DNA from: a virus
DNA: 64,000 bases
IMG/VR virus record: IMGVR_UViG_3300033148_008025
Span: 1 to 64,000 of that record
Reading direction: 5' to 3' (one strand)
In this document: positions 1-64,000 of the stretch, in pieces
How the letters are laid out: the number at the start of each line of letters is the position of its first letter
How positions within the stretch are numbered: position 1 is the stretch's first letter
Translations under genes and position numbers: made by a program
Notes under the pieces: model-generated
The model's database searches: none
Seen by the model: the letters and a program-made list of their open reading frames with translations, nothing else
Told to the model about the DNA's origin: nothing

Positions 1-98
1 GTTGTTTGATGTCTTCTAGTACTGCTGCGGCTTTTTCTTTTTATAATGGCATCTTGGTCTCTTTTCTTGTGTTGCTGACTGGGGGTAGGCAGAGGCAT
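1..98 (-). CDS. Small basic protein, 3' end outside window
   Basis: Starts at an ATG with the Shine-Dalgarno AAAGGA eight bases upstream and 25 bases downstream of a GGCATAAGG element. The 32 visible residues begin MPLPTPSQQHKKRDQDAI and are rich in Lys, Arg and Ser. It runs off the left edge, so length and function are unknown. The promoter-like element and good ribosome site are the main support. Confidence 0.5.
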   Translation of the reverse strand, partial: MPLPTPSQQHKKRDQDAIIKRKSRSSTRRHQT

Positions 99-123
99 AG
101 GATGATTCCTTTGCCCTTGTCCT

Positions 124-132
124 CCTTATGCC
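124..132 (-). promoter_or_regulatory. GGCATAAGG promoter-like element
   Basis: Exact GGCATAAGG on the minus strand, preceded by GCATCCTTTCC. This matches the context of the 26.40 kb and 53.27 kb copies (a CCTTT-containing block just upstream). It sits 25 bases before the start codon of the leftmost leftward gene. Promoter function is inferred from recurrence, not shown. Confidence 0.5.
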
Positions 133-155
133 GGAAAGGATGCTAAATTCTCCTG

Positions 156-311
156 ATGGCCAACTACAAACGAAAGCATAGTCGCAGGCATAGGGGTATG
201 CGGGCAATCTGGACGGACTGTCCCTGTTGCCGTGGGTGGGTGAATCAACGCCGCATGGGGCGCGATGGAAGACTACCTGCGAGTGATCGCAGGCGTGCTA
301 TGTCGGTTTAG
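156..311 (+). CDS. Small Arg-rich protein with CPCC motif
   Basis: A 51-residue rightward ORF starting MANYKRKHSRRHRG, very basic at the N-terminus, with a CPCC Cys cluster near residue 24. It diverges from the leftward GGCATAAGG element and converges by four bases on the next leftward gene, so it fills an otherwise empty stretch. No good Shine-Dalgarno is visible (AAAGGA is 16 bases away). Could be a small nucleic-acid-binding protein; moderate to low certainty. Confidence 0.4.
   Translation: MANYKRKHSRRHRGMRAIWTDCPCCRGWVNQRRMGRDGRLPASDRRRAMSV
276..293 (-). terminator. Hairpin, possible weak terminator
   Basis: CCTGCGA / TCGCAGG form a perfect 7-bp stem with a 4-base loop just after the stop of the leftward 308-538 gene. 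The following minus-strand bases (TAGTCTTCC) are only mildly U-rich, so intrinsic termination is uncertain. Confidence 0.35.
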
Positions 312-538
312 GGTTGTTGAACGTAGATGGCGTGCCGACCGACAAAGGCAGGCAGCTCCATCCTTGTTCCAAACTGCTTTGCTATGTCATACATCTGGAA
401 ACCGCACTCATTGTGTCGCAAAACACGAACGAGGGCGTTTTCTTTAACTTCGTCGTCAGTAATTACGAATCGCTCAACGCTTAGGTTGAACTGGTTTTCA
501 GCATCTGGACCTGGGTAGTAAAGTGCTCGTAGTTTCAA
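308..538 (-). CDS. Hypothetical protein, 76 aa
   Basis: Unrecognised soluble protein (N-terminus LKLRALYYPGPDAENQF) and the last gene of a long leftward run. The only in-frame start giving this length is a TTG three bases after the stop of the upstream gene. A GGAGG lies 15 bases upstream, rather far, so the start is uncertain. No Cys pairs or membrane segment. Confidence 0.5.
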   Translation of the reverse strand: MKLRALYYPGPDAENQFNLSVERFVITDDEVKENALVRVLRHNECGFQMYDIAKQFGTRMELPAFVGRHAIYVQQP

Positions 539-540
539 AT

Positions 541-951
541 CTATTTAACCCATCCTCCAAAAAGTCTCTTCTTGAGAAGTCGCCATACCTCGCCAAGGAG
601 AGCACCTACCTTATAGGGCTCACCATGAACGGTGTCACCCTCTCCATAGATGGCTTCGCCGTCGGGCCACAGCATTACCCAGGCATCACCGGATGGATCT
701 GGGTCGGTAACGTTGACGAGAGCATCGGGATAGAGTTCTTCCAGTCGAGCTTTTAGGCGGTACCCAGCTTTTTGTGTGAAGCAATGCATGAAGACATGCC
801 GTGCTGGATGCGCACACTTCATTCCAAGTGCGTGGTGCGAGCCGTCTCCGCTGTCACTTGTTTCAACTCCATGCACCTCATTCAGTTCCCGGACCAGGTC
901 AACAATTCCTGGCGAGATGGAGTCGTAGTTGATCTCTGCTTTGTCACTCAT
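541..951 (-). CDS. Conserved phage protein with TSDSGDGS motif
   Basis: 136 residues starting MSDKAEINYDSISPGIV, with GAGG before the ATG. The N-terminal part (SPGIVDLVRELNEVHGVETS followed by DSGDGS) resembles a family of small phage proteins I know only by this 'G-x-ETTDSGDG' signature. Later residues carry HVFMH and a DPDPSGDAWVML strand. Function unknown. Overlaps the stop of the preceding gene by eight bases. Confidence 0.65.
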   Translation of the reverse strand: MSDKAEINYDSISPGIVDLVRELNEVHGVETSDSGDGSHHALGMKCAHPARHVFMHCFTQKAGYRLKARLEELYPDALVNVTDPDPSGDAWVMLWPDGEAIYGEGDTVHGEPYKVGALLGEVWRLLKKRLFGGWVK

Positions 952-1087
952 GGTAAGCCTCGTTGTCGCATGACATGTTGATAGTTGCAATTCCGGCCAG
1001 AAGCATTTTTGCTCTTTGCCGAGCTCGCTCTTTGCCGAAGCGGAACTCTGCAGCTACGCAGATATAGAGCCTTGGCCATCTGCTCAC
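944..1087 (-). CDS. Small hypothetical protein, 47 aa
   Basis: Reads from a GTG that overlaps the upstream stop (GTGA) to a TGA inside the start of the next gene, so it exactly fills the gap between its neighbours. The sequence (VSRWPRLYICVAAEFRFGKE) is charged with one hydrophobic stretch. An alternative 43-residue ATG ORF in another frame also ends in an ATGA overlap, so the reading frame is not settled. Confidence 0.4.
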   Translation of the reverse strand: MSRWPRLYICVAAEFRFGKERARQRAKMLLAGIATINMSCDNEAYHE

Positions 1088-1236
1088 GACACCAGCCACT
1101 GAAAAGCGCTGAGTACCACTACGGTCACAAGCAGGATGAGGAATATCGATAAAAGCGTTCCGAGGATAAGCCCGGATGTTCTGGTGATGATCATAATCGT
1201 GTGAATCACACGTGGGTCGATTTCTTCGTTGTTCAT
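1084..1236 (-). CDS. Small single-span membrane protein, 50 aa
   Basis: MNNEEIDPRVIHTIMI followed by one long hydrophobic segment (residues about 21-45, LILGTLLSIFLILLVTVVVL). GGAG stands six bases before the ATG, and start and stop overlap both neighbours by a few bases. Sits next to another membrane protein (1233-1565). Role unknown; an envelope-interacting peptide is an inference from topology. Confidence 0.65.
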   Translation of the reverse strand: MNNEEIDPRVIHTIMIITRTSGLILGTLLSIFLILLVTVVVLSAFQWLVS

Positions 1237-1565
1237 AGTTTTCTCCAACCACGGTCTCTGTTGAACATGTGAACGGCCTCACACCTCAGACATGTGCGAA
1301 CACTTCTTTCGCGTAGTGCGAGGTCGAAGCACGTGGTGTAGTGCCACTCATGAAGCCCAATGGCGCACCTAGGTTTTAATTGCTTCCGTTCAAAAACGAG
1401 CCAGAAGCCTAGTTTCACGGGCCAGATGAAAAGCCAGAAGTTTGAGACAAGCAGTATGAGGGGTTGAAGCCAAAAATACTTCAGCCCGCGATCATCGCAG
1501 AGCCATAGGTGTGTAAATAGGGTGAACAGTACATGGGTTATGAATGCCGCTTGCCAGATCATCAT
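1233..1565 (-). CDS. Membrane protein, 110 aa
   Basis: Begins MMIWQAAFITHVLFTLFTHL. It has two to three hydrophobic segments in the first 60 residues, then a soluble tail with Cys/His residues (CAIGLHEWHYTTC and CLRC) that could bind a metal. Start overlaps the upstream TAA (TAATG). Not recognised. Confidence 0.6.
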   Translation of the reverse strand: MMIWQAAFITHVLFTLFTHLWLCDDRGLKYFWLQPLILLVSNFWLFIWPVKLGFWLVFERKQLKPRCAIGLHEWHYTTCFDLALRERSVRTCLRCEAVHMFNRDRGWRKL

Positions 1566-1783
1566 TACAGAAAGTAGGGTACAGCAACTGCCGCCATGCT
1601 GAATATCCCCGTGAGTGCAATGCGAAGTCTTTTGCTCTTCATCGGTCGGAGATGATCGGTCATGACTTCTCGCTGTAGTCTAGGGGAATGGATTCCATAC
1701 AGGTCATCGTTCATGATCTGTATGAAGGCTTCAAACCTTTCGAACATTGATTGGTAGTGCTGTTCTTGCTCTTCATATGTCAT
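1565..1783 (-). CDS. Small protein with C-terminal membrane anchor
   Basis: 72 residues from MTYEEQEQHYQSMFERF, an acidic helical N-terminus followed by a basic patch (KSKRLR) and a C-terminal hydrophobic segment ending VPYFL. I prefer this ATG, preceded by a GGTGAT-like site, over one 33 bases upstream that lacks any Shine-Dalgarno. Function unknown; third membrane protein in a row. Confidence 0.55.
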   Translation of the reverse strand: MTYEEQEQHYQSMFERFEAFIQIMNDDLYGIHSPRLQREVMTDHLRPMKSKRLRIALTGIFSMAAVAVPYFL

Positions 1784-1800
1784 CGGTAGATCACCATGAC

Positions 1801-2007
1801 TTATCGCCTCTCCCATCGATAAATTAGCTCATCATCGATGACATGCTGTTTTCGTTCAAACTCAACTATTTCCAGTGTTTCTCCGTGAGCCCCGTAATGA
1901 ACAGCCCATCCTGGAGCTGGTACGCCCATGGGACACTCGGGCCATGCGCATCGGAAAAAGGGGTGTCCGACAGGTTTGCCGTCCTCTCCATGTTCACATT
2001 CAATCAT
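1801..2007 (-). CDS. CEHG/CAWP-motif zinc protein, 68 aa (paralogue 1)
   Basis: Starts MIECEHGEDGKPVGHPFFRC, then CAWPEC. It has the pattern CEHG-x-D ... F-x-CAWP-x-C-x-x-G, with a C-terminal part ending YRWERR. The same pattern begins the 157-residue protein at 9702-10175, so the two are paralogues within the run. GGAG lies eight bases before the ATG. The Cys/His spacing suggests a small zinc fold; function unknown. Confidence 0.65.
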   Translation of the reverse strand: MIECEHGEDGKPVGHPFFRCAWPECPMGVPAPGWAVHYGAHGETLEIVEFERKQHVIDDELIYRWERR

Positions 2008-2168
2008 TGTACTTTCTCCGCAACTGGGTTCCACGCCCATTCGTGGTTTCGGACGCACGACCTGCACACGCGAACCAGCTCAGAACTCCATGCATCTGCT
2101 GATGTCCACCAGGACCAGGAATGTCCCCACGGATAGCTCTTGTGACACTTTGCGCATTTGTAGTTCAT
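2004..2168 (-). CDS. Small CxxC protein, 54 aa
   Basis: MNYKCAKCHKSYPWGHSW, with a second Cys pair CRSC about 30 residues on: a two-knuckle zinc-ribbon arrangement. The chosen ATG is nine bases after GGAGG; an ATG three codons upstream touches that GGAGG and is less likely. Its stop overlaps the next start and its start overlaps the stop of a 37-residue ORF. Confidence 0.55.
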   Translation of the reverse strand: MNYKCAKCHKSYPWGHSWSWWTSADAWSSELVRVCRSCVRNHEWAWNPVAEKVQ

Positions 2169-2278
2169 ATGGCCCATCCTCCAGTCTGTGGTGCCGCCGG
2201 CGTCCCGTAGATTTGCTCGAGGTAGATGCGGTGCATCCACGTTTTAATATCAAGCACCTCATGAAGCAAATGCATCAT
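2165..2278 (-). CDS. Small hypothetical protein, 37 aa
   Basis: Starts with ATGATG overlapping the upstream TGA and preceded by GAGGG at ideal spacing. Ends in a TGA overlapping the next ATG. Sequence MMHLLHEVLDIKTWMHRI... is helical. Gap-filling position, ribosome site and both overlaps argue that it is translated. Confidence 0.5.
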   Translation of the reverse strand: MMHLLHEVLDIKTWMHRIYLEQIYGTPAAPQTGGWAI

Positions 2279-2988
2279 GTTTTTCCCTCATTCTCTAACT
2301 TGCGGGCATCAGACATAAGCGCCAATGCCCTATCTCGCTCATGTTCCTCTTCGTCGCCGTCATGGCCATCGCCAAACATGCAGATTTGTTCGTGGGACTC
2401 CCATGCCAATGCTGCAGCCTTGTATGCATCTCGGACTTTCATGCACTCTACGAGTTCAAGGCCTTGTTCGAGCAACATCTTGGAAAGTTGAAGATTGCTT
2501 TCAATATCATTGCTGCTCTGCAGGCTCATCCTTCTGTTGTTTTCGCGTATGACATCGATTGCATCGAGCGCATACTGGATGGAGTCAGATTGCTTCCTGT
2601 CCTCAGGATGCGCATAGCGAATTTCAACGGCCGGTAGCCCCCGTGGACATGTGGTATGGCAATACGAAAATGACCCATTGAGCTCAAGCCTGGGAACGAT
2701 GTGCACTCCTCCTGCGGGAGAAATGGTGACCTTTTCGGAGTCTTCCTTTGTTGCAAGGTTCTGTGCGTATACAAATGGATCACCCTGTGGCGCGCTTGAA
2801 AGCTTGATCCATTCCCCATCGTTGATGCGGATTATTGTTGCTTCTGGTAGAGAGAGGTCACCGTTGACAAGAAAGTCGAGCGCGGCCGGCGGAATGATTG
2901 CTAGGTAGCACTTTCGCGAGCAACGGTGACTCTCATCGACGAATCCGCAGCCCTCGCTGCACCAGCATAGACTTTTCCTGTAACTCAT
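2275..2988 (-). CDS. Hypothetical Cys-rich/helical protein, 237 aa
   Basis: N-terminus MSYRKSLCWCSEGCGFVD carries a Cys cluster. The middle is beta-rich and the C-terminal 80 residues are helical and very acidic, ending SDARKLENEGKT. That tail resembles the ends of the next two upstream genes (DARKLQEDQR and ARELEKEAKN), suggesting a shared C-terminal module. AGAGGA precedes the ATG. No function recognised. Confidence 0.6.
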   Translation of the reverse strand: MSYRKSLCWCSEGCGFVDESHRCSRKCYLAIIPPAALDFLVNGDLSLPEATIIRINDGEWIKLSSAPQGDPFVYAQNLATKEDSEKVTISPAGGVHIVPRLELNGSFSYCHTTCPRGLPAVEIRYAHPEDRKQSDSIQYALDAIDVIRENNRRMSLQSSNDIESNLQLSKMLLEQGLELVECMKVRDAYKAAALAWESHEQICMFGDGHDGDEEEHERDRALALMSDARKLENEGKT

Positions 2989-3467
2989 CGCTGGTCCTCT
3001 TGTAATTTGCGGGCGTCGTCGCTTAGGCATACGCACTCTAAGCACAGATAGTGCCCATCCCCTTCACATGTGTCGCCTCGCGATGGACCCGTAATGAATT
3101 CGGAGCATGGGTTATCTGTATCTCGGATTCCGTCTTTCCCGTCCAGGTCTCTGTTTCCACCGCCTACCTGCTCCACATCAAAACCACGTACAGCATCAAG
3201 CAACTTGAACGCGAGCAGTCGTGCGCCCTTGGTCGTTAGTACGACGTTGCGCTGTTCCATGATGTGCATCAGGATAAGGTCACGCTTCGAGATAGACGGG
3301 ACAAGTGGCGCAACGTCAAGCAACGTGACGGTGAAGCCATCTCCGCCCTCGTTGGTGTTCAGGGCCTCTACTGGCGTCATTGCCAGCGAGGGCTCAGCCA
3401 TGAGCGAGTGCAGCGTGACGTTGGCCTCGCCGCCGCACGGGCACTTGATTGTCTTACTTGTCGGCAT
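2985..3467 (-). CDS. Hypothetical Cys-rich protein, 160 aa
   Basis: Starts MPTSKTIKCPCGGEANVTL. CPCGG near the N-terminus and a C-terminal Cys-rich stretch (CEGDGHYLCLECVC) bracket a helical core. Ends SDDARKLQEDQR, like its downstream neighbour. Overlaps the upstream gene by 14 bases. Unrecognised. Confidence 0.6.
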   Translation of the reverse strand: MPTSKTIKCPCGGEANVTLHSLMAEPSLAMTPVEALNTNEGGDGFTVTLLDVAPLVPSISKRDLILMHIMEQRNVVLTTKGARLLAFKLLDAVRGFDVEQVGGGNRDLDGKDGIRDTDNPCSEFITGPSRGDTCEGDGHYLCLECVCLSDDARKLQEDQR

Positions 3468-3834
3468 TGTTCTTGGCTTCTTTCTCTAGTTCGCGAGCGA
3501 TGATGAGCTTTTCGTGTGCGAACTCTTCGTGGCCATCCGCTGCATCTTCGTCGTCGCATTCGTATGCACACTTGAACGCCAGTGCTGTTACCTTCCAAGC
3601 TGCTGCTTGCCGTTTAAGATTACCTCCTGCCTTTGCAACCAGGACGTCACATACCTCTGGGTGATCCAGCAGTCTGTGCAAGCGTTCGTTTTCTTCGATC
3701 AGCTCCCTAATGAGAGAAGGTGCTTGGTTCACGAGTTCATCTCGAACGCGGTCGACTGGAGATGCTGTGGGAGCAAGCCATGCATTGGCCTTTTGGTAAA
3801 GTTCTAGTGCAAGCTTTTTTCGTTCTTTATTCAT
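3454..3834 (-). CDS. Coiled-coil protein, 126 aa
   Basis: MNKERKKLALELYQKANAWL; contains an ENERLHRLL heptad segment and a helical C-terminus ending ELEKEAKNNADK. AGAGGA eight bases before the ATG. The C-terminal module resembles that of the next two leftward genes. No enzymatic motif. Confidence 0.6.
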   Translation of the reverse strand: MNKERKKLALELYQKANAWLAPTASPVDRVRDELVNQAPSLIRELIEENERLHRLLDHPEVCDVLVAKAGGNLKRQAAAWKVTALAFKCAYECDDEDAADGHEEFAHEKLIIARELEKEAKNNADK

Positions 3835-4603
3835 GGGATAAATCCTCTGAAAGCTTTTTGGCATGCTCAACCGCTTTGGTCATCTCATCCCATAGCGCTT
3901 GTCGTTTTGAGAAAAGGCATGCACGGGTAGCTTCACGGGCCTTCTCCCAGGCTTCGGCACGTTGCTCCATCTTGCCAAGCTCAGTCTCGTGCTGGACCCC
4001 AGCCAGATGCACAGCATGCGCCTCTGGGCCTTCCTCGGCTAGCCACTTGTCTAGCAGATCTGCGTCTTTGCCTGTGACTATGGCTCGGAGTCGTTCGTTT
4101 TCGGCCTTGAGCTTGCGTATTTCTTCGTCATACGGATTTACTATCTTGCACATCGCGCTCTGCGGACACTCCTCTTCACCCGAGTTGGCGTAGGTGTCGG
4201 ACTCGCCATCGCAGGAGATGTTCCCGGCACAACCGCAGGCCAACGCTCGACCGTCTTCCCATAGCTCCGTTCCTGCGAAATCTCCGCAACACGGGCACTC
4301 CAGGTCGTAGTGGCCAGCCTCTTCTCTCAGGCGCTCGTTCTCGGCCTCCAGCTCATTCATCATCTCGCACGGGGTCTTGCCATCTGAGCGTCTGATCGTA
4401 AGCTCGTACTTCGTGCCTTCCTCGGTGGCCAGCCCGAACGTGATGTAATTTTTAGCATCCTCTGTGGCCTGCATTAGCCACACCATCGCCGTGGTGAAGC
4501 CGCTGATTCCGCTCACTACGTCCTCGTGGTCTTCTGGTGGAATCCCTGCCTTGGATAGAAGCGGGAATAGGCTGGCTTTGATCTCTTTATCTTCTTGGCT
4601 CAT
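3827..4603 (-). CDS. Coiled-coil protein with Cys-rich centre, 258 aa
   Basis: MSQEDKEIKASLFPLLSKAG. Two heptad segments (ENERLREE near residue 90 and KLKAENERLRAI near 170) flank a Cys-rich region (CPCCGDF, CGCAG, C-x3-C), perhaps a zinc module between coils. Coupled to the upstream gene by ATGA. This composition is typical of variable accessory proteins in phage early regions; function unknown. Confidence 0.6.
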   Translation of the reverse strand: MSQEDKEIKASLFPLLSKAGIPPEDHEDVVSGISGFTTAMVWLMQATEDAKNYITFGLATEEGTKYELTIRRSDGKTPCEMMNELEAENERLREEAGHYDLECPCCGDFAGTELWEDGRALACGCAGNISCDGESDTYANSGEEECPQSAMCKIVNPYDEEIRKLKAENERLRAIVTGKDADLLDKWLAEEGPEAHAVHLAGVQHETELGKMEQRAEAWEKAREATRACLFSKRQALWDEMTKAVEHAKKLSEDLSHE

Positions 4604-5673
4604 GATTCCTTGTCTTCCTCTTCATGGGCAGTTGCTTCCGGAATGGAAAGCACTTGAAGCGGGCCGCTCTCACAGTAGTCGCAATAGTCTCCCTTGGGGT
4701 CGTAGGCCGACCCCTCAAAATACGTTGTTTTCTTATGGATACAGGTCTCCTGTCGGCGTCGGAATAAGTCTAGTTCGTGTTGTCTAATCACCTGTTCCTC
4801 GGCGATTTTCGGTTTGATATTGGTCGGTCCTCGCTTTGCTGCCTTGCGCCTTTCCTCCCCTAGCTTGCGAGCGGCTTCAAGCTGCTTGAGTGCCCCCTTA
4901 GCATCGCTGAGCAGGGCATCGGAAACTACACTCTCTGCAACGCTTACTTCTAACTGATTGCGCATGCGCTCGTTCTCTACCTGTAACGACATACACTCTT
5001 TCGTGCGCCTTTCCATTTCTTCGTTATGTCGAGTGCGTAGGTCTCGAAAGCGCTCCAGGCTTTCGATGTCTTTCTTGAGTTCAGCAAGCTTGGCTACCCA
5101 CGGAGCCTCTAAGTTGCGGAGCATCACCCGCACGTCAATCAGTTCCTGTTCTCGTATGCCAAGCTCGTCTTCTTCGTCATCCACAGACAGGTCGCCTATA
5201 TAGACTCCGTTGCAGTCAAATACATCTATTGTAGTACTGTCACTGCTAAACTCTGCGTGAGTGGACGCCTTGATGCTGTAGTCAACACCTTTCAGATGCC
5301 TAATCGTATCCTTGAGTTGGTCGCGCTCGTCCATGACTTTCGCAAACGCTTCATCCGCCCCGTCCACTAGACTGAGGGTGCCTTGGTGACGCGACTCTTC
5401 TTCGCGTAGGTCATCTCGAAGCCTAGCACCTTCCTTCCACAACCTCCGCACCTCCGCGATGAGCAGTGGCATGTCGGTGCGTGCGTGAGCGATGAATGGC
5501 GCATTGCCTACATCTGGCCAGTACGCCTCGCCAATGGCCTCGCTTGCCGGCCTAAGCTCACGGCCAAAGAGAGATGTGTCCTCAAGATCCCAGTACTCCC
5601 ACGGGCCTTCGGTGGCAGCCTGCTCGCGAGACTCCATGGCTGCGAGTTCCTCTGGCGTAATTGGTTTGGTCAT
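4600..5673 (-). CDS. Ea22-like long coiled-coil protein, 357 aa
   Basis: Starts MTKPITPEELAAMESREQAA after AGGAGG at six bases. The segment SREQAATEGPWEYWDLED followed by FIAHARTDMPLLIAEVRRL is the arrangement seen in Ea22/ead-type phage proteins: a short 'A-T-x-GPW' head and a 'DxPxLIAEVRRL' helix leading into long coils. The rest is coiled coil up to about residue 310, then a CIH...CDYC tail. The opening MTKPIT recurs at 6173 and 10766. Role unknown. Confidence 0.65.
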   Translation of the reverse strand: MTKPITPEELAAMESREQAATEGPWEYWDLEDTSLFGRELRPASEAIGEAYWPDVGNAPFIAHARTDMPLLIAEVRRLWKEGARLRDDLREEESRHQGTLSLVDGADEAFAKVMDERDQLKDTIRHLKGVDYSIKASTHAEFSSDSTTIDVFDCNGVYIGDLSVDDEEDELGIREQELIDVRVMLRNLEAPWVAKLAELKKDIESLERFRDLRTRHNEEMERRTKECMSLQVENERMRNQLEVSVAESVVSDALLSDAKGALKQLEAARKLGEERRKAAKRGPTNIKPKIAEEQVIRQHELDLFRRRQETCIHKKTTYFEGSAYDPKGDYCDYCESGPLQVLSIPEATAHEEEDKES

Positions 5674-5954
5674 GAAAAACCTCCTATAAGCACAGTGGCC
5701 GCACAGCTTGTGCACTCGCAACCGGGTGGCCTCTTGACTATTTTCCCTCCATAGTCGTATTCACATACAACCTCTGCCTGGCTCTTCACAAATTCTCGCA
5801 ACCGTTCGTTCTCCGATCGGAGCGATGCTAGTTCCGTCATGTCGGATAGGTATCGCGTCCGGGCTGCAGGGCTATATGGGTTTGGGTAGCTAGGTAGCTC
5901 GCTGAATATTTCGTCGAGCCTTGATGCCTGCCCCTTGGTTGGCCTGTCGCTCAT
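5670..5954 (-). CDS. Small coiled-coil/Cys protein, 94 aa
   Basis: MSDRPTKGQASRLDEIFSEL, then a short coil (LRSENERLREFVKSQ) and a C-terminal CECTSC motif. Coupled to both neighbours by short overlaps. Unrecognised. Confidence 0.6.
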   Translation of the reverse strand: MSDRPTKGQASRLDEIFSELPSYPNPYSPAARTRYLSDMTELASLRSENERLREFVKSQAEVVCEYDYGGKIVKRPPGCECTSCAATVLIGGFS

Positions 5955-6133
5955 TTCGTCAGTTCTTCCTTTTCGCGAAGCTTCTCTTCAACGGCCATTT
6001 GGCTTTGCGCCCGCAGATGCTCCCCAATCTGTTGTGGATCTGTCTCGGTGGCGTACTTTTCAGCCTCGGTCAAGGGGACTGTGAGAGTGACCATTGGGCG
6101 GTTGACTACTGTTTCGGTGTTATTTTTGTTCAT
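5951..6133 (-). CDS. Small hypothetical protein, 60 aa
   Basis: MNKNNTETVVNRPMVTLTVP, a beta-like opening followed by an amphipathic charged helix to the end. Starts 40 bases into a 17-codon ORF in another frame. Its stop overlaps the next start. No known motif. Confidence 0.5.
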   Translation of the reverse strand: MNKNNTETVVNRPMVTLTVPLTEAEKYATETDPQQIGEHLRAQSQMAVEEKLREKEELTK

Positions 6134-6173
6134 GGTGTTCTTTCTGTTGTTCTGGTGTAATTGGTTTAGTCAT
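6120..6173 (-). CDS. 17-residue ORF with MTKPITPE start (possible remnant)
   Basis: ATG overlaps the upstream stop (ATGA) and encodes MTKPITPEQQKEHHEQK. The first eight residues equal those of the 357-residue protein at 4600-5673. May be a leader peptide or the decayed head of a duplicated gene. Too short to be sure it is expressed. Confidence 0.3.
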   Translation of the reverse strand: MTKPITPEQQKEHHEQK

Positions 6174-6664
6174 AGGCTCTTACTCGCAATCGCGACGTGG
6201 CAGTCGCACGGTCCGTTGGCAACCCCGTAGGAGAAAATAGGGCAAGCCTCATGGTGGGGCTCTGCTGCAACCGCCTGGAGCATTTCCTTCAGCTGATCCC
6301 TCTCCCGGAACAGCCCTTGGATTTGTTCGCGCAGTTCTACGTTCACGCGCCGACACATGATGTTCTCGACTTCGGTATCACGCACTGGCTTGCCAACAAG
6401 TCCCCAAGCAGCTTCCAATGCATCGAGCATGGCACGAACCGTAGGCGGATCGGTCTTTGCGATGAATTCTGCATTCTCGATAGACATCGACCGCAGTTCT
6501 GAACGAAGGATGCCAATGAATGTATGTTCTCCAGGCTGTGCGTAGATTCCACCCGGGGGCCCACCCTCTGCGTAGCAGTAATCGACAAACCACATTTCCT
6601 GCGTAGCAGCGTCTGTAGCCTGTCGAATGGATACGAGTTTCTCCGGTGTTAGTTCAGTGCTCAC
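6170..6664 (-). CDS. Ea22-like protein, 164 aa
   Basis: Starts at a GTG in a GTGA overlap, with AAGGAG six bases upstream (VSTELTPEKLVSIRQATDA). The segment NAEFIAKTDPPTVRAMLDAL matches the 'AEFIAxxDxPxxLDxL' helix of Ea22-type proteins. It is followed by a coil (LREQIQGLFRERDQL) and a Cys/His tail (HHEACP, CDCHV). Related to the 4600-5673 gene by its head motif. Confidence 0.6.
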   Translation of the reverse strand: MSTELTPEKLVSIRQATDAATQEMWFVDYCYAEGGPPGGIYAQPGEHTFIGILRSELRSMSIENAEFIAKTDPPTVRAMLDALEAAWGLVGKPVRDTEVENIMCRRVNVELREQIQGLFRERDQLKEMLQAVAAEPHHEACPIFSYGVANGPCDCHVAIASKSL

Positions 6665-7092
6665 CGTTTCTCCTTTGCAAGCCTGTCGTACAGTACTACG
6701 TTTACGCACGCTGCCAGATTCAGGCACCCGGCAGGGATTCGGACGACATCTCTGCATCGTTGCACGACAGATGCTCCGAGCGTTCCATCCTCTGGCCCGA
6801 AAATGTAAAAAGCTCGCTTTGGATGTTCGTACACTGGAAGATCAATGGCATCCTCACAGACCTCAATTGCCACAGGCACACAGTCATACGGAATAGACTC
6901 TATTACCGATGACACCTGTAGTAGCGGTATTCGTTTGTGGGCAACTGACACGTCCGTGATGGACTGCGTGTAGCGTTTCCCAGACGTAACCACTAGGGCT
7001 GCATCGAAGCATCCAGCGGCACGAAGCGCCGCTCCTACGTTGATACGGTTCTTTGGGTGATGCAGGCCAATGCAGGCGTAGCCGTTACTCAT
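6661..7092 (-). CDS. SpoU/TrmH-family RNA 2'-O-methyltransferase
   Basis: 143 residues, about the size of a bare SPOUT catalytic domain with no separate RNA-binding arm. All three family motifs are visible: motif 1 NRINVGAALRAAG (residues about 15-27), motif 2 FYIFGPEDGTLG, and motif 3 IPAGCLNLAACVNVVLYDR, where the knot binds S-adenosylmethionine. Family members methylate ribose 2'-OH in tRNA or rRNA. In a phage, protection or repair of tRNA during infection is a plausible inference. Neighbours ThyX and small zinc proteins. Confidence 0.85.
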   Translation of the reverse strand: MSNGYACIGLHHPKNRINVGAALRAAGCFDAALVVTSGKRYTQSITDVSVAHKRIPLLQVSSVIESIPYDCVPVAIEVCEDAIDLPVYEHPKRAFYIFGPEDGTLGASVVQRCRDVVRIPAGCLNLAACVNVVLYDRLAKEKR

Positions 7093-7417
7093 CGTGAATC
7101 AACCTATGCATGGTGTCGACGCAGGTTTGGCAAAACTCAACCTGTTCATCGTTGTGGTCACCATACCCCCACCCGCTCAGTCGAATCACAGTGTCAACTT
7201 TCTCGTTACAGTTGTCGCAGCGTATGTCTGTCCACGACGTGTTTCCAACTACCTCGTTCACTGCTTCCGGAGATGGGTTGTCGCCAAGCCCTATAAGGGC
7301 TCCATATATCAAGCGCTTGTCTTCGCTGTACCATTTGCCACGGGAGCAGTTCTGATAATTCTGTCGCCATTGCTCGGCGGCATCTGCTGCCTTACTTTGC
7401 TTTGTTACCTTCTTCAT
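7085..7417 (-). CDS. CxxC protein, 110 aa
   Basis: MKKVTKQSKAADAAEQWRQN. The C-terminal half has two Cys pairs (CDNC ... CQTC about 33 residues apart) around a short beta region, a treble-clef or zinc-ribbon-like pattern. Sits between ThyX and the SpoU gene. Unrecognised. Confidence 0.6.
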   Translation of the reverse strand: MKKVTKQSKAADAAEQWRQNYQNCSRGKWYSEDKRLIYGALIGLGDNPSPEAVNEVVGNTSWTDIRCDNCNEKVDTVIRLSGWGYGDHNDEQVEFCQTCVDTMHRLIHDE

Positions 7418-8076
7418 TGAATGTTTTTTCTTACCGTCTCCGACCGAACTTCTTCAGCCATGCAGCAGAACTCTTCTGTGTTAAACACGGCCGGACAGTG
7501 GGCGACCAGGTCAACCCAGACGGCGTGTGCAATCGGTCGGATATCAGGATGCGCAGCCTTTGCCATACGAAGGGTGATGAAGTGCAGCCACTCACGGAAG
7601 TTGCATGTCATCACGATTTCTGTTTTGAGACATGTGGGGAGTACGGAGCGTGCGGCTTGTGGCTTCATGCCGTGCTTGAGCATTGCGAAGTACGACATCT
7701 CAGCTGCGCGTACACCTGACATCCAGGCCATACGTGCATCCTCGGTCAACCCCGAAGGCTCTACGACACTTATTTCTTCACCGAACTTCTCTTTGCCGTA
7801 GTTGCAGTACCTCGTGCTCTCCTGCGAATAGCTCGCCAGGCGATGCCTCACGATTTCATGTGTGATACCCCTGTCGGTGACAATTCGAAACGTGGCGCTT
7901 GCGTGTTCAACAACGGAGGCATGCCCACGTTTGCCAATCATCTTGACGAACTTGTCTGCGCTATCTTCTGTGATTTTACCTTCTGACTTGTAGCAGGTGC
8001 GTCCTGCTAGTTCGATGACCTGAGCTGGGAAGGGCGTGATGGTTAAGAGTTCCACGGATGGTTCAACGATGATCAT
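7414..8076 (-). CDS. thyX: Flavin-dependent thymidylate synthase ThyX
   Basis: 220 residues, the normal length. The signature RHRLASYSQESTRY (residues 77-90) matches the ThyX motif RHRxxSxNExSxR that binds FAD and dUMP. The enzyme methylates dUMP to dTMP using methylenetetrahydrofolate and NAD(P)H, raising thymidine supply for phage DNA synthesis. The start ATG overlaps the upstream stop (ATGA). No dCMP deaminase or ribonucleotide reductase is present in the window. Confidence 0.95.
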   Translation of the reverse strand: MIIVEPSVELLTITPFPAQVIELAGRTCYKSEGKITEDSADKFVKMIGKRGHASVVEHASATFRIVTDRGITHEIVRHRLASYSQESTRYCNYGKEKFGEEISVVEPSGLTEDARMAWMSGVRAAEMSYFAMLKHGMKPQAARSVLPTCLKTEIVMTCNFREWLHFITLRMAKAAHPDIRPIAHAVWVDLVAHCPAVFNTEEFCCMAEEVRSETVRKNIQ

Positions 8077-8645
8077 ATGCTGGTGTTCTCTGCTGGAATG
8101 TAAAGGTTGGTTGGGTTGTCAAAGTGGATCTGAACGTCTTCGTTAAATTCATCTGCCACCCTCTGATCGAATGGAAGAGCAAGGATGTGGAAGCCTTTTC
8201 TAGAAGGCACGCGAGTACTTGAGAGTTCTCCCATGAGCCACTGGGATAGTGGTGTTTCTTCTGGGGCATCAAAGTCAAACAGCCACACTTTCCTGATTCG
8301 AGTTTTACCGCAGACCGATGAGTAGCCGTGTCGCATCCCAGCCCAGTTTCCGGCAATGGCTTGCTCGAGCAAATGGGTAGCAAACTTCTGTCCCACCTTT
8401 CTGTATGAGCGAGCGCTTGGTCTGAAGTAAGCACGTGCCTGGAAGTAGTTGCACATGTCTATGATTTGTTCTCGCTGTGACCAGAGCTCATCCAGGTCTC
8501 GGTGATAGAAGGTCTTTAGGCGTCGCCCCTTGTTGTTGCCAGCCTTCTTACTCCTATCGAGGATTTCCGTGTAGAAGAAGGTGTCACCATCGAACACCTT
8601 GGGAACGAAGGCCTGGAGTATTTGGAAGTTATCAATTGCGGTCAA
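8073..8645 (-). CDS. Possible primase-polymerase (AEP) fold protein, 190 aa
   Basis: Starts at a TTG in a TTGA overlap with GAGG seven bases upstream. Two motifs recall archaeo-eukaryotic primases: a hydrophobic strand ending in D-x-D (RKVWLFDFDAPEE) and then SRKGFHILALPF, where S-x-x-G-x-H would be the nucleotide-binding His motif. The C-terminus reads DNPTNLYIPAE. It is short for a working primase-polymerase and the fold is inferred from two motifs only. Immediately upstream of thyX. Confidence 0.45.
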   Translation of the reverse strand: MTAIDNFQILQAFVPKVFDGDTFFYTEILDRSKKAGNNKGRRLKTFYHRDLDELWSQREQIIDMCNYFQARAYFRPSARSYRKVGQKFATHLLEQAIAGNWAGMRHGYSSVCGKTRIRKVWLFDFDAPEETPLSQWLMGELSSTRVPSRKGFHILALPFDQRVADEFNEDVQIHFDNPTNLYIPAENTSI

Positions 8646-8932
8646 GGAAGTACCTCAATTGCCTTTGATGCTTCCGTGACATCGCTGAGTGTTTTGGCAA
8701 GTTTCTCATACGCCACTTCGGTGTTATTCCATTCATCCCTGATGATGTCCACGTCCCGGTGGGCAAGCAGCAGTTCGTCGATCAACTCCAGGATGGTTTT
8801 AGGTTCAAAAATGGCGTGAAACATCTCGAGTCTTGCCATGGCTTCTTCTCTCGACCCTACCGAGACGAGTGATTCACGTGTAGCCCTATTTGCTATCAAC
8901 TGATAATGCGCAATACGATTTGCATTGATCAT
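8642..8932 (-). CDS. Helical hypothetical protein, 96 aa
   Basis: MINANRIAHYQLIANRATRE, with AGGAG five bases before the ATG. Helical, acidic centre (ELIDELLLAHRDVDIIRDEW). Coupled to both neighbours by overlaps. Unrecognised. Confidence 0.55.
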   Translation of the reverse strand: MINANRIAHYQLIANRATRESLVSVGSREEAMARLEMFHAIFEPKTILELIDELLLAHRDVDIIRDEWNNTEVAYEKLAKTLSDVTEASKAIEVLP

Positions 8933-9138
8933 TCGTTCTCCTCGGACATGAAACCCCACCTTGTATAGTATCCGCCCTCATCTCGTTCCACGACTGTCAG
9001 ATAGAACTGCGTGTGGCACTTGCGACATGTTCTGTAAACCAGTGAAGAGCGGTTCGCGACATCTTCATTGCAATCCCGTATCGGAATCGGCGCAAGCGCT
9101 GTACTGCAGAGTGGACACTTTCTTTTTACTCTCTTCAT
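8929..9138 (-). CDS. Zinc-ribbon-like protein, 69 aa
   Basis: MKRVKRKCPLCSTALAPIPI, with CPLC and CRKC pairs about 34 residues apart and a basic N-terminus: the layout of a small zinc ribbon. AAGGAAAG precedes the ATG. May bind nucleic acid; no specific family recognised. Confidence 0.6.
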   Translation of the reverse strand: MKRVKRKCPLCSTALAPIPIRDCNEDVANRSSLVYRTCRKCHTQFYLTVVERDEGGYYTRWGFMSEENE

Positions 9139-9154
9139 CTCTTTCCTTTCGTAT

Positions 9155-9511
9155 TCATGACAGGAACACCACCTCAACCCAGTTCTCGATTTCGGGGCAA
9201 CGCACAATTTCCTCTTTAGCGAAGAGGGTAGCGGTATGTTCGTCGTCAAAGCCTTTTGCCCGATATTCGTTCCAGGAAGACCCAACAGGGTGCCAGAACT
9301 TCTTGGTTAGCTTGTTGCGCAAGTACCATCGTCCGTCGTCGGCACGCTCTACGGATATGGGCTCGTTTCGTCCGTAGGGCTCAGGGGTTTCGGAGTCCTC
9401 GAAGTAAACGTGATACCCGAGATTGTATTCTCGAAAGGTTGAATAGCGAACGACGCGATTGCCTATCTTGTCGCCCCTATTGAGTGCTCCTGCTGTTGCG
9501 GTGAATTTCAT
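9155..9511 (-). CDS. Hypothetical beta-rich protein, 118 aa
   Basis: MKFTATAGALNRGDKIGNRV, rich in aromatic and beta-forming residues, without Cys pairs or membrane segments. Start overlaps the upstream stop (ATGA). Unrecognised. Confidence 0.55.
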   Translation of the reverse strand: MKFTATAGALNRGDKIGNRVVRYSTFREYNLGYHVYFEDSETPEPYGRNEPISVERADDGRWYLRNKLTKKFWHPVGSSWNEYRAKGFDDEHTATLFAKEEIVRCPEIENWVEVVFLS

Positions 9512-9705
9512 CGGCCCCTGACCTTGTCGATAATGCACCGGGCGATGCTTAGTGAACGGTCTGCAACTGCTTCGGCACCTTGGTAGAATGGAAGCGTGCG
9601 CACGGTAGATCCTTCGCTGTTGTTGTCGTAGAAGGTCTCGGTTAGTTCGACCCTTGCTGCAATCATTGCAGCAGTTCGGATTAGTCGCTCTTGGTCATCA
9701 GTCAT
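9508..9705 (-). CDS. Small hypothetical protein, 65 aa
   Basis: MTDDQERLIRTAAMIAARVE, a helical small protein coupled by ATGA on both sides. No motif recognised. Confidence 0.55.
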   Translation of the reverse strand: MTDDQERLIRTAAMIAARVELTETFYDNNSEGSTVRTLPFYQGAEAVADRSLSIARCIIDKVRGR

Positions 9706-10175
9706 TTGGTTTCTTGTTCCAGTTCTGGTTCCAGTGCTTTACAAATATTGCAGTAGCCTCGGTGGTCACCGCAGTTCCCAGGTCTTGTGCACCCGATGTC
9801 TTCGAGCACTTCTCGTAGTCTGTCTCGTTCGTTGACAATTTGCTCTATCATTCGACCATGGGAGGTATAGACTGCTCCGTCTTTCCCGTAGGAGCTGCTG
9901 CCTGCCCCCGATTGGCGCTTGACAAGCGTACGGATCTCCTCTTCTGAGTACTTCCGATCACCTCTTTCATACAGTGTGCTCATTTGAACTCGGCTCCATG
10001 TAAAGCGTGTTTCTCCATCGACGATCTCCTCGACACGATCGTATCGGTAGGTATTGGGCATACCATTGGACCGGTATCCAGGTGCACATGTATCCCAGTG
10101 CGGGTTCTTTGTTCCTGCTGAGCATGTTGGCCATGCGCAGGGGAACACCATGTTGTCTCCGTGTTCACACTTCAT
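9702..10175 (-). CDS. CEHG/CAWP-motif zinc protein, 157 aa (paralogue 2)
   Basis: MKCEHGDNMVFPCAWPTCSA opens with the same CEHG-x-D ... CAWP-x-C signature as the 68-residue protein at 1801-2007. It adds a helical region (IEQIVNERDRLREVL) and a second Cys-rich end (C-x5-C-x6-CNIC). GGGAGA upstream; ATGA overlap fixes this start over an ATG six codons earlier. The two genes look like a duplicated zinc module, one with an extra C-terminal domain. Confidence 0.65.
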   Translation of the reverse strand: MKCEHGDNMVFPCAWPTCSAGTKNPHWDTCAPGYRSNGMPNTYRYDRVEEIVDGETRFTWSRVQMSTLYERGDRKYSEEEIRTLVKRQSGAGSSSYGKDGAVYTSHGRMIEQIVNERDRLREVLEDIGCTRPGNCGDHRGYCNICKALEPELEQETK

Positions 10176-10387
10176 GGCCAATCGTTCTCCCATTCCATGC
10201 AGACCTCGTCGAATTCGGCTCGGCTGATGGGGTGAATGTTGCTGAGGAACCTCCAGGTGTCCCAGTGAGTAGAGCCCTGTTTGCGACGTTTGTCGATGAT
10301 GGGGCCAAGCGCTGGAACATCGAGGTCTTTGATTGCCTTGCGTTGCCTGTCGATCGCAGAGCTGTTGCGGTCTTCAAGCCGCGTCAT
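10172..10387 (-). CDS. Small hypothetical protein, 71 aa
   Basis: MTRLEDRNSSAIDRQRKAIK; charged, helical, with Trp-rich C-terminus (CMEWENDWP). ATGA overlaps on both sides and GAAGG upstream. Unrecognised. Confidence 0.55.
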   Translation of the reverse strand: MTRLEDRNSSAIDRQRKAIKDLDVPALGPIIDKRRKQGSTHWDTWRFLSNIHPISRAEFDEVCMEWENDWP

Positions 10388-10581
10388 TGATTTGCAGCCT
10401 TCTCGAACCTTTCAACGAGTTCTTCGAACCGTTCGAGGAAAGATTCAAGCACTCGCTCGCTTTGCTCTACAGTAGAGTTCATCATCTCTGCTCCCGAGAC
10501 TATTGCATCTGACGCCTCGGAGATGGTTCGTCCTGCTTTCGATACCTCTTCTGCGCCAAGTAGTGTGATGTATTCACTCAT
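10384..10581 (-). CDS. Small coiled-coil protein, 65 aa
   Basis: MSEYITLLGAEEVSKAGRTI, then heptad-like helices to the end (LESFLERFEELVERFEKAAN). Likely an oligomerising helix. Coupled by ATGA to both neighbours. Confidence 0.55.
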   Translation of the reverse strand: MSEYITLLGAEEVSKAGRTISEASDAIVSGAEMMNSTVEQSERVLESFLERFEELVERFEKAANQ

Positions 10582-10766
10582 TTGAAAGCAACCTCCAGAT
10601 TTTCTCTGAACGTCTCAAGCTGCCCGATACTTATCGACAGCTGCGTCTGGCACTGTCCAAGGAGTAGTCTCAGTCGGAAGACTTCGTTGAGTAGCCGCTT
10701 CTCTAGCCCGTTGACTTCGAGCTGGTTGATGGACTTTAGTTCTGATTCGGTGATTGGTTTACTCAT
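10578..10766 (-). CDS. Small coiled-coil protein with MSKPIT start, 62 aa
   Basis: MSKPITESELKSINQLEVNG resembles the MTKPITPEEL openings at 5673 and 6173. The rest is a leucine-rich helix. Possibly a shortened relative of the Ea22-like proteins. ATGA overlaps both sides. Confidence 0.5.
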   Translation of the reverse strand: MSKPITESELKSINQLEVNGLEKRLLNEVFRLRLLLGQCQTQLSISIGQLETFRENLEVAFK

Positions 10767-11020
10767 TTGTACTTATCCTCCAATGCTTCCCATCCCCCTC
10801 CGGGTTCCCAAAGCAGTTTAGATGGAACTATCTTAGGGAGAAGGAGTGCCTCCATTGCTGAGATTTGTCCTTTCTTGGCAAGCCCTGCGCACCATTCATC
10901 GAATGGAACGGCAACACCGTCCAGGAGGAAGCAAAACCTTCCTCTACGGATAGACATACCCGTATCCCAGTCTTCTTGAAATGCTATCCAGGGCTTTATA
11001 CAGGTTCCCCTGTCGTTCAT
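10763..11020 (-). CDS. Hypothetical protein, 85 aa
   Basis: MNDRGTCIKPWIAFQEDWDT; Trp-rich, mixed alpha/beta. GGAG precedes an ATG in an ATGA overlap, which decides the start over one two codons upstream. Unrecognised. Confidence 0.55.
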   Translation of the reverse strand: MNDRGTCIKPWIAFQEDWDTGMSIRRGRFCFLLDGVAVPFDEWCAGLAKKGQISAMEALLLPKIVPSKLLWEPGGGWEALEDKYK

Positions 11021-11340
11021 CTGCACACTCCAATCAGGGCCTCAGGAAAGTCTTTGCACGCAGCGATGTATTTACGAACAGCTTTCACGAAGCCCTGGTA
11101 TGTACCCCATCCATTGCCTGGACTGAGCGCACGGTATTTCTCTGGTTCAGTCAGGAGTAGCACAAGGCCGGCTTCAAGGATGCAGATTAGGTTTCCCGCC
11201 TTTACATACCCGAGTTCCTCTGGCCTCCACATGGCTCTGTAGATGCCAGCGGCTTCCGCCATCGTAGTCAGATTGTGTGTGATGTTGAATTCGAATACTG
11301 CGCCATCACGCGCAGTTGTTAGAGCTACATCTAGACTCAT
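11017..11340 (-). CDS. Conserved phage protein with THNL/AGIY/NGWGTY motifs
   Basis: MSLDVALTTARDGAVFEFNI, then ITHNLTTMAEAAGIYRAMWR followed by PEE, then a long helix and NGWGTYQGFVKAVRKYIAAC. I recognise this combination of motifs from a conserved phage family of unknown function. AAGGAAG upstream of the ATG. Conservation suggests a real role, but none is known to me. Confidence 0.7.
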   Translation of the reverse strand: MSLDVALTTARDGAVFEFNITHNLTTMAEAAGIYRAMWRPEELGYVKAGNLICILEAGLVLLLTEPEKYRALSPGNGWGTYQGFVKAVRKYIAACKDFPEALIGVCR

Positions 11341-11474
11341 TTTGGCTTCCTTTTTTGCCAATGTCTTTCAAGGCACAGGCTGCACCAGTTTATCGGTTGT
11401 GAACGGAGTACCTGCAGACAGGTCATCCCGAAGTTCATATGAGATTTGCGGTCTAAGCAGAGCTGCTTACTCAT
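11337..11474 (-). CDS. Small Cys-containing protein, 45 aa
   Basis: MSKQLCLDRKSHMNFGMTCL, with CSLC near the C-terminus and a basic end (HWQKRKPK). Exactly fills the gap between its neighbours: starts two bases after the upstream TAG and its TGA overlaps the next ATG. Weak Shine-Dalgarno. Confidence 0.4.
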   Translation of the reverse strand: MSKQLCLDRKSHMNFGMTCLQVLRSQPINWCSLCLERHWQKRKPK

Positions 11475-11475
11475 A

Positions 11476-11643
11476 CTAGAGCCCCACCCCAGACACAACC
11501 CATAGGATGAGTCCAGTGAGCATGAGCAAGGCTCCTGCGATGACTCCTAGTAGTTGCCCGGTAAGCACTTTTCCGATGACGATGGTTGCGGTTGCAATTC
11601 CTGCGAGCACGGCAATGTTGAGTAGTGGTCCTACGTATTTCAT
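11476..11643 (-). CDS. Small two-span membrane protein, 55 aa
   Basis: MKYVGPLLNIAVLAGIATAT: two hydrophobic segments (about residues 6-24 and 30-52) with a short polar turn, almost nothing else. GGAGG five bases before the ATG. Topology alone could suit a holin-like or membrane-modulating peptide, but position in the early cluster argues against lysis. Function unknown. Confidence 0.6.
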   Translation of the reverse strand: MKYVGPLLNIAVLAGIATATIVIGKVLTGQLLGVIAGALLMLTGLILWVVSGVGL

Positions 11644-11828
11644 GTTTCCTCCGTGAGCCGATATGACGTTAGGTAGATTTCCAGGCCGCACCTGGTGCAC
11701 TTGTAGCTGGTGCGGCGCTTGCCCGGTACTCCCTCCACCTTTGGTGTGTTCGACCCGCCTGTGATGCTCAGAAGAACATCACAGTTGCCGCAGTTTATGG
11801 TGTCGATGTTTTGTATTGCGTTTTTCAT
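11640..11828 (-). CDS. Zinc-ribbon-like protein, 62 aa
   Basis: MKNAIQNIDTINCGNCDVLL, with CGNC and CTRC pairs about 30 residues apart around a beta hairpin, a classic small zinc-ribbon layout. ATGA overlap upstream. May be a nucleic-acid- or protein-binding ribbon. Confidence 0.6.
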   Translation of the reverse strand: MKNAIQNIDTINCGNCDVLLSITGGSNTPKVEGVPGKRRTSYKCTRCGLEIYLTSYRLTEET

Positions 11829-12037
11829 GCACTGACAAACTTGAAACTGCGAAACATGGGATCACCCCACTCCTCGGTGATGAAGAAACCCAGCTTGTCG
11901 AGCTTCCTGATGTCTTTCTTGGAGACATCCCCTGGATCGATTCCGACGATAGTTAGGGAGTCATGCTCACAGTGTGTTGGACAGTCCGGGTTTCCATACT
12001 TGAGAAGTATCTGTAATGCTTCGATTAAATCACTCAT
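11825..12037 (-). CDS. Hypothetical protein, 70 aa
   Basis: MSDLIEALQILLKYGNPDCP; a helical opening, a C-x3-C-x-H cluster, then KKDIRKLDKLGFFITEEWGD, which resembles a helix-hairpin 'LxKLGFxxxE' fold. AAGGAG upstream, ATGA overlap. The pattern recurs in many phage small proteins; function unknown. Confidence 0.6.
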   Translation of the reverse strand: MSDLIEALQILLKYGNPDCPTHCEHDSLTIVGIDPGDVSKKDIRKLDKLGFFITEEWGDPMFRSFKFVSA

Positions 12038-12324
12038 TGAGTGTCTCCTTTTTCTTTGAAGAATCGAGCAATCTCTTCTTCTACGACACCGGAGACGCTT
12101 CGATTTTCAAACTTGGCTTTCATCTGCACTTTCAGATAGAGCGGACCAGAGATGCTTACGCTTTTCTTTTTCTTGCTTTTGTCCTGTGGCTTACGTGGTT
12201 TCTTGGCAACAACTGTTTTCACAGGCTCCGCGGCAATCTTCTTACCTGGCAGTCCGATTCGCATACACCCTATCGGACCAACACATTTAGGCCAGTTGCA
12301 GTCGTTGCGTTTACAGGCACTCAT
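12034..12324 (-). CDS. Ribbon-helix-helix-like protein with Cys-rich head, 96 aa
   Basis: MSACKRNDCNWPKCVGPIGC carries four Cys at regular 5-6 residue spacing, then a Lys/Pro-rich linker. The C-terminus has a beta strand (KSVSISGPLYLKVQMKA) and two helices (VSGVVEEEIARFFKEKG), as in Arc/MetJ-type DNA-binding proteins. A transcription-regulator role is inferred from the fold pattern only. Confidence 0.55.
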   Translation of the reverse strand: MSACKRNDCNWPKCVGPIGCMRIGLPGKKIAAEPVKTVVAKKPRKPQDKSKKKKSVSISGPLYLKVQMKAKFENRSVSGVVEEEIARFFKEKGDTQ

Positions 12325-12629
12325 TTTGCTTCCGTTGCTGGATAACATCGATATTCAGCCATGCCAAAGTGTTTCGAAACATGCTTTTTGCATATCAGAC
12401 AGGTTTCATTGGATGGGTCATCACCTCTCTTAAACCATGTAACCTGAGCCTCGTCTTTCGACGGCAAAAACTTGCTACGAACAACAAATACCCTTGCGAT
12501 CGCTCGTAGTTGTTTTGCAACGCTCAAAGCTTCTTCCGATGTTTCCATCTCTGGAATGTACGCAACGCCGTTGTTTTCACGTCCACGACCGATGATCTGA
12601 TAGCTTTCTGGATAGCGCTCTTTTTTCAT
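12321..12629 (-). CDS. Hypothetical protein, 102 aa
   Basis: MKKERYPESYQIIGRGRENN; alpha/beta, with CLICKKHVSKHFG near the C-terminus, which could be a Cys/His metal site. ATGA overlaps both sides. Unrecognised. Confidence 0.55.
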   Translation of the reverse strand: MKKERYPESYQIIGRGRENNGVAYIPEMETSEEALSVAKQLRAIARVFVVRSKFLPSKDEAQVTWFKRGDDPSNETCLICKKHVSKHFGMAEYRCYPATEAK

Positions 12630-12835
12630 TGGCTCTCCCTTATGGCTGCAATGTCATAGAACAACCGACGGTCGGAGGCATCGTTCTTGCGCACGTGAGG
12701 GTAGAAACAGGACCAAGCTTCCTTGATGTCTCTCGTTCCCACCCCATCGAGTGCCATGCGCTTGATATTCCTTTGGCGGTTTTTTGGCAAGTGTGAATGG
12801 CCACATTGGGTGCAGATTTGGATTGGACTACTCAT
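12626..12835 (-). CDS. Small Cys-pair protein, 69 aa
   Basis: MSSPIQICTQCGHSHLPKNR: CTQCGHSH followed by a basic helical region (RQRNIKRMALDGVGTRDI) that may form a helix-turn-helix. The ATG is preferred over a GTG three codons upstream. Overlaps the preceding gene by eight bases. Confidence 0.5.
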   Translation of the reverse strand: MSSPIQICTQCGHSHLPKNRQRNIKRMALDGVGTRDIKEAWSCFYPHVRKNDASDRRLFYDIAAIRESQ

Positions 12836-13142
12836 TGTTTCCACTCAGTTCTCCTACGGATCTCCACGCCTCATTGAATTCATTAGCAATGCGATCACCA
12901 TCTTCTTTCTTCTTGATGTCTTGACTCATGTATCCAAGGCAGTCGTGGGCAGCAAGTGCCATCTTCTTCCACTTACTGGCGTCCTTCCTGAGTTGAATGT
13001 TCTCTTTTTTGATGCCCTCAAACTTCTTCGCCCAGTCCTCTTCGACACACATGTGACATAGGCCGTGGAGTTCGCATGGAATACAATCGCTCAATCCCTC
13101 CCTGTCTAGTCCACAGTGGGCCCCGCATCGTGGAAGATCCAT
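12828..13142 (-). CDS. Cys-rich helical protein, 104 aa
   Basis: MDLPRCGAHCGLDREGLSDC: an N-terminal Cys/His-rich zinc-like segment (C-x3-C, C-x2-C, CHMC), then a helical part. GGAG eight bases before the ATG, which overlaps the upstream stop. Unrecognised. Confidence 0.55.
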   Translation of the reverse strand: MDLPRCGAHCGLDREGLSDCIPCELHGLCHMCVEEDWAKKFEGIKKENIQLRKDASKWKKMALAAHDCLGYMSQDIKKKEDGDRIANEFNEAWRSVGELSGNNE

Positions 13143-13378
13143 CAGGAGTTCTCCTTCAGCCAGTCTTTCAGGGATCTCCGGCCTCGGAAGATTTCGATCT
13201 GCTCTCGGTACAACACAGCAGCTTCCTCTATCGTATTGCACTCACACTCTACGCCATCAACGCAGGTCACAGTCGCACCTTCGTTGAATTCCAGATCCCC
13301 AGATTCATGCGGCGATGCGAATATCTCTGGCCTAATCATCTTGCCGTCGTCGTGTCCGCATGTTTCGCACTTACTCAT
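13142..13378 (-). CDS. Small CxxC protein, 78 aa
   Basis: MSKCETCGHDDGKMIRPEIF, with a CETC knuckle and a later C-x7-C-x-C group, ending in a basic helix (SLKDWLKENS). ATGA overlap upstream. Unrecognised. Confidence 0.55.
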   Translation of the reverse strand: MSKCETCGHDDGKMIRPEIFASPHESGDLEFNEGATVTCVDGVECECNTIEEAAVLYREQIEIFRGRRSLKDWLKENS

Positions 13379-13998
13379 AGGTTCTCCACTCCATCCCAGT
13401 AGTCGCCTTGACAGGTAATGACGTGCTTAGGTGTGACAGGCTTCGCTGCTTCTGCAGCGCTGGGCCCCGCCTCTTTGATGCTTGCTGCCACCTTCTTCTG
13501 TTTCTCGAGCGTCTCACCTACTTGAATTTCTCCGCTCATCCAGTCATCGGCAAAGATGGTGTGCATGCACCAGCTGCACGGTGCGCACTGGAAGCAGGTG
13601 CAACGACCTTCGAAGCAGGTGCCGCAGTAGTAGATGCCGGCGCTACCGCTACTATCCAAGTCCATCTCGCACCCACAGTCCTCGTGGATTGGCGGTGGGA
13701 AGTTTTCTTCAAGCAGTTTTATCTGGTCGCGGAGCTTGGCGTTGTCTCTGTGCGCATCCTCTGCGACATCAGCGAGGCGATTTATGTCGTGGCTTACGCG
13801 GTCATACTTTCCGGTGGCGATACCGGAGTCATCAACAAGCTGTAGTAGACGGAAGATATCTTCGTGAACCTCGCCACCAAACTTGCCACATACGAAGTGG
13901 TCTTTTACTCGCTGCATGGTAGCTTGGCGGATGTCAGGCTTGAGCATGGGTCTACCCAGCTCTTCAGCAAAAAACTGTATTGGTTTTCGATTGGCCAT
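13375..13998 (-). CDS. Cys-rich protein, 207 aa
   Basis: Begins at ATG (MANRKPIQFFAEELGRPMLK) after AAGGAG. A helical first half with a coil (NAKLRDQIKLLEENF) is followed by a dense Cys region (CGCEMD, CGTCFEGRCTCFQC, CSWC) that could hold two or more zinc ions. C-terminal stretch is Ala/Lys-rich. Unrecognised. Confidence 0.55.
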   Translation of the reverse strand: MANRKPIQFFAEELGRPMLKPDIRQATMQRVKDHFVCGKFGGEVHEDIFRLLQLVDDSGIATGKYDRVSHDINRLADVAEDAHRDNAKLRDQIKLLEENFPPPIHEDCGCEMDLDSSGSAGIYYCGTCFEGRCTCFQCAPCSWCMHTIFADDWMSGEIQVGETLEKQKKVAASIKEAGPSAAEAAKPVTPKHVITCQGDYWDGVENL

Positions 13999-14150
13999 CA
14001 AGAGTTCTCCTTCAGTAATTTGTTGTCAAGGGTCGTCTGCGCTCCACATTCATTGCATTCGCGAACGACTGGAAATACACCTACGAGTGTTTTGCGAACG
14101 ACCTTGCCGCATCCGGGACACGGGCGCGGGTCGATCGGTTTTTTCTTCAA
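13998..14150 (-). CDS. Zinc-ribbon protein, 50 aa
   Basis: TTG start overlapping the upstream stop (TTGA), with AGAGG nine bases before it; stop overlaps the next ATG. The sequence has CPGCG and CNECG pairs 21 residues apart (LKKKPIDPRPCPGCGKVV), a textbook mini zinc ribbon. A gene too short to show up in length-filtered ORF searches. Confidence 0.6.
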   Translation of the reverse strand: MKKKPIDPRPCPGCGKVVRKTLVGVFPVVRECNECGAQTTLDNKLLKENS

Positions 14151-14350
14151 TCTGAGTTGCCTCTGGTGAGCTTCGCGAGCTCATCGTCGTAGGCGTCCGT
14201 AACGATGCGATCTGTAACGTCACGCTTCCAGTGACTGCGGACATGTCGCTTGCCTCTCCACTGCTCGAACAGTGGAATAACGACGAGGTTAGCAACGAGC
14301 ATTCCAATGAAAGCTCCGCCGATGAGGCTGAGGATGGACTCGCAGCTCAT
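14147..14350 (-). CDS. Small N-terminal membrane-anchored protein, 67 aa
   Basis: MSCESILSLIGGAFIGMLVA then VVIPLF: one hydrophobic segment (residues 5-29) followed by a basic/charged tail. GAGGAGG before the ATG. Function unknown. Confidence 0.6.
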   Translation of the reverse strand: MSCESILSLIGGAFIGMLVANLVVIPLFEQWRGKRHVRSHWKRDVTDRIVTDAYDDELAKLTRGNSD

Positions 14351-14541
14351 AGGTCCTCCTCATAGCTTTCTCCTGCATCGGCAGGGTCAAATGCGGATGC
14401 AGGCTCATCCCGGTAACCACTTGTCTTCCAGTGGCTGTCACACCACCTCCCGGCGTAGATGCCGAGAGATTGGCGTGTACAGACTTCGCCTTTACAGGGT
14501 TCATCGTCGCGGCTGATTCCCGCGCACGGCATAGGTTCCAT
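14347..14541 (-). CDS. Small Cys/His protein, 64 aa
   Basis: MEPMPCAGISRDDEPCKGEV; four Cys and CDSH suggest a small zinc fold of the C-x9-C-x4-C ... C-x2-H type. AAGG directly before the ATG, in a TGATG overlap. Unrecognised. Confidence 0.5.
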   Translation of the reverse strand: MEPMPCAGISRDDEPCKGEVCTRQSLGIYAGRWCDSHWKTSGYRDEPASAFDPADAGESYEEDL

Positions 14542-14750
14542 CACCTTGGCCTCGAGGCGCTCGCCTTTGCTTGGATGCGGCCAATGAGCTCCTTGCAGTC
14601 GTCCTCGTCAAAGTCGTCGGCGAGTTCTTCGCAGAGGTTATCGATGTCCTCCATGGCACTGTATGCCTCGGTGAGAGCATCACTGATAGTCTCAGCGGCA
14701 TCTGCGATTTGCGTAGTCTCGTTGTTCAGCTCTTTTGAATTCAGCATCAT
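14541..14750 (-). CDS. Small acidic helical protein, 69 aa
   Basis: MMLNSKELNNETTQIADAAE; strongly acidic (CEELADDFDEDDCKELIG) and helical. DNA mimicry is one possibility for such acidic phage proteins but nothing specific supports it. ATGA overlap upstream. Confidence 0.55.
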   Translation of the reverse strand: MMLNSKELNNETTQIADAAETISDALTEAYSAMEDIDNLCEELADDFDEDDCKELIGRIQAKASASRPR

Positions 14751-15157
14751 CGTTTCCAGTATGTAGGTATCTCCAGCGTATCAAGTCGGCAGCTCTGTGC
14801 TGCGATAACATCGCGTGGAACTCCGTGTATATTTCTTTCGAAGGCTACGTCGACTGAGCACGGGATAGTTCTGATTATCAGTTTGTACCCGTACGCAATC
14901 GCCATGGCCGCGTATGGAGCAATTTCCGCGATGGTCGTGTTGGTGTTGTCGATGATGATGTGTTCTACACCGTGTTGTGCTGCAGATACTGCTGCTCGGA
15001 AGCACTGTGCGTGGGCAGCCAGTAGACATCTGGCGTCGAACTTGTACTCCCCTTCGTTCATGAAGAAATCGTCGGCAGAGTAGATTGCACCGTCGAGTTC
15101 CTTGGCAATGGTGCTTTTCCCACTGCCGCTAATTCCGCAAAGTATTGTGTATTTCAT
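14747..15157 (-). CDS. P-loop nucleotide/polynucleotide kinase-like ATPase
   Basis: 136 residues from MKYTILCGISGSGKSTIAKE, preceded by AGGAG. Walker A GISGSGKST (residues 8-16), an SADDFF segment after strand 2, and EHIIIDNTNTTIAEI with the DNTNT motif found in the AAA_33 / polynucleotide-kinase-like group. The family transfers phosphate from ATP to 5'-OH ends or small nucleotides. Substrate cannot be read from sequence. No phosphatase domain or RNA ligase is adjacent. Confidence 0.8.
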   Translation of the reverse strand: MKYTILCGISGSGKSTIAKELDGAIYSADDFFMNEGEYKFDARCLLAAHAQCFRAAVSAAQHGVEHIIIDNTNTTIAEIAPYAAMAIAYGYKLIIRTIPCSVDVAFERNIHGVPRDVIAAQSCRLDTLEIPTYWKR

Positions 15158-15642
15158 GTGTAACTCTCCTGAGTGCAGCCCTTGTTGCAGAGCTGCCCTT
15201 TCTCTGCGCCGCAATCGACGCATGGTTGAATTTCCGCAAGAAGCTCGGGCTCGACCGTTGCTTCGACCATGAGCCCAGCAGCTTCAACGTTGGCAGCCTT
15301 GGCGTCTCTATACTTGAAGTAGAGTTGTTGGATTCTTTCCCTTAGAGAAATAATAGAGCGGTTCGAGTCCGTTCTCGTGATTTTGATTTTGTCGAGGAAA
15401 TTGTGCGCCCAGTTGATTTGCTCATCGAGATCTTCGATTACCTGGCAGTGGGTTTCGCAGGTTGCACATACCTTACTACCGCCAACTATCCTCTCACCAT
15501 CGACAATAATAGTGACGTTCTCGTAGAGGTGGCCGGCGATGGCTCGCAGTTCCACAGTTGAATTGACTTCCATAGTTACGGCCTGGCTACGACATCCCCT
15601 GAAGGCACCGCCGACTTCAATAACTTTTGCCTTGATACTCAT
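15154..15642 (-). CDS. Coiled-coil/Cys protein, 162 aa
   Basis: MSIKAKVIEVGGAFRGCRSQ after GAGGAG. Beta-rich start, CATCETHC cluster, a long helix with coil character (FLDKIKITRTDSNRSIISLR), and a C-terminal CVDCGAEKGQLCNKGC zinc-like end. Unrecognised. Confidence 0.6.
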   Translation of the reverse strand: MSIKAKVIEVGGAFRGCRSQAVTMEVNSTVELRAIAGHLYENVTIIVDGERIVGGSKVCATCETHCQVIEDLDEQINWAHNFLDKIKITRTDSNRSIISLRERIQQLYFKYRDAKAANVEAAGLMVEATVEPELLAEIQPCVDCGAEKGQLCNKGCTQESYT

Positions 15643-15911
15643 AGGACAATCTCCTCTCCGCACTTGTTGCACCACAGCACTTCGTCAGTAGTATCGGTAC
15701 CGACGTCCCCGAGAACCTCTTCGCACATGGGGCAGCGTGGATCGTTCTTGATGGCAAATGAGATGTCTTCAAGCCCTCCGTCCTCCCCGCTACCGGTTGT
15801 GATTGCAATCAGGTCTGGAGAGTGCTTGAGAAGCTCCTTCTCCGCCCAGTTAAACTCCGACAGGAGAATGCGCGGTTCGTTCTTGGTGTTGTAGACCAGT
15901 GCTGCTTTCAT
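15639..15911 (-). CDS. Protein with C-terminal zinc ribbon, 90 aa
   Basis: MKAALVYNTKNEPRILLSEF; beta/alpha head and a C-terminal CPMCEEVL ... CNKCGEEI pair arrangement. ATGA overlaps. Unrecognised. Confidence 0.6.
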   Translation of the reverse strand: MKAALVYNTKNEPRILLSEFNWAEKELLKHSPDLIAITTGSGEDGGLEDISFAIKNDPRCPMCEEVLGDVGTDTTDEVLWCNKCGEEIVL

Positions 15912-16579
15912 TCTTTCGCTCCTGAGTTCGGTGATGGACAAAGACACTTGTCTAGATTCGAGTAGTAGTAATGCGGTCCAGAGCATGTCTCATCTCCCTG
16001 GATTTGTCCGTTCATCCCGAGACATCCACTGCAGACAAATGCGCCCTTTGTGCACCTTCGAAGCTTGTCGCAATCTACGCATTGATAGACGGCCTGTTCC
16101 TCCGGTTCGCCGTCTTTTGTCCTTTCCAGCATTTCACGGAGGAGGCCGATCACTTCATATGTTACTCCACGGGCAAGGCCTAGTTTCTCCCGGGGTGTCT
16201 CGTCCAGCAACTGTCGGTAGTGCGACATGTACAGATCGCGCTCTCTTGTGAGTTCTGCTATGCCAGTCTTGAGCCTGCTTTCCGTACAGAGAATGCATAT
16301 TGGCCCACCCATTTGCTCGTCGATAAAGTCGTAGCACTGTCTTTTACAGCCAACACATACTGTGAGGTGCTTTTTTCCAGCAAGCTCCTTCTTGCGCAGG
16401 TCAAGAATGGTCTTCCACCCAAGATCGGTTGGAACATAGTCTCCAGCCTCCAGAACTTTCGCCAGGCAGTTATCTACACACGCCTGCGTAAGGGATTTCT
16501 CAATGGCACTCTCCGGGGCCATGGGACCGTTGTGGTCCACCAGGGCAGTTAGCTGCGCAATGATGTCTTTCTCGTTCAT
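15908..16579 (-). CDS. Zinc protein with small helical N-terminal module, 223 aa
   Basis: MNEKDIIAQLTALVDHNGPM opens with the same module as the end of the next upstream gene (ASLKDIYEQLIALDEHTGPT). It is followed by a CVGCKRQC ... CILC zinc-like group, a coil, and a second group (CVDCDKLRRC, CSGC). Probably a winged-helix-sized module fused to two zinc fingers; a nucleic-acid-binding role is inferred. Confidence 0.6.
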   Translation of the reverse strand: MNEKDIIAQLTALVDHNGPMAPESAIEKSLTQACVDNCLAKVLEAGDYVPTDLGWKTILDLRKKELAGKKHLTVCVGCKRQCYDFIDEQMGGPICILCTESRLKTGIAELTRERDLYMSHYRQLLDETPREKLGLARGVTYEVIGLLREMLERTKDGEPEEQAVYQCVDCDKLRRCTKGAFVCSGCLGMNGQIQGDETCSGPHYYYSNLDKCLCPSPNSGAKE

Positions 16580-16598
16580 TGTCTCAATCCTTTCTTTC

Positions 16599-17045
16599 TC
16601 ATCCACGGATCCCTAGTCGCAGTTCGTTGGCAACGCGCCGTCCATTGACGGTCACGTGATAGCGTCCCTTGTCGTCGACGCGAGCCCAGCCCTTGTCAAC
16701 AACGGCATGGATAACTGACCCCCTGAATGTATCGCAGGCATCGGTGGGACCAGTATGCTCATCAAGTGCGATGAGCTGTTCATAGATGTCTTTCAGGCTA
16801 GCCATAGGATTCCTCTCTGAACTGCTTGATGGTAGTGTCACTTGCATCTGTTGAGCAGCTAAACAAGGCGGAAGGTGTCTGCCTGGCGTTAGCTCCTTCG
16901 GATGAAGAGTGACTTTCCTGATAGGACAGTCTTCGTGGAGTATTGTCTTGTAGTTGAGCCGTGCATAGTCAGCTGCATCCTGGGCACTTTTGGCAGCAAT
17001 GACTGTTTCGTGACAGATTTCGATTCGGACAGTGTAGGGTCTCAT
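16599..17045 (-). CDS. Hypothetical protein with KDI-x-EQL-x-AL-x-x-H-x-GP module, 148 aa
   Basis: MRPYTVRIEICHETVIAAKS, starting in an ATGA overlap with the radical SAM gene. The last 68 residues (from MASLKDIYEQLIALDEHTGP) are homologous to the N-terminus of the following gene. They also have their own ATG at 16805 with GAGAGG upstream, so a shorter product could be made internally, or these may be two genes fused. Unrecognised. Confidence 0.6.
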   Translation of the reverse strand: MRPYTVRIEICHETVIAAKSAQDAADYARLNYKTILHEDCPIRKVTLHPKELTPGRHLPPCLAAQQMQVTLPSSSSERNPMASLKDIYEQLIALDEHTGPTDACDTFRGSVIHAVVDKGWARVDDKGRYHVTVNGRRVANELRLGIRG

Positions 17046-18445
17046 TGTATAACCTTCAGCGGATTAACATTGCCCTTGCTCCACTTTGCAAGTGCTTCCT
17101 TGACAGAGGTGTTCTCTCCATACCAGGACAGCTCGCATGGCTCCATCTCAGACTTCGCACAAAACGAGGATGGGCCCATGGTTCCTGCTACTGCATCTAC
17201 ATACATAGAGTGACATCCTTCCTTTCGTTCCAGCAGCCACTGCGGAATGGCGGCTTCCTCGAGTTCTTTTTCAAACTTTGCAGCAAGTGTCGTATCTATA
17301 GACACGGTGCATTTTCGACTCTTGACCATGTTGAGCCACCCGCTATTGTCATGCTCCTCGTAGCCGTTCCCAAGCCCAACGGTCTTGAATCCAAGCAGAA
17401 CCATCCTGAGTCTCAGCTCGACACACTGGTCGATGAGTTCACGAGTAACTTCCCATGGGTTTGCACCGATAACGATATGGATGGCGGGCATCTTGATTCC
17501 AGCTTTGCTTGCGGTCTCCCTGGCGATGAGGATATCCGTTGCATAATCCGCTGACAGCGCCCACGATCCACACAGGTCGGAAATCTTCCTAGCCTTCGCC
17601 TGGTCCTTCATCCAGGCCAAGCATCTTGTTGAGAAGCTTGGCACAACACCGCTCCCTCGAAATAGCTCCAATGTATGAATAAAATCCGGGTGCGCAGTAG
17701 GCTCACCGCCGCCGATTGCAACCTCGAAGACCTTCATAGTGCCACAGGCACCGGCGAGTCTTTGAAGGTAGAAACTGTCCGCGTGAGATCCCTTTGGCGT
17801 TGATTGCTGATAGCAGTAATCACAACCCTTGGCGCAGAAGTCTGTGATTTTCACATCAATAAGCTCTGGGTAGGTACTATGAGCCGGAGGCGGTGAGTCA
17901 TCGAGCGACACCCTGGCTTTCGTTCCGACCTCTGGGCAGAAGAGGGTCCAATGCCCTTTCGCATCCTTTCGGCAGACACTCTGCCCACTGAGGCAGCTCA
18001 TGCCTGTATTCATCTTTTTTCCACTATCGTGTAGTGGGTGAAATGTTCCTTCGTTATCATTCCCGCCAAGAACGACAACGCCCTTTCGTAAGAACATCTC
18101 TCGAAATTCTCTTACGAATTCTAGATCAACGACGTTGCTATTCCATGCCTTGGGCATCCCAAAGAGGCACTGGTGATCAACATATGCGCCAGGGTCCACT
18201 TCTCCGCAGATGTCTCGAGTAACAATTTCAGCAATATCTCGGCCAACAGAATCGCTCAAGGCACTTCTTAGTATGCACGCAAAGTAGTTATTCTTAGACT
18301 GCTCCGATGATGCCGTAAAATGATCCCATCCGAACTCGCCATCACGACCGTCGTCAACAGGCACATTGTCCGGGTCCACGATAATAATGCTGTGCGAAGA
18401 GGAGGAGTTGGTCGCGTGGTTGAGTCGTGCTTTGTGAATTCTCAT
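17042..18445 (-). CDS. Radical SAM protein, 467 aa
   Basis: Starts MRIHKARLNHATNSSSSHSI after AAAGGA. The 4Fe-4S motif CAKGCDYC (Cys 204, 208, 211) and the GGGEPT SAM-binding loop (residues 245-250) are intact. The C-terminus has extra Cys (EGCHSMY, SSFCAKSEMEPC), as in SPASM-type proteins that hold additional clusters. Radical SAM enzymes generate a 5'-deoxyadenosyl radical to modify peptides, nucleic acids or small molecules. The substrate is not evident. Largest gene of the early cluster; coupled on both sides by ATGA overlaps to small proteins. Confidence 0.85.
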   Translation of the reverse strand: MRIHKARLNHATNSSSSHSIIIVDPDNVPVDDGRDGEFGWDHFTASSEQSKNNYFACILRSALSDSVGRDIAEIVTRDICGEVDPGAYVDHQCLFGMPKAWNSNVVDLEFVREFREMFLRKGVVVLGGNDNEGTFHPLHDSGKKMNTGMSCLSGQSVCRKDAKGHWTLFCPEVGTKARVSLDDSPPPAHSTYPELIDVKITDFCAKGCDYCYQQSTPKGSHADSFYLQRLAGACGTMKVFEVAIGGGEPTAHPDFIHTLELFRGSGVVPSFSTRCLAWMKDQAKARKISDLCGSWALSADYATDILIARETASKAGIKMPAIHIVIGANPWEVTRELIDQCVELRLRMVLLGFKTVGLGNGYEEHDNSGWLNMVKSRKCTVSIDTTLAAKFEKELEEAAIPQWLLERKEGCHSMYVDAVAGTMGPSSFCAKSEMEPCELSWYGENTSVKEALAKWSKGNVNPLKVIQ

Positions 18446-18651
18446 AGTTTTCCTTTTATCTTGTTCATCATGGCCTCGCACTTATCACTCCATTCTTCTC
18501 CGCTCTTGATTACAGAGGCGAAGAAAAATACAGCAGTTTCCAGTTCGGAGACCTCTTCGTTCAGTTGAATGTTTTGCCTCGCGAGGCACGTGACGCTGTT
18601 GGTGGTTCCGCAGTCCCTGGTTTCGCATCGTACGCAGATTGCGTCACTCAT
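18442..18651 (-). CDS. Small helical protein with N-terminal Cys pairs, 69 aa
   Basis: MSDAICVRCETRDCGTTNSV then a long helix (NIQLNEEVSELETAVFFFAS). Lies directly upstream of the radical SAM gene with an ATGA overlap, so it could be a partner, or a precursor peptide in a RiPP-like arrangement. That is speculation from position only. Confidence 0.55.
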   Translation of the reverse strand: MSDAICVRCETRDCGTTNSVTCLARQNIQLNEEVSELETAVFFFASVIKSGEEWSDKCEAMMNKIKGKL

Positions 18652-19124
18652 TTTGATTCCTTTTTCGTGACAATAACTTCTAGGCAAAGCCCTGGTTTCA
18701 GGAACCGCTCCGACGCATAGCCCATGTAGATTGCGAGAAAGTCTCTGTGGCTATTGGCAACCATGCAACTGGCCCTATGCGTAGTCTTCCCATCCTCAAG
18801 GGAAACCTGCTCCTCTTGCATAATGAAGCCGTTTGAAGCTTCATTGATTTTCAACATGAACGTTGTGTTGGGCCGAAGATGCAACAAGTCCTCAGTGCAC
18901 TTGTCAGATTCTTGTCGCACCTGTTCGCAGACAAGCTTGTTGGCATCATCGGCATATAGGTAGTGAAAGAAGTACCCGTCAAAGCCTTCGTCAGTGAAGG
19001 CTCCTATCAGGCCCATACACGGATATGAGTCTGGCTTGTCTCCGCTGTATGCGTAGCCGTGCCATTCCTCTCCTGTGACCCGCTTGTAGTCTTCCTCGTC
19101 TTTGATTAGCTTCCAGTCGCTCAT
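18648..19124 (-). CDS. Hypothetical protein, 158 aa
   Basis: MSDWKLIKDEEDYKRVTGEE; an alpha/beta protein rich in aromatic residues, second gene upstream of the radical SAM gene. ATGA overlap with a 35-residue ORF. Unrecognised. Confidence 0.6.
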   Translation of the reverse strand: MSDWKLIKDEEDYKRVTGEEWHGYAYSGDKPDSYPCMGLIGAFTDEGFDGYFFHYLYADDANKLVCEQVRQESDKCTEDLLHLRPNTTFMLKINEASNGFIMQEEQVSLEDGKTTHRASCMVANSHRDFLAIYMGYASERFLKPGLCLEVIVTKKESK

Positions 19125-19228
19125 TGTGGCCTCAGGCTTTCGGTCAGTTCTTCCAGGTAACGAACCCGCCTGCGTAGCGCGAGTATGAGTTTGTAGAGCT
19201 CGTCATTGCTTGGTGCTGGCATTGTCAT
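19121..19228 (-). CDS. Small helical protein, 35 aa
   Basis: MTMPAPSNDELYKLILALRR, a single charged helix ending LRPQ. GAGG sits six to seven bases before the ATG, which overlaps the upstream TGA, and its own TGA overlaps the next ATG. Short but well placed. Confidence 0.5.
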   Translation of the reverse strand: MTMPAPSNDELYKLILALRRRVRYLEELTESLRPQ

Positions 19229-19551
19229 TGTTGGCCTCGAAGTTCATCAACAATTCGTTGGCACTTTCCCTGTCCAGCATCCCGGTCGTAGTACCGAACG
19301 CGGTCCAGGAAGACTTTGTCACCTTCAGTGACGAAGTTGACTTTGATCGGCCTGCCGAAGACGTAGTCAAAGCAGAATACTCCGTTTCGGCTAAAGTCCT
19401 CAACGAACAATTCTTTGCAGTCGTCGGCGGTGATTGACTCCATCGCCCTGTCGTTCAGGGCACCTCGGCCCATAGGCAGAGTATTATTGCAGAGAGCAGC
19501 GAGGACTTCGTTGCGGTCCAGGCCTGTGATATCGATTGGTGTTCTGTCCAT
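19225..19551 (-). CDS. Conserved small phage protein (FDYxxGRxIKV family), 108 aa
   Basis: MDRTPIDITGLDRNEVLAAL. The pattern NEVLAALCNNTLPMGRGAL ... FDYVFGRPIKVNF ... YYDRDAGQGKCQRIV matches a widespread phage/prophage protein I know from its 'FDYLxGRxxKV' and 'YDRDNGxGAA' motifs. Function unknown. AAGGAAAG stands before the ATG and overlaps a GGCATAAGG sequence. Confidence 0.65.
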   Translation of the reverse strand: MDRTPIDITGLDRNEVLAALCNNTLPMGRGALNDRAMESITADDCKELFVEDFSRNGVFCFDYVFGRPIKVNFVTEGDKVFLDRVRYYDRDAGQGKCQRIVDELRGQQ

Positions 19552-19556
19552 GCTTT

Positions 19557-19565
19557 CCTTATGCC
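19557..19565 (-). promoter_or_regulatory. GGCATAAGG copy inside coding overlap (uncertain)
   Basis: Exact copy of the element, only five bases before an ATG and spanning the TAA of the upstream gene, so it partly coincides with the Shine-Dalgarno. One chance occurrence is plausible in a window this size; functional status unclear. Confidence 0.25.
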
Positions 19566-20107
19566 TCTTTGTCGGAGGCGGGATTGTCAGGGAATGGTTG
19601 CCATCCCAGCCCGAACGTGTAGCCATGATCGTCGTCGCGTTCGCCTCTGTCGTAGCAAAACGCAGTTACCCTGGGAACTGTGACGGTTTCGCCAAACTCT
19701 CGTTTGTAGACTGGTCTCCAGAGCATGTCGGGCGCTCCGTCGTCGGAGTTGGCGTAGTTGAGGCTGCGGCCTTTGTACATAAAGAAGCACTGATTGCCAA
19801 TCTTCACTCCAAGCTCGCCACCGTTGTTAACAACCCACTCGACGTTTTTTTCCTCGAGTACTAGGCCGTCGGTAATCCTGGCAAGTCCAAGCTTCTCGGC
19901 CTCGGTGTATCGCTCCTGTACGCCGTCTATACATAGGTTGAGTCTTGTTACCTCGTTTTGTAGATTCTCGGCGTGCTCAACCAGAGCGGCGAGCTTCTTC
20001 TCGGTGATACCGCCTTCTCGGCCCATCATCTTGAGTATGTCGAGATGGTCCTCGGCATCTTTGGTTGGGTTTTTCTCGGCTTCCATTCTGATTTCAGGTC
20101 CTGTCAT
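19559..20107 (-). CDS. Coiled-coil hypothetical protein, 182 aa
   Basis: MTGPEIRMEAEKNPTKDAED; a helical first half (LAALVEHAENLQNEVTRLNL) and a beta-rich second half rich in Gly and aromatics. Start overlaps the upstream stop (ATGA). Unrecognised. Confidence 0.6.
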   Translation of the reverse strand: MTGPEIRMEAEKNPTKDAEDHLDILKMMGREGGITEKKLAALVEHAENLQNEVTRLNLCIDGVQERYTEAEKLGLARITDGLVLEEKNVEWVVNNGGELGVKIGNQCFFMYKGRSLNYANSDDGAPDMLWRPVYKREFGETVTVPRVTAFCYDRGERDDDHGYTFGLGWQPFPDNPASDKEA

Positions 20108-20391
20108 CGGCGTCGTCCACTTTTTCCAGTAGCCATTCGACAGCCACTTTTGCTGCAACCGGTTCCACCGTAATCGGTTGCACACTCGATAGGGATAGCC
20201 TTGTCCTCCAGAAAGATGGTGCAGCTAACATAGCCGTCGTCATCGGAGTCGGCATTCATCCCGCTTACACACTCCGTACCGGTGTTTTTTGGGAATCGTT
20301 TATCAGCAAACTTCTGCGCTGACTCGGGAGCATTTCCTGCACCGCACGAGAATAGAAAAGCGATGGATGCAAAAGCGATAATGTTTTTCAT
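20104..20391 (-). CDS. Small lipoprotein, 95 aa
   Basis: MKNIIAFASIAFLFSCGAGN is a short signal peptide with lipobox LFSC, so Cys16 should be lipidated. The mature part has several Cys (ECVSG, SCTIF, ECATD, GTGCSKSGC) that could form disulfides outside the cytoplasm. Phage lipoproteins sometimes block superinfection at the cell surface; that role is an inference. Confidence 0.65.
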   Translation of the reverse strand: MKNIIAFASIAFLFSCGAGNAPESAQKFADKRFPKNTGTECVSGMNADSDDDGYVSCTIFLEDKAIPIECATDYGGTGCSKSGCRMATGKSGRRR

Positions 20392-20657
20392 GATGTGGCG
20401 TTTCGTTTGGAGTGCTGGCTTGCATGCGTTTCACAGGCAAAGGTTGCTGAACAGAACGGACAAAGGTATGGGTCTAACGTGTCCTCGAGAGCGACGACAA
20501 CGACTCGGAATGCGGCAGGCTGAAACGCGCTATGCCCTTCTGCGTGGGTATTAATGATTTCCTTCATCATCTTGACCAGGGCGTTGAGTTCGCGCTTGCG
20601 CTTAGCCTCTGTTGCTTTGACCTCCATGCGAACGTTGAAGACTTCAACTCGTTTCAT
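20388..20657 (-). CDS. C2H2-type zinc-finger protein, 89 aa
   Basis: MKRVEVFNVRMEVKATEAKR, a helical basic start, then CPFCSATFACETHASQHSKR at the C-terminus. The C-x2-C ... H-x4-H spacing is C2H2-like. Probably binds nucleic acid. ATGA overlaps both sides. Confidence 0.6.
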   Translation of the reverse strand: MKRVEVFNVRMEVKATEAKRKRELNALVKMMKEIINTHAEGHSAFQPAAFRVVVVALEDTLDPYLCPFCSATFACETHASQHSKRNATS

Positions 20658-20941
20658 GGTTCTCTCCTGATTAGGGCGGCAATCTCTGAGAGGTATGGCT
20701 CCAAGTCTTCTTTGAAAAGCACACCCTCGTCCATGTCGTGTTTAATCTCCGTGATGAACAGTGAGAACCACTTGGAGACGTACTCGGATGTGATTTCCTT
20801 CTGCTTGGTGATGAGTCTGCGGAGACTGCGGTTTTGTTTTTTGAGACTGGCGATGCACAGGTCGGGTGTGTGACCACCCATGATGCTGTAGCTGTACTGG
20901 CATTCGCACCGGGTGCATGTTGCGGTTAGATCTGTGCTCAT
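20654..20941 (-). CDS. Helical protein with N-terminal Cys knuckle, 95 aa
   Basis: MSTDLTATCTRCECQYSYSI then a long charged helical region. ATGA overlap downstream and upstream. Unrecognised. Confidence 0.55.
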   Translation of the reverse strand: MSTDLTATCTRCECQYSYSIMGGHTPDLCIASLKKQNRSLRRLITKQKEITSEYVSKWFSLFITEIKHDMDEGVLFKEDLEPYLSEIAALIRREP

Positions 20942-21258
20942 TCGATGACATCGACTTTCTCGTCCAGTGTCCGATCTTCGCTGCGGAAGGAAACATCAAA
21001 CTCGAACGCTCCGCCCCTGGCAGTAGTGCGCGGCCCAACTTTGACCGAGAGAAGACGCTCCTGTCTAAATCCAGTTCGGACCCAGACGCAGAATATCTCA
21101 CTGCTCTTGGCATCTTCTGGGATCACAATCTTCGCTAGAATGTTTGCGTTCTTCTCTTTTTGTTCTCTGGCCTTGAGAGCCTCTTGCGCTGCAGATTTAC
21201 AGTACGCCTCCGAGCGAACCCAATCGCGCACTGCGTCTTCCATGTTTTGACTTGCCAC
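20938..21258 (-). CDS. Hypothetical protein, 106 aa
   Basis: GTG start (VASQNMEDAVRDWVRSEA) with GAAGG six bases upstream; an ATG five codons later has a poorer site. Helical first half, then beta strands (FCVWVRTGFRQERLLSVKVG). Unrecognised. Confidence 0.5.
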   Translation of the reverse strand: MASQNMEDAVRDWVRSEAYCKSAAQEALKAREQKEKNANILAKIVIPEDAKSSEIFCVWVRTGFRQERLLSVKVGPRTTARGGAFEFDVSFRSEDRTLDEKVDVIE

Positions 21259-21271
21259 TACATACCTTCTT

Positions 21272-21511
21272 TCATTGCTGCGTTTTGTTTCCGCCGTTTT
21301 GCTGCAAAGCGATTTGCATTTGCATGGTGTTGTATTTTTGCGCACAGACTGGGCAGTAGAGTGACCCGTTTGTAAGGATGGTCCACTGAGGAACCTCCGG
21401 TGGAGACACAACACGAATAGTCTTCCCTGCCATATCGTGCTGCATGAAGCCCATGGCGCTCTCCTTGCACTTTGGTGCATCACAGTAGAATGTTCCTTCT
21501 AGTTCAATCAT
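21272..21511 (-). CDS. Cys-pair protein, 79 aa
   Basis: MIELEGTFYCDAPKCKESAM ... CPVCAQKYN: two Cys pairs about 36 residues apart around a beta region, typical of small zinc proteins. AGGAAAG upstream. Unrecognised. Confidence 0.6.
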   Translation of the reverse strand: MIELEGTFYCDAPKCKESAMGFMQHDMAGKTIRVVSPPEVPQWTILTNGSLYCPVCAQKYNTMQMQIALQQNGGNKTQQ

Positions 21512-21837
21512 GTTTTCTTTCCTGGCCTGTAATCGTTCTCTTTCCAGTCGTTGAATTCGTCCCACATCCCCGTATGGTCAAGCCATTTTTCAAGCAGTGG
21601 GTCTAGCGGACCATTCCATTGGATTTCCTCTGCTCCGCCAGTTGTCAGGGCAAGGTTCTGGGTATCCATTCGGTGCTCTCCTTCGTCGACAGTGAATTGG
21701 TACGCAGGGGTGGTCCACTCAAACAGGACGATCTCACCGCACTCGTCGCACTTGTCGTCGGTTGTCCTGGTACCCCACCCGTTTCCGAATGAGGTGCAAG
21801 ACACGGCATGTGATGAATTGATTTCTATCTTTCTCAC
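21508..21837 (-). CDS. Hypothetical protein with CDEC motif, 109 aa
   Basis: GTG start in a GTGA overlap with GAGGA upstream (VRKIEINSSHAVSCTSFGNG). One Cys pair (CDEC) and a Trp-rich acidic C-terminal helix. Unrecognised. Confidence 0.55.
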   Translation of the reverse strand: MRKIEINSSHAVSCTSFGNGWGTRTTDDKCDECGEIVLFEWTTPAYQFTVDEGEHRMDTQNLALTTGGAEEIQWNGPLDPLLEKWLDHTGMWDEFNDWKENDYRPGKKT

Positions 21838-22028
21838 ACTCCATCCTCTATGGGAGCAGCACTTCCCTCCATGAGAAGATCCAGATCTTCCGGGGTCATA
21901 GTTCCGTCAACAAGGGTGCTGCCATCTTCAAGAAACACCCTGATCCCTTCAGGTGGACGTGCCTCGTATCGTCTGATGAGTATTTTTCTCACCCTCGTGC
22001 CCCCGATGGATACAAACTTATCCGGCAT
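21834..22028 (-). CDS. Small hypothetical protein, 64 aa
   Basis: MPDKFVSIGGTRVRKILIRR; short beta-rich protein with an acidic end. AAGGGAAA upstream and overlap with the preceding gene. Unrecognised. Confidence 0.55.
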   Translation of the reverse strand: MPDKFVSIGGTRVRKILIRRYEARPPEGIRVFLEDGSTLVDGTMTPEDLDLLMEGSAAPIEDGV

Positions 22029-22299
22029 TGGAGTTTTCCCTTGCGAGCCTTAGCAAAGCTTTCTTGCATCGTATGATGTCCTCTCGGTCCGGTTTACTCT
22101 GTGTCTGCCCTGCGATAGCTTGCTCTGCGCTGCCTGCCATTTCAAGGTGAACATTCCGCAGGTGACTGCTGGCTCCGGTGTCACACCATGCCTGCTTGCA
22201 GCTTGGGCACCACATTGTGGTAATCCCTCTGTCCGATATTTTCACGTTCAATAGGCACGCGGCTTCACAGGTACATGTTGGCTTGTTTTCTTCTGTCAT
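22018..22299 (-). CDS. Zinc-finger-like protein, 93 aa
   Basis: MTEENKPTCTCEAACLLNVK ... CPSCKQAWC ... H-x5-H: two Cys groups followed by His residues. GGAG eight bases before the ATG. Likely a metal-binding accessory protein. Confidence 0.6.
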   Translation of the reverse strand: MTEENKPTCTCEAACLLNVKISDRGITTMWCPSCKQAWCDTGASSHLRNVHLEMAGSAEQAIAGQTQSKPDREDIIRCKKALLRLARENSNAG

Positions 22300-22303
22300 T
22301 GTT

Positions 22304-22795
22304 TTATCTCCATTCGATCCATTCGTCCGGCATGGCGTCCATTCGAATTCTTGGTTTGTCTTTGAAATGTACGTCCATTGCTTCATCCATAATTTGAACA
22401 TCAAAGGGGTAGTCGTATCCCCGGTCGGCCAGGTCTCGATTGCTTTTCACTCCCTCGTAGCTTTGCTTCCAGCGCGCAGTGGACCAGGCGTTCATGTTGC
22501 TACGATGGATGTCGACGAGTGATCCGTCTGGCATGCGATACCATCCGATTTCTCCGAACTGTCTCTTGCGCTCTTTCTGTGAAATGACAATGCGAATGTC
22601 GTAGTCCCTTGGGTCCGATCTCGTAAGAGCGCTTCCGCAGAGATAGACCTTCCCTCCGTAGCGCATGGCAAGAGAATTGGCCATCCCCTGAAACCTTAAC
22701 CAGAAGAGTTCGAACGGCCGATCTTTGACGTGCTTGTCCCAGTCGGGCTTTTCGATTGCGGTGGTGATTGGTTGTATCCTTGGCTTTCCTCCCAT
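22304..22795 (-). CDS. Nucleotidyltransferase-fold protein, 163 aa
   Basis: MGGKPRIQPITTAIEKPDWD. The segment YLCGSALTRSDPRDYDIRIV has the G-S ... D-x-D signature of the polymerase-beta-like nucleotidyltransferase superfamily, and YPFDVQIMDEAM can supply the third Asp. Family members transfer NMP to proteins, RNA or antibiotics, and include minimal NTases of toxin-antitoxin pairs. No partner HEPN-like gene is adjacent, so its target is unknown. GGAGGGG precedes the ATG. Confidence 0.7.
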   Translation of the reverse strand: MGGKPRIQPITTAIEKPDWDKHVKDRPFELFWLRFQGMANSLAMRYGGKVYLCGSALTRSDPRDYDIRIVISQKERKRQFGEIGWYRMPDGSLVDIHRSNMNAWSTARWKQSYEGVKSNRDLADRGYDYPFDVQIMDEAMDVHFKDKPRIRMDAMPDEWIEWR

Positions 22796-23064
22796 TACAA
22801 ACCCCTCCCAGCCCCGCAGTTAATACACTCGGGGCCAATTCCACGCCTGGGTGCCTCGCAGCAAGTAGATGTATTGATAACCTGCGGAACGGCACAGGGT
22901 TTGAGCCAGGATGCTGGCAGGAATCCACCCCCGCTAATCCACTTGTCCAGCGCCGTCGCAAGCTCTGCCAGGCGGAGCGTATCACCAAGGGTGTAGTCTC
23001 CCTTTCCATCGAGCATCCTATCGATGATGGCTCTCTGTTCTTCTAAGTTTGCATTTGGATCCAT
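22795..23064 (-). CDS. Hypothetical protein, 89 aa
   Basis: MDPNANLEEQRAIIDRMLDG; helical half followed by a Cys-rich end (CC ... CINCG). TAATG overlaps on both sides. Unrecognised. Confidence 0.55.
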   Translation of the reverse strand: MDPNANLEEQRAIIDRMLDGKGDYTLGDTLRLAELATALDKWISGGGFLPASWLKPCAVPQVINTSTCCEAPRRGIGPECINCGAGRGL

Positions 23065-23345
23065 TACGAAACCCTTTCTACTGTCAGTTCGCAGACCATG
23101 CTTTCGTAGCAGCCCCGCTGTTTCTCATGGATGACGTACTCGCGGCCAGTCACTTTGTACTTAGCTCTTACAGGGTAGTTTTTCTCTCGGTGTGGATGGT
23201 CGGGCCACTCCTGTTTATGTGAGCGCTTGATGGTGATGATGTCGCCGACCTGTGGCAAGGGGAATCCCTCGATGTCCTGGGCTAGGTAGAAGTTTTCCTT
23301 CTCTTCGATGACGGTTGGTTCCCAGATGATAAGTCTTGTTTGCAT
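23064..23345 (-). CDS. Hypothetical beta-barrel-like protein, 93 aa
   Basis: MQTRLIIWEPTVIEEKENFY; sequence VGDIITIKRSH ... YPVRAKYKVTGREYVIHE alternates strands in an OB- or SH3-like way. GGAGGAG upstream. No family assigned. Confidence 0.55.
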   Translation of the reverse strand: MQTRLIIWEPTVIEEKENFYLAQDIEGFPLPQVGDIITIKRSHKQEWPDHPHREKNYPVRAKYKVTGREYVIHEKQRGCYESMVCELTVERVS

Positions 23346-23710
23346 TAAGACTCCTCCTCCGCGAACGCGAAGCGTCGGTACTCCGCGCCCTCGAATTCGA
23401 TGACAACAGGGTTGAGTTGAAACAGCCCACCCCCGGCATAGTTACACCCCATGGCTTCCTTGCTTTTTGGTTCTTGGTGTTCGGTGTTAAGCCCTGCTCG
23501 CTCGCATCCACCTGCAGCCCATCGCCCGATACAGCTGAATCCGATAACGTTGGTAATGTTCTCCCGCTCAAGGTTTGTTCTTTCCAGGAAGTCACGCACT
23601 GTCTGCACAGTGCTACATGTGGGGCAAATGAACTTCCAATTCTCCAGATTGTCGCCAAACAGCCTGGTTGCTTTATCAAGCCATTCATCTCTCGTTATGG
23701 TCGTAGACAT
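23345..23710 (-). CDS. VVA0879-like protein, 121 aa
   Basis: MSTTITRDEWLDKATRLFGD then NWKFICPTCSTVQTVRDFLE, SCIGRWAAGGC and GCNYAGGGLFQL. The order D-E-W-L ... F-x-CP-x-C ... CIGR ... GC-x-Y-x-x-GLF matches the VVA0879 family as I remember it, a conserved phage/bacterial zinc-containing protein of unknown function. First gene after a terminator and a variant promoter element. Confidence 0.6.
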   Translation of the reverse strand: MSTTITRDEWLDKATRLFGDNLENWKFICPTCSTVQTVRDFLERTNLERENITNVIGFSCIGRWAAGGCERAGLNTEHQEPKSKEAMGCNYAGGGLFQLNPVVIEFEGAEYRRFAFAEEES

Positions 23711-23729
23711 AGTTGTTCTCCTTCATAGT

Positions 23730-23738
23730 CCTTGTGCC
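23730..23738 (-). promoter_or_regulatory. Variant promoter element GGCACAAGG
   Basis: One base away from GGCATAAGG, 19 bases before the start of the VVA0879-like gene and directly downstream of an intrinsic terminator, where a new promoter would be needed. Confidence 0.4.
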
Positions 23739-23755
23739 TGAAAACACACGACGCT

Positions 23756-23775
23756 AAAAAAGCCCCGAAGGGCTT
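23756..23775 (-). terminator. Intrinsic terminator
   Basis: On the minus strand AAGCCC-TTCG-GGGCTT followed by TTTTT: a 6-bp GC-rich stem with a stable TTCG tetraloop and a U-tract. It lies 2 bases after the collagen-like lipoprotein gene. Confidence 0.85.
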
Positions 23776-23777
23776 GG

Positions 23778-24515
23778 CTAGAACGAAACAATCCTCCACG
23801 GGAGATTCTTGTTTACGGTAAACGGGGTGGCAGAAGCCCTAACAGCACTTCTGATTCCGTTGGCATTGGTACAGGATGATCCTCCAAGCCGGTAGGACGC
23901 AAACGACCTTGAGGCCGACTTCCCCTCAGCCTTCCATAGGCTTGTCTCAAGCTGCGGCGTGTACAGCACGTCGCTGTATTGTTGGGTGACTTCAGAAGAG
24001 TTCAGGTACGCCTGCCCGGTGCAGTTGGACCCTGAGAATGAGATGACGGATATGCTGGCCTGTGCTACTACAAACCCTTGAGGAAACGTTGGACCAGGGG
24101 AATCAGCCGCAGCATAGAACCCTGTCCCCATCCCAGAGCCCCTGTCGATGGTGACAGGGTATCCAAGTTTCACCCCGGACTGATTTAGCACCACCAGTTG
24201 TGATGCGTTTTCGCCGGCAGGTCCCTGTGGGCCTGTTGTACCTGTGGCCCCAGTGGCGCCCGTTGATCCAGTTACACCTGTAGGCCCAGTGGCTCCCATG
24301 TCTCCGGTATCTCCCATGTCGCCTCTGTCCCCCTTATCTCCGTTTTCCCCATCGGTACCGTCCAGTCCATCGATGCCAGCTGGGCCTATATCCCCCTTAT
24401 CCCCTTTACTCCCTTCGACCACCTCTGGCACAGATGGTTGGCTGCTTTCTGTTCCACACCCTCCCAACACCGCAGTTAGGAGGGGTATCAGTATCAGTAT
24501 TAGTATTATTCTCAT
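23778..24515 (-). CDS. Collagen-like lipoprotein, 245 aa
   Basis: MRIILILILIPLLTAVLGGC is a signal peptide with lipobox LGGC. About residues 39-108 are uninterrupted G-x-y triplets (GDKGD, GPAGIDG, GATGPTG...), i.e. a collagen triple-helix segment, followed by a 130-residue globular beta-rich domain. Predicted surface-anchored trimer with a C-terminal head. In phages collagen stalks usually belong to fibres; with a lipobox it would instead decorate the host envelope, so it may alter phage adsorption. AAAGGG upstream; terminator downstream. Confidence 0.75.
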   Translation of the reverse strand: MRIILILILIPLLTAVLGGCGTESSQPSVPEVVEGSKGDKGDIGPAGIDGLDGTDGENGDKGDRGDMGDTGDMGATGPTGVTGSTGATGATGTTGPQGPAGENASQLVVLNQSGVKLGYPVTIDRGSGMGTGFYAAADSPGPTFPQGFVVAQASISVISFSGSNCTGQAYLNSSEVTQQYSDVLYTPQLETSLWKAEGKSASRSFASYRLGGSSCTNANGIRSAVRASATPFTVNKNLPWRIVSF

Positions 24516-24526
24516 TTTCACCCTTT

Positions 24527-24844
24527 TCAATCGTAGTAACGCCCTACTGTCTCGGGGTGGCACCAGTGCCTGTTTTTGGGCCCCCGCCCCTCCCTATTCC
24601 ACTTGAGGACGCTGTCCAGCGTTTCATAGATGTCTCGACATCCAGTTTTTCCTACCATTACAGGCACATATGCCTGTAATGTGACGGTGCTTATTCCGCC
24701 GTCAATCTTTCCCTCACAGTCAACACAGACGACGGGCAGAACTTCCCCGTCCTGCACGTAGACGATGTTCGTGTTTGTTTTTTCGCAGCAGTGCGGTACG
24801 TCTATTTTCACCATTGCTTTGAGGATTTTTTCTAGATTCAACAT
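24527..24844 (-). CDS. Hypothetical Cys-containing protein, 105 aa
   Basis: MLNLEKILKAMVKIDVPHCC; HCCEKTN and CVDCEGK groups suggest a metal site, followed by beta strands and a C-terminal NRHWCHPE. AAGGAAT before the ATG. Unrecognised. Confidence 0.6.
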   Translation of the reverse strand: MLNLEKILKAMVKIDVPHCCEKTNTNIVYVQDGEVLPVVCVDCEGKIDGGISTVTLQAYVPVMVGKTGCRDIYETLDSVLKWNREGRGPKNRHWCHPETVGRYYD

Positions 24845-24884
24845 GTTATTCCTTCTTGTGTGTTACCGATGCTGTTTCGCAGAC

Positions 24885-24914
24885 AGGCCTCAGAGAAGAA
24901 TTTCACTGAGGCCT
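24885..24914. other. Perfect inverted repeat (9-bp stem, 12-base loop)
   Basis: AGGCCTCAG and CTGAGGCCT separated by 12 bases, between two leftward genes. There is no U-tract on either side, so it is not a standard terminator. It resembles the 39.48 kb and 41.03 kb hairpins in stem and loop size. Confidence 0.6.
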
Positions 24915-24923
24915 ATCCGAACT

Positions 24924-25061
24924 CTACTTACTAACAAGTCGTACTGCGGTGCGAGCGATTGCACCCCAGATAACCCACTTTCCTACGAAGCGGTAGACAT
25001 CGTCCACCGTGATTGTTTTCATATCCTTTATGAACTCGCTTGCCACCCGACTGTCTTCCAT
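24924..25061 (-). CDS. Small protein with hydrophobic C-terminal segment, 45 aa
   Basis: MEDSRVASEFIKDMKTITVD then RFVGKWVIWGAIARTAVRLV, a likely amphipathic or membrane segment. TAATG overlap with the upstream gene. Last member of a group of coiled-coil/membrane genes. Confidence 0.55.
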   Translation of the reverse strand: MEDSRVASEFIKDMKTITVDDVYRFVGKWVIWGAIARTAVRLVSK

Positions 25062-25288
25062 TACGAACTCCTCGACCCATATGGGCCCCTTGTATCGTCC
25101 GAGGCAAACAGTTCCCTGTCTGCCTCTGCGACGAAGTTTGTACTTCGAATTCGCACTGTTTCCATCATTGGAAGCCTCGCCTCATCGAAGTGATAGTCCT
25201 CACGCTGACGTGGGACATATTTATTAGTGGTTGACTCATGGCGAAGCTGGATGAGCTTCCGCCGCGCCTGTTTAGTTGAGAAGCTCAA
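25061..25288 (-). CDS. Hypothetical charged protein, up to 75 aa
   Basis: The open frame runs from a TTG (after GGGGAAG) inside the end of the upstream gene to a TAA overlapping the next ATG. An internal ATGATG at 25168 with GAGG six bases upstream gives a 35-residue product (MMETVRIRSTNFVAEADREL). Which start is used is not decided. Highly charged; unrecognised. Confidence 0.45.
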   Translation of the reverse strand: MSFSTKQARRKLIQLRHESTTNKYVPRQREDYHFDEARLPMMETVRIRSTNFVAEADRELFASDDTRGPYGSRSS

Positions 25289-25709
25289 GAGCTTCCCCGA
25301 GCGTTGCCTCAGTCATATCTCCGAGTCCCTCGATGGCCTTTTGGGCAACCTCATCAGAGATTTTCCCGATAAACACATGACCCTGCTCCGCAGGGGGTAG
25401 TTTGCCGAGTTTCACCACACCAGCTAGAAACATCCCGGCAACGCATGCCCATCCTCCTACGACAATAAGCTTGTCGATGATCTCATTGTCCGCCCTGACC
25501 TGGGCGAATCGAGACAACTTCCTGCTGTCGAGAATCTTCTTCTCGGTGTCACGGCTCCGCTGCTGTTCTTTCCTGAACTCGGCGTGCAATAATTTTGCTC
25601 CTGCTCTTTGCGTATCAGACTCTTCCCTGCGCTCATTAGCCTTGAGCTCGAGCGTTTCGATCCTATCAAAGATGTTTCGCAGTTCTTCCTTGTTTTCTTC
25701 ATCTGGCAT
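25272..25709 (-). CDS. Coiled-coil protein with single membrane span, 145 aa
   Basis: MPDEENKEELRNIFDRIETL: long charged coiled coil to about residue 78, hydrophobic segment IVVGGWACVAGMFLAGVVKL (about 82-101), then an acidic tail. AAGGAGTCCAAG precedes the ATG, the GGAGTCCAA leader also seen at 26275, 33714 and 39862. Topology shared with the next two genes; an envelope-associated complex is inferred. Confidence 0.65.
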   Translation of the reverse strand: MPDEENKEELRNIFDRIETLELKANERREESDTQRAGAKLLHAEFRKEQQRSRDTEKKILDSRKLSRFAQVRADNEIIDKLIVVGGWACVAGMFLAGVVKLGKLPPAEQGHVFIGKISDEVAQKAIEGLGDMTEATLGEALELLN

Positions 25710-25728
25710 CTTGGACTCCTTTTGTTGG

Positions 25729-25941
25729 TTATTTTCTTAGGCTGCCAGCAATGGCAACCATGATTGTTGTTGTAATTGCGATAACCACAGATGTAGCTAT
25801 CAAACTGGTCGCGAATACAGCCACGTCTCTGAACGTGGCTGACTCATCCGCTAGCATGTTGTCAATTTCCTTTCGGAGCTTGACGCGTGCCTGTTTTTCG
25901 CGAGCCAGCTCGTACTTGCTGACTAGCTCGTCGAACCTCAT
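25729..25941 (-). CDS. Coiled-coil protein with C-terminal membrane span, 70 aa
   Basis: MRFDELVSKYELAREKQARV, a charged helix of about 40 residues, then a hydrophobic segment (ATSLIATSVVIAITTTIMVA) and a short basic end. Same coil-then-span design as its neighbours, so the block probably arose by duplication or acts together. Confidence 0.6.
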   Translation of the reverse strand: MRFDELVSKYELAREKQARVKLRKEIDNMLADESATFRDVAVFATSLIATSVVIAITTTIMVAIAGSLRK

Positions 25942-25942
25942 T

Positions 25943-26275
25943 TTATCGCCTAATGAGGTGGTTAGCCAAGGCAGCAATGCCACCCACGGCTGCGACGCCG
26001 GCCACGATGAATGAGTGCTTGCGCATTCGTTTGCGTTTGAACTCGGAGAGTGCGCTCAATGTTGCATTCACCGAGGCCTGTTTTTCGCGTACCTTGTTGG
26101 CTGCCGCTGCTGTGTCTCCACCGCTGCCCTTCAGTTCCTCTAGTTCTTTGCTGAACTGGATGAGCTTTCCTTTTTCTCTCATCACATCCTTTTGGAAAAA
26201 CTTATAATCGTCGGCATTCTCGATGTGGCAGGTTGTGTTTGTTTGGTTATTTTCTGTTGCTTTTACGATGATCAT
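25943..26275 (-). CDS. Coiled-coil protein with C-terminal membrane span, 110 aa
   Basis: MIIVKATENNQTNTTCHIEN; coil in the middle (REKGKLIQFSKELEELKG), basic KRKRMRKH, then the span SFIVAGVAAVGGIAALANHL. Starts after GGAGTCCAAAC. First gene downstream of the structured leader and GGCATAAG element at 26.3-26.4 kb. Confidence 0.65.
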   Translation of the reverse strand: MIIVKATENNQTNTTCHIENADDYKFFQKDVMREKGKLIQFSKELEELKGSGGDTAAAANKVREKQASVNATLSALSEFKRKRMRKHSFIVAGVAAVGGIAALANHLIRR

Positions 26276-26292
26276 GTTTGGACTCCATTGCT

Positions 26293-26370
26293 AAGAGAGT
26301 TGAGACTCTCTCTTGCTCCCCAATTAGAAAAACCACCACAGCCTGGGGAGACTGGGTGGTTGGATTGGGA
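26293..26370 (-). promoter_or_regulatory. Structured 5' leader, possible attenuator
   Basis: Between the 26396 promoter-like element and the 26275 gene the leftward transcript can form CCCAAT/ATTGGG enclosing AACCACC/GGTGGTT, the latter followed by UUUC, and then a separate AGAGAGT/ACTCTCT hairpin. The nested stem plus short U-run looks like an attenuator or processing element. No protein or ligand evidence. Confidence 0.4.
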
Positions 26371-26395
26371 AAACTATCTTTCCTTCTCTATAACT

Positions 26396-26403
26396 CTTAT
26401 GCC
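26396..26403 (-). promoter_or_regulatory. GGCATAAG promoter-like element
   Basis: GGCATAAG preceded by GCATCCTTTTAC, nearly the same 20-base context as the copy at 124-132. Located 120 bases before the first gene of the main leftward cluster. Confidence 0.5.
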
Positions 26404-26423
26404 GTAAAAGGATGCATGGAGTG

Positions 26424-26657
26424 CTAGTTGGAGGTCTTTTTCGGGGTCCTGTAACCCGTTCTTCCGCTGATGCCAGGCCTATCGGGGGTGCTCTTCTTAC
26501 CCCTCGTGAAGTACATCGCAATGTCCTTCATCGGGTTTGTAAACCCGTGCCTTGTGATATGCCCATGTCTGTCATGTTCAAACATCCTGGCGCTACAGGT
26601 CTTGCATTTATAGAGTCGCACCATTCGAGACTTGTCTGACATGTTCGCAAGCGACAT
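26424..26657 (-). CDS. Small Cys/His protein, 77 aa
   Basis: MSLANMSDKSRMVRLYKCKT with CKTCSARMFEHDRHGHITRH, a C-x2-C-x7-H-x2-H-like zinc site, and a basic C-terminus. No clear Shine-Dalgarno before any of the three candidate ATGs (26657, 26642, 26624). Diverges from the tmRNA gene. Confidence 0.45.
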   Translation of the reverse strand: MSLANMSDKSRMVRLYKCKTCSARMFEHDRHGHITRHGFTNPMKDIAMYFTRGKKSTPDRPGISGRTGYRTPKKTSN

Positions 26658-26705
26658 TACCGGCTTGCATTCGCCGTGGCAACTGTGATTAGCTGATGAC
26701 TTCTT

Positions 26706-27063
26706 GGGAATGAAACGGTTTCGACGGAGGGATAGAGAGACAAGAATGCGTGTCGAGGTTAATCGAAGGGCCTCGTATAAAAATCGATTACATCTAATTG
26801 CAAACGATAACTCGTTCGCTCCTGCTCTCGCCGCTGTTGCGTAAGTAGGTTGGGCTCGAAGAGCCTCGAAACAGAATCTTCAGGAACCCCCGGCTGGTCG
26901 GGGTTAGAAACCAGGCATGTCGTCCCAGCAGACAAGTATTAGAAAAATACTGGGTGGTGGAGGCGCCTTTGGTGCCCTGATGGTTGCCGGTCATAACCGG
27001 ATACACACGTAGACTTCTTGGCTTGATACTTTTTGGACTGGGGTTCGATTCCCCACATTTCCA
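26706..27063 (+). ncRNA. ssrA: Transfer-messenger RNA (tmRNA)
   Basis: About 358 nt. The 5' end GGGAATG pairs with CATTTCC at 27056-27062 to make the 7-bp acceptor stem. GGTTTCGACGG near the 5' end is the conserved tmRNA sequence, and TGGGG-TTCGATT-CCCCA is the T arm. A resume codon context GCAAACGA leads into a 14-codon tag frame. The discriminator A is followed by CTG, so CCA is not encoded and would need to be added. tmRNA with SmpB rescues stalled ribosomes; no smpB gene is seen here, so host SmpB is presumably used. One-piece form, same strand as the following gene. Confidence 0.93.
26800..26844 (+). other. tmRNA tag reading frame
   Basis: GCA AAC GAT AAC ... GTT GCG TAA encodes ANDNSFAPALAAVA then stop. 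The AND opening and the Ala-rich hydrophobic end fit bacterial SsrA degradation tags. The terminal AAVA differs from the common LAA end, so recognition by ClpXP-type proteases may differ. Confidence 0.88.
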
Positions 27064-27105
27064 CTGATTTGATAATCACCTCCACCAGCAACACATAGGA
27101 ACGAA

Positions 27106-27936
27106 ATGTTTACACCTGAAGCTATCGCGGCCGTACTCAACACTCACCTGCTAAGAGAACTTGCCAATGGCAATGCTGCTTCGGTCAGCGAAAGCATGGG
27201 GGAGTATTTTACCGCGGAGCTGTGTCAAATGTTCAATGACTCCGGATGGAGCGTTGAGGGCACCCGTGTTAAGCAGGAAGCAAATATCGTAGCGATGAGC
27301 TTCAGGCTTAGTGATCCCGCGTCCGGGAGCGAGATTGTCAAAAGCAAGTGGTGGACAGAACAAGAGCTTCTCTCAGGGGGAGGAACGTTCACGGCCCTGG
27401 GTTCACTGCTACTTCAGGAAGCTGTGGACGAACTTCTTAAAATTGTGATTCCAACGCACAGGATCACAGTGAGTGTCGAGTCGCCCTACTCGTTATCGAG
27501 AGATGCATGCGGAGATGTCTCCCGCCTCATTCAGAGTAAGATGATCGGAGAGATTGTCGGCCAGCATAATGGGAAAAATAAATGTGGAACCACTTACGAG
27601 GTCGACCAGAAGTGGCTCGATTCTGCGACGAAAGAGTTCAACCAGGTCGTTGAGAGACCACCAATGCTTCTTGGTGGAAAACTGAACTCGGATATAAAAG
27701 AACTTGTTGACGATGTTCGAGGCCTCACCTATCCAGGTGCAGATCAGAAAGCATTCCGCGAAAAGTGGGGCCATCTCTTGACTGTTGTAACTAGGGCGGC
27801 CAAGGAGCTCGCGAGGATGGATTTGCCATTCGAGGAGATTTTCGTCATTGGCGGCCGGGTCCGTGCGATGACATCAGCCGGCTTCGGTCGTCGCGACAGT
27901 GGCTGGTTTGAGATTGCCTCGCCCGTCCCAAACTAG
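27106..27936 (+). CDS. Hypothetical protein, 276 aa
   Basis: MFTPEAIAAVLNTHLLRELA, AGGA five bases before the ATG, 42 bases after the tmRNA, so possibly co-transcribed with it. Alpha/beta sequence without Cys clusters or membrane spans. Not recognised. Confidence 0.7.
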   Translation: MFTPEAIAAVLNTHLLRELANGNAASVSESMGEYFTAELCQMFNDSGWSVEGTRVKQEANIVAMSFRLSDPASGSEIVKSKWWTEQELLSGGGTFTALGSLLLQEAVDELLKIVIPTHRITVSVESPYSLSRDACGDVSRLIQSKMIGEIVGQHNGKNKCGTTYEVDQKWLDSATKEFNQVVERPPMLLGGKLNSDIKELVDDVRGLTYPGADQKAFREKWGHLLTVVTRAAKELARMDLPFEEIFVIGGRVRAMTSAGFGRRDSGWFEIASPVPN

Positions 27937-28108
27937 CAACCTCGCACCCCTAAGGGACATCGTCGAGATTCGCGACCTCGACGGACCAAAGGGTGGGACC
28001 ATACTTGTCATGAAGCTTGAGTGCGGTCACATGGTATGGAAAAGGCTGAAGAGGCCGCCAAAGCAGCAACGATGTGTTGTGTGCTGGTGGGACGAAGGTG
28101 TAGGCTGA
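27899..28108 (+). CDS. Small protein with LECGHMVWKR ... RCVVCW motif, up to 69 aa
   Basis: The open frame overlaps the end of the preceding gene. The C-terminal part KLECGHMVWKRLKRPPKQQR followed by CVVCWW is a Cys/His zinc pattern common in small phage proteins. Start is unclear: GTG 27899 or TTG 27908/27914, none with a good ribosome site. Confidence 0.5.
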   Translation: MAGLRLPRPSQTSNLAPLRDIVEIRDLDGPKGGTILVMKLECGHMVWKRLKRPPKQQRCVVCWWDEGVG

Positions 28109-28112
28109 GGCC

Positions 28113-28523
28113 ATGTACACCAAAGATCGGGTAGAGCTCGTTGACGAAGTACTCGACGAGCTCACAGTGGAACTCATTGCGGTAGCTTGCCACCAGCAGA
28201 ACAAGACCTATTGCCAGATGATCGGCGACGACAGTCAACCTCTCTGGGATGAGGCTCCGGAGTGGCAGCAAGACTCAGCAGTGGCCGGAGTTCGTCTGGC
28301 TCTTGTCAATCCAAACCCCGCTGCCAGTCACGAGTCATGGCTCGAGCACAAAAAAGCTGATGGCTGGGTGTATGGCAAGGAAAAGGATGCCGAGAAGAAA
28401 ACCCATCACTGCATGGTTCCCTACGGAGATCTGCCGTCAGAGCAGAAGATGAAGGATGAGCTCTACATCAACATGGTTCAGCAGCTCGGTCTCGCTTCGA
28501 ACCTTATCCGTCTCAGGAGCTAG
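28113..28523 (+). CDS. RyR-domain protein, 136 aa
   Basis: Starts MYTKDRVELVDEVLDELTVE. Residues about 25-120 follow the RyR domain (repeat found in ryanodine receptors and in bacterial/phage proteins): IAVACHQQNKTYCQMIGDDS, then W-x-E-A-P-E-W-Q-x-D-S-A-x-x-GV, N-P-x-x-x-x-x-S-H-x-x-W, K-x-DGW-x-YG, H-x-C-x-V-PY-x-x-LP-x-x-Q-K-x-KD. The domain is thought to bind nucleotide-like ligands in some systems. Convergent with the next gene (stops overlap). Confidence 0.8.
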   Translation: MYTKDRVELVDEVLDELTVELIAVACHQQNKTYCQMIGDDSQPLWDEAPEWQQDSAVAGVRLALVNPNPAASHESWLEHKKADGWVYGKEKDAEKKTHHCMVPYGDLPSEQKMKDELYINMVQQLGLASNLIRLRS

Positions 28524-29314
28524 GGCATTCGCAGCGAGAGTTCTAAGCCAAGAGAGCGGAAAGACAAAGATCCACCTCCCGTGTTTCCGCTTGTAATGCG
28601 AAAGAGAAAGCCTTCCGAGTTGGAGCCGTTAATCAGCACAGAAAGGTCAGTCCGCTTCCATGCGCCCGACCCAACCTCGTGCGTATTCTCGGCTCCGTAG
28701 TCAGTAGATCGAGAAGCAATTGCGGTGGGAATCGTTGGCCCCCCACCCGCGTTGTATATCCAGCCACCTGCCTTGTGGTGCAGTAGCTCAATGTTCGATC
28801 CGGAGTCAGTGGAGTCACTGATCCAGAGTGCCTCGACCAGTCCGATGATGAAATCTGTGTTGCCAACATCGTGATACTTGGACCAGAAGTAGTTGCAGGA
28901 TATGGGTGTCCCCGATGTAGTTTCGATAGGGACCTGTCCGTTCCACTTTTTTGCGGTTTCGAAGTACGAGTTTGCAGGAGTCCCATCGGGGATTACAATC
29001 ACCTCTGAGTCTGAGCCAGTTCGGACCCCATCGTCGGTAATACTTGTTCCGCTTACAGTTACCTGCACTTCGCCTACCGCAATAGCCCCTGTGACTAAGC
29101 TGACATGCGCTGCTCGAGCAATATTGGCCGACCCCCAGTTGATTGCCGGTGAGAAGTCATCTGCTGCCCCCGCAAAATCATAGAATCCGGCAGCATATTC
29201 TACTGGATCATTTGTTTGAAATGGCCAGTTGTATGCACCGTTCAGGAGATCACCTGACTGAGGGCAATTACACTTGATTCCATTGCGGGTAGGCACATAT
29301 GTAGGGTATCGCAA
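28520..29314 (-). CDS. Hypothetical beta-rich protein, 264 aa
   Basis: Gly/Ser/Thr-rich, predicted all-beta, with segments such as LLHHKAGGWIYNAGGGPTIP that look like a virion surface or receptor-binding protein. The frame opens with a TTG at 29314 (LRYPTYVPTRNGIK) without a visible Shine-Dalgarno, or GTG 29296. Lone leftward gene among rightward ones, so it may be a moron with its own control. Confidence 0.6.
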   Translation of the reverse strand: MRYPTYVPTRNGIKCNCPQSGDLLNGAYNWPFQTNDPVEYAAGFYDFAGAADDFSPAINWGSANIARAAHVSLVTGAIAVGEVQVTVSGTSITDDGVRTGSDSEVIVIPDGTPANSYFETAKKWNGQVPIETTSGTPISCNYFWSKYHDVGNTDFIIGLVEALWISDSTDSGSNIELLHHKAGGWIYNAGGGPTIPTAIASRSTDYGAENTHEVGSGAWKRTDLSVLINGSNSEGFLFRITSGNTGGGSLSFRSLGLELSLRMP

Positions 29315-29343
29315 TTATTTGCGGAAGGGGATAAACTGCCTGC

Positions 29344-29724
29344 ATGAGCGTAGCAATTATCCAGCAGAGAGTTTCCGCAGGTAGCGACTTCGACGGCACC
29401 CTTCCAGCGACAACTCCTGGCGCCACAAAAGACATCAAACGATTTCCCGTGGATGTGGCTGGCGGATTGTTCGACTTTGGAATCACAGGTCCACACATCA
29501 TCAACAGTATTGAGATGATTCTCAGCGGGCAGACCTCGTGGACGATTCACAAAAAGGATAGCGATGGCGATGAGATTCTCTTGTGGGCTGGTACTATTGA
29601 AACAGATGTTGTCACACTATCGGCAGACCGGATGGCAATCTACGAAGATGAGACAATCCTGGTTCGGACAGTTGGTGCCACCGGCGCCATGAAATGTCGG
29701 GTTGCATTAGCAAGAGATAACTAA
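29344..29724 (+). CDS. Hypothetical beta-rich protein, 126 aa
   Basis: MSVAIIQQRVSAGSDFDGTL; beta-forming and without Cys pairs, like a small virion or decoration protein, but no family recognised. Diverges from the 264-residue gene with a 29-base intergenic space. Confidence 0.6.
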   Translation: MSVAIIQQRVSAGSDFDGTLPATTPGATKDIKRFPVDVAGGLFDFGITGPHIINSIEMILSGQTSWTIHKKDSDGDEILLWAGTIETDVVTLSADRMAIYEDETILVRTVGATGAMKCRVALARDN

Positions 29725-29774
29725 GCTCGCCTTTTGTGTGTGGCAATGGAGCCACGGAAAAGGCAGGTATCGAA

Positions 29775-30101
29775 ATGGAACGAAAGTACGAAATCGGCGG
29801 ACACGTCATCTATGTAGACCAGTGGGGCATTCCTCGAGATGCGCTTATCACCGTATGGTGGTGTGGCGATGTTGAGGTTCCAGCCTATGTTAGCGAGAAT
29901 GGAGAGCCGGGATGCAACCTGGTTTTTGTTTCTGGCGACGAGAACCGTAAGGACTCATGTGGTCGACAGACCGTGCGAGAAACATCGGTGGTCCACAAGA
30001 CAGCCCAGCCAGCTCACGGCTTTTACTGGTGCTGGAAAGACGAGCTCGACGATAGCCAACTTAGACGATTGAACTCCGATCGCGCCGAGACGGCTGCGTA
30101 A
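29775..30101 (+). CDS. Hypothetical protein, 108 aa
   Basis: MERKYEIGGHVIYVDQWGIP, then beta strands and CWKDELDDSQLRRLNSD. Resembles small OB/SH3-like 'GxxVxYVDxxGxPRxALIT' proteins of phages. AGG eight bases before the ATG. Unrecognised. Confidence 0.6.
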   Translation: MERKYEIGGHVIYVDQWGIPRDALITVWWCGDVEVPAYVSENGEPGCNLVFVSGDENRKDSCGRQTVRETSVVHKTAQPAHGFYWCWKDELDDSQLRRLNSDRAETAA

Positions 30102-30172
30102 ACCATAGAGACTTGGCAGGGACCTATTGGAACCGACACCAAGACTCCGATGCCACACAGAGAAGGCGAGCT

Positions 30173-30385
30173 ATGAGCAGGGGGGAATCTTCGGTAGTGT
30201 TGCGCTTTGCACTTAGAAAGATCAGGTCTGCCAAGGCACCCTGCTTTTTCTGTGCGGAATTCGAATGCGACCAAGTGTTTATGGCAAAGTCGCAAACTCC
30301 TGAAAAGACCAGGGCTTACGCAGTACACACTGCCTGCATATTTGACCACGAGCAGCTTCAGGACTTAGGCTCAGGAGTCCTATGA
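30173..30385 (+). CDS. Zinc protein, tandem paralogue A, 70 aa
   Basis: MSRGESSVVLRFALRKIRSA; CFFCAEFECDQVF and VHTACIFDH give a C-x2-C-x4-C ... H-x3-C-x3-H site. The next gene repeats the same pattern. GAAGG upstream. Confidence 0.6.
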   Translation: MSRGESSVVLRFALRKIRSAKAPCFFCAEFECDQVFMAKSQTPEKTRAYAVHTACIFDHEQLQDLGSGVL

Positions 30386-30603
30386 GCAGCAAACCAACAT
30401 TCATCCGCTTCCATCTGGAGCACAACGATGACGAAGAGATCACATGCTTCTGTTGTTCACTTCCACGTTGTGAGCAATTCTTCGAAGTGAGCGGGGGCAA
30501 TGTTCGACGATGGGTGGGAGTCCACAGCACGTGTGTGGACAAACATATGAGCAAGCTTACCCAGACGAGGTCCGCCCGAGACTCATCTGCCCCCGTAGGC
30601 TAA
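30382..30603 (+). CDS. Zinc protein, tandem paralogue B, 73 aa
   Basis: MSSKPTFIRFHLEHNDDEEI; CFCCSLPRCEQFF and VHSTCVDKH align with the previous gene (C-F-x-C-x4-C-[DE]-Q ... V-H-[ST]-x-C-x3-H). ATGA overlap and AGGAG upstream. A recent tandem duplication with strong divergence outside the metal site. Confidence 0.6.
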   Translation: MSSKPTFIRFHLEHNDDEEITCFCCSLPRCEQFFEVSGGNVRRWVGVHSTCVDKHMSKLTQTRSARDSSAPVG

Positions 30604-30621
30604 AAAAGGGGCCGTAGCCCC
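30602..30621 (-). terminator. Intrinsic terminator
   Basis: Minus strand GGGGC-TACG-GCCCC followed by TTTTTT. Ends the single-gene leftward unit starting at 30716. Confidence 0.8.
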
Positions 30622-30626
30622 AGTAT

Positions 30627-30716
30627 TCATTCGTCGTCTTCGAGCTCCTCTTCTAGGGCTGAGTATGAAGCCTGTCTGGCTTCGTCAACGAAATCATAGT
30701 TGTCATCGTCGTCCAT
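30627..30716 (-). CDS. Small acidic protein, 29 aa
   Basis: MDDDDNYDFVDEARQASYSA then ending in LEEELEDDE. A complete tiny transcription unit: GGCATAAGG element, AAAGGA ribosome site, 29-codon ORF, intrinsic terminator. Strong acidity could indicate DNA mimicry or an inhibitor peptide; unproven. Confidence 0.6.
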   Translation of the reverse strand: MDDDDNYDFVDEARQASYSALEEELEDDE

Positions 30717-30737
30717 AAAGCATTTCCTTTCTACCTT

Positions 30738-30746
30738 CCTTATGCC
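30738..30746 (-). promoter_or_regulatory. GGCATAAGG promoter-like element
   Basis: Exact copy, 21 bases before the 29-codon gene. The unit it serves is so small that the element is the most obvious candidate for its promoter. Confidence 0.55.
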
Positions 30747-30767
30747 TATTTCGTGTAGGCTGGATGA

Positions 30768-31040
30768 ATGGACAACTGTCCACACCGAGTGATTTTTAAC
30801 GGTTTCTGCGAGAAATGCAGACAGAGACCGATACTTGATTTTGGAGATATCGATGACGCAGTGGGGACAACTGAACATAGAACTAAGCCATCCGAGCGAG
30901 AGCTATCTGCCCAGATGGAAAAGGATGTACCGGAAGTTATTTGGCAAACGGCAGAAAAGCCTCCCAGTAAACATCCTAGTGTCAGTCAACGCCGCAGGGC
31001 AGATAGAGATCGGCCACGTTGGCTGCCACGAATCGACTAG
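30768..31040 (+). CDS. Small Cys/His protein, overlapping frame
   Basis: MDNCPHRVIFNGFCEKCRQR is a plausible CPH ... C-x2-C zinc head. The remaining residues (Arg/Pro/Ser-rich) overlap another frame (30853-31068) that has a better ribosome site. The head may be real with a short or frameshifted tail. Confidence 0.35.
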   Translation: MDNCPHRVIFNGFCEKCRQRPILDFGDIDDAVGTTEHRTKPSERELSAQMEKDVPEVIWQTAEKPPSKHPSVSQRRRADRDRPRWLPRID

Positions 31041-31068
31041 TCCTGCCAGGGCTCTACAGGGCGTCTAG
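30853..31068 (+). CDS. Hypothetical protein, 71 aa
   Basis: MTQWGQLNIELSHPSESYLP, then a basic patch and VNILVSVNAAGQIEIGHVGC, a convincing beta hairpin. GGAG six bases before the ATG. It is in the +1 frame relative to the overlapping ORF at 30768. Unrecognised. Confidence 0.55.
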   Translation: MTQWGQLNIELSHPSESYLPRWKRMYRKLFGKRQKSLPVNILVSVNAAGQIEIGHVGCHESTSPARALQGV

Positions 31069-31286
31069 ACATCTTCTGGAAGTATCACCTCCTCAAACGG
31101 ATTCCCCTCGAAGAGGCGAGCAAACGGTTGCAGTACGATGGAGTCATCTTCCTGCCTGGTTGCTGCGCATATGACAGCCACGTAGTTTCCGTCCGGAGTT
31201 TCACATTCGATGAGACACTGATCTCCATTGGCAAAGACATCTTGCAGTGTCTGGAAGTTCTTTTTGTCTCCCTCTCTCAGACTCAT
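31065..31286 (-). CDS. DUF6117-like protein, 73 aa
   Basis: MSLREGDKKNFQTLQDVFAN then GDQCLIECETPDG-x-YVAVICA and PFARLFEGNPFEEVILPED. The order NF-x-TL ... LxEC ... VICA ... GNPxExxxPP resembles DUF6117 as I recall it. ATGA overlap with the SMC-like gene, so it is probably translated with it. Confidence 0.55.
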   Translation of the reverse strand: MSLREGDKKNFQTLQDVFANGDQCLIECETPDGNYVAVICAATRQEDDSIVLQPFARLFEGNPFEEVILPEDV

Positions 31287-32554
31287 ACTCGGACTGATCC
31301 TTCCTCCATGATGATGGCACCATCATCGGATTCACCAACTCGCTCAAGCCAGATTCGAAAACCTTTCTTCTTGGCAAAGTCACTCACGAGTTCGAGGCTG
31401 TGATCGTCAAGCAGGGCACCATCCTTCACCCAGATATCTTGGAGGTTGGGGGACATTGCTGCTGCCAGCGCTAAGGATACAGAGAGCTGTTCGGCACCAG
31501 AAGCTTGCGACAGCGGGATGTCGTTGTAAATAAGACCTGTCTCCCCGATGGATAGGCCATCGACAGGCATGTTTGCTTTGTCGAGGTGAGCAGCCTTATT
31601 CTCGTCCATCTCATTTAGTTTCGCGGTAAGAGCACTGGATTCGATTTCGGCTGTTTCAAATGCGGCCTTGGCAGTTTTGTGTCGCTCAAGCTGCGCCAGC
31701 TTCTTTGTGCGTTCTTCGTCTTTGGCACTGGATTCTTTCAATTCCGCCTGAGCTGACTCAAGCTCCGCGGTGACGTCCGGCATTGACTGGAATGCTTTCT
31801 TTTCCGCCTCACCAGTTTTGATGAGCTTCTCAAGGGATTCAACTTCCTTTGCAAGATCATCTTTGATGCGTTGAATGCTGTTTTGGTAGTCCTTTACCTC
31901 CTTGCGCATGTGGTCGAGTTTGACCTCAGCCTCTCTACGCTCGCTGTTCTTCTTCATGAGCTCGGACACCTTGCCCATCATGTCAGCACCGGACTTTTCC
32001 GAGATATCCCCCGGGTGGGGGTTTGACTCAATTTCGACTTTGTATCGCTTTACTGCGCGATTTGAATCGGTCCTCTCGTTAAAGACCTCCTTCCTTTCTT
32101 TCTCCCAACGCTCCAAGTTGATTCCGATATCAACAACTTTTAGGAGAGCCGCTTTCTGCTCTTTGTCCCCGAGCCTGGAAAACTCAAGAGGATCTAGGAA
32201 TCGGCTGCCGATGATCCGATCCAGGACTTTTTGAGGGGAGGAAACTTTACCGTCACGTCCTGTTACCTTGAGTGACGATGTTCCGCTTTTGAGGAAACGC
32301 TTGTGAACGTCGTACTCGAGCTTCTCTGCATCGTCCCTGAGCTTGAGTTTGATGTCTGCCTGATCTTCCCCTTCTCGGATTGGTTTCGCGGGGTCTTCGT
32401 TCTTTCCGCCGAGGGCGTTGGTGATGGCATCGATAACGGAGCTCTTCCCTTGCTTGTTCAGGCCGCCGATGAGCATAAGGCTGCTTGCTTTGGGCTCGAT
32501 GACTACCTTCTTCAGGCACTTGTAGTTTTCTATGTCAACTAGGATAATTTTCAT
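31283..32554 (-). CDS. SMC/SbcC-like ATPase with coiled coil, 423 aa
   Basis: MKIILVDIENYKCLKKVVIE, Walker A GLNKQGKSS (residues 31-39), a central coiled coil (about 165-300), then the ABC-type signature region SQASGAEQLSVSLALAAAMS and a Walker-B-like IWVKDGALLDDHSLEL. Small for SbcC/gp46, and with no adjacent Mre11-type nuclease, but of the same RecF/SMC ATPase class that handles DNA ends. GGAGAAG before the ATG; in an operon with small unknown genes starting at 33714. Confidence 0.8.
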   Translation of the reverse strand: MKIILVDIENYKCLKKVVIEPKASSLMLIGGLNKQGKSSVIDAITNALGGKNEDPAKPIREGEDQADIKLKLRDDAEKLEYDVHKRFLKSGTSSLKVTGRDGKVSSPQKVLDRIIGSRFLDPLEFSRLGDKEQKAALLKVVDIGINLERWEKERKEVFNERTDSNRAVKRYKVEIESNPHPGDISEKSGADMMGKVSELMKKNSERREAEVKLDHMRKEVKDYQNSIQRIKDDLAKEVESLEKLIKTGEAEKKAFQSMPDVTAELESAQAELKESSAKDEERTKKLAQLERHKTAKAAFETAEIESSALTAKLNEMDENKAAHLDKANMPVDGLSIGETGLIYNDIPLSQASGAEQLSVSLALAAAMSPNLQDIWVKDGALLDDHSLELVSDFAKKKGFRIWLERVGESDDGAIIMEEGSVRV

Positions 32555-32736
32555 TTTGCTTCTCCGGATGATTCTTGGTGCTTGATGTGAAGGTCGACAA
32601 TTTCTACGATAGCAATAGCTAGAACAACGGCATTCTCCGCGTCCTCATTCGCACTTGTATCAGCGCTGTGTGTGTAGATGTGTCCGACGATATTCCCGGC
32701 CATCCGGCAAATCATGCTTCTGTCTTTTGGGTTCAT
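32551..32736 (-). CDS. Small hypothetical protein, 61 aa
   Basis: MNPKDRSMICRMAGNIVGHI; helical with a hydrophobic central helix (AVVLAIAIVEIVDLHI). ATGA overlap with the SMC-like ATPase start. Unrecognised. Confidence 0.55.
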   Translation of the reverse strand: MNPKDRSMICRMAGNIVGHIYTHSADTSANEDAENAVVLAIAIVEIVDLHIKHQESSGEAK

Positions 32737-32756
32737 TTGGTTCTTTCTTACGGCTG

Positions 32757-33131
32757 CTACTGGGACAGTCTTTTTGTTTCATATGCACGATGATTTGCAT
32801 CTGCGACTGCTCCGGAAAATTCGCGCAGAACGGCATCTTCACTGACTCCGACATCCTGATCGAGCCCGGTTCTGTAGCTTTTGTAGGCTGTCCAGGCTTC
32901 GTAAACTTCATACGACCCATGGCAGTGTGATGGCATTTCCATGTAGATGAAGGAAGCGATTGCAGGCAGTGCTGCTACGGTATCCTGGTCGGCCCTCCCT
33001 ACCCCTTCAAGGAAGTCGTTGGCAAGAATCGCTCGCATGCAGTCACCGGTTCTTGTCCCCTTCTCTGCGTAGCTGATTAGCGAGTGGAGTAAGTGTGGGG
33101 GGATATTGGATTTGTCTCTCGGGTCAGTCAC
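32757..33131 (-). CDS. Hypothetical protein, 124 aa
   Basis: GTG start in a GTGA overlap with AAAGGA four bases upstream (VTDPRDKSNIPPHLLHSL). Helical; contains TRTGDCMRAILANDFLEGVG and ALPAIASFIYMEMP, which resemble a phage 'GTxxGxFLxAVLxNDLxxA' small-protein pattern. Function unknown. Confidence 0.6.
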   Translation of the reverse strand: MTDPRDKSNIPPHLLHSLISYAEKGTRTGDCMRAILANDFLEGVGRADQDTVAALPAIASFIYMEMPSHCHGSYEVYEAWTAYKSYRTGLDQDVGVSEDAVLREFSGAVADANHRAYETKRLSQ

Positions 33132-33484
33132 AGCATCCTTTCTTTGAGCCACTCTGTGACTTCTATGATTTCTCTGTCGGTTAGGCTACGAGGTGTTCCG
33201 TCTTCATTGGCGGCTCTAAAAACCGCCGGTCCGACGATCACATCAAAGTCGATATTGATGTTCATTTTCATTCCACTGATCTTTCCTTCTTCGTTACACC
33301 AAAGGTCTACATTCGCGGGGAGGCCTATGGGATTTCCTGGCATCACCTGGAATAGGCCCCCAACAATCTCCTGTAGGACCGAAATTTCATCGTCTGGAAT
33401 GAACCATGGGTACGGTGGCTCCTCCGGGTTTCTGATAATTACGAGTGACATCGCTTCTTTGTTTTCCGACAAGGTGTTGTTCAT
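33128..33484 (-). CDS. DUF3846-like protein, 118 aa
   Basis: MNNTLSENKEAMSLVIIRNP. Core residues ISVLQEIVGGLFQVMPGNP ... NVDLWCNEEGKISGMKMNIN ... DVIVGPAVF ... RSLTDREI match the DUF3846 layout (LQ-x-xVGG, NEEGK, hGPVVF, LTDEE). This group is common in phages and plasmids; function unknown. ATGA overlap upstream; an internal ATG at 33451 is an alternative start. Confidence 0.65.
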   Translation of the reverse strand: MNNTLSENKEAMSLVIIRNPEEPPYPWFIPDDEISVLQEIVGGLFQVMPGNPIGLPANVDLWCNEEGKISGMKMNINIDFDVIVGPAVFRAANEDGTPRSLTDREIIEVTEWLKERML

Positions 33485-33714
33485 TTCCTTTGTTTGAGGC
33501 CTGCAACAAATCCGTAGTTGGCCATGGCGGCGCACAAGACAGACTTGTCATCGCACAGGTTTTGCGCAACGGTGCTGAAAACCCGGAGGTTTTCGTTGGC
33601 CAGGTCTGCGGCTTCCTCTTCTGAATCGAGGTGTAGTAGGTTTTTGATATTGCGGATGCAGGCGATGGCCATGTTCTTGCCACCAACTTCTTTGATCTTG
33701 TCTAGGTCTTCCAT
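33481..33714 (-). CDS. Small helical protein, 77 aa
   Basis: MEDLDKIKEVGGKNMAIACI; all-helical. First gene of the SMC-like operon; starts directly after GGGAGTCCA (the shared leader). A GGCATAAGG element lies 27 bases upstream. Confidence 0.6.
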   Translation of the reverse strand: MEDLDKIKEVGGKNMAIACIRNIKNLLHLDSEEEAADLANENLRVFSTVAQNLCDDKSVLCAAMANYGFVAGLKQRK

Positions 33715-33741
33715 TGGACTCCCGTGCTTGTGGTTCAGGGC

Positions 33742-33750
33742 CCTTATGCC
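33742..33750 (-). promoter_or_regulatory. GGCATAAGG promoter-like element
   Basis: Exact copy 27 bases before the 33714 start codon, in the 77-base divergent space between this leftward operon and the rightward cargo operon. Confidence 0.55.
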
Positions 33751-33791
33751 ATCAGATTGCAGCTGGGTTGCTGGTATGCGACGATACGGTC

Positions 33792-35027
33792 ATGAACCAT
33801 TTCCTATCTGGCTTCACCGATGAATTGGTGAAGATCGCAGTAGACAGAGAGTCTGGAAAAGGAAACGGGCTTGGCCTCCTGGAGGCCGGGATGGTGGCAT
33901 CGACAATTGCTCCATTTATGGGGCTCATCGGAGAAGAGAAGATTCTCCACGACCCACATGTGCAGAAAAGCATCATGAGGTTTACCTCACTGGAATCCCT
34001 CGAGCGTCACGCAAGGCCTGGAGATATTGTCCTGATGAGCGGGCCCAGAGATCCTACCAGGCCTGTTACCACCGCAATATCCGGAACAGACTGGTCTCAT
34101 GCACAGCCGGTCGTTGGCGTTCGAGACGGAAAGGCCGTAACCCTCAGCGCAGGTCGATTCAACAGAAGAGATGTGAAGGTAAAAACTCGTGCAGATTTCA
34201 TGAAGATGGCTCCAACGCTGGCCAAAGATATGAAGTCATGGGGATATACCGATGCAGTAATTCTTCGTCCAAAAAACAAGATGAGCAATACAGACTTAAA
34301 GAAGTTTGTTGACGAGGTCGTCGATCGGTCGCGTATGCCGTGGGATGCAAAGAAAGCAGTTAGCGGGGTTGCTAAAGATCTGTTTATTCCAAAGCGAATG
34401 GTTTCAGAAGGGGCTCTTAAAAAAATAGAAGGTCAGACGATGATTCGCTATGGGAACATTGTAGATCCTGTTTCCGGCAAGAAGGTTCGAGTCCCAATGA
34501 CGTGCAAGGGAAACACCTGTTCGGGCTTAAGTGCACAGGCAGCTAGAATTGCTGGCGGTGGAGCAATCCTAGGCAGCAAGCTCCCAGCAGATATATTGCC
34601 AGCAGACTTCGTTCGTTCGAAACAGTATCGTCCAGTAGGCGCAGTGATTAACAAAAGCAAGCTTCCAGTAAAAATCCTTCCATACCTAACCCGAGCGGGA
34701 GTGGGTACCGCTGCCGCCGGAGGCATCTACGCAGCCCATGAGCGACCGGAACTGTTGGCAGCAGGAGTAGGAGCAGCGGGAGGATCTGCGCTCCAGGGGG
34801 CGTTGACAAGGCGGATAGGAAAGGCAATGGGGCTATCCTACGGACAGACAAGTCGTAAGATTCCAAATCTGATGAGATCAGTGCAAAAAACAGTGTCCTC
34901 ACCCACGACCATTGGCAGGGTAAGCCCAATCTTAAAATATCTAGCAATGGCAACTCCGATGAGAGTTCTTGGCGGGCTAGCTGCCCTCAAGGTGGGCCGG
35001 GTAGCGCTTGGCCGAGAAGGAGAATAG
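33792..35027 (+). CDS. Permuted papain-fold (YiiX/NlpC-like) protein with N-terminal GFxDELxKxA motif
   Basis: 411 residues from MNHFLSGFTDELVKIAVDRE. The enzyme-like domain has PGDIVLMSG (residues about 77-85), the His strand GTDWSHAQPVVGV (about 101-113) and the later Cys segment KGNTCSGLSAQAARIAGG. That gives the order GDI ... H ... CS expected for circularly permuted papain-like hydrolases/amidases of the YiiX group, which cut amide or thioester bonds. C-terminal third has Gly/Ala-rich segments (AGVGTAAAGGIYA, AGVGAAGGSALQGA). The N-terminal motif recurs in three other proteins here. No clear Shine-Dalgarno before this ATG. First gene of the operon. Confidence 0.75.
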   Translation: MNHFLSGFTDELVKIAVDRESGKGNGLGLLEAGMVASTIAPFMGLIGEEKILHDPHVQKSIMRFTSLESLERHARPGDIVLMSGPRDPTRPVTTAISGTDWSHAQPVVGVRDGKAVTLSAGRFNRRDVKVKTRADFMKMAPTLAKDMKSWGYTDAVILRPKNKMSNTDLKKFVDEVVDRSRMPWDAKKAVSGVAKDLFIPKRMVSEGALKKIEGQTMIRYGNIVDPVSGKKVRVPMTCKGNTCSGLSAQAARIAGGGAILGSKLPADILPADFVRSKQYRPVGAVINKSKLPVKILPYLTRAGVGTAAAGGIYAAHERPELLAAGVGAAGGSALQGALTRRIGKAMGLSYGQTSRKIPNLMRSVQKTVSSPTTIGRVSPILKYLAMATPMRVLGGLAALKVGRVALGREGE

Positions 35028-35029
35028 GC

Positions 35030-37129
35030 ATGAACGGCATCCTTACAGGCTTCATAGATGAACTGACAAAGGTATCATCCCAAAAAGAGAAAGAAGCGCC
35101 ACTATACGAAGCAATCATGCGTCCAGGCGAACATGGTCGCGTTAGTATGAAACCGGCTGGTGCAGCACTCGGTGGAACAGTTGGAGCCCTGCTTGGAGAT
35201 TTTGCATCAAAGCGTGCAAGACTTGGCAGCAAATCCAGTATTGGAACAAAGCTTATTCGCGGTAGTGGTATTGCAGGCTTACTGGCTGGAGCCTTGCTTG
35301 CGCCAGGCGGAAAGAAGTCAAAGAAACGATCCGTCGACCTGATTCCGTCGAATCGCGCAGCAAGGGAGATTGCTGCAAAGTCAAAATCACACGAAAAGAA
35401 AGCTGCAGCAAAAACCCACCTAACGCCAGACTCATCCAACATTAACGGTTTCAGCTATGACCCCAGAGCTAAGCAGCTGACCGTGACGTTCAAGGGCGGA
35501 TCGACGTACAGATACAGGGGTGTACCGCAAGCCACCTTTCGCTCACTCAGGCGAAACAAGAGCGCCGGCAAGACACTTAACCGTCTCGTCAAAGCCAGGG
35601 ACTACGAGTACGAGAAGATTGCCAAGAAGAAAAAGCAGAAGTCCTACAAGTGCAAGTTCTGTAAGGACCAAGCTACCAAGGGCGTCATATGGGCCGAAGG
35701 CCGCGGCATCGTTCCCTGCTGTGATAAGCATCTTGGCAAAGGCAAATCTTCTATTGATGATCCGAAAGACATCGACCTGATTCGGGACCTGACAAAGCAG
35801 GCTGGATCTAAATTCACCACCTTCCTTCGGACAGCTCCAGAAGAAAAGCTTTTGGCAGCCCTCGAGAATGTTGTCGGATCTGCCAGGCCAACCTATTACA
35901 AGTCCCTCGATATTACGAAGTTCATGAACTATCTCAGGGGTGGCGGTGACAAGTTTGCTCCGAGCATTTCTTCGATGAAGAGAGATGAATTGGTTAAGGC
36001 CGTTCGCCAGCGACTCGCCGCAGGGTTTCCGAAACAGAGGCTTCGGCATACGAAGGATGGCGATGTTGAATTTGGGCGTAGTCTGAAGGAACGTGCGGGA
36101 TCTAAGATGATCCGAGTTAGTCATGGTGGAAGCGCATCCGAGCTTGAGTCGATCATCAAGTATGGTCCCAACGCGGCGGTTCCTGTTGTCCCCGGTGCGG
36201 CTGGAAAAAAAGAAGTTGTCGGACTTTTTGTTCATAAACCCTCCGATGTTTTAGCGGAACGTCTTCCAGGATACGCCAAGAGGCGGGTGGCCTACGCCGG
36301 AGGAAAACCCGCAGTTCTTAGTTTTGATATCCCAGAGAGATTGATTTCTGAGGGGGGGCGAATTGGGGGTGGTGAACATATAGTTCCGGCAAGCCTTTGG
36401 CGGTACGCGAAGAACACAAAGATCACCAAAGTAGGAGGCTCCTTGCTTGAAAAGACTTCTTCAGATGCACAGCGAGCATTCTACGCTTCAACCAGCATCT
36501 CCCCCTACTACGCCAAAAGGCAGCGCGACAAGCGCAAGCAGCAGGAGATCAATCGCCTGTTGAAGAAAGCAGGCTTCTTGCGCGAGCGCGTCCGCGAAGG
36601 TAACTCGAGTGATCTTATTGGTCGCATGACGAAAAAACGCCGTCAAATCGAGAAGATAGCCGGTGCGTGCGTGAAGACTCTTACCTGGGGAGGACTCACG
36701 ATGAAGTTTGAGTACCTCAAGGATGACATCAGGTCTGGTACCGGGGAAGGCGGAAAGAAGTGGTCTCGTAAAATGAAGGACTGCTATGGATACATTCCCA
36801 ACACCTACGGCAAGGGCGCAGATGGGGAAGCCATTGACGTCTACTTCCAGCCCGATCCGACTGACGGCCCGGTCTTCAAGATCCGTCAGCTAAAAAAAGA
36901 GGGTGGCTATGACGAGGACAAGTTTATGGTCGGGTATGGAACATCCAAGGCGGCAAAAGCAGCCTTCGACAGGAACATGCCAGCATGGGCCTTTGGTGAT
37001 ATCACCAGTCTATCAATGAAAAGTTTTCGAACACTTGTAGGCCAAAGCGGCAGCAAGATTCGTGTACCATCAGACAGCAACGCCGAGCGCGAGCGGGTTC
37101 GCCGGGCCATGGAAAGAAAATCAGCATGA
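35030..37129 (+). CDS. Multidomain KTSC / zinc / ART-like / pyrophosphatase-like protein, 699 aa
   Basis: MNGILTGFIDELTKVSSQKE. In order: GFxDELxK motif (8-14); Gly/Ala segments (43-54, 75-88); KTSC domain about 135-200 (INGFSYDPRAKQLTVTFKGG ... YRYRGVP ... SAGKTLN); a CKFC ... CC-x2-H zinc site; an ADP-ribosyltransferase-like stretch near 360-440 (RVSHGGSASELESIIKYGP ... GLFVHKP ... VLSFDIPERLI); a basic linker; and a C-terminal InPase-like domain of phage type (CYGYIPNTYGKGADGEAIDV ... VGYGTSKAA) near 575-640. Looks like a virion-carried polyprotein or toolbox of host-acting domains; the ART assignment is the weakest. Confidence 0.75.
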   Translation: MNGILTGFIDELTKVSSQKEKEAPLYEAIMRPGEHGRVSMKPAGAALGGTVGALLGDFASKRARLGSKSSIGTKLIRGSGIAGLLAGALLAPGGKKSKKRSVDLIPSNRAAREIAAKSKSHEKKAAAKTHLTPDSSNINGFSYDPRAKQLTVTFKGGSTYRYRGVPQATFRSLRRNKSAGKTLNRLVKARDYEYEKIAKKKKQKSYKCKFCKDQATKGVIWAEGRGIVPCCDKHLGKGKSSIDDPKDIDLIRDLTKQAGSKFTTFLRTAPEEKLLAALENVVGSARPTYYKSLDITKFMNYLRGGGDKFAPSISSMKRDELVKAVRQRLAAGFPKQRLRHTKDGDVEFGRSLKERAGSKMIRVSHGGSASELESIIKYGPNAAVPVVPGAAGKKEVVGLFVHKPSDVLAERLPGYAKRRVAYAGGKPAVLSFDIPERLISEGGRIGGGEHIVPASLWRYAKNTKITKVGGSLLEKTSSDAQRAFYASTSISPYYAKRQRDKRKQQEINRLLKKAGFLRERVREGNSSDLIGRMTKKRRQIEKIAGACVKTLTWGGLTMKFEYLKDDIRSGTGEGGKKWSRKMKDCYGYIPNTYGKGADGEAIDVYFQPDPTDGPVFKIRQLKKEGGYDEDKFMVGYGTSKAAKAAFDRNMPAWAFGDITSLSMKSFRTLVGQSGSKIRVPSDSNAERERVRRAMERKSA

Positions 37130-37806
37130 GTTACAATTTTTTGAACGGTTTCGTCGACGAGCTCACAAAGACCGCGGGTCCAACCGACCTGGCCAAGCCT
37201 CCCGGGCAGACCATGGAGGTGAAGATTCCTAAGCCCCCCAAGCCACTCCAGGCGCCCAAGCCGGCTACCATGGAGAGCAAACCTGCCGCCGTTCTTCCCA
37301 AGACTGCAGGTGTGAAAGACATGCTTGGCACCATGGGCTCCGCAGTCAAGAAGATGGTGACTAGCGATAAGGCTGTTCGTGCCAAGGTGAAAGCTGGGGA
37401 CTTGGCAGCCAAGGCAAAGTTTCACGGAGCCAAGGCCAAAGGAAGAGGGCAAGACCTTGCCGGAAAAGCTAAGGCATATGCTTCGACAAAGGGCCACCAG
37501 TGGAATGCACTTTCTCCTGCAGAGAAGAAGCGCTACATGGCTATCGCCGGTGCCGGAACGGCCGCCGGTGTTGCTGCTGGGGCCGGTGCATCGAAGCTTG
37601 CTGGCGAAGATAAGGCTGGCGCAATGATCAAGGAAGTGCTTGAAAACGCCAAAGGGAAAAATCGTCCTGAGTCCAAGTCCGGCGATTCCGTTGGGGGCGA
37701 GTACGGTGCGGGTGGGGGTCTTTCAAACTTTGAAGGCAAGACTGCTCCAAAGTTCAACAAGAAGTACAATCCCACCGACATGCCTCAGGCGTTCGGAAAG
37801 CGATAG
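37126..37806 (+). CDS. Lys/Ala/Pro-rich protein with N-terminal GFxDELxKxA motif, 226 aa
   Basis: MSYNFLNGFVDELTKTAGPT, then a Pro/Lys linker (KIPKPPKPLQAPKP), a basic Ala/Lys helix-forming centre (AAKAKFHGAKAKGRG), the glycine-rich segment IAGAGTAAGVAAGAGASKLA, and a disordered tail. Very basic and low complexity, like internal virion or DNA-binding proteins. ATGA overlap with the preceding gene. No enzyme motif. Confidence 0.65.
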   Translation: MSYNFLNGFVDELTKTAGPTDLAKPPGQTMEVKIPKPPKPLQAPKPATMESKPAAVLPKTAGVKDMLGTMGSAVKKMVTSDKAVRAKVKAGDLAAKAKFHGAKAKGRGQDLAGKAKAYASTKGHQWNALSPAEKKRYMAIAGAGTAAGVAAGAGASKLAGEDKAGAMIKEVLENAKGKNRPESKSGDSVGGEYGAGGGLSNFEGKTAPKFNKKYNPTDMPQAFGKR

Positions 37807-37811
37807 CACTT

Positions 37812-38438
37812 ATGATTTTCAGAGTGCTCAGGATCGTAGTGATCCTCCTGATTGCCGCTGGTGGAATCCTTGGAATCTACAGCATGCATCACAGGGAAAC
37901 CCTACATGAGCCAACGTGGGATGAGAGGGGAATTGCTGTCGAGCACAGGAGGGGAGATATTCCTCTTTCCGTTTTCGTTGATCGAAGCTTTGGAGGCGAC
38001 CACGTAGCAAGCGCAGAGAGAGCGATTTCCAGTATCAACCGTGATGCCGGATGTACTCTTATGAGCCCAATCTATCTGCTGGACAATGCTGATATCCATA
38101 TTCGCCATGAGGCTTGCGATGAGGGTTCGGAGTTTCAGCCAAATCACCCAGGCTGCACCTGGTCAAATCCTTCCAGGGAGCGCACGATTATCCAGGTTGG
38201 ACAACCAGGTAATACGACAACATCGTACTTAATCTTCTACCACGAACTCACACATGCCATAGGCTTGGCTCACGACGGCGTATATGTCGTCCCAGGGCGA
38301 GGAGATGAATCCTTGATGTTTGTCCCGATCACTGCCAACAACGCCCACGAGCACAGCTACAGGCTTGGTATAGGGAAGCATCTGCCTTCCATGTCTGACA
38401 AAGATCGAAGCGTGCTGAAACAGCGATACTGTGAGTAG
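37812..38438 (+). CDS. Membrane-anchored metzincin metallopeptidase, 208 aa
   Basis: MIFRVLRIVVILLIAAGGIL is a signal anchor (residues 1-22), so the rest should lie outside the cytoplasmic membrane. HELTHAIGLAH (residues 144-154) is the full metzincin zinc motif HExxHxxGxxH with catalytic Glu145. SLMFVPI about 15 residues later may form the Met-turn. Resembles matrixin/astacin-type peptidases. Possible roles are cutting envelope proteins at entry or release. Last gene of the cargo operon, without the DELxK motif. Confidence 0.8.
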   Translation: MIFRVLRIVVILLIAAGGILGIYSMHHRETLHEPTWDERGIAVEHRRGDIPLSVFVDRSFGGDHVASAERAISSINRDAGCTLMSPIYLLDNADIHIRHEACDEGSEFQPNHPGCTWSNPSRERTIIQVGQPGNTTTSYLIFYHELTHAIGLAHDGVYVVPGRGDESLMFVPITANNAHEHSYRLGIGKHLPSMSDKDRSVLKQRYCE

Positions 38439-38440
38439 CT

Positions 38441-38488
38441 AAAAAAAGACCCATCTTCGCAGAGGTTCCACGCAGTGCGAAGAGGGTC
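38441..38488 (-). terminator. Intrinsic terminator for the leftward 38.5-39.4 kb unit
   Basis: Minus strand GACCC-T-CTTCGCA ... TGCGAAG-AT-GGGTC followed by TTTTTTT. Long stem with one bulge and a 14-base loop. It lies in the convergent space after the metzincin gene and may also slow rightward transcription. Confidence 0.75.
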
Positions 38489-38511
38489 AAAGCTGACATC
38501 ACTGCCAGCTA

Positions 38512-38742
38512 TTAGTAGATAGCGACGGCGACGCCCGCTCCAAGTGTAACAAGGTCTTCAGCAAGGTAGTGGCCTTTGCCTTTGACGAAGTACTTTACGT
38601 GGTCTGGGACGACGACTTCCTTGTTTCCGATTCCGAATACGAGGAATCCCTCGCTGAGGTGAAACCCTTTCTCGGGGTCTTTGTCGGCCCCAACTTCTAG
38701 AAGGAACTTTGCTACGGTTTCAGTATCTCCAATCCAGCTCAT
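38512..38742 (-). CDS. Small hypothetical protein, 76 aa
   Basis: MSWIGDTETVAKFLLEVGAD; contains EKGFHLSEGFLVFGIGNKEV and VPDHVKYFVKGKGHYLAED. GGGAG upstream, ATGA overlap. Unrecognised; cotranscribed with GrpE. Confidence 0.6.
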   Translation of the reverse strand: MSWIGDTETVAKFLLEVGADKDPEKGFHLSEGFLVFGIGNKEVVVPDHVKYFVKGKGHYLAEDLVTLGAGVAVAIY

Positions 38743-38987
38743 TGATGGGGTCTCCCGTGTTTTGTTTCGAGCCTGTGAATACACTCACGCAATGCATCTT
38801 CCGGCTCTTTGTGTTCATTTCTTGAATAGTCGTAAACCCGATCTGGTCCGAGTTTGATGACGCATCGCTCTATTCCGGTTCTATCTAGAACCTCAGAGAT
38901 GATGTTTACTGGCGTGTCTTTACTTACACTCAGATCGAGATAGACGAGTTCACGCAGCTCTCTGATGCACTGGTTGTAGTCAAGCAT
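38739..38987 (-). CDS. Hypothetical protein, 82 aa
   Basis: MLDYNQCIRELRELVYLDLS; alpha/beta, acidic. Overlaps the end of the GrpE gene by eight bases and couples to the next gene. Unrecognised. Confidence 0.6.
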   Translation of the reverse strand: MLDYNQCIRELRELVYLDLSVSKDTPVNIISEVLDRTGIERCVIKLGPDRVYDYSRNEHKEPEDALRECIHRLETKHGRPHQ

Positions 38988-39426
38988 CTACCATCTCAGG
39001 GCTGATCGCTACGGCAACTTGCGCAGGGCGTAGCAACTTCCCCTTTCGGGTGTACCCTTGCCTAACTTGGCCGGCAACGTGGTGGTGTGGGATTTCTGCA
39101 GATGGGACCTCTGCAACTGCTTCCATTGTCTGTGGATCGAATGGCATTCCTTCCGCTGGTACGGCCTGGATGCCAATTTCTAGCAGTTTATGAATGAGAT
39201 GGCCTAGTGCCATGTCAATCCCACGTATCGCATCTTTCTTCCTAATGCCCTTCTGCTTTAGGCTGTTTGTTGCTCGAGCAAAATCATCAATTGCATCCAG
39301 CAGGAGACAGGCAATGTTTTCCTCCCCCTGCTCCCTTGCTCTCGACACGGCTACTGCCGTTTGCTTTCTCATGTTTTCGATTTGAGCAAGCGCTCGCTTG
39401 TACCGATCTTCTTCTTCGTTAGTCAC
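38980..39426 (-). CDS. grpE: GrpE-like nucleotide exchange factor, 148 aa
   Basis: GTG start (VTNEEEDRYKRALAQIEN) with AGGAG six bases upstream. The protein has the GrpE plan: a helical dimerisation stalk (residues 1-60), a four-helix part (ENIACLLLDAIDDFARATNS, LGHLIHKLLEIGIQAVPAEG) and the beta-domain motif PFDPQTMEAVAEVPS ... GQVRQGYTRKGKLLRPAQV. GrpE releases ADP from DnaK. Slightly short at the N-terminus. A phage copy could redirect host DnaK towards virion assembly or replication. No dnaK or dnaJ here. Confidence 0.88.
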   Translation of the reverse strand: MTNEEEDRYKRALAQIENMRKQTAVAVSRAREQGEENIACLLLDAIDDFARATNSLKQKGIRKKDAIRGIDMALGHLIHKLLEIGIQAVPAEGMPFDPQTMEAVAEVPSAEIPHHHVAGQVRQGYTRKGKLLRPAQVAVAISPEMVDA

Positions 39427-39477
39427 AGTAAACTCCTGTGTGTTTTGTGGTGGCGACTCCACTACCTTCAAGAAAGT

Positions 39478-39507
39478 GGGGGACAGCGCAACAAGGCACT
39501 GTCCCCC
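39478..39507. other. Inverted repeat (9-bp stem, 12-base loop)
   Basis: GGGGGACAG and CTGTCCCCC around 12 bases, in the space upstream of grpE and downstream of the terminator at 39.57 kb. No U-tract. Possible operator, transcript-stabilising or processing hairpin. Confidence 0.55.
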
Positions 39508-39566
39508 GGGTTTCCCAGAGGAGGAGTCCAAGCCACCGCCAAGGTCTAAAATAAATCTGAGTGAAC

Positions 39567-39603
39567 AAAAAGGTGGCCCCGACACATTCGTGTCGAGACC
39601 ACC
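39567..39603 (-). terminator. Intrinsic terminator
   Basis: Minus strand GGTGGTCTCGACAC-GAAT-GTGTCGGGGCCACC followed by TTTTTGTT. A long stem with an internal mismatch. It ends the one-gene unit of the 83-residue membrane protein. Confidence 0.8.
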
Positions 39604-39610
39604 TGAGTCC

Positions 39611-39862
39611 CTAGGATGGGAGGGTTTCTTCTTTTGCTGCCTCAGTGGCAGGGAGTGTGATTTGCTTCTTGAGCTCAGACACTTCCTCCTGCAGTTTTGG
39701 GATGCAGACGTTCTCGGCTTTCAGCTCGATCAGGCCAGACTCAAGAAACTCAACCTTTTCGTTGAGCTCTTTCACCTTACGCCCGCGGAGGATTATTCCT
39801 CCAAGTGTTCCAGCCACGAAGCCAGCTGCAGCAGTAATTCCAGTTTTGATAATATCGGTCAT
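39611..39862 (-). CDS. Small membrane protein with coiled coil, 83 aa
   Basis: MTDIIKTGITAAAGFVAGTL followed by GGIILRGR: one N-terminal span, then a coil (VKELNEKVEFLESGLIELKA, VSELKKQITL). GGAGTCCAAT before the ATG. A complete unit with its own GGCATAAGG element and terminator. A holin or spanin-like lysis role is possible from topology but unproven. Confidence 0.65.
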   Translation of the reverse strand: MTDIIKTGITAAAGFVAGTLGGIILRGRKVKELNEKVEFLESGLIELKAENVCIPKLQEEVSELKKQITLPATEAAKEETLPS

Positions 39863-39905
39863 ATTGGACTCCAATTCTGAGTAGGGGTGATTCCCTCTCT
39901 ACAGT

Positions 39906-39914
39906 CCTTATGCC
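39906..39914 (-). promoter_or_regulatory. GGCATAAGG promoter-like element
   Basis: Exact copy 43 bases before the 39862 start. Lies between this gene and the end of the next leftward unit (39937), where a new transcript must begin. Confidence 0.55.
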
Positions 39915-39936
39915 CGATAGGCTGCTGTGCCTGGCT

Positions 39937-40509
39937 TTATTTCAGGGCCCATGCCGTGTCTGCCACTCCAGTTTTCAGCCAGAGTTCACCCGTGCCAGCG
40001 TTGTCTCTTGAGCCAAGAGAGCCGATTGGTGCAGCTACTCCGGTTACGCTTGGGTCCGTTGTTAGCAGGTATGGGAGTCTTCGATTTGCTGCACGCATCC
40101 AATCCGTCTGTGCCCTGTGCCAGCCTTTCGTGTTTCCATTGGCGTTGGACTCAGTCTCTTCGCCGTAGCCAGAAATTCTCGCAGCCGTGTTTGGCATTGG
40201 TAGCGAAACCCGAATGTTCTGCTCGTACATGCCGTTGGCAACGCTTGCTCGAACAACGATAGTTCCAGATTCCGCATCCGCATCCGATGGAACTGTCATC
40301 GTCGGTGTTGCGGTGGTTGGGTTGATGAGGGATACCGACGAATCGAGCGGTGACTCGTCGATAAACCATTCGTAGTCTTCTTCTGAGTTTTCAGGGGCAG
40401 TGTCTACGAAGGAAAGCACCTCTCCCTCGACCAGGTCGTCTTTGTCAACGCCATCCAGCTCAGGGCCAGAAGTGCTTCCTGTTACCTGTATGACTGGCTG
40501 TGCTGGCAT
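39937..40509 (-). CDS. Stand-alone fibre N-terminal module, 190 aa
   Basis: MPAQPVIQVTGSTSGPELDG. Along its whole length it aligns with the first ~190 residues of the giant fibre (41426-46642): VDKDDLVEGEV/VDKVNLIAGEV, the Ig-like middle, the identical segment GEETESNANGNTKGWH, and GSLGSRDNAGTGELWLKTG/GSIGQRDNAGVGELWQKTG. It stops where the fibre goes on, so it is a duplicated attachment module: a second short fibre, a cap or an adaptor. Confidence 0.7.
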   Translation of the reverse strand: MPAQPVIQVTGSTSGPELDGVDKDDLVEGEVLSFVDTAPENSEEDYEWFIDESPLDSSVSLINPTTATPTMTVPSDADAESGTIVVRASVANGMYEQNIRVSLPMPNTAARISGYGEETESNANGNTKGWHRAQTDWMRAANRRLPYLLTTDPSVTGVAAPIGSLGSRDNAGTGELWLKTGVADTAWALK

Positions 40510-40515
40510 GGCTGA

Positions 40516-41004
40516 CTAGTTCTGAGCTTGATCTGCGCTTGCAGCTTTTTTGTTTGCAGCTTTTTGTGTTGCAACCCTCTTCGCCTTGCTCGGCTTCTTT
40601 TCTTTGAGGTCGACAACCAGCTCGATGAATGGCATGAACTGCATTGCAATAAATCCATCCCGATAGAGAGGCTGCGATGGGTTCTTGATGACATCGACAA
40701 GAAGCTTCCAATCGCTCTCGTCAAGAATCACCACGGCTCCAGCCTTCGCTCCCTTGCACGCTTTTGTGATTCTAGTGATTTGCTCCCAGGACTCAAATCC
40801 TTCATTGAACTTTTTGTCACGAAGGGCAAACGTCCTGATCCAACTCCAAAATGTTTCCGGATCTGCATCTCGAAAGATGGGACTTGCTCCAGCCTGCATT
40901 TCTGCTTGGCTTGGCTGTGTCTTCTTGTCATCAAGAGCCTGAATCGGCTTGTCGTTGTCGTCGAGAAGGACGATTGGTTCTGGGATGGTGAGATATCTTG
41001 GCAT
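40516..41004 (-). CDS. Hypothetical protein, likely virion-associated, 162 aa
   Basis: MPRYLTIPEPIVLLDDNDKP; helical middle (DKKFNEGFESWEQITRITKA, DESDWKLLVDVIK) and a Lys/Ala-rich tail. Sits between the two fibre-module genes. A tail or chaperone role is inferred from context only. AGAGGA before the ATG. Confidence 0.6.
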   Translation of the reverse strand: MPRYLTIPEPIVLLDDNDKPIQALDDKKTQPSQAEMQAGASPIFRDADPETFWSWIRTFALRDKKFNEGFESWEQITRITKACKGAKAGAVVILDESDWKLLVDVIKNPSQPLYRDGFIAMQFMPFIELVVDLKEKKPSKAKRVATQKAANKKAASADQAQN

Positions 41005-41030
41005 TTGATGTTTTCCTCTGATTGGGATTT

Positions 41031-41061
41031 GTGCGGGTACTATGTTTTGCAGTACCCGCAC
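41031..41061. other. Perfect inverted repeat (10-bp stem, 11-base loop)
   Basis: GTGCGGGTAC and GTACCCGCAC flank 11 bases in the 72-base space between two leftward genes. GC-rich, no U-tract. Could trim or protect the fibre-operon transcript. Confidence 0.6.
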
Positions 41062-41076
41062 AGCATCATACACATT

Positions 41077-41406
41077 TTAGAGTCCGAGGACAGCCTTCCC
41101 GTCATCGTGGATGCGCTTAAGTACGGGGAAAATCTTGTCCTCATCTCCTGCAACAAGGCCAGAGTGGCCATCCATGACTGCGGTCCACTCGGTCCACCGG
41201 ACCCCACCAGATTTTCCATCCGCCCTTATCACAGGAATACCTCGTCGAACAAAGGTTTGCTCTTTGACTGTAGGGCTGCCTGGGATAGCAGGGGGTAAGC
41301 CGATCACGTCTTCATGATCGGATGGGAGTACAAGGAACTCAATGCGGGTTCCCGCGGAGACGTTTCCGTCTGTCATTTCATTTGCTGATTCGCCTGCGAT
41401 TGCCAT
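41077..41406 (-). CDS. Hypothetical protein, likely virion-associated, 109 aa
   Basis: MAIAGESANEMTDGNVSAGT; contains FLVLPSDHEDVIGLPPAIPG and EQTFVRRGIPVIRADGKSGG: beta-rich, like a small virion protein. Directly follows the fibre gene in the same direction. Confidence 0.6.
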   Translation of the reverse strand: MAIAGESANEMTDGNVSAGTRIEFLVLPSDHEDVIGLPPAIPGSPTVKEQTFVRRGIPVIRADGKSGGVRWTEWTAVMDGHSGLVAGDEDKIFPVLKRIHDDGKAVLGL

Positions 41407-41425
41407 TTGTTTTTCTTTCCGTTGG

Positions 41426-44400
41426 TTAACACTCGACGCCGAGTGTTGCAAAAACTTTACGAGAACCCGAGTACGACCCGTTAAACAGTGCTCTGATTCT
41501 AACAAGGTCGCCCTTGCTCGCTGCGTCTGTATCCTTGGCTTGCGATGCGTAGTTCACTCGGTCTGTCGGTGCCGTGGTGTTCAGCACTGTTGCTGGGCTA
41601 CCGGACGAGCCCCAAGCATCGCTCCAAGAAGAACCTTCGTCATCTGAGGTCTGCACCCAGAAACTCACCTGTCCCGTACCTAGTGCTGTCTCAGCCCACA
41701 CTGAAATCTCGACGATGGAACCATCACGCGGCATAACAAACCAACCGTAGGAGTCGTCGCCTACTGTGGTCGAGCCATCAAACCGCATAGTATATGTATT
41801 GGACGCTGCTGGGCTGGTTAGATACACAAGAGGCAGAGTTCTTCTGAAGCCTCCTAGCGCGTCGATGTCGAGCGATGCAGTGAGACTGGAGCAAGTAACA
41901 GCGCCACCACACGTTATGGCATCTACGTATAGTCGTTGCCAACGATAAGACGCGTGACCTAGTAACCTAGAACTGTCGGTGCTGGGCCTTACGTCACAGT
42001 TGAAGTGTGCGCCAGAAGAAGTACCGTAGGGAGACTTGAAGGTCAACATCGTTGACCAACCCGTGCTGTCCTGCGTAGCTATCTCAAAGCTTGAATCGAA
42101 CGAAGCTTCTGATTGACTGCCTGCTTTCGCCTGCATAGACCAATTGAACGTACGTAGTGCATCTCCGTACACTGAGCCTTGCCACAGCAATGCCGGTGAG
42201 TCTTGTTCGCCATAGGTCACGTCTGCGTCGGTAGAGTTAGCTAACTCAAGACCTGCAACGTTATGGTCGACTGAAGGACTCGCGTCCCGAACATCGTTGC
42301 GGTAAATCGAGGAGACAGGAACGCCTGTGCCGTTAGATGTCCAACGCTGACGTTCAGTACCACTTGCTGTAACTGCCATCACGCTACCACCAGGGAAGAA
42401 GACCCCTGTATCAGCGTCTGAGTTATTCCTAATCCCTGGAACACTTTCTGTGCCTGTTATCACGGAGAGAGGCACGTAGACCGACAGGATGGTGTTCTTC
42501 AGGTACATCCGACGAGTACCACCAGTCCAGAACTCTAGCTGATCGTCTAGTGGCGCAGTGATGTACGTGTCGCTGGCGTCGAAGTACGTAGCTTGACCTA
42601 AGCCACCGTAGGTGTTCGCAGCGTTGTACATGTGCTGAGAACCGTCCCAGCGACAAGCCTCTAAGAGAGCTGTGGATACTGCAATCTCGGAGTTCGCAGG
42701 GCGGAAGAGTCCTGAGTTGTTGTCGTTCAGGCGTAGTGCAGGAACGGCTGCGTTGTCACCGAAGCCAGACGTTATGTTGATGTCATGAAAACCAATCCCA
42801 AGCCTGTGCCTCTGGGAAGATGCAGAGTATATGTAGAGCACGTCACCCGCACCGTGGTGGATGTAGTCACCCGACGCAACGGGGCCAAAGTATATCCTCG
42901 GATTAGAATTATTGGGTCCTATGTTGATGTCTCCATCCGAGTAAACCTTGAGGACGTCTTCGTATGCTCCACCATCGAGGCTACTCTTTAAGACAAGTTC
43001 TGATGTGGGAGTTGCAGCGTCCTCGACAGTCTCAAGTTGGAAAGCCATCTTGGCTTCTTGGGACTCTACACCCGTGAGGCGTGTCTGCCCTTCGAAGACG
43101 AGCATGGGTGAGTACTGGACGACACCATCTGCTGCATCTTGCAGGTTGAGAAGCTCTACACTGTGAGTCTCTGCCGTTCCGATGTTGTCGTATCGGCCTC
43201 GAAGTTGCCGCCCGAAGACTGTGCTCCATTGCCTGGTCGCACCTCCAAGATTCTTGGTGTTATCTGTGCTCGGCCTAAACGTTGTCGTGACATCGGTATT
43301 GCTCGAACCAAGATTGAGAATCTTGACGCCTAGGTATGCCAGTGAAAGCCCCCCAGCGTCGAGGTAGGTTCCGCTCGTGACGTCGCTTGCGTAGCTGTAG
43401 CTCGGGGCTCCTACTAACCCGTCTGGTACAAGAGTTTGCTGGGATGCGTTCCAGCGCATGGCTTCTAAGCCTGCTGTCGAAATACCGACCTCAGATGCAG
43501 CTGGGCGAAAGACACCTGAGTTTGTGTCAGAGAGCCTAATCGCAGGAGCAGCAGCCGAGCTACCTGCTGTATTTATCTCGTAATAACCTGCGCCGAATTT
43601 GTGCCATTGCCCTGAACCCATGCTGAGTGCCATATAGTTCGACGACGACATGGTGATGTAGTTCGTGGAGCTGTTCGTACCCATGCGAATTCGCGCAGTG
43701 GCACTAACCGGGTTGACCACAAGGTCTCCACCTGACTGAATGACTAAGCGGTCGTCGTATGCTGCGCCGTCTATGCTGCTCTTGAACACAAGGTCGCCAG
43801 TGGGCGGACCTGCCTGTTCTTCCGTGCGAGTCTGCATGGCAAACGCAACGTACTTTGAGCCAACAGCAACAGAGTCATAACCCATCCCCGCCAGCCTAAT
43901 CATGGCGCTGTATTGCTGCGTGCCGCCTCCAATGGCCCCGCTTGAGTTGACAAGGTTGTAGCCTACGCTTTCACCTTCGCCGACGTTCGTGCTGTAGTGT
44001 GTGTGTGTGGCCGCGTTGTAGATATGGCGTGCTCCACCAGCAATGATGAACTGCACGTTGTCATCGGCAGACGCTTTGAACATTGTGTCGCCATCGTCGT
44101 CCAACACAAGTCCCTGACCTGTGCCAAGAACAACGTCACCCGAAAAGGTCGCGTCTAGAGAGGCGTCTAGCAGCAGAGCCTGAGTTCCTCCTGTTGCAAA
44201 GCCTAGAGTGTCTGGGGCTCCAGCGTTCCCCCAGAAGACCCCGGTGTCTACGTCTCCTTGTGATGCTAGTTGCAGTACCGAAGCCGAACCTGAAGCGCTA
44301 GCAGTTCGAATTACGCCGCCACGCAGGAACATGGAGGAGGTCCCGTTGACTACAAATCCCACGGTACCCGCAGCAACTAGGTACATTCCTGATGTTGTCT

Positions 44401-46642
44401 GTGCGCTGAAAGAGTATGTAGGAGCACCAGACGTGCCGCTGCCTAACTGGTGCGGGTCTGGGTGCGTGCCGCCTACGCCTAGCTGAGTCGATACACCAAG
44501 CCCGTCGATGAACCAGAGCGTCTGGTCGTTCTTTGCCCAGACTTGACCGTAACCAGCGTTGCTCGCTGTTGCTGCTGCGCGTTCTTGCAGCTCAAGAGTA
44601 TTACTAATGCGCATCACTGTTGTAGACATGCGCATCTGCTCTGCACCGCCTACAGCAAACTTGAGATAGGTGGCGTCTCCGTACATCCCGCTGCCTAGGT
44701 TGGAGCTGAGCGCTAGCGAGGGCGCTGTTGCGAGACCATCTGGAATGACGCTCTGCTGAGATGCGTTCCAGTGCATCGCTGCTGTCGCTGCTGTGGCTAC
44801 ACCTATTGAATCCGCTGCGAGCCGATAGAACCCAGATGTGAGACTCTGGTTCCAAGTAAACGCAGGCGTTGCAGCGCTACCGTTTACGTTAGAGGCTGTC
44901 TGACTAGGGAGAATTCGTAGCGTGGCTGTCGTAGATGCTACAAGCATCAATGAGTGTCCTACGCCTTTGCATATACCCGTAAGTGTAGAGCCGCTGAAGG
45001 CTAGGGAGGGCACCGCTGCGGAGCCGTCAGGTATAATGGTCTGTTGATTCTCGTTCCACCTCATCGCCTCCACACCTGCCGTGGTGACAGCTGCATGGCC
45101 AACAGTGTCGAAAAAGAATCCCGAATCCGCGTCGTCATTGTTCCTAATGCCTGGTGCTAAAGCCGTGCCTGGTATCGGTGACATCGGAACACTCATCGAC
45201 AGGATGGCACCAGTGAGCCGCATACGCCTACCACTCGATGCGTGGAAGTCCATCGTGTCGTCTACGCTGGCGTGTATGTACGTGTCATCGTCATCGTCAA
45301 GAATAAGACGTTGGCCAATGCCCATGCCAACGTTGGCTTTCACAAGCATGTTTTGCGAAGCGTCCAGACGCATCGCTTCTGCTCCAGCCGTAGCAAAACC
45401 CAGAACGTCCGGGTCACCCGAATTACCCCAGAATGTCCCAGTATTCGCGTCGCCCTGAGAACTTAGGTGTAGATTGACTGCGTCACCTGAACCACCTACT
45501 ACGCGAATCTCGCCAGGCACAAGGTGCATTGCTGCACTGCCTTGAACCGTAAATGACATCTGACCAGCAGCCGAGAGGTATCTACCCGTGTTAGTTTCCG
45601 AGGTATAGCTCGACGAAGGCGCGGTCACCGTCCCATCCACTAGGCGCAAGTTTTTGTTCACCTGGACACGCGACGTAGACATGGAAATGATGGACTGTCC
45701 ACCAGCAACCATGCGTGTCTCGCTTGACACGTAGTACATCCCGTAACCAGTTGCCCCCACAAAGGAGTAGGCCGGTGCGCCGGCAGTAGTACTCCCAGCC
45801 CCCAGGGCCTGCCCGGCATCCCATTCAATGGCAGCTCCACTGCCACTGTTTGCAATAGCCAGTGCAGAATCGTTGGCATTTGCACCCATGATAAGGCTGA
45901 GTGCGTTTCCGGAATTTGCCACCGAAACTGGTGCCTTAGTCAGGCTTAGGACATTGTTTCCATCGTCAAGAGCCCTGCTAATAGCCACAGGGCCACTCGC
46001 AGACGTTATGATGGTCGGCCCTCCGTCGTAGGCCTCCTGCAGGTTGCTGACGCCACCACCTCCACCGCCACCAACGAGGGCCCAGGCAGTATCCCCTCCT
46101 CCGGTTTTCTGCCAGAGCTCTCCTACGCCAGCATTGTCTCTTTGGCCAATCGATCCGATCGGCGCTTCTAGTCCTCCACCCGCGCTCGGATCAGCAGACA
46201 GCAAGTACGCAAGCCGTGCGTTCGCTGCTCGCATCCATTCGGTCTGAGACTTGTGCCATCCCTTCGTGTTGCCATTGGCGTTGGATTCAGTCTCTTCGCC
46301 GAAGTGCGGGATCCTCGTCCCAGTATTCGGCTGCGGCAGCGAGATCCTGATTGTGCTCAGGTAGACACCGTTGACAACTCCGCGAAGAAGGACTGTTCCA
46401 GACCCAGTCGCTGCATCTGCTGGAACCACAAAGCTTGGGCTTGCTGTTCCAGCATTGATGAGTGAAATCGAGGTATCTATCGGTGTGTCATCAAGAAACC
46501 ACTGATAGGATTGCCCAGAGTTTGAAGCCTCAGAATCCACAATGGTGACTACTTCACCGGCAATAAGGTTGACCTTATCAACACCAGGAATGCCAGCTCC
46601 TGAGGAAGATCCTGTTGCCTGAATGATTGGATTAGCTGCCAC
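41426..46642 (-). CDS. Giant repetitive tail fibre / receptor-binding protein, about 1738 aa
   Basis: GTG start chosen by alignment with the 190-residue module protein (VAANPIIQATG / MPAQPVIQVTG); a TTG at 46699 would add 19 residues. Residues 1-190 are the attachment module. Then come eight or more imperfect repeats of roughly 75-110 residues built around E-A-M-R-W-N-x-S-Q-Q-x-x-x-P-D-G, IRNNDADSGFFF, SDTNSGVFRPAASEVGIST and similar beta-rich blocks, as in trimeric fibre shafts. The C-terminal ~110 residues (VSFWVQTSDDEGSSWSDAWG ... KVFATLGVEC) look like a globular tip. No S74-type chaperone domain seen. Confidence 0.8.
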   Translation of the reverse strand: MAANPIIQATGSSSGAGIPGVDKVNLIAGEVVTIVDSEASNSGQSYQWFLDDTPIDTSISLINAGTASPSFVVPADAATGSGTVLLRGVVNGVYLSTIRISLPQPNTGTRIPHFGEETESNANGNTKGWHKSQTEWMRAANARLAYLLSADPSAGGGLEAPIGSIGQRDNAGVGELWQKTGGGDTAWALVGGGGGGGVSNLQEAYDGGPTIITSASGPVAISRALDDGNNVLSLTKAPVSVANSGNALSLIMGANANDSALAIANSGSGAAIEWDAGQALGAGSTTAGAPAYSFVGATGYGMYYVSSETRMVAGGQSIISMSTSRVQVNKNLRLVDGTVTAPSSSYTSETNTGRYLSAAGQMSFTVQGSAAMHLVPGEIRVVGGSGDAVNLHLSSQGDANTGTFWGNSGDPDVLGFATAGAEAMRLDASQNMLVKANVGMGIGQRLILDDDDDTYIHASVDDTMDFHASSGRRMRLTGAILSMSVPMSPIPGTALAPGIRNNDDADSGFFFDTVGHAAVTTAGVEAMRWNENQQTIIPDGSAAVPSLAFSGSTLTGICKGVGHSLMLVASTTATLRILPSQTASNVNGSAATPAFTWNQSLTSGFYRLAADSIGVATAATAAMHWNASQQSVIPDGLATAPSLALSSNLGSGMYGDATYLKFAVGGAEQMRMSTTVMRISNTLELQERAAATASNAGYGQVWAKNDQTLWFIDGLGVSTQLGVGGTHPDPHQLGSGTSGAPTYSFSAQTTSGMYLVAAGTVGFVVNGTSSMFLRGGVIRTASASGSASVLQLASQGDVDTGVFWGNAGAPDTLGFATGGTQALLLDASLDATFSGDVVLGTGQGLVLDDDGDTMFKASADDNVQFIIAGGARHIYNAATHTHYSTNVGEGESVGYNLVNSSGAIGGGTQQYSAMIRLAGMGYDSVAVGSKYVAFAMQTRTEEQAGPPTGDLVFKSSIDGAAYDDRLVIQSGGDLVVNPVSATARIRMGTNSSTNYITMSSSNYMALSMGSGQWHKFGAGYYEINTAGSSAAAPAIRLSDTNSGVFRPAASEVGISTAGLEAMRWNASQQTLVPDGLVGAPSYSYASDVTSGTYLDAGGLSLAYLGVKILNLGSSNTDVTTTFRPSTDNTKNLGGATRQWSTVFGRQLRGRYDNIGTAETHSVELLNLQDAADGVVQYSPMLVFEGQTRLTGVESQEAKMAFQLETVEDAATPTSELVLKSSLDGGAYEDVLKVYSDGDINIGPNNSNPRIYFGPVASGDYIHHGAGDVLYIYSASSQRHRLGIGFHDINITSGFGDNAAVPALRLNDNNSGLFRPANSEIAVSTALLEACRWDGSQHMYNAANTYGGLGQATYFDASDTYITAPLDDQLEFWTGGTRRMYLKNTILSVYVPLSVITGTESVPGIRNNSDADTGVFFPGGSVMAVTASGTERQRWTSNGTGVPVSSIYRNDVRDASPSVDHNVAGLELANSTDADVTYGEQDSPALLWQGSVYGDALRTFNWSMQAKAGSQSEASFDSSFEIATQDSTGWSTMLTFKSPYGTSSGAHFNCDVRPSTDSSRLLGHASYRWQRLYVDAITCGGAVTCSSLTASLDIDALGGFRRTLPLVYLTSPAASNTYTMRFDGSTTVGDDSYGWFVMPRDGSIVEISVWAETALGTGQVSFWVQTSDDEGSSWSDAWGSSGSPATVLNTTAPTDRVNYASQAKDTDAASKGDLVRIRALFNGSYSGSRKVFATLGVEC

Positions 46643-46752
46643 GGTGAAACCATTGTACAAGGATTGGAAGAGATAGTGCAGTCCCTGGAATTGTGCCAAC
46701 TTTACACCGATCTGACAGACCAGTAGCTAAAAATAGTTTTTGATGCCTTTCT

Positions 46753-46783
46753 CCCAGAAATCACGCTGAGCGTGATTCCTGGG
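46753..46783. other. Near-perfect hairpin (14-bp stem, 3-base loop)
   Basis: CCCAG-A-AATCACGC / GCGTGATT-C-CTGGG with a single A.C mismatch, between the divergent fibre gene and the small rightward gene at 46797. No U-tract follows. Either a symmetrical operator for a dimeric regulator or a transcript-boundary hairpin. Confidence 0.6.
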
Positions 46784-46796
46784 ATAAGATGCCCTA

Positions 46797-46982
46797 GTGT
46801 TTAGGTCTCTACAGTGCTGGGTACTTGGCCATCGCTGGCGAGTCATGCTCCTGTCTGAAAGACATGAGCGAATGGTGGATGTGCATCCCATGGCTGGAAC
46901 TCTCGCTCACTGCATGAGATGCAGTCTTGTCTGGGATGACATTCCTAGATCTCCCCAAAAATCGACAACTGCCCACCAGTAG
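46797..46982 (+). CDS. Small Cys/His protein (DUF1660-like), 61 aa
   Basis: GTG start (VFRSLQCWVLGHRWRVM). C-W-x-x-GH-x-W ... HCMRC matches the short phage zinc proteins with a C-x4-GH ... C-x2-C site, similar to DUF1660. Convergent overlap of 38 bases with the methyltransferase gene. No strong Shine-Dalgarno. Confidence 0.5.
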   Translation: MFRSLQCWVLGHRWRVMLLSERHERMVDVHPMAGTLAHCMRCSLVWDDIPRSPQKSTTAHQ

Positions 46983-47568
46983 GCTTTTCCAGCATAAACG
47001 TCATGCCAAACCTTCTTCCTTTCAGGGAATCCTTTGGCCACATGTACCAGCAGTATTCGCTGCTATCCTTCTTGCCGTCAGGTCTAAATGATGGCCTCCA
47101 TGGGAGTTGGCCTTTGTCTGGACAGTATTTCGTGAGCCATGGTCCGCGGCCCGCTCCACCAGAAAACCATCCCTGCGCCTGAAGGCAGACAACTATCCGA
47201 GCCCGCAACAGGGCGACTTGCACAAACTGCATTGTTAGACTGAACGGTGGATTCATGATCAGGACGTCGGCCATCGGGATTTCCCATTCCCTGTGAACGA
47301 AGTCCCCATAGGGGAGAATAATGTCTGACTTCCTCTGAAGGTCGCGCAGATACGGATCGAACTCATTATTGAGTTCGCACATGATCCACTTAACGTCTTT
47401 CCTCCTTTCGTTTACTGCGGAGATCATCCTTCCGGTTCCTGCGCACGGCTCGATCCACGTCCCACCCGGCAGCGTGACAAGATCGCTTTCAAGCAGTGAG
47501 TAGACTACTTCCCTTTCTGTTGGGTAGAACTCGTTTTCTTCTACCTTGCGCTTACCCTTCTTACTCAT
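46945..47568 (-). CDS. DNA adenine methyltransferase-like protein, 207 aa
   Basis: MSKKGKRKVEENEFYPTERE. SAM-binding motif I WIEPCAGTGRMISAV and catalytic motif IV NPPF in VLIMNPPFSLTMQF place it with amino-methyltransferases. The FYPTE opening (usually 'FYPTP') is typical of phage Dam-like enzymes. Short C-terminal part, no separate target-recognition domain visible. A role in protecting phage DNA or timing is inferred. No cognate restriction gene nearby. Confidence 0.8.
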   Translation of the reverse strand: MSKKGKRKVEENEFYPTEREVVYSLLESDLVTLPGGTWIEPCAGTGRMISAVNERRKDVKWIMCELNNEFDPYLRDLQRKSDIILPYGDFVHREWEIPMADVLIMNPPFSLTMQFVQVALLRARIVVCLQAQGWFSGGAGRGPWLTKYCPDKGQLPWRPSFRPDGKKDSSEYCWYMWPKDSLKGRRFGMTFMLEKPTGGQLSIFGEI

Positions 47569-47824
47569 CGATATCGACGTCTGGCTCTATGTCGAAAACA
47601 GGCTCTCTCGAGGAGAACTTAGCAACCTGGAATTTCATTCCAGATTCCCTTGATCCTGCTTTGGCCAGCGTGGCGATTGTTTTCAGTCGCCCTTCACCGC
47701 CAATAAGCGGTTCCATGATCTTGGTTACTGGGTTAACCGCTGATGCGATTCCCTCGTTTCCATTATTGTCACGCCCGAGGACGACGTAGAGTTCAGTGAT
47801 TGTCGAAGGTGTTGTTTCTTTCAT
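47561..47824 (-). CDS. Hypothetical protein, 87 aa
   Basis: MKETTPSTITELYVVLGRDN; beta-rich start and acidic end (DIEPDVDIDE). AGGAAA upstream. Overlaps the methyltransferase start. Unrecognised. Confidence 0.6.
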   Translation of the reverse strand: MKETTPSTITELYVVLGRDNNGNEGIASAVNPVTKIMEPLIGGEGRLKTIATLAKAGSRESGMKFQVAKFSSREPVFDIEPDVDIDE

Positions 47825-47875
47825 CGTATTTCCTGGCCATTCTAGGCCTATGTTTGACTATGATACGCTCGGTGC

Positions 47876-48253
47876 ATGACTTCGCACCTTATGATTGGTT
47901 TTACTGATGAGCTTGTGAAGACTGCCGGAAAGACTTCTCTTTTTACGAAAGCACTAAGGCTTGCAGCGAAGACCGAAAAAGGGAAAACCAAAGCCGGCAA
48001 AAAGGTTATTTCCCGTTTAGCCAAAACGCAATCGAAGACGAAGCACGCCCTCAAAGACCCGGAGTATCGGAAAAGGATTGCCGCTGGCGCTACCCTTGGA
48101 GCTGGAACGGGCGCAGCCACGGCAGTGGCTGGCGGAGGTGATGACTCTGTACTAAAAAGGGCTCTCAAAGGAGCTGGAACGGGTGCGGTGGGTGGAACCA
48201 TCACCGGAGCTGCATTCCCGGGCTGGTTCGCTAGGTCTAATCGCCACCTCTAG
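47876..48253 (+). CDS. Basic protein with N-terminal GFxDELxKxA motif, 125 aa
   Basis: MTSHLMIGFTDELVKTAGKT opens with the same motif as three proteins at 33.8-37.8 kb. It is followed by a Lys-rich helical part (EKGKTKAGKKVISRLAKTQS) and Gly/Ala-rich segments (AAGATLGAGTGAATAVAGG, GAGTGAVGGTITGAAF). Predicted small basic virion cargo. It stands alone on the plus strand between leftward genes; no Shine-Dalgarno, upstream GATACGCTC resembling the GATACGGTC before 33792. Confidence 0.65.
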   Translation: MTSHLMIGFTDELVKTAGKTSLFTKALRLAAKTEKGKTKAGKKVISRLAKTQSKTKHALKDPEYRKRIAAGATLGAGTGAATAVAGGGDDSVLKRALKGAGTGAVGGTITGAAFPGWFARSNRHL

Positions 48254-48629
48254 CGAGATAGCTTTTTGCAGAAGCAATCGCTTCCTTCTCCCCAGAGTCA
48301 AAGTCCTCTTCCGCAAAGGCGTCGAGTATTTCAAGCAAAGATTTTACAACCAGATCTGCGTCTTGGGACGCTGGCACGGGTCGAGAGTTCCACTCTTCGT
48401 CTCGAAGTGTCCGGACTTTTGACTTAGCAGCCCGCAGATCGCCGAGTCTGCAGGTGAGCGTGTGCTGCGCAGCCCGCTTCCACTTCCAGTATTCTGCTGC
48501 AGGAATCCTATTTCCAGTATCATCCGTCCTCTGTCTATCCCCTAGTTGGGCTTGAATCTCTTGAACTTCGAGGACGATTTTTTGTCTATCGGCCTCGGCC
48601 ATTTCTAGTTGCGTTTTAGGGGTTGGCAT
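48237..48629 (-). CDS. Coiled-coil protein, 130 aa
   Basis: MPTPKTQLEMAEADRQKIVL; N-terminal helix-forming coil (VQEIQAQLGDRQ), a basic middle and an acidic C-terminus. Convergent with the 47876 gene (17-base overlap). Unrecognised. Confidence 0.6.
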   Translation of the reverse strand: MPTPKTQLEMAEADRQKIVLEVQEIQAQLGDRQRTDDTGNRIPAAEYWKWKRAAQHTLTCRLGDLRAAKSKVRTLRDEEWNSRPVPASQDADLVVKSLLEILDAFAEEDFDSGEKEAIASAKSYLARGGD

Positions 48630-48652
48630 TTTCTATGGGCGTACAATACCAC

Positions 48653-49117
48653 CTAGGCCGCAAAGTTTGGAGAGTGAGCCTTAAACCAGCGCATCCTTCC
48701 GAACAGATCCAATCCCTCAAGGGGGCTACGAAGTGTCCAATGTCCCTCTTCTTGCTCCGCGGCCTCCATGACAGGCTTTGAATAATTCTTCCCCGTGAGG
48801 AAGACAATGTCCAGGTGTAGCAGTGGGTAGATATCGAGAAGGGTGTTAACAACATGTGTACCCCACTCAAAGTGATTAGACTTGGGGATATTTGCCATTG
48901 AATAGTCGTAAGGAGGTATCGGATCGGCTGGTTCAACAACGCCATGTAACGCGGAAAGGAATAGTACATCCCATCCCATGTCCATGGCATACCGGTACCC
49001 CATCCGACAAAGGCTTCCAGTGTAGAGGTCTTTTGCTGGAAGGCTTTTTTCTGTCACAGCTTTTCTCTTACTGCATCCGACCAGTGCAACTGTAATTGGG
49101 CACTCGGATCTCTTCAC
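48653..49117 (-). CDS. DUF6884-like protein, 154 aa
   Basis: GTG start in a GTGA overlap, GAGG upstream (VKRSECPITVALVGCSKRK). The order VALVGCSKRKA ... PAKDLYTGSL ... DVLFLSALHGVVEP ... PPYDYSM fits DUF6884, a Rossmann-like domain with a conserved CSKxK motif. A similar Cys-Ser-Lys motif occurs in enzymes of deazaguanine modification, but I cannot assign that role here. Next to the helicase cluster. Confidence 0.7.
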   Translation of the reverse strand: MKRSECPITVALVGCSKRKAVTEKSLPAKDLYTGSLCRMGYRYAMDMGWDVLFLSALHGVVEPADPIPPYDYSMANIPKSNHFEWGTHVVNTLLDIYPLLHLDIVFLTGKNYSKPVMEAAEQEEGHWTLRSPLEGLDLFGRMRWFKAHSPNFAA

Positions 49118-49860
49118 CCGAACGAGCCTCTAGGGTATGGCTTAGATGCCCCTATGCAGAAATCTGTTCCACACATGTCGCAACTCGCATCGAATGCGTA
49201 TTCAATGAATGGTTGCTCGCCAACGCCTCCTTCATGCGAGTCACCCCCAACATCCCTGAGTTGGACTGGAACACCACAGCATGTAAGCTGAGCGTTCAAA
49301 GATGTCATCATCATTGGATCTGGAGTAGAGCATTGCAGACCTTGTGGTTGGCTTGGAATATTACCCATGGCTGGGCTTGGAATCTGTACGCTGTTTTGCT
49401 GCATTATCCCAACCGGCGCACGTGGCGCAAACGCCTGTATTACTGACTGCTGTGCCGACTGGTTTAGCTGGACACGACTTGGCGCAGGTGCCAATCCATT
49501 CTGTTGTCGTGCTGGGGCTATAGCTGATTGGTTTCTGAAAGCATCGAACCCTTGTTTTTTCATTGTTTCAAATCCTTGCTCTCCTACTGGGAGAGTGTGT
49601 AAGTTGTCTAATACGCCCTGTACATCAGAAGACAGTGGTGTGCGGCCAGAGAAGAATGTTTTCTTCTCATTGACGCTGTTGTATTCGCGCGAGCTTAGAT
49701 ACCCGTACGCAAAGAGTGACTGGAATGCCTCGAGGTGATCGTAAGGAGTCACTTCCGTATGCGCGGGCATTCGGTTTTCATGTATTACAGACACCCATGC
49801 CGCCAGCACCGGGTCATCTCCTGCTGCAACAAGAAGTCTGCAAGCGGAGGCTTCGTTCAT
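49114..49860 (-). CDS. Hypothetical protein with Gln/Pro-rich linker, 248 aa
   Basis: MNEASACRLLVAAGDDPVLA; helical N-terminal domain (to about 95), a low-complexity Gln/Ala/Pro linker (about 100-185), and a C-terminal Cys domain (CCGVPVQLRD ... CDMCGTDFC). The ATG at 49860 is in an ATGA overlap; one at 49920 would overlap the upstream gene by 64 bases. Unrecognised. Confidence 0.55.
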   Translation of the reverse strand: MNEASACRLLVAAGDDPVLAAWVSVIHENRMPAHTEVTPYDHLEAFQSLFAYGYLSSREYNSVNEKKTFFSGRTPLSSDVQGVLDNLHTLPVGEQGFETMKKQGFDAFRNQSAIAPARQQNGLAPAPSRVQLNQSAQQSVIQAFAPRAPVGIMQQNSVQIPSPAMGNIPSQPQGLQCSTPDPMMMTSLNAQLTCCGVPVQLRDVGGDSHEGGVGEQPFIEYAFDASCDMCGTDFCIGASKPYPRGSFG

Positions 49861-50264
49861 ATTTGCTTTCGATGGTGATAGGAGTCCATTAGGGAAGTCC
49901 TGCGTAGACAGTGTTTGCATCCGTCAAAGTTTTCATCGTGGTATCTTCCATGTTCACTCAGGCTCCATACCAAGTCGCGATCATAGAGGCGTGCTCCTTT
50001 CTTGTTCCCTCCGCTTATGCCGATTATCGAGAGGACTCCAAGCATGTGGAGTCTTCTTATTTCGAGCACTACCGTTTCGCGGTTGTCGCGAAGTGAGAAT
50101 ATGAGTTCGGATGTTGTGGCAGGGGATTCGAGAACCTCGACAATGATTCTTCCCTGCACTGGTTCGTTTGATGGTCTAGGGCGCCTCGGATCCGATGGAC
50201 CATGAGACGTCAAATTCCTTGTCGCGATCTTCCTTGCTGTGTTCAAGAAAACTCTTTCTGTCAA
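49857..50264 (-). CDS. Winged-helix-like protein, up to 135 aa
   Basis: The core GRIIVEVLESPATTSELIFS ... RETVVLEIRRLHMLGVLSII looks like a winged helix-turn-helix (recognition helix EIRRLHMLGVL, wing SIIGISGG). A CKHC pair lies near the end. Start uncertain: the frame opens with a TTG at 50264 inside the helicase gene, with a later GTG near 50150. Possible regulator. Confidence 0.5.
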   Translation of the reverse strand: MTERVFLNTARKIATRNLTSHGPSDPRRPRPSNEPVQGRIIVEVLESPATTSELIFSLRDNRETVVLEIRRLHMLGVLSIIGISGGNKKGARLYDRDLVWSLSEHGRYHDENFDGCKHCLRRTSLMDSYHHRKQI

Positions 50265-52116
50265 ATTTTCCGTCGGTTATTAGGTCCGACAAGTTCTTCT
50301 TGGCCCTCATGGCTTCGAGTAATTTATCGTCAATGGTGTCCGGCGAGACCAGGAAGTAATAGGTCATAGGCCTGTCCTGTCCTGGACGCGCAATCCTCCT
50401 GTAGCTTTGATAGAGTTCTTCGTAGTTGTAGCTCAGGCTGTAATAGAATGCGTAGTTCGCTTCTGTCAGCGTCAGGCCATGGCCAACGCTTGCTGGATGG
50501 CAAACAAGTAGTCGAGCATCCGGGTCGTTTTGGAAATTTTCGATGGCTCTGTCTTTTGCGCCTGCACTGATTCCCCCGAAGAGTCCTCTGGCGCCGTACT
50601 TCTTCTTATAGCGCTCGACGAGCGTTTTGCACTCCCATCGGTAGTTTGCCCATATGAGGGCCTTGGACGGCGGTCCACTATCCCCGAGTTTACTCGCAAT
50701 GGACTGCTCGAGGAGCAGGTCAAGCTCTTGCATCTTCGGAACAGTTTTACCTATTTGAACATCCTTGCCTTCGTCGGTCCGAAGGAAACCCCCGGTGATT
50801 TCTCTGAGCTTAACGAGTTTGCCTACTGCAACCTTCGCAGTAACAGGCTCACCTTCGAGCTCTGTGTAGAGCATGTTTTCCATGTCCTCGTAGACCTCGG
50901 TCTGCTCCTTGCTCATTGGAACATCGCGAACGAGAACTCGGACTGGCGGCAGGTCTATGCAGTCATCCGTTCTGAATCGGATAACCCTTCCCTTGATGCT
51001 TGTATAAACTGACTTCGGTGCACCACGCTTTGGCCGCCACTGTGTGGCCGTGTGTTTTGCTCCGCTACTGTCTTCCCATGTAACGCCGTAGATCGGAACT
51101 TGTTCATGCGTATCGTGCCTGAAGTCCGTGTATGACCGCTGCAGGGTTTGTCCCCCATCCAGCAACGAGAATTGCGCCCACAGGTCCAAAATCCCATTTG
51201 GCGACGGAGTCCCTGTCATGATGATGCAGTTGTCAGCAAGTGCCCTGAGTCGCTTGAGTGACTTGTATGTCCGCGATGTTCTCGACTTGATTTTTGAGCT
51301 TTCGTCAACAACAAGGCACCAGCGAAAACCTTCTTTAATTTTCCGCTTCATCAAGTCTTTCACCCTTTTTTCCTTTGGATCAGTCCTTAGGTTTTCAGGG
51401 TTGAGGACATAAAAGTCGGCGTCCTTCGCATAGAGTTCTTTGAGTAACTTTGTGTTTCTCAGAGAAGCTCTTCTCTTTGCTTTTGCCTTTTCTGCCGGAT
51501 CATTCCGGTCAGCACCTTTGTCGTAGTCGGCAACGACAACTCTTGCAATGGTCTCTTGCCTCAGTCCCATGCAAGACACATCCGTAAACTTTGCCGCATC
51601 CTTTATCCAGACGTGCTTGATCAAATTGACTGGGCAAACGACAAGAAAGCACCACTTTTCTGTCTGCATAAGGCTCTCGCCGTATGTCAGGATTATGAAT
51701 GTTTTTCCCGTGCCACAGTCGCCGAAGAGTGCGGGGTTGGTCATTGCGTACAGGAACTGCAGGCCAAGTTCTTGATGTTCGTACGGATTCATCTTGAACT
51801 TATAGTCAAGGCATATCCTTTCCCCACCCTTAACTCTATCGCCACGAACCGTTTCCTCGGAGTAGACCTGCCAGTCTTTTTTCATCGACTCCACAGTTTC
51901 CTGCGTGTGCAGATCGTCCGACAGCATGCACCCGAGAGAGCGCAACTTTTGAAAGTTTTGCACGCTCAGTGCGCAAGATATTTTCTTAGGATCACCTTTC
52001 ACATGATTGGACGAGCCGACCATGGAAAAGATGACTTCTTTCTGTCGCATCCAAATGTCATCCTCGATTGATTCGAGTGAGACCTTGATGCGCCCTCGTT
52101 CGACTGCTGCTTTCAT
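50176..52116 (-). CDS. SNF2-type (SF2) helicase/ATPase, 646 aa
   Basis: MKAAVERGRIKVSLESIEDD. Q-type opening YEHQELGLQFL, Walker A GDCGTGKT (132-139), motif II VVDESSKIKS (DESS instead of DEAH), motif III MTGTPSPN, and C-terminal motifs CHPASVGHGLTL (V) and QSYRRIARPGQDR (VI). These are the SNF2/RapA-like translocase motifs. It would move on duplex DNA; phage SNF2 enzymes are linked to replication or recombination. First 80 residues are a separate small domain. Confidence 0.88.
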   Translation of the reverse strand: MKAAVERGRIKVSLESIEDDIWMRQKEVIFSMVGSSNHVKGDPKKISCALSVQNFQKLRSLGCMLSDDLHTQETVESMKKDWQVYSEETVRGDRVKGGERICLDYKFKMNPYEHQELGLQFLYAMTNPALFGDCGTGKTFIILTYGESLMQTEKWCFLVVCPVNLIKHVWIKDAAKFTDVSCMGLRQETIARVVVADYDKGADRNDPAEKAKAKRRASLRNTKLLKELYAKDADFYVLNPENLRTDPKEKRVKDLMKRKIKEGFRWCLVVDESSKIKSRTSRTYKSLKRLRALADNCIIMTGTPSPNGILDLWAQFSLLDGGQTLQRSYTDFRHDTHEQVPIYGVTWEDSSGAKHTATQWRPKRGAPKSVYTSIKGRVIRFRTDDCIDLPPVRVLVRDVPMSKEQTEVYEDMENMLYTELEGEPVTAKVAVGKLVKLREITGGFLRTDEGKDVQIGKTVPKMQELDLLLEQSIASKLGDSGPPSKALIWANYRWECKTLVERYKKKYGARGLFGGISAGAKDRAIENFQNDPDARLLVCHPASVGHGLTLTEANYAFYYSLSYNYEELYQSYRRIARPGQDRPMTYYFLVSPDTIDDKLLEAMRAKKNLSDLITDGKFDRKSFLEHSKEDRDKEFDVSWSIGSEAP

Positions 52117-52117
52117 A

Positions 52118-53254
52118 TCATTCTCTGTATACCGGATATTCAGTCTCTCGATTAAGTTTGCTTTTGAGTGATATCAACTCCCTTTTGGATGGCATGTACT
52201 TTGGGCAGCTTGAGTTCTTGCCGCCACATTCGAGCCGAGTACAATAGTCAAGCGTTGGCCGCTCGTCTCTTTCGATGGTGTTTCCATAGCACCATGCACA
52301 CAGATGATGATGATCACCTGTTAGTGGTACGCAGTTCCGAATTTTTCCACAGCAAATGCATCGGTAGGTGTTCTCGATTTGATGGTCCGACATCTGGCCG
52401 TTATGCCGATACAGATCTCTGTTGGGGTGGGATTCAATGTTCTCAACACCGCACCACAGCTTTCCTCCACGGCTGTCCATGATTCGATAGGTCTGTCTTC
52501 CAAATCGACTTACGTTGTTGATGAAATCGAAGTATGGAATTCCTGGTTCTTTTTCATGTGTGCGTACCCAGTGATACCCACTGACTCTATCTTTTCTCGG
52601 CATTGGCCATTCGTAATCTACCTTCTCTTCGATTAGCCATTCGTGGATTTCCGCTGAAACCCACTGGTACATATCATCGCCGGCAACAGGGTTTTCTGTT
52701 TGAGCATTTGGGTCACGAACCCTCCCCATGAGGGTTTGCATGTGGATCATGTTTTCCTCGTCTGGGAGCACAATCGCTGGGTTCTGATCTTTCGATTCCA
52801 GTTCCCTCCAGATGCGAAGTTGCCACTCAGAATCTTCTGTAAGCCTGACTGGATTCCCCGTGTTTGGGTCTTGGTAGTAGTAGGTGTATCCAGACCAGAA
52901 CGCAGGAACCTCCTCGATTCCATGTATTCGCTGAATGTACTCCACGCCTTCCTTCTGGGTGAACCACAGAAAGTGTGCCATGACGGCGCTCAGAACAGAC
53001 CACTTGAACTGTGGTCTTAGCTGCGTTGGCTGGCCATACCCATCGGTCAGTGGAAAGTTTGCTACCTGGCTTTTGAATTTAGCCATCACTCGCTCAACAA
53101 CATCGAACGGAGGCATATCTACCTCGGGTATCCCCCACCCTTCCTGTGCACCCGGCTTCCCTTCCTGGAAGTTGAAGTACTGAGCCTCCAGGTTCCATTG
53201 TTCTATTTCTTCTTGGCTTGCCGGATAATTAGCTGAAACAATATATTGCGACAT
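52118..53254 (-). CDS. Hypothetical protein with C-terminal Cys-rich region, 378 aa
   Basis: MSQYIVSANYPASQEEIEQW; Trp/Tyr-rich alpha/beta N-terminal 240 residues, then CICCGKIRNC ... CAWCYG and CTRLECGGKNSSC metal-like clusters. GGAGG six bases before the ATG. First gene of the leftward helicase operon. Unrecognised. Confidence 0.65.
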   Translation of the reverse strand: MSQYIVSANYPASQEEIEQWNLEAQYFNFQEGKPGAQEGWGIPEVDMPPFDVVERVMAKFKSQVANFPLTDGYGQPTQLRPQFKWSVLSAVMAHFLWFTQKEGVEYIQRIHGIEEVPAFWSGYTYYYQDPNTGNPVRLTEDSEWQLRIWRELESKDQNPAIVLPDEENMIHMQTLMGRVRDPNAQTENPVAGDDMYQWVSAEIHEWLIEEKVDYEWPMPRKDRVSGYHWVRTHEKEPGIPYFDFINNVSRFGRQTYRIMDSRGGKLWCGVENIESHPNRDLYRHNGQMSDHQIENTYRCICCGKIRNCVPLTGDHHHLCAWCYGNTIERDERPTLDYCTRLECGGKNSSCPKYMPSKRELISLKSKLNRETEYPVYRE

Positions 53255-53271
53255 GTTTTCCTCCTTGGCTG

Positions 53272-53280
53272 CCTTATGCC
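53272..53280 (-). promoter_or_regulatory. GGCATAAGG promoter-like element
   Basis: Exact copy, 17 bases before the 53254 start, preceded by GCGCCCTTTCCG as in the 124 and 26396 copies. Located at the divergence with the rightward tail operon. Confidence 0.6.
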
Positions 53281-53314
53281 CGGAAAGGGCGCGTTGACCT
53301 TCTGGCTGTGGGCA

Positions 53315-53334
53315 GACTAAACTGAGACTTAGTC
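53315..53334. promoter_or_regulatory. Inverted repeat in divergent promoter region
   Basis: GACTAA-8 bases-TTAGTC, centred between the leftward element at 53.27 kb and the first rightward tail gene at 53364. Symmetry fits a dimeric repressor or activator site. No regulator is identified. Confidence 0.35.
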
Positions 53335-53363
53335 CAAACCTGTGAAACTGAAGGAGTTAGAAA

Positions 53364-54092
53364 ATGAGAAACGATATAGGACTTCCCCCCGACATCAGGG
53401 AGAATATGGAAGAGCAACAACAGCGGCCTGCTGCAAAGCGAGAGATGGGCGGAATTGGCGCCAGCGCACATGAAAATACGAGGGCTGCGCAGTCTCGAGA
53501 TTTTGCAGTTTCAGGCGGATCTGCAACAGCAGTAACAGAAGAACAGAGCGCTGACCCTGCCGAGAAGAGCGAAGAACTTCGCATCTGTCCAAATGGCAAT
53601 TGCGAAATTGAACTTAACGATGAATGGTTTTACTGCGCAAAGTGCGGGGCAGACCTTCTGCGTGGAGGCCTAGAAGAACGCCTTGGTATCAAGTTCGACG
53701 AGGACGACATCAGTGACTACATCTTCAAGGGGTACATACTCAAGGAGGTTAAAATCCTCGGAAAGCATACTGCGCTGCTGAAAACTTCCCAACCAAAAGA
53801 CCTGGACGAAATTGATGGGTTCATCATGGACGGAAACTGGTCTAAGGGGCCGAAAGGCAAAGACCGGAAAGTCAGTGACTTCTATCTTCAGCAGATGAAT
53901 ACGCTGGCAATTGCTGCTGCAAGTCTTCAGGGAATTGACAATACATCTATCGGGGAAACGCTACCGGAAAAAGTCAACTACCTGTCTGATCGCGGATCTG
54001 CCTTTGTTGATCGCCTTACCGAGCGTGTTTCTCTTTACAACCAGGCGCTTGCAGAGTTCCTCAAGAAAGAAGATACAATCCCGGGGTCCTAA
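53364..54092 (+). CDS. Tail assembly chaperone, zero-frame product (G-like), 242 aa
   Basis: MRNDIGLPPDIRENMEEQQQ after AAGGAG. Disordered Ala/Gln-rich head to about residue 75, a small zinc-like site (CPNGNCEIELNDEWFYCAKC), then an alpha/beta domain ending EDTIPGS. Assigned by position two genes before the tape measure and by the -1 frameshift layout at its end. Such proteins coat the tape measure during tail assembly. Confidence 0.65.
   Translation: MRNDIGLPPDIRENMEEQQQRPAAKREMGGIGASAHENTRAAQSRDFAVSGGSATAVTEEQSADPAEKSEELRICPNGNCEIELNDEWFYCAKCGADLLRGGLEERLGIKFDEDDISDYIFKGYILKEVKILGKHTALLKTSQPKDLDEIDGFIMDGNWSKGPKGKDRKVSDFYLQQMNTLAIAAASLQGIDNTSIGETLPEKVNYLSDRGSAFVDRLTERVSLYNQALAEFLKKEDTIPGS
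54080..54086 (+). other. Putative -1 slippery heptamer C CCG GGG
   Basis: CCCGGGG read in zero frame as C-CCG-GGG, two codons before the UAA. After slipping one base back, both tRNAs can re-pair on CCC GGG. The -1 frame is open from 54011 to 54463. TTGGA ... TCCAA about 16-45 bases downstream could pair as a stimulatory stem. Confidence 0.55.
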
Positions 54093-54463
54093 ACTCTCCG
54101 GTTGGATGGGCCAGGGTTAGCCTCCGATTGGTCCAAGGAGTCGACGTCGAGTACGGCTCAATCCAGGAGAGTTTGGCTATTCAAGCATGGAGGAAGCAAC
54201 AGCGAATCGATCTGTACAAGACTATTGCGATCTGCACGGCAACCGTAAACCCGGATAAGGCACAGGCATCATTGAGGAAATTGCTCGAAGAGATGTTCCC
54301 TGAGGTGGGTGCTGACAGGGATAAGGCTGTGGACAAAGCGATGGAGATCATGGAGAAAGAGAAGAAAAAAACATACGCTGTTGCTGCGGTTGGTCACTCA
54401 GTTAACAAGGGTGCCTTTGGACGTCTTCGGAATATAATGAAGAGCAAGAAATCCGGGAGATAG
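54086..54463 (+). CDS. Frameshift extension of tail assembly chaperone (GT-like T domain), about 125 aa
   Basis: This -1-frame ORF (…VDVEYGSIQESLAIQAWRKQ) has no ATG and no ribosome site near its only start candidate (TTG 54128). Yet it sits seven bases before the tape-measure ATG and looks like a genuine protein (helical, Lys-rich end RLRNIMKSKKSGR). Together with the zero-frame part it would give a fusion of about 366 residues, the usual G-T architecture. Confidence 0.65.
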   Translation, partial: VLNSPVGWARVSLRLVQGVDVEYGSIQESLAIQAWRKQQRIDLYKTIAICTATVNPDKAQASLRKLLEEMFPEVGADRDKAVDKAMEIMEKEKKKTYAVAAVGHSVNKGAFGRLRNIMKSKKSGR

Positions 54464-54469
54464 AGCTGA

Positions 54470-57400
54470 ATGGCAACCGAGTTCAACTATGTAGTCAACG
54501 TCGACACGACCCGAGTAATGGGTGCAATGTCCGAGGTGCGATCTCAGATCGGGATGGCCCTCGGCGGAGCCACCGGATTTGCAGGCGTTGGCGGGCTAAC
54601 CGGCGGGGGTTCCGATTTCTCTGGAGGAGCTTCAGCCGCATTTGGTCGAATGATGGGAGGCATGGGCGGTGGTTTCAAGTTTGGAACCTTTACGAACGAG
54701 GCCATGTCTTACATGCCTCACCATGGAATGGTTCAGGCCCACACCACGCTCGAGCAAGAGCGGGCAGTCAACCAGGGCGGCGTTGCAGCTGCCGCTCAGT
54801 TTAAGCCTCCAGGCGTGAGCTCGGCAGAGTTTGCGATGGGAGTGCAGAGCAACTTCGTCGACCGAAACATAACAGCCAAGTATGAGGCAAATGTTGCGGC
54901 CAGGTCATCCTTCTACGCAGGCGTAGGAGGCCTCGCTGCCGGCGAGCTTGCTTCTAGGATGGTAGGAACTCCACTCGGAGGTGCGATTGGAGCCGGTGTT
55001 GCGACGAAACTATTTGGAGCAGGAGCGGCCAAGACAGGGAAAATGATCGGCGGGTTTGCCGGCATGTTTGCAGCCTACTCTCTTGCTGATGATGTTGTAG
55101 GCGGAGCAATTCGAGGACACTACGCCGAACGTCAAATGACGGAAGGGATCACGAAAGAACTCGGCGAGATTGCCGGCGCGGGGCGAAACCTGTCCCGAAC
55201 ACAGAAATATGATCTTGGTTCCGCTGCGATGGGAGCCGCAAAAGGGCTCAACATGGATGTCCAGGAGATGGGGGACATCCTGGCACTAGGAAGGCAGTCG
55301 GGAATGCTTCCAGGGTCTGCTGATCCAGGAAAGGCTAAACAGCAGTTTCAAGATTTTGCTCGAGCCGTAGAAGAGGGTGCACAGATCCTCCACACCTCCC
55401 TTGCGGGCGCAACCCAGGTAATCAAGACAGCTACGTCGCAAGGGATGAGCGCAGAGGAAGGCGTTATGCGAGCCGCGGGCATGGGCGGTGCGCAAGCCTT
55501 CATGCGTAACCAGGCGTTCATGAACGCTGGTGCACAGACCGGATTATCCATGGGATATACCGCGGCTCAGGGCTCATCCATGTTCGGTGGAGCCATTGGG
55601 CAAGCAGGCGGAGCCGGTCTCACTGGCACCGAAATGCGCATTGGCGGAGGAAAGATGGCTGTTGCCAGGGAGATAGCATCTACGCAGATGGCAATGGCCA
55701 AAGGCCCACTAGGAGACATGCAGCTCATGGCAGCAATGGGAGGCGAAGGCCTTGGCGGGATGATGGATATGCCTGGACAGGCAATGGCTGCAATGAGCCA
55801 GGGTGGCGACTTTATGTCCAACGCTGTCAACTTCATGGTCCACAAGGATGAGTATCGACGAGGGATTGGAGCCAAAGGAATTCGCTCAATGGCTCGTCAG
55901 CAAATTTCAAGCATGGGCGAAATTATACAAGATCTCGCCCCGGGCATTGACCGTGCAACAGCCAACAGGATGGCAGGAATCAGCATGGGGATGACCCCAG
56001 ACCAAGCGGAACGAGTTGTTGGTGGCACGATGGCTCGTGCTGGCGGTGGTAGCGGAGGCAGTGCTGCCACAAAGTCTAGGCAGATTGCAGCGATGCAGGG
56101 GACGATGCTTAGCAATGCAACACAGGGTGTAGAGTCGATTGATTCAAGGATGAGTGGAGGAAGTGGTGGTTTCGACTTGAATGCAACCATGACTGGCGGG
56201 ATGGCCGGAATGATGCTTGGCGGAAAAGGCGCCGTATTGGGTGCTGGAGCCGGTCTTGCTATAGATATCGGCCAAGGTATCCACGGCCTGCTTTCTGGCC
56301 CCACAAGTGCTCGCGAGGCGGCACAGTCCTACGACGCAGAGATGGCTAGGGCTAAAAAGAAAATGGGCTATGTCGACATAGACCAAAGTTCCGCGCAGGC
56401 ATTTCTTCGCGCAGACCTGAGCGGAGCTCGGCTTGACCTTGGTAGCGCTGGCTCTGTCATAGCCGGGCCAACGGCAGCAGCCTTCGGTGCGATGGGATTA
56501 CAGGAGGTAGCCGCCGGCGCTGGCACGATGAGAGTTGGAAGCAAGTATTACTCGTCGTCGGAGGTTCAGTCGCTAGTGAAGAATCAGACTGCCTGGCAGC
56601 CAAAAATCTCAGCCAAGGATGCAAAAAGTTCGCGGGCTATGGCCTATGCGTCGACTTACTCCAAGGAAGGAATCGCGAGCGCGGGGGGAGCGCGGAGGCT
56701 ATCTGAGGATATTGGTGCATTCAAGCTTGCTTACGCAACTATTGCAAAGGGGGGGTCAGCCCTAAATGCAGACACTAGAGAAAAGTATGGGATCGGAAAG
56801 AAGGCTACAACATCGCTAGAAAATGCCCAGGAAGATGTTTTGGCGTACACGAAACAGTTTATCAACAACATCCCCGATACCGACGAAAACCGGTCAAAGA
56901 AACAGGAGCTACTTACCCTTGCATCAAAGCCCGGCGGCCTTCGCAGCCCGAAGGTTCGTGCGTTCATGCAGGATGTTGCGGGAGTCGAGCTTGAAGACAT
57001 CAACCCTGTTCACTGGGGTGGTCGAGCGGGTGCAGTTGCGGTAAAGGAAGGCATCGAAGCATCGATGACCGCAGAGCAGAACTTCCTCTCGGATTTCTAC
57101 GGAGGCGAGCTCAGCGGTGTTTCCATGGAAAAAAGTGTTGCCGGAATAAAATCCAAGACTACAGAGAAAGAGCAGAGCAAGGTAGCATCGCGTTATGTCT
57201 CAATGAAAGGCTCCATGATCGGAATGGGGCAAATGGCAATCATGACCAGCGGGGCAAAATCTCCTGCGCGGGAGTGGGAGGGGTGGGCAAGCATAACGAC
57301 CGGCCAATTCAGGAAAGAACCTACACCAGAGGAGGTCAAGGCAAGCATGGAGGCCAAGGCAGAATATTGGGAAGCGGTTACAACGAGCGAGGATTACATC

Positions 57401-57907
57401 AAAGGCAAAGCAGCTGCTGTCCGCGGCGACTATGACACTGCCAATAAGCTAATTGGGGAATCATACAGGTCATCAAAAGCCTCTATGGGCCAAAGAGGGA
57501 GAGACCTTGCAACACCAATAAGCATCGATGTCGAAAAAAAGTTTCTTCGTCCCGGCGCGGCAGAGACTGGACTTGTTACCACTGGAGCGGCAAAAGCTGC
57601 GCAGATGCTTGGGTTGGAGTCATCTGCAAATTTCCTGAAAGACATAGCCAAAGACATCTTGGAGCCAACGTCATACGCCGAGCAAGCAGCCGCAGAGGCT
57701 GCAGGCATCGGAAAGCTCAAGAAAGCACAAAAGAAAGCACGCCGCGGCGCACAGAATGCTGTTGGATGGGGACAACAAGAAGAGTCGATGGCGCTGATCA
57801 ACAAGTCCCTGAAGCGAACACACAAGATGCTTGAAGTTCTAGAGGGACGTATCGCTGGGACAGGGAAGAACCCAGGCGGAAATGCAAAGACATCGGGAGA
57901 TAACTAG
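54470..57907 (+). CDS. Tail tape measure protein, 1145 aa
   Basis: MATEFNYVVNVDTTRVMGAM. Very long, Gly/Ala/Met-rich and mostly helical, with hydrophobic Gly-rich stretches (about 150-200 and 575-605) such as AGMFAAYSLADDVVGGAIRG and MLGGKGAVLGAGAGLAIDIG. Its place right after the chaperone pair and before baseplate genes is diagnostic. Length would correspond to a tail of roughly 170 nm at 0.15 nm per residue (inference). No lysozyme or peptidase motif seen. GGGAGA upstream. Confidence 0.88.
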   Translation: MATEFNYVVNVDTTRVMGAMSEVRSQIGMALGGATGFAGVGGLTGGGSDFSGGASAAFGRMMGGMGGGFKFGTFTNEAMSYMPHHGMVQAHTTLEQERAVNQGGVAAAAQFKPPGVSSAEFAMGVQSNFVDRNITAKYEANVAARSSFYAGVGGLAAGELASRMVGTPLGGAIGAGVATKLFGAGAAKTGKMIGGFAGMFAAYSLADDVVGGAIRGHYAERQMTEGITKELGEIAGAGRNLSRTQKYDLGSAAMGAAKGLNMDVQEMGDILALGRQSGMLPGSADPGKAKQQFQDFARAVEEGAQILHTSLAGATQVIKTATSQGMSAEEGVMRAAGMGGAQAFMRNQAFMNAGAQTGLSMGYTAAQGSSMFGGAIGQAGGAGLTGTEMRIGGGKMAVAREIASTQMAMAKGPLGDMQLMAAMGGEGLGGMMDMPGQAMAAMSQGGDFMSNAVNFMVHKDEYRRGIGAKGIRSMARQQISSMGEIIQDLAPGIDRATANRMAGISMGMTPDQAERVVGGTMARAGGGSGGSAATKSRQIAAMQGTMLSNATQGVESIDSRMSGGSGGFDLNATMTGGMAGMMLGGKGAVLGAGAGLAIDIGQGIHGLLSGPTSAREAAQSYDAEMARAKKKMGYVDIDQSSAQAFLRADLSGARLDLGSAGSVIAGPTAAAFGAMGLQEVAAGAGTMRVGSKYYSSSEVQSLVKNQTAWQPKISAKDAKSSRAMAYASTYSKEGIASAGGARRLSEDIGAFKLAYATIAKGGSALNADTREKYGIGKKATTSLENAQEDVLAYTKQFINNIPDTDENRSKKQELLTLASKPGGLRSPKVRAFMQDVAGVELEDINPVHWGGRAGAVAVKEGIEASMTAEQNFLSDFYGGELSGVSMEKSVAGIKSKTTEKEQSKVASRYVSMKGSMIGMGQMAIMTSGAKSPAREWEGWASITTGQFRKEPTPEEVKASMEAKAEYWEAVTTSEDYIKGKAAAVRGDYDTANKLIGESYRSSKASMGQRGRDLATPISIDVEKKFLRPGAAETGLVTTGAAKAAQMLGLESSANFLKDIAKDILEPTSYAEQAAAEAAGIGKLKKAQKKARRGAQNAVGWGQQEESMALINKSLKRTHKMLEVLEGRIAGTGKNPGGNAKTSGDN

Positions 57908-57909
57908 TA

Positions 57910-58824
57910 ATGGCTGAAAGCAAAGGATGGGGCGAATTACCGTGGGGAGCTGGGCCGTGGGGTGCTGGCATTTCAGACGGTGTTGCCCCACCAGCAATAG
58001 TTGCAGTTGACCCAGAAGAAGGTAGCTCTGGGATCGCATCAAGCACCCATGTTTCCATAGGCGTTTCAGACGAGCAGGAGGTCAACGTCGACACGCTACT
58101 CCTATCCGTTGGCGGAATAACCTATGTTCGAAACGGTGTTGCCATCAACGGAGCAACCATAACCGCTGCGCCAAATGAGCAGAACGGGTTCACGGCACAA
58201 GTCGACCTTCCAATAGACCTGGAGGTTGGAATTTTTCACGATGTAAACGCCATGGTTGTAAACATCAGCGGCATTCGAACCATCAAGCAGTACACCTTCC
58301 AAGTCGGAGTTCAGCCGAGACTGCTTCAAGTGAAAAACCCTGCGAAAGGAATTTTAATCGCGTTTTTCAATCAGGCAATGAAGCACAACGCTGACTTCCT
58401 GTCAGCTGCAAACTGGAAAGTAGATCCGGTCTCCGATGGTGCAATTCCCCTGTCCATCACAGAGGTGATTGCAAATTCAACCCAGCCAGACCAGGCAATT
58501 CTTCGATACGAAGGGGGGGGGTCAACATATAAGCTGACAACGTTCAAGCTTGTCAGCGCAAGCGGGCAACAGATCGAGCCAGGCTACGAATCGGCGCTTT
58601 TCGACATCTTATTCAAGCAGGACGAGAAGCCAAAAATCAGACTCTTTGACACCATTTTTGGCGTAGTCGGGGTTTCACAGGGAGTGATATCCCGGAGGAC
58701 GATGGATGACCATGTCGCCGGACGAGCAATTGCAACGGGAATGGATGAACAGTTTAGGCTCAGAATGCAAACCTTTGATGGGGCGCAGGGTCGAACCGGA
58801 AAACCGGGGACAAGGAGAACATAG
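57910..58824 (+). CDS. Tail protein with Ig-like domain, 304 aa
   Basis: MAESKGWGELPWGAGPWGAG: the 'GWGxxPWGxGPWGxG' head is a pattern I know from phage tail proteins. Then an Ig-like beta domain (IVAVDPEEGSSGIASSTHVS ... VHVNISG-type strands) to about 130 and further beta-rich sequence. Immediately follows the tape measure, so probably distal-tail or baseplate. Confidence 0.65.
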   Translation: MAESKGWGELPWGAGPWGAGISDGVAPPAIVAVDPEEGSSGIASSTHVSIGVSDEQEVNVDTLLLSVGGITYVRNGVAINGATITAAPNEQNGFTAQVDLPIDLEVGIFHDVNAMVVNISGIRTIKQYTFQVGVQPRLLQVKNPAKGILIAFFNQAMKHNADFLSAANWKVDPVSDGAIPLSITEVIANSTQPDQAILRYEGGGSTYKLTTFKLVSASGQQIEPGYESALFDILFKQDEKPKIRLFDTIFGVVGVSQGVISRRTMDDHVAGRAIATGMDEQFRLRMQTFDGAQGRTGKPGTRRT

Positions 58825-59948
58825 TGGCCGCTCAACCAAAAGCTACTCGCAAGGAAACCCAGTCTGATCTAATCAACGACGTTAACGGCCTTGGCGGGGA
58901 GGAGATTGTTACATACAACCTCTTTCTCACAGATGCGTTTGGCGGCGGAGCGGGGCTATTGGATGTGCAAGGTCACGTATTCCAGAACGAAGGCTCGGGT
59001 GTTCCAGAAACAATAGATGGACACTCGAACGATGACTCCTATCGCAGGTCAAGGCGACTCCTCCACCGATCCACCTATAGCGATGTTGACTCTGCGGCAA
59101 TTGCTCATATTCGCGAGAACTCCCTGGCCAGGCAGATTGATGAAAAGAAAGATCAGCCCGGTGTTATTCGGCTCATCAGGAGACTCAAGTCTGACGAGCT
59201 CAACGAAGCTGCCAAACAGCCAGGCCCAGTTGTTCCATGGGTAAACCTCATTCCGCCCAATACCAAATTTCTACTGGAAACCGTCCAGGAAAGCCGACAG
59301 GAGAAGGTCCAGATTATCGATACATTTGGTGAATGGGTTGCTTTCTTTTTTGGAAGAAGACCAGAGGTCTACAACTACTCTGGCACACTCATTAACTCAA
59401 GCAACCACGACTGGAAAAATGAGTTTCAATTCAACTACGACCACTTCCTTCGTGGCAGCCAGGCAGTAAAGCATCGAGCAACGATGATCCTCCAATATGA
59501 CGATGTCATGGTTGAGGGATACATGCTCAATTCGAGTATTCAGATGTCTGGCGTAACCGACAAATCGGTTCCGTTTACATTTAGCCTGCTCGTGATCAAT
59601 CGTTCGCAGATGAACCCACGACGACAAATGGGACTCCGCTTTCTTCGCAGTGGACCTTCCATCGGAGAGGGGCAGTTCTACAACGATCTACAGGGTGCAC
59701 TAGATCTGACAGAAAGGGACACAGATGACATGCAAACCTTCCTGCTGATGAGGGAGTATTTCTCAGGTAACTACATCCCAGCTGCCGGCAAGTTTATCCA
59801 TCGAGCGAAAAACAACAACATAGAATCTGAAACGTCTGTCCAGCCTGGACAGAAAGGTGGAAGTAAGAATCCAAAGCCAGTTCCTGCAAGTTTTAGCGCT
59901 AAGACCTCTGGGTCAATCCTTGAGCGCGGTGTTACCCTGCTGGAATAA
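58824..59948 (+). CDS. Baseplate/distal tail protein, 374 aa
   Basis: GTG start with AAGGAG (VAAQPKATRKETQSDLINDV). Alpha/beta with the conserved-looking core FLLETVQESRQEKVQIIDTF and YNYSGTLINSSNHDWKNEFQ ... FNYDHFLRG, as in proteins that shape the tail tip around the hub. Function by context. Stop overlaps nothing; next gene two bases on. Confidence 0.65.
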   Translation: MAAQPKATRKETQSDLINDVNGLGGEEIVTYNLFLTDAFGGGAGLLDVQGHVFQNEGSGVPETIDGHSNDDSYRRSRRLLHRSTYSDVDSAAIAHIRENSLARQIDEKKDQPGVIRLIRRLKSDELNEAAKQPGPVVPWVNLIPPNTKFLLETVQESRQEKVQIIDTFGEWVAFFFGRRPEVYNYSGTLINSSNHDWKNEFQFNYDHFLRGSQAVKHRATMILQYDDVMVEGYMLNSSIQMSGVTDKSVPFTFSLLVINRSQMNPRRQMGLRFLRSGPSIGEGQFYNDLQGALDLTERDTDDMQTFLLMREYFSGNYIPAAGKFIHRAKNNNIESETSVQPGQKGGSKNPKPVPASFSAKTSGSILERGVTLLE

Positions 59949-59950
59949 AC

Positions 59951-62869
59951 ATGTCTCGCCAAGGAACAGGTTCTAGAGTTGAGCTCCGTATGTACATGGA
60001 GGGGATTCTTGTCGAGAACGGACTAGCAAACGTTAGCGTTAGTGGCGACATCGGAATGCCAGCATCAGCTCAGCTCGAGCTGGTTCCAACCAACACGATA
60101 AAACACATCCTTCCAGGAACATGGATTCATGTTTTTGTGACAGATCCGTGGGAGGTTAATCCAACAGGCAATCTCGATGACTTCAAGTTGCTGTTCGAAG
60201 GTGTTGTCTCGGCTAAGGGATTCACGAAAACCGACGATGGTAGAAACTTCACAGTGCAATGCATCGCACCAGAAGTATTCTGGACCGAAGCTCGTCAGTT
60301 CTGGGTAAACCTTGCGGCTGGAAGCAGTCTCGTTGACCAAATCGTAGTGCAAACGTCGGGAGGCAGTGGTCGCTTCGGAATGATTGGGGGGAACGCCAAG
60401 TTTGGCTACATGCAAAGCAAGCTCAAAAAAATCGAGGATGGAAGCGAGGAGCGCTTCATGGACACACTCGTGTCAGTTCTCGATGATATCGGAGGAGTCA
60501 ACCCGTATTACACCAACGCAAAAAACAGAATAAGACTTACCGATCGTATTGTTAGGGGGGCCGCAGGAAAGACCGAGGAGCTGTTTCAAATATCGCTCTT
60601 CACCGACTTCCTAGAAGGCCTCGCTTCTCGAACTTCCGATCAGTCAAGCTTGCTCGAAGTGATCAACTCTCTGCTTGGTGCAATTCTCCATGAATGGGTT
60701 TCTGTTCCTGCCCCGCCATACATCAAATCTCAAGTCTTTGACCGGGACACGTTCGGAAATATCAAGCGTGGTAAAAGCACCGTAAGGAAAAATACGGGAG
60801 ACGGAAAAAGAAAGAAGAAGGTCGACATCTACGACTTCAAGACTGCCCAGGACGACATTATCGCGAGCATCATATTCAAGCCTCACATCTACACGCTATC
60901 CCCACCTACGTGCAACATCCTCTACCCCAACATGTATGATCAGATGTCATACAGCCACAACCACATGAATGAAACAACGAGGCTTCAGATGCAGCCGCAG
61001 TTGTTTTCCAGTGCTTTCAGGAAGATCTCGAAACACCTGAGGATCATGCGTCCGACCGAACTGGAAATCTTCACCGGTCTCACTCGAGACAAGAAGGCTG
61101 GGACTAGAGGGAAACGGACACCTGATGCCAAGTACGCAGACGGAGCTGGCCAAGCTCCCGTGTTTCACGACTATGACTGGGCAACAAACGAGGAGCGAAT
61201 CCGTGGAATCAAATACAACTTCATAAATCTCGCTCCGGCCCCGGGCACCCTGACGATGACAAGTCAGGGAAAACGACAACCATCCGGAACAAGAAAAGGT
61301 GGTGCACCGAAGTACTTGCAGAACGTGGCAAGCTACGAGTACTACAAGTCAAAGTTTTCGGCCAGAGGCGCAACAGTGTCCGGCCCCTTGAACATTCGCC
61401 CCGTACCAGGGTTTTCAATCCTATTACTGGATGATTCCGCATCCCAGCAGAACATCGTTGCATATCTTAGCGGGATTACTCATTCCATTAGCGCCGACGG
61501 GATGGCAACAACCCAGTACAGCATCAGCCTTCCAAGGCTGACCGACGAGGTGGACTACAATCGCCCTAAGTTCAAGAAAAGCGCGACAGGTGAAAACGAA
61601 ATCGATTTTGACCTATTCAGAGACGAGGAAGGCAGGTACGACTTTGCGAAGCTGTTTGACGGCGTCAATGAGCCGCCGATTCCTGAGTGGTTTGACGACG
61701 ACTACAAAAACCTCCTCGACCTAGACGTGAGATATCGAGAGTGGTTTGGAACCAATGTCGGGGTAACGCAGAACCTCTTATTTGTAGATCCGGAGCAGAC
61801 GGAAAAGAATGCAATCGCAAATCAGGAGGCTGCAAGAGCAGTATACCTGGAGGAGAACGGCGTTGAGCCGGAACCAGGAGAGATACCCGACTATCCAAAA
61901 TCCCTAAAAGACGACATTGTTCAATCAAACAACACGATCGGATTGAATGAGGCAGTTTTGGAACTAAACGAAAGATACACAAAGGCTCGCGGCAACGGCA
62001 GGGAGAAGGAAGAAGCTGGGGTACGAACGGCGAGAGCATTCACGAAAATCGACGAAGCGTTCAGATTCATCGGAGCTTCTCCGTTCGAATTGTCGGACCA
62101 AGCGATAGGCGAAAAGAGCAAGTCCGATCAAACCACCTTTGTGAAAAACCCGGCGTCGGAGAGGGTTATCAACTACAAGACGATGAGGCTAGACAGGTTC
62201 GTCGGAGACACTTCCCCAGGGTCTGGATATTCAGGTGTCCCAGAGGGAGAGTCCAAGGAAACAAACGATTCAAGCGGGAGCGGGGTTTCCGAGCGCATGT
62301 CTGGTGCTTTTTCAAAATTCGATACGATCGTGCACACCGGCGATAAGGCACTCAAGACAAAGGAGAGGGCTGATGCTGTAAAAGCAGAGAGTGCACCTTC
62401 ATCAAGTCCGCGATATGACGGACGCCCCAGAATGTACGATTTTGAATTTCGTATATGGCAGGACTCAATCAAGGCTGCACAGGCAGCGGGGTTCACCATC
62501 GACGGTGAGAAGATTGCCGATTCTGCTGCCGTCGCAGACCACTATGTCAATGGAAGTAGTGGGACAATACGAGGTGCGACTGCCGAAGAGAAAGCTGCTG
62601 CTCGCGAGAGCAGGGTTGCAACAAACGCACAGAGGACTGCAGAGGAAAGCGATCGCATGTCCAAGGGGCGTCATCCTGTTCGACGAGTTCGTTCTAGGTG
62701 CCCAAACATGCCCCCCGCAAACCAGGCTCCCACCGGAGCCGGACTAGAGGAAGAGCTTGTCCTCCCGCTTCCTCAGCCGCTATCGGAAAAGCAGGTTATT
62801 AACATCAGAAGGTCTATCATCGACGCTTATCGAGACGAATTGGAGAGAACTCGTGGATTCACAGGATAG
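59951..62869 (+). CDS. Baseplate hub / tail-tip protein, 972 aa
   Basis: MSRQGTGSRVELRMYMEGIL. The first ~110 residues (VSVSGDIGMPASAQLELVPT ... LLFEGVVSAKGFTKTDDGRN) look like the N-terminal barrel of gp27/gpD-type hubs. The middle is beta/alpha to about 520 and the C-terminal 350 residues are charged, coiled and low complexity. No lysozyme or peptidase motif noticed. Overlaps the sigma-like gene start by 17 bases. Confidence 0.7.
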   Translation: MSRQGTGSRVELRMYMEGILVENGLANVSVSGDIGMPASAQLELVPTNTIKHILPGTWIHVFVTDPWEVNPTGNLDDFKLLFEGVVSAKGFTKTDDGRNFTVQCIAPEVFWTEARQFWVNLAAGSSLVDQIVVQTSGGSGRFGMIGGNAKFGYMQSKLKKIEDGSEERFMDTLVSVLDDIGGVNPYYTNAKNRIRLTDRIVRGAAGKTEELFQISLFTDFLEGLASRTSDQSSLLEVINSLLGAILHEWVSVPAPPYIKSQVFDRDTFGNIKRGKSTVRKNTGDGKRKKKVDIYDFKTAQDDIIASIIFKPHIYTLSPPTCNILYPNMYDQMSYSHNHMNETTRLQMQPQLFSSAFRKISKHLRIMRPTELEIFTGLTRDKKAGTRGKRTPDAKYADGAGQAPVFHDYDWATNEERIRGIKYNFINLAPAPGTLTMTSQGKRQPSGTRKGGAPKYLQNVASYEYYKSKFSARGATVSGPLNIRPVPGFSILLLDDSASQQNIVAYLSGITHSISADGMATTQYSISLPRLTDEVDYNRPKFKKSATGENEIDFDLFRDEEGRYDFAKLFDGVNEPPIPEWFDDDYKNLLDLDVRYREWFGTNVGVTQNLLFVDPEQTEKNAIANQEAARAVYLEENGVEPEPGEIPDYPKSLKDDIVQSNNTIGLNEAVLELNERYTKARGNGREKEEAGVRTARAFTKIDEAFRFIGASPFELSDQAIGEKSKSDQTTFVKNPASERVINYKTMRLDRFVGDTSPGSGYSGVPEGESKETNDSSGSGVSERMSGAFSKFDTIVHTGDKALKTKERADAVKAESAPSSSPRYDGRPRMYDFEFRIWQDSIKAAQAAGFTIDGEKIADSAAVADHYVNGSSGTIRGATAEEKAAARESRVATNAQRTAEESDRMSKGRHPVRRVRSRCPNMPPANQAPTGAGLEEELVLPLPQPLSEKQVINIRRSIIDAYRDELERTRGFTG

Positions 62870-63686
62870 GCAGATTGGACTTGAAATAGAGGCTGAGCTG
62901 GAGGAGTGGCTTGACAAGGAAGCTGCTGCTCGAGGTATTGACCGAGAAGCTCTGCAGCAATCAGAGCTGGAGGCGTGGGAGCGTTGGAGTAAGGACCCCA
63001 ACCAGCAAGACTTTGAGACGCTGTACCAGAGTCACCAGCCACTGTTCGAGACAATAGGTGCTCGATACATGAAAAGCAGCAACCTTCCCACAGCTGCAAT
63101 CAGATCTAGGATGACGCAGAACTACGTGAAGGCCCTCGAGGGATACGACCCAACAAGAGGGGCGAAGCTATCGACGCATGTCATGAACACACTTCCGCAT
63201 CACATTCCAAGATACATACAGAAGTATACAAACATTGGAAGAATTCCTGATGACATGGGTGGGATGATCGGACTACTCGAGGAGCGGAATGCTGCACTAT
63301 CAGACCGCCTTGGACGATTGCCGACAAACGACGAGCTCGCTGATGACATGCTAATGTCTGCGCGGGACTATTCCGATCAAAGGAAAAAACTCATAACACC
63401 AAAAAAGGTGGGGACGCTGAGAAGGTCTTTGCGGCTAGACTTTGTCGCAGAAGAGGCTGGCGGCGTTGCCCCAACGCATGGTGTCTCGAAGCTTGAGCAG
63501 CATGCAGTTTATTTGCATGGCTCATTGAATTCCGAGCAAAAACTAATTCTCGAACATACCTACGAAGGGTTTGATAAGCCGATCATCCAGGACGTTGAAC
63601 GACTGTCCAGGACGGTAAAGATGTCTCCTCAAAAGGTTCGTGCGATCAAGAAGCAAATCTGGAAAAAGATGGAACGGTACATGTAA
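62853..63686 (+). CDS. Sigma-70-like factor, 277 aa
   Basis: GTG start (VDSQDRQIGLEIEAELEEWL) with GGAGAG five bases upstream, overlapping the hub gene. Region-2-like core ALEGYDPTRGAKLSTHVMNT followed by IPRYIQKYTNIGRIPDD resembles sigma 2.1-2.4 and the start of region 3 (RIP). LGRLPTNDELADDM matches region 3, and NSEQKLILEHTYEGFDKP ... MSPQKVRAIKKQIWKKME matches the region 4 helix-turn-helix. It may direct host RNA polymerase to phage promoters; a place inside the tail operon is unusual. Confidence 0.75.
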   Translation: MDSQDRQIGLEIEAELEEWLDKEAAARGIDREALQQSELEAWERWSKDPNQQDFETLYQSHQPLFETIGARYMKSSNLPTAAIRSRMTQNYVKALEGYDPTRGAKLSTHVMNTLPHHIPRYIQKYTNIGRIPDDMGGMIGLLEERNAALSDRLGRLPTNDELADDMLMSARDYSDQRKKLITPKKVGTLRRSLRLDFVAEEAGGVAPTHGVSKLEQHAVYLHGSLNSEQKLILEHTYEGFDKPIIQDVERLSRTVKMSPQKVRAIKKQIWKKMERYM

Positions 63687-63688
63687 CG

Positions 63689-64000
63689 ATGGCTGGCTCA
63701 GACGAAATAAAAGAAGCGATTGCCTGTCTCTCAAATGTCTATCCGCAGTATGTGTCAAAAACACTTGCAGATCTTACGGACCAAATTGAATCAGTAGTCC
63801 AGTCCTACACCGACCCTATGGCTGCGATCGATGATCTGAGCGTTGACTCTCTTGTTGAGAGCGTTGCCGAGTCGGCCAGCGCAGACACCTTTGGAAACCT
63901 TGAGGAGATTGCCACTGGACTACTTTCTCAATATGTAAAGAGAGATGCGTCTTCGTTTTCCGAATCTCTTCCGAAAGAGTTTTCGAACGTGACAAAAAAG
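63689..64000 (+). CDS. Hypothetical tail-region protein, 3' end outside window
   Basis: MAGSDEIKEAIACLSNVYPQ opens two bases after the sigma-like stop. The 104 visible residues are acidic and helical (LEEIATGLLSQYVKRDASSF). Probably another tail or baseplate component by position; not recognised. Confidence 0.6.
   Translation, partial: MAGSDEIKEAIACLSNVYPQYVSKTLADLTDQIESVVQSYTDPMAAIDDLSVDSLVESVAESASADTFGNLEEIATGLLSQYVKRDASSFSESLPKEFSNVTKK

Follow-up and report, generated by a model that had tools for sequence, protein, structure and literature searches.

Does the phage from which this DNA derives carry a working tmRNA of its own, where does such a gene come from, and what does it mean for tagged proteins that the encoded tag ends in AAVA rather than LAA? 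In the window, i.e. the whole 64-kb stretch of viral DNA that was analysed, ARAGORN finds a single tmRNA, at 26706-27064 on the plus strand, with the tag ANDNSFAPALAAVA*. The Rfam cmscan search gives a match to RF00023 with 126 bits (gathering score 47, E 7.2e-49) that covers the full length of the model (1-374) and is the sole Rfam match over cut-off across the 64 kb; four bacterial genes that were sampled score higher (202-283). The gene order is standard and unpermuted, with 5' acceptor, tag and T arm following each other, and is not the circularly permuted order of RF01849. Membership in RF00023 is indicated by the full-model score, by the 7-bp acceptor stem with G3-U70, A73 and T arm, by the tag frame with a pseudoknot upstream of it, and by four pseudoknots in total. 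The original prediction of a one-piece phage tmRNA of 358 nt with this tag and these ends was correct in all parts (ARAGORN, Rfam), and its description of a 7-bp acceptor stem and a T arm in a gene that lacks the CCA is borne out by the sequence, a pairing check and the Rfam alignment. It had named a missing covariance match, or missing pseudoknots around the tag frame, as the outcome that would speak against it; the search gave the full-length match at 126 bits, and pseudoknots can be drawn around the tag. Positions 26706-27063 are a genuine phage-encoded tmRNA, the parts of which are compiled in Table 1.

Table 1. Parts of the phage tmRNA gene, in window coordinates (PK, pseudoknot)
Feature	Position	Strand	Basis
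Complete standard-form (one-piece) tmRNA, 5' G to discriminator A73, 358 nt	26706..27063	+	ARAGORN; Rfam RF00023
Acceptor 5' strand GGGAATG, partner CATTTCC at 27056-27062; G3-U70 wobble	26706..26712	+	7/7 pairs
PK1, CGAGG/CCTCG + TAATCGA/TCGATTA, end 9 nt 5' of resume codon	26754..26790	+	Paired in window, L137, L361 and L465 with compensatory changes
Tag frame ANDNSFAPALAAVA + TAA; GCA resume codon 26800, TAA 26842, A at -4	26800..26844	+	ARAGORN; frame-preserving indels vs L137
PK2, alphaproteobacterial-type, TTGGG/CTCGA + GAAGA/TCTTC, conserved GCCTCGAAACAGAA between	26850..26881	+	Second stem covaries; motif in RF01849 consensus
PK3, AACCCC/GGGGTT + CTGGT/ACCAG	26885..26914	+	String-matched stems
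PK4, TGTC/GACA + CCCAG/CTGGG	26918..26954	+	Compensatory changes in L137
Two hairpins, GGCGCC/GGTGCC and CCGGT/ACCGG, 5' of 3' tRNA-like part	26962..27000	+	String-matched stems
T arm TGGGG-TTCGATT-CCCCA, acceptor 3' strand, A73, no encoded CCA	27035..27063	+	Sequence; Rfam alignment

The discriminator A at 27063 directly precedes CTG, which is why CCA is not encoded. G3-U70 together with A73 is the alanine identity set that is recognized by AlaRS, and the A at -4 of the resume codon corresponds to A86 of E. coli. All four pseudoknots are of the H-type, and the pairing of PK1, PK2 and PK4 is held in relatives by compensatory changes, whereas confirmation of PK3 beyond the window gene is partial. 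The stems were verified by explicit string matching, because MAFFT had placed a gap wrongly in PK1 of L137, a homologue in another viral contig that is identical in about 78% of the window gene's positions. In L137, the second stem of PK1 is TTGTCGA/TCGACAA, with both sides changed and the pairing kept, and PK4 is GGTC/GACC + GCCAGT/ACTGGC, again with pairing preserved by two-sided changes. When the 50-nt segment of PK1 was shuffled 20,000 times at the mononucleotide level, no more than 24 of the shuffled sequences gave an equally perfect Watson-Crick pseudoknot of 5+7 bp. The tag of L137, ANDNTFAPQALAAA, differs from that of the window by whole-codon, in-frame indels, and the tag frame thus appears to be under selection.

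The gene sits amid phage genes. The window belongs to a virus record of 121,454 bp that also encodes helicase, baseplate wedge, portal, terminase and capsid proteins, and no integration module was detectable in this record fragment, in which a tyrosine integrase (PF00589) had no match. The longest capsid relatives have 183-210 kb, and three closer relatives run beyond the capsid gene into DNA that is missing from the window's record. The record is therefore probably a fragment, so that undetected genes cannot be called absent, and the source, an uncultured tailed phage, probably has about 185-210 kb. Its nearest named relatives by terminase and capsid are Salmonella phage Arash and Vibrio phages D69, D148 and D181, with about 27-32% identity. 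SmpB was detected neither in the 121-kb fragment nor in 13 other phage records, while it was recovered in 10 bacterial controls, and the phage tmRNA would thus have to share the SmpB of the host. There was also no tRNA detected in the searched record, no sigma-70-like site for the tmRNA gene in a promoter scan, and no relative of the neighbouring ORF 27106-27936 in viral contigs.

Some further genes of this region may be mentioned. On the strand opposite to the tmRNA, 48 nt from its 5' end and at the place where the leftward and rightward gene blocks meet, begins a 77-aa ORF (26424-26657, -); it has a CxxC pair and by eye resembles a zinc ribbon. At 28113-28523 (+) a phage protein with a RyR domain is encoded (Pfam PF02026, 42 bits), and the gene at 29736-30101 (+), about 2.7 kb from the tmRNA, has a homologue (66% aa) in the capsid-related record G025, around 68788-69111, which is likewise about 2.7 kb from the tmRNA, in opposite orientation and without common adjacent genes.

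As to the relatives of the tmRNA itself, BLAST searches of a phage collection (50,697 annotated records) gave no close sequence match to the window locus and no close relative of L137 and the similar locus L361, and searches with the DNA against 794 host genomes yielded short local matches only. A tmRNA over cut-off was found in 4 of the 33 capsid-relative records, many of which are short fragments; the respective tags are ANDNVDSVELVAQAA (G025), ANDNVRVQSNLSAPLQAAA (G022), ANDNNALAAVA (G011) and ANDNATPALAVDKAA (G032), and the sequences of the three nearest capsid relatives that were fetched (G001-G003) do not reach into that half of the genome in which the tmRNA lies. Large phage contigs with a standard-form tmRNA and an ANDN tag are numerous beyond this set. 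A tree built from 43 tmRNAs places the window gene in one clade with L137, L361 and G025 (support 98/97), G011 and G032 group with another phage gene (99/96), G022 groups with Myxococcus phage Mx1 (97/91), and the sampled bacterial genes (beta/gamma) fall apart from the window clade. L137 and L361 have the acceptor stem of the window tmRNA, and both as well as G025 have the post-tag GCCTNGRAACAGAA motif in common with it, although the tags of the clade differ (ANDNTFAPQALAAA in L137, ANDNSFAAPAYAAA in L361, ANDNVDSVELVAQAA in G025). No homologue of the window phage terminase was detected in the L137 and L361 records, the L137 contig having only 35 kb. With at least three tmRNA lineages inside one terminase-related phage group, an exchange of the gene between phages may be inferred, tmRNA trees being weakly resolved at depth.

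The tmRNA of phage Mx1 (L190/L124, OR576727.2, about 46646-47023; RF00023 117.7 bits, over cut-off; ARAGORN tag VNTNVFGSQMMAAA) lies in a tRNA cluster and is absent from the annotated features of the record; its 3' part coincides with part of a small CDS that the record describes as a Hef-like endonuclease. Another phage tmRNA call, L099 6853-7188, has the very long tag ANDKIVSMDSFRARKGVAALQMVA.

It is the mRNA part that points to the ancestry of the gene. The motif AACAGAA, looked for up to 130 nt from the resume codon, is present in 89 of the 152 permuted viral tmRNAs and absent from all 113 unpermuted bacterial tmRNAs sampled. The latter were mostly from beta- and gammaproteobacteria, so that an unpermuted bacterial clade with this motif is possible outside the sample. 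The motif is also part of the consensus of RF01849 (alpha_tmRNA), and the window tmRNA has the corresponding post-tag pseudoknot, with GAAGA/TCTTC as S2 around GCCTCGAAACAGAA. The flanking stem of PK2 has at least 5 bp in 89% of 125 loci as compared to 19% (max 29%) with shuffled partners; it has 5 bp in the window, L361, L421 and L375 and 3 bp in L137, and in G025 the motif is present and a clear stem absent. A search of viral sequences for ANDN plus CCTNGRAACAGAA, which may omit records near the window, gave 118 loci, in which ANDNFAP-like tags are almost throughout on permuted genes: ARAGORN called 72 of them permuted and one unpermuted (L361), and 45 were uncalled. RF01849 is the permuted two-piece form of Alphaproteobacteria, whereas the window gene has the standard form, was not reported as RF01849 match, and carries two additional pseudoknots upstream of its 3' tRNA-like part. 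Common to both are the tag type ANDN..FAP, which is found also in the permuted phage tmRNAs L338, L339 and L345 (tags ANDNFAPLAAVA, recognized by RF01849 and ending in LAAVA), and the GCCUNGRAACAGAA pseudoknot after the tag, which the window tmRNA shares with permuted alphaproteobacterial-type tmRNAs. With the motif and the covarying stem, the window gene thus qualifies as an unpermuted tmRNA whose mRNA part is of alphaproteobacterial type, and tag type and pseudoknot suggest an alphaproteobacterial ancestry for it and for a small number of other phage tmRNAs of standard form.

A tmRNA-like tag element, GCAAACGA...GGCGGCAGTAGCYTAA with a hairpin, is conserved in a number of viral contigs, with tags ANDDIYLAAVA and ANDSVYLAAVA in L337, L341, L343, L346-L348 and L350-L352, and ANDSHFNMAAVA and ANDSTYHMAAVA in L340 and L342. 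ARAGORN finds no tmRNA at these elements, and those that were scanned have no Rfam match over cut-off; they may represent a tmRNA form that is strongly divergent or has so far not been described. In L342, the tag-like element is followed, about 84 nt downstream, by a 115-nt tRNA-like match at 2959-3073 (-) whose anticodon loop contains an insert of 52 nt.

The ancestry suggested by tag type and pseudoknot would make an alphaproteobacterial host about as likely as not; against it, the nearest named phages infect Salmonella or carry Vibrio names. The tag names no host, since a scan of genome contigs for ANDNx[FY]APA had no bacterial match; the shorter pattern ANDNx[FY]A gave mostly Oxalobacteraceae/Burkholderiaceae and gammaproteobacteria. 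A betaproteobacterial host, initially suggested by the ANDNS prefix, was dismissed, as the RNA tree sets the window gene apart from these bacteria.

Probably, the window gene is a functional phage ssrA that works with host factors. Expression, charging, rescue and the degradation of tagged proteins are inferred steps: the transcript would be trimmed to 358 nt, receive its CCA from the host, and be charged with alanine by the host AlaRS via G3-U70 and A73. Bound by host SmpB, it would enter ribosomes stalled on broken mRNAs, which would be numerous if a lytic phage damages host nucleic acids. The nascent chain would receive Ala plus ANDNSFAPALAAVA, the ribosome would be freed for phage translation, and the Ala-rich C-terminus would direct the tagged protein to host ClpXP-type proteases. 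The phage tmRNA would in this way supplement the host tmRNA and not establish a separate pathway. The idea of the original prediction that the gene may replace host ssrA late in infection finds no support in the analysis, in which the gene had no promoter-like site and the fragment no detectable SmpB. Phage tmRNAs have been proposed to keep the hijacked translation machinery going (PMC9004378, PMC7162821), a recycling of host proteins by phage tmRNA has already been suggested (PMC9004378), and in the case of phage Wildcat the tmRNA is the most highly expressed lytic gene (PMC7474061).

An unlikely alternative has it that the phage tmRNA competes with the host tmRNA, with two residues past ALAA that weaken the ClpX degron, so that tagged proteins escape or are degraded more slowly. 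ALAA is indeed non-terminal in the window (ALAA + VA), in L137 (ALAA + A) and in G011 (ALAA + VA), and substitution of the penultimate Ala raises the KM of ClpXP (PMC7652416). On the other hand, a C-terminal Ala is present in 23 of 23 large-phage tags compared and AA in 20 of them, and with an LVA ssrA tag LacI is still degraded in E. coli, its half-life being about 13 min instead of about 8 min with LAA (PMC3511798). As judged from the tags, the canonical ALAA end is extended rather than lost in these three genes. Endings in -VA recur in phages (G011, L432 with ANDNSIADRLVA, and the permuted phage tmRNAs with ANDNFAPLAAVA), and a bacterial tag ending in ALVA is that of Photorhabdus asymbiotica, ANDNEYALVA. 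The AAVA pattern had no match in 399 Pseudomonadota genomes, but it fixes GCAAACGA and TAA/TAG and therefore misses other spellings, G011 itself having escaped the viral scan with this pattern; the tag ANDNSFAPALAAVA was not found in any other sequence of the analysis. Of the predicted altered degradation, a modest change stays plausible, with AAVA as a mild variation, whereas a marked or qualitative change is weakened by the constant Ala, the recurrence of -VA and the mild effect of LVA. Related phages have tags of widely differing length and ending, with a terminal Ala that stays constant, which argues for continued selection on delivery to host proteases.

Two other explanations are very improbable. 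As ssrA often serves as a site of integration (PMC9004378, PMC11915505), the locus could be a remnant or attachment site, i.e. a host ssrA copy in a temperate phage that integrates there, but the whole gene is intact, its closest relatives are other phage tmRNAs with host genomes contributing the short local matches only, and the 121-kb record has no tyrosine integrase, although one may be encoded elsewhere, as this is a fragment. It could also be a decoy that titrates SmpB and thereby blocks host trans-translation, like the tag-less DS6A RNA, which comprises little beyond the tRNA-like domain and inhibits tmRNA (PMC4131195; PMC11915505), but a decoy requires neither the full tag frame nor the resume-codon context nor the four pseudoknots that the window gene has kept. 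A functional phage ssrA is the reading that we prefer.

Phage tmRNAs are a kind of gene that is already well known, although rarely studied, and the window gene adds one more. They have been described in Mycobacterium phages (Bxz1, Wildcat and others) and Bacillus phage G (PMC4131195), in 402 of 18,146 phage genomes (PMC9004378), and in huge phages, where tmRNA-related genes include SmpB (PMC7162821), and a tmRNA database of 2025 lists 79 phage sequences among 97,179 (PMC11915505). Like these, the window gene is a complete gene in a large phage (PMC4131195, PMC9004378, PMC11915505), but it has no close match in the 50,697 annotated phage records. It is conceivable, though rather doubtful, that a few large-phage lineages have preserved or rebuilt the unpermuted form of the alphaproteobacterial-type tmRNA, and the window gene would then be a living stand-in for the pre-permutation form or a second natural reversal. 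There is a precedent for a gene of permuted lineage in changed-back order, the mitochondrial tmRNA of Jakoba libera, which, unlike the window gene, apparently has no tag frame (PMC11915505). A standard-form phage clade with permuted-type features bears on the question of how and when the alphaproteobacterial gene became permuted.

Follow-up and report, generated by a model that had tools for sequence, protein, structure and literature searches.

An N-terminal peptide shared by unrelated phage proteins as a probable capsid-targeting and maturation tag

The window analysed here comprises positions 1 to 64,000 of a viral record of 121,454 nt. Four of its genes encode proteins that begin with the same short segment, and all four copies were found in frame as quoted in an earlier note on this DNA (table 1). 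For the first of them the ORF caller had placed the start at an upstream TTG (33714); the gene itself starts at the ATG of position 33792, with the tag behind it. Beyond the tag the four bodies were unrelated, as had been claimed: no convincing homology was detected, the best E-value (0.003) arising from Gly/Ala-rich stretches, and zipper-like stretches of this kind, also described in the note, are present in 4/4 of the proteins. The tag copies in the record differ in their synonymous codons with residues kept; since the bodies are also unrelated, it is the peptide itself that is conserved. Three of the four genes lie in an operon that is remote from the head genes and has minus-strand genes around it. 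A common promoter was sought upstream of the tagged genes and no shared motif was found, only isolated 11-base words with mismatch; near-identical DNA was not found in named phages.

Table 1. Tags, tagged proteins and Phi-x-K-x-A sites in the window, tag copies elsewhere in the record, and lineage tags by genome.
Feature	Position	Strand	Remarks
N-terminal tag MNHFLSGFTDELVKIA	33792..33839	+	In-frame translation, DNA pattern versus control, blind clustering
N-terminal tag MNGILTGFIDELTKVS	35030..35077	+	In-frame translation, DNA pattern versus control, blind clustering
N-terminal tag MSYNFLNGFVDELTKTA	37126..37176	+	In-frame translation, DNA pattern versus control, blind clustering
N-terminal tag MTSHLMIGFTDELVKTA	47876..47926	+	In-frame translation, DNA pattern versus control, blind clustering
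411-aa tagged protein	33792..35027	+	Papain-like motifs (unconfirmed), C-terminal Gly/Ala-rich stretch
699-aa tagged polyvalent-type protein	35030..37129	+	KTSC, Cys-rich segment, ART-like stretch (by eye), InPase
Site YEKIA	35609..35623	+	Residue 194, directly after KTSC
Site LTKQA	35789..35803	+	Residue 254
Overlapping Phi-x-K-x-A-type sites LLKKAG	36557..36574	+	Residue 510
Site IEKIA	36647..36661	+	Residue 540, directly before InPase
226-aa tagged Lys/Ala-rich protein	37126..37806	+	Glycine-zipper-like stretch
125-aa tagged basic protein	47876..48253	+	Glycine-zipper-like stretch; Gly-zipper Pfam match weak (E 0.024)
Tag copy, N-terminal	107893	-	Outside window, protein-level match
Tag copies, N-terminal	110598, 115189		Outside window, protein-level match
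Tag copy, internal	113113		Outside window
Tag copy, internal, EEEDAAGRIMARGFADELTKIAG	114811		Outside window
Tag copy, internal, EYDSAGRIMARGFYDEFMKLAG	117650		Outside window, scaffold-like protein
Lineage tag GF-x-DEL-x-K-x-A			G000, G039; 8 ORFs in G000
Lineage tag AF-I-DEL-x-K-I-A/S			G007, G004
Lineage tag FW-x-GF-x-K-x-A			G029; 8 ORFs
Lineage tag F-xx-GF-x-K-x-A			G032; 20 ORFs
Lineage tag NKYLEKIA			G011; 7 ORFs
Lineage tag MLK-x-AY-xx-G			G010

The 33792 product contains the motifs PGDIVL, SHA and CSGL and, compared pairwise, matched one tagged protein from a different phage weakly (E 0.011). AlphaFold2 models built without an alignment had a pLDDT of 38 for this product and 40 for that of 35030, and were not used for fold searches; with no match in Pfam or PHROG and a poor model, the papain fold previously proposed for 33792 was not confirmed. 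The domains proposed for the 35030 product were recovered by Pfam (KTSC at aa 134-190, E 9.5e-14; InPase at aa 549-668, E 1.3e-29), and the protein unites several conflict-type domains within one phage protein, as polyvalent proteins do. Its PHROG matches comprised minor head protein and others, and relatives of its InPase occur in 415 phage records, many of them named minor head protein or DarB-like. Searches of viral contigs found no relatives of 35030 or 33792.

A degenerate DNA pattern for F-x-D-E-L-x-K gave 9 matches in the record and 0 in the reversed control; four of these in-frame sites are the named N-termini and the others include head-module proteins. At the protein level, the record gave 11 matches, whereas reversed proteins gave 1 and shuffled ones 0.7 on average. 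Relatives were gathered via the protease and via a capsid-protein profile (best 80 of 511 encoding stretches in viral contigs). The DNA pattern was found 37 times in 18 relatives (control, 0) and 47 times in the records of 34 further relatives (control, 2), some of the records being near duplicates. Matches were not spread at random over the proteins: 56 of 102 distinct protein matches lay within the first 31 aa, which make up 12.8% of residues (p about 5e-24). The final residue of the tags was A, G or S in 70, 26 and 21 of 117 cases, respectively.

Tags were also sought blind, by comparing all N-termini within one genome, retaining only pairs with unrelated bodies and using shuffled N-termini as the reference. 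The tagged window genes came out again as the top cluster, and a single dominant tag per genome was obtained in each of several genomes (table 1); no tag cluster was found in D69, Arash, G014 or G045, which was counted against a capsid-targeting reading. Regular expressions for the lineage tags gave 0 counts in reversed proteins in each genome; these expressions were composed after the clusters were known, which makes the blind clustering the fairer test. Nearly all lineage tags contain Phi-x-K-x-A, where Phi is L, F, I, M, V or Y, with the last residue sometimes S, G or T. Adjacent tagged genes occur in runs in G007, G004 and G032. The targeting reading gained no support from Salmonella phage Arash: an N-terminal K-x-[AGS] was present in 4/23 structural-labelled proteins outside the head and tail modules and in 26/168 of the rest (p 0.5), a comparison with proteomic-style labels that is weak because this phage is without a tag cluster.

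The head-assembly cluster at 107.9-118.4 kb of the record is marked by the same tag segment. An association of the motif with virion and protease genes, which the earlier note had proposed looking for across phage proteomes, is seen in this record: tag-bearing proteins (114811, 115189 and 117650) flank the protease, one lying directly before it and the scaffold-like one directly after it. The protease-like product of 115873 matched a head maturation protease PHROG (E 1.5e-6) and is similar to the annotated prohead protease of phage E3; 83115 is portal-like, and homology with counterparts in Salmonella phage Arash and Bacillus phage G (gp27) identified 120321 as the major capsid protein. In 113113 the tag segment comes after an internal ATG (113626) with GGAGAGG upstream, so a second start is possible there. 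One tag-like N-terminus, 68193, lies among the tail genes and was counted against a capsid-targeting reading.

Phi-x-K-x-A forms the end part of the tag. When gapped triples were sought with correction for composition and without a given motif, L.K.A ranked first genome-wide in G000 and third in G011. Among nine relatives, 331 Phi-x-K-x-A sites were observed at distances of up to 7 kb from the protease, 82 being expected (4-fold), compared with 1.08x farther than 40 kb from it. The excess in these nine phages did not survive replacement of K by R, E or D, of A by G or S, or of the first residue by a polar one, and altered spacing left 1.2-1.7x; Phi-x-K-x-S stood at about 0.9x in the head module, where the sites are strictly A. 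Across 37 capsid-gene loci, of which three came from records used before, enrichment of the site was 3.8-4.6x over the 8 kb that precede the capsid gene and 1.5x in the stretch following it. The major capsid protein has K25 in 67/67 and A27 in 66/67 sequences (66 distinct proteins plus the query), and in the protease the sites gather at the edges of its catalytic core, near residue 28 and at residues 214-250, with others lying farther toward the C-terminus. When the same calculation was applied to T4 as a control, its known site [LI]-x-E-[AGS] was counted 22 times in head genes (8.6 expected) and 90 times elsewhere (80.9 expected), and Phi-x-K-x-A was without enrichment. On the strength of the head-gene enrichment, the invariant capsid K-x-A, the sites at the edges of the protease core and the T4 control, Phi-x-K-x-A is probably the prohead protease site of this phage family. 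Phage G was dropped as an experimental anchor, its capsid protein having no K-x-A site, and this was counted against a capsid-targeting reading. The last tag residue may be A, G or S and that of head-module sites is strictly A, so the tag end may not be cut as head sites would be.

Within the 35030 product, the Phi-x-K-x-A sites at residues 194, 254, 510 and 540 lie outside the KTSC and InPase domains and that at 593 lies inside InPase. Among the cargo proteins only this one stands out in internal K-x-A (5 versus 2.0), and internal sites were therefore dropped as a general cargo feature; for the same reason, domain-by-domain release of the 35030 product at its internal sites is offered only as a suggestion.

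The tagged bodies are varied. They include the KTSC/InPase protein of G000, a NUDIX protein (G029:83951, E 5.8e-18) with a tag at both ends, a tagged protein with an ART-like N-terminus (by eye) followed by NUDIX (G010:118081), ATP-dependent DNA ligases (G032, G011 and G039), an ART-like protein in G007 (weak), zinc-peptidase-like proteins and glycine-zipper proteins. Homologous DNA ligases of three phages begin with MSFTSGFSKHA, MMSGFVEEFTKIS and MNKYLTKLA, each being the tag type of its own genome. No other observation points so strongly to the tag being part of the phage's assembly machinery and not of the cargo. Of two further ligase homologues, that of G005 begins with MFLRKLAEQ and G007:56285 is untagged, the latter being counted against a targeting reading.

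The shared N-terminus is best read, with a probability of roughly three in four, as a capsid-targeting and maturation tag that would act like the capsid-targeting sequence (CTS) of T4. The T4-like virion-sorting signal put forward in the earlier note is partly supported: it fits well with the recurrence in head genes, the K-x-A site and the tags that other lineages have on comparable cargo, but the motif belongs to a set of lineage-specific tags and is not one fixed sequence, and it also occurs inside head proteins. The tag would form a short amphipathic helix in which hydrophobic residues and G/A/S-F-x-D-E-L lead into Phi-x-K-x-[A/G/S], and this helix would dock its bearer on a partner inside the prohead, be it scaffold/core, protease or the inner face of the capsid; the related segment of the scaffold-like 117650 product presumably docks likewise. 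The prohead protease 115873 would then probably cut at or beside K-x-A, freeing the cargo within the head, and at infection the cargo would pass out together with the DNA. We infer docking, packaging, cleavage, ejection and host action of the tagged proteins from these sequence patterns. With somewhat less assurance, though still on balance favoured, the tags may make up a family-wide modular address system, in which a lineage's own N-terminal peptide is combined with a common K-x-A maturation site and homologous effectors are re-addressed on moving from one lineage to another.

The tag could instead be a docking helix that binds scaffold, portal or capsid protein and is never cleaved, its likeness to K-x-A belonging to the docking face and the dispersed K-x-A motifs serving for binding and not for cutting. 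Such a helix would account for G and S being tolerated at the tag end and not at head-module sites, and for an F-x-D-E part more constrained than a protease site requires; a helix was also predicted at residues 2-16 in both models (33792 and 35030), poor as these are. K-x-A nevertheless flanks the protease core and falls at capsid residues 25-27, where maturation cuts are expected, the known cleavage site of T4 has the same head-module enrichment, and the tags of other lineages have little in common with this tag but Phi-x-K-x-A, so that permanent docking is judged unlikely.

A role in the host cell, for instance as a helix binding a membrane or host factor or as a localisation signal for early proteins of the left genome part, would suit the remote operon, surrounded by minus-strand genes, in which three of the four window genes lie, and the Gly/Ala-rich, membrane-like stretches of the tagged proteins. 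It is hard to reconcile with the same motif in a scaffold-like protein and beside the protease; the tags of other lineages have only the head-module site in common, and a host-side signal would have no need of this K-x-A link. We regard it as improbable. Least credible, and given very little weight, is the idea that one 5' end was spread by gene duplication or by recombination and survives as a relic with no function today. That tagged genes stand side by side in runs in some genomes would be in keeping with such an origin, against which stand the synonymous differences among copies with conserved residues, the unrelated bodies and the different lineage tags on homologous cargo.

Virion-internal phage proteins are normally learned only through proteomics of cultured phages. 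If the capsid-targeting reading is true, the address would be readable from sequence in mostly uncultured phages, and many unknown ORFs would become predicted virion cargo and thus candidates for counter-defence and takeover. The reading predicts a new prohead protease specificity, K-x-A, and would supply new tags with which proteins could be loaded into phage heads. How cargo targeting evolved would become a testable question, since tag and partner would need to change in step from lineage to lineage. Should the address-system reading also hold, it would apply to a phage family whose capsid gene has hundreds of relatives among the viral contigs searched, and the virion cargo of a phage could be told from its genome.

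Among known systems the closest likeness is to the CTS of T4 internal proteins and Alt, likewise a short N-terminal peptide on unrelated proteins that contains a prohead protease site (PMC9026906), only 10 residues of which are needed for both targeting and processing (PMC9026906). The T4 scaffold bears a related peptide, MLKEQLIAEA, as the scaffold-like 117650 product bears the tag segment, and here too the tag peptide or site occurs in scaffold/core proteins with a prohead protease nearby (117650, 114811, 115873, 120321). Alt is processed at both ends (PMC9026906), and the NUDIX protein G029:83951 is tagged at both ends. The T4 peptide MKTYQEFIAEA is cut after E, whereas the present tags have no sequence relation to it and carry the site Phi-x-K-x-A, with L-x-K-x-A in place of the T4 consensus L/I-x-E-A. 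Unlike in T4, the tag varies by lineage and up to 20 proteins per genome are tagged; packaging and cleavage have been demonstrated for the T4 CTS and are predicted for the present tags. Neither a description of these tags nor virion data for a tagged phage were found in the literature searched, the coverage of which is incomplete.

SPN3US and phiKZ resemble the present phages in having many internal proteins, several sites per propeptide and sites within the protease itself (PMC10052503, PMC9026906). Cleavage of the SPN3US propeptides takes place at several A-X-E sites (PMC10052503); the proteases of SPN3US and phiKZ cut after A-X-E or S/A-X-E, in contrast to the K-x-A proposed here. In the available part of a survey of polyvalent proteins, InPase domains are found mainly in phage polyvalent proteins that are likely packaged in virions (PMC5512222), and the 35030 product (KTSC, InPase and an ART-like stretch) and G010:118081 (ART-like and NUDIX) resemble these; that part gives domains and does not describe a shared targeting tag (PMC5512222). 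For DarB of P1, the first 30 residues suffice to bring a reporter into the head (PMC9024508), and the cargo is an anti-restriction polyvalent protein, like the cargo type here (PMC9024508). The authors report no consensus among P1 Dar N-termini (PMC9024508), whereas the tags described here have a plain one.

Phi-x-K-x-A sites (the end of the tag, proposed to be cut by the prohead protease) at residues 194, 254, 510 and 540 of the protein encoded at 35030 were located outside its KTSC and InPase domains, so that cleavage, if it occurs there, would allow single domains to be released.

Coordinates of the features described.
Feature	Location	Strand	Detail
Phi-x-K-x-A sites, 35030 protein	window 35609-36661	+	residues 194, 254, 510, 540
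ORF immediately 3' of tagged operon	window 37812-38438	+	HELTHAIGLAHD
Minus-strand pair	window 39937-40509; 41426-46699	-	IQxTGSxSGxxxxGVDK
RNA polymerase-like, beyond window	G000 87570-93800	+	2076 aa
Peptidase-like, tag in final third	G000 113113-113931; G002 63946-64797
NUDIX protein	L231:3951-4484		MRDFWEGFQKRA; AFWRGFRKGAA
Leader-tag proteins	L234:8924-9811; G039 95486-97057		MPF-K/R-S-x-AQRR

The ORF flanking the operon encodes an N-terminal hydrophobic segment and a zinc-peptidase-like motif, with only weak Pfam peptidase matches. The listed minus-strand motif lies in an N-terminal region that is similar in both proteins; the longer of the two, with 1757 aa, is tail-fibre-like in appearance. 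The polymerase-like product matches RNA polymerase beta subunit families and is possibly a fused phage RNA polymerase.

Among related phages, the NUDIX protein carries its lineage tag at both termini, and two unrelated proteins share a short leader domain preceding the tag. In both peptidase-like ORFs, an internal Met directly precedes the tag, with GGAGAGG upstream in G000, the record containing the window; this Met may be a second start. Such a second start has been reported for T4 gp21.
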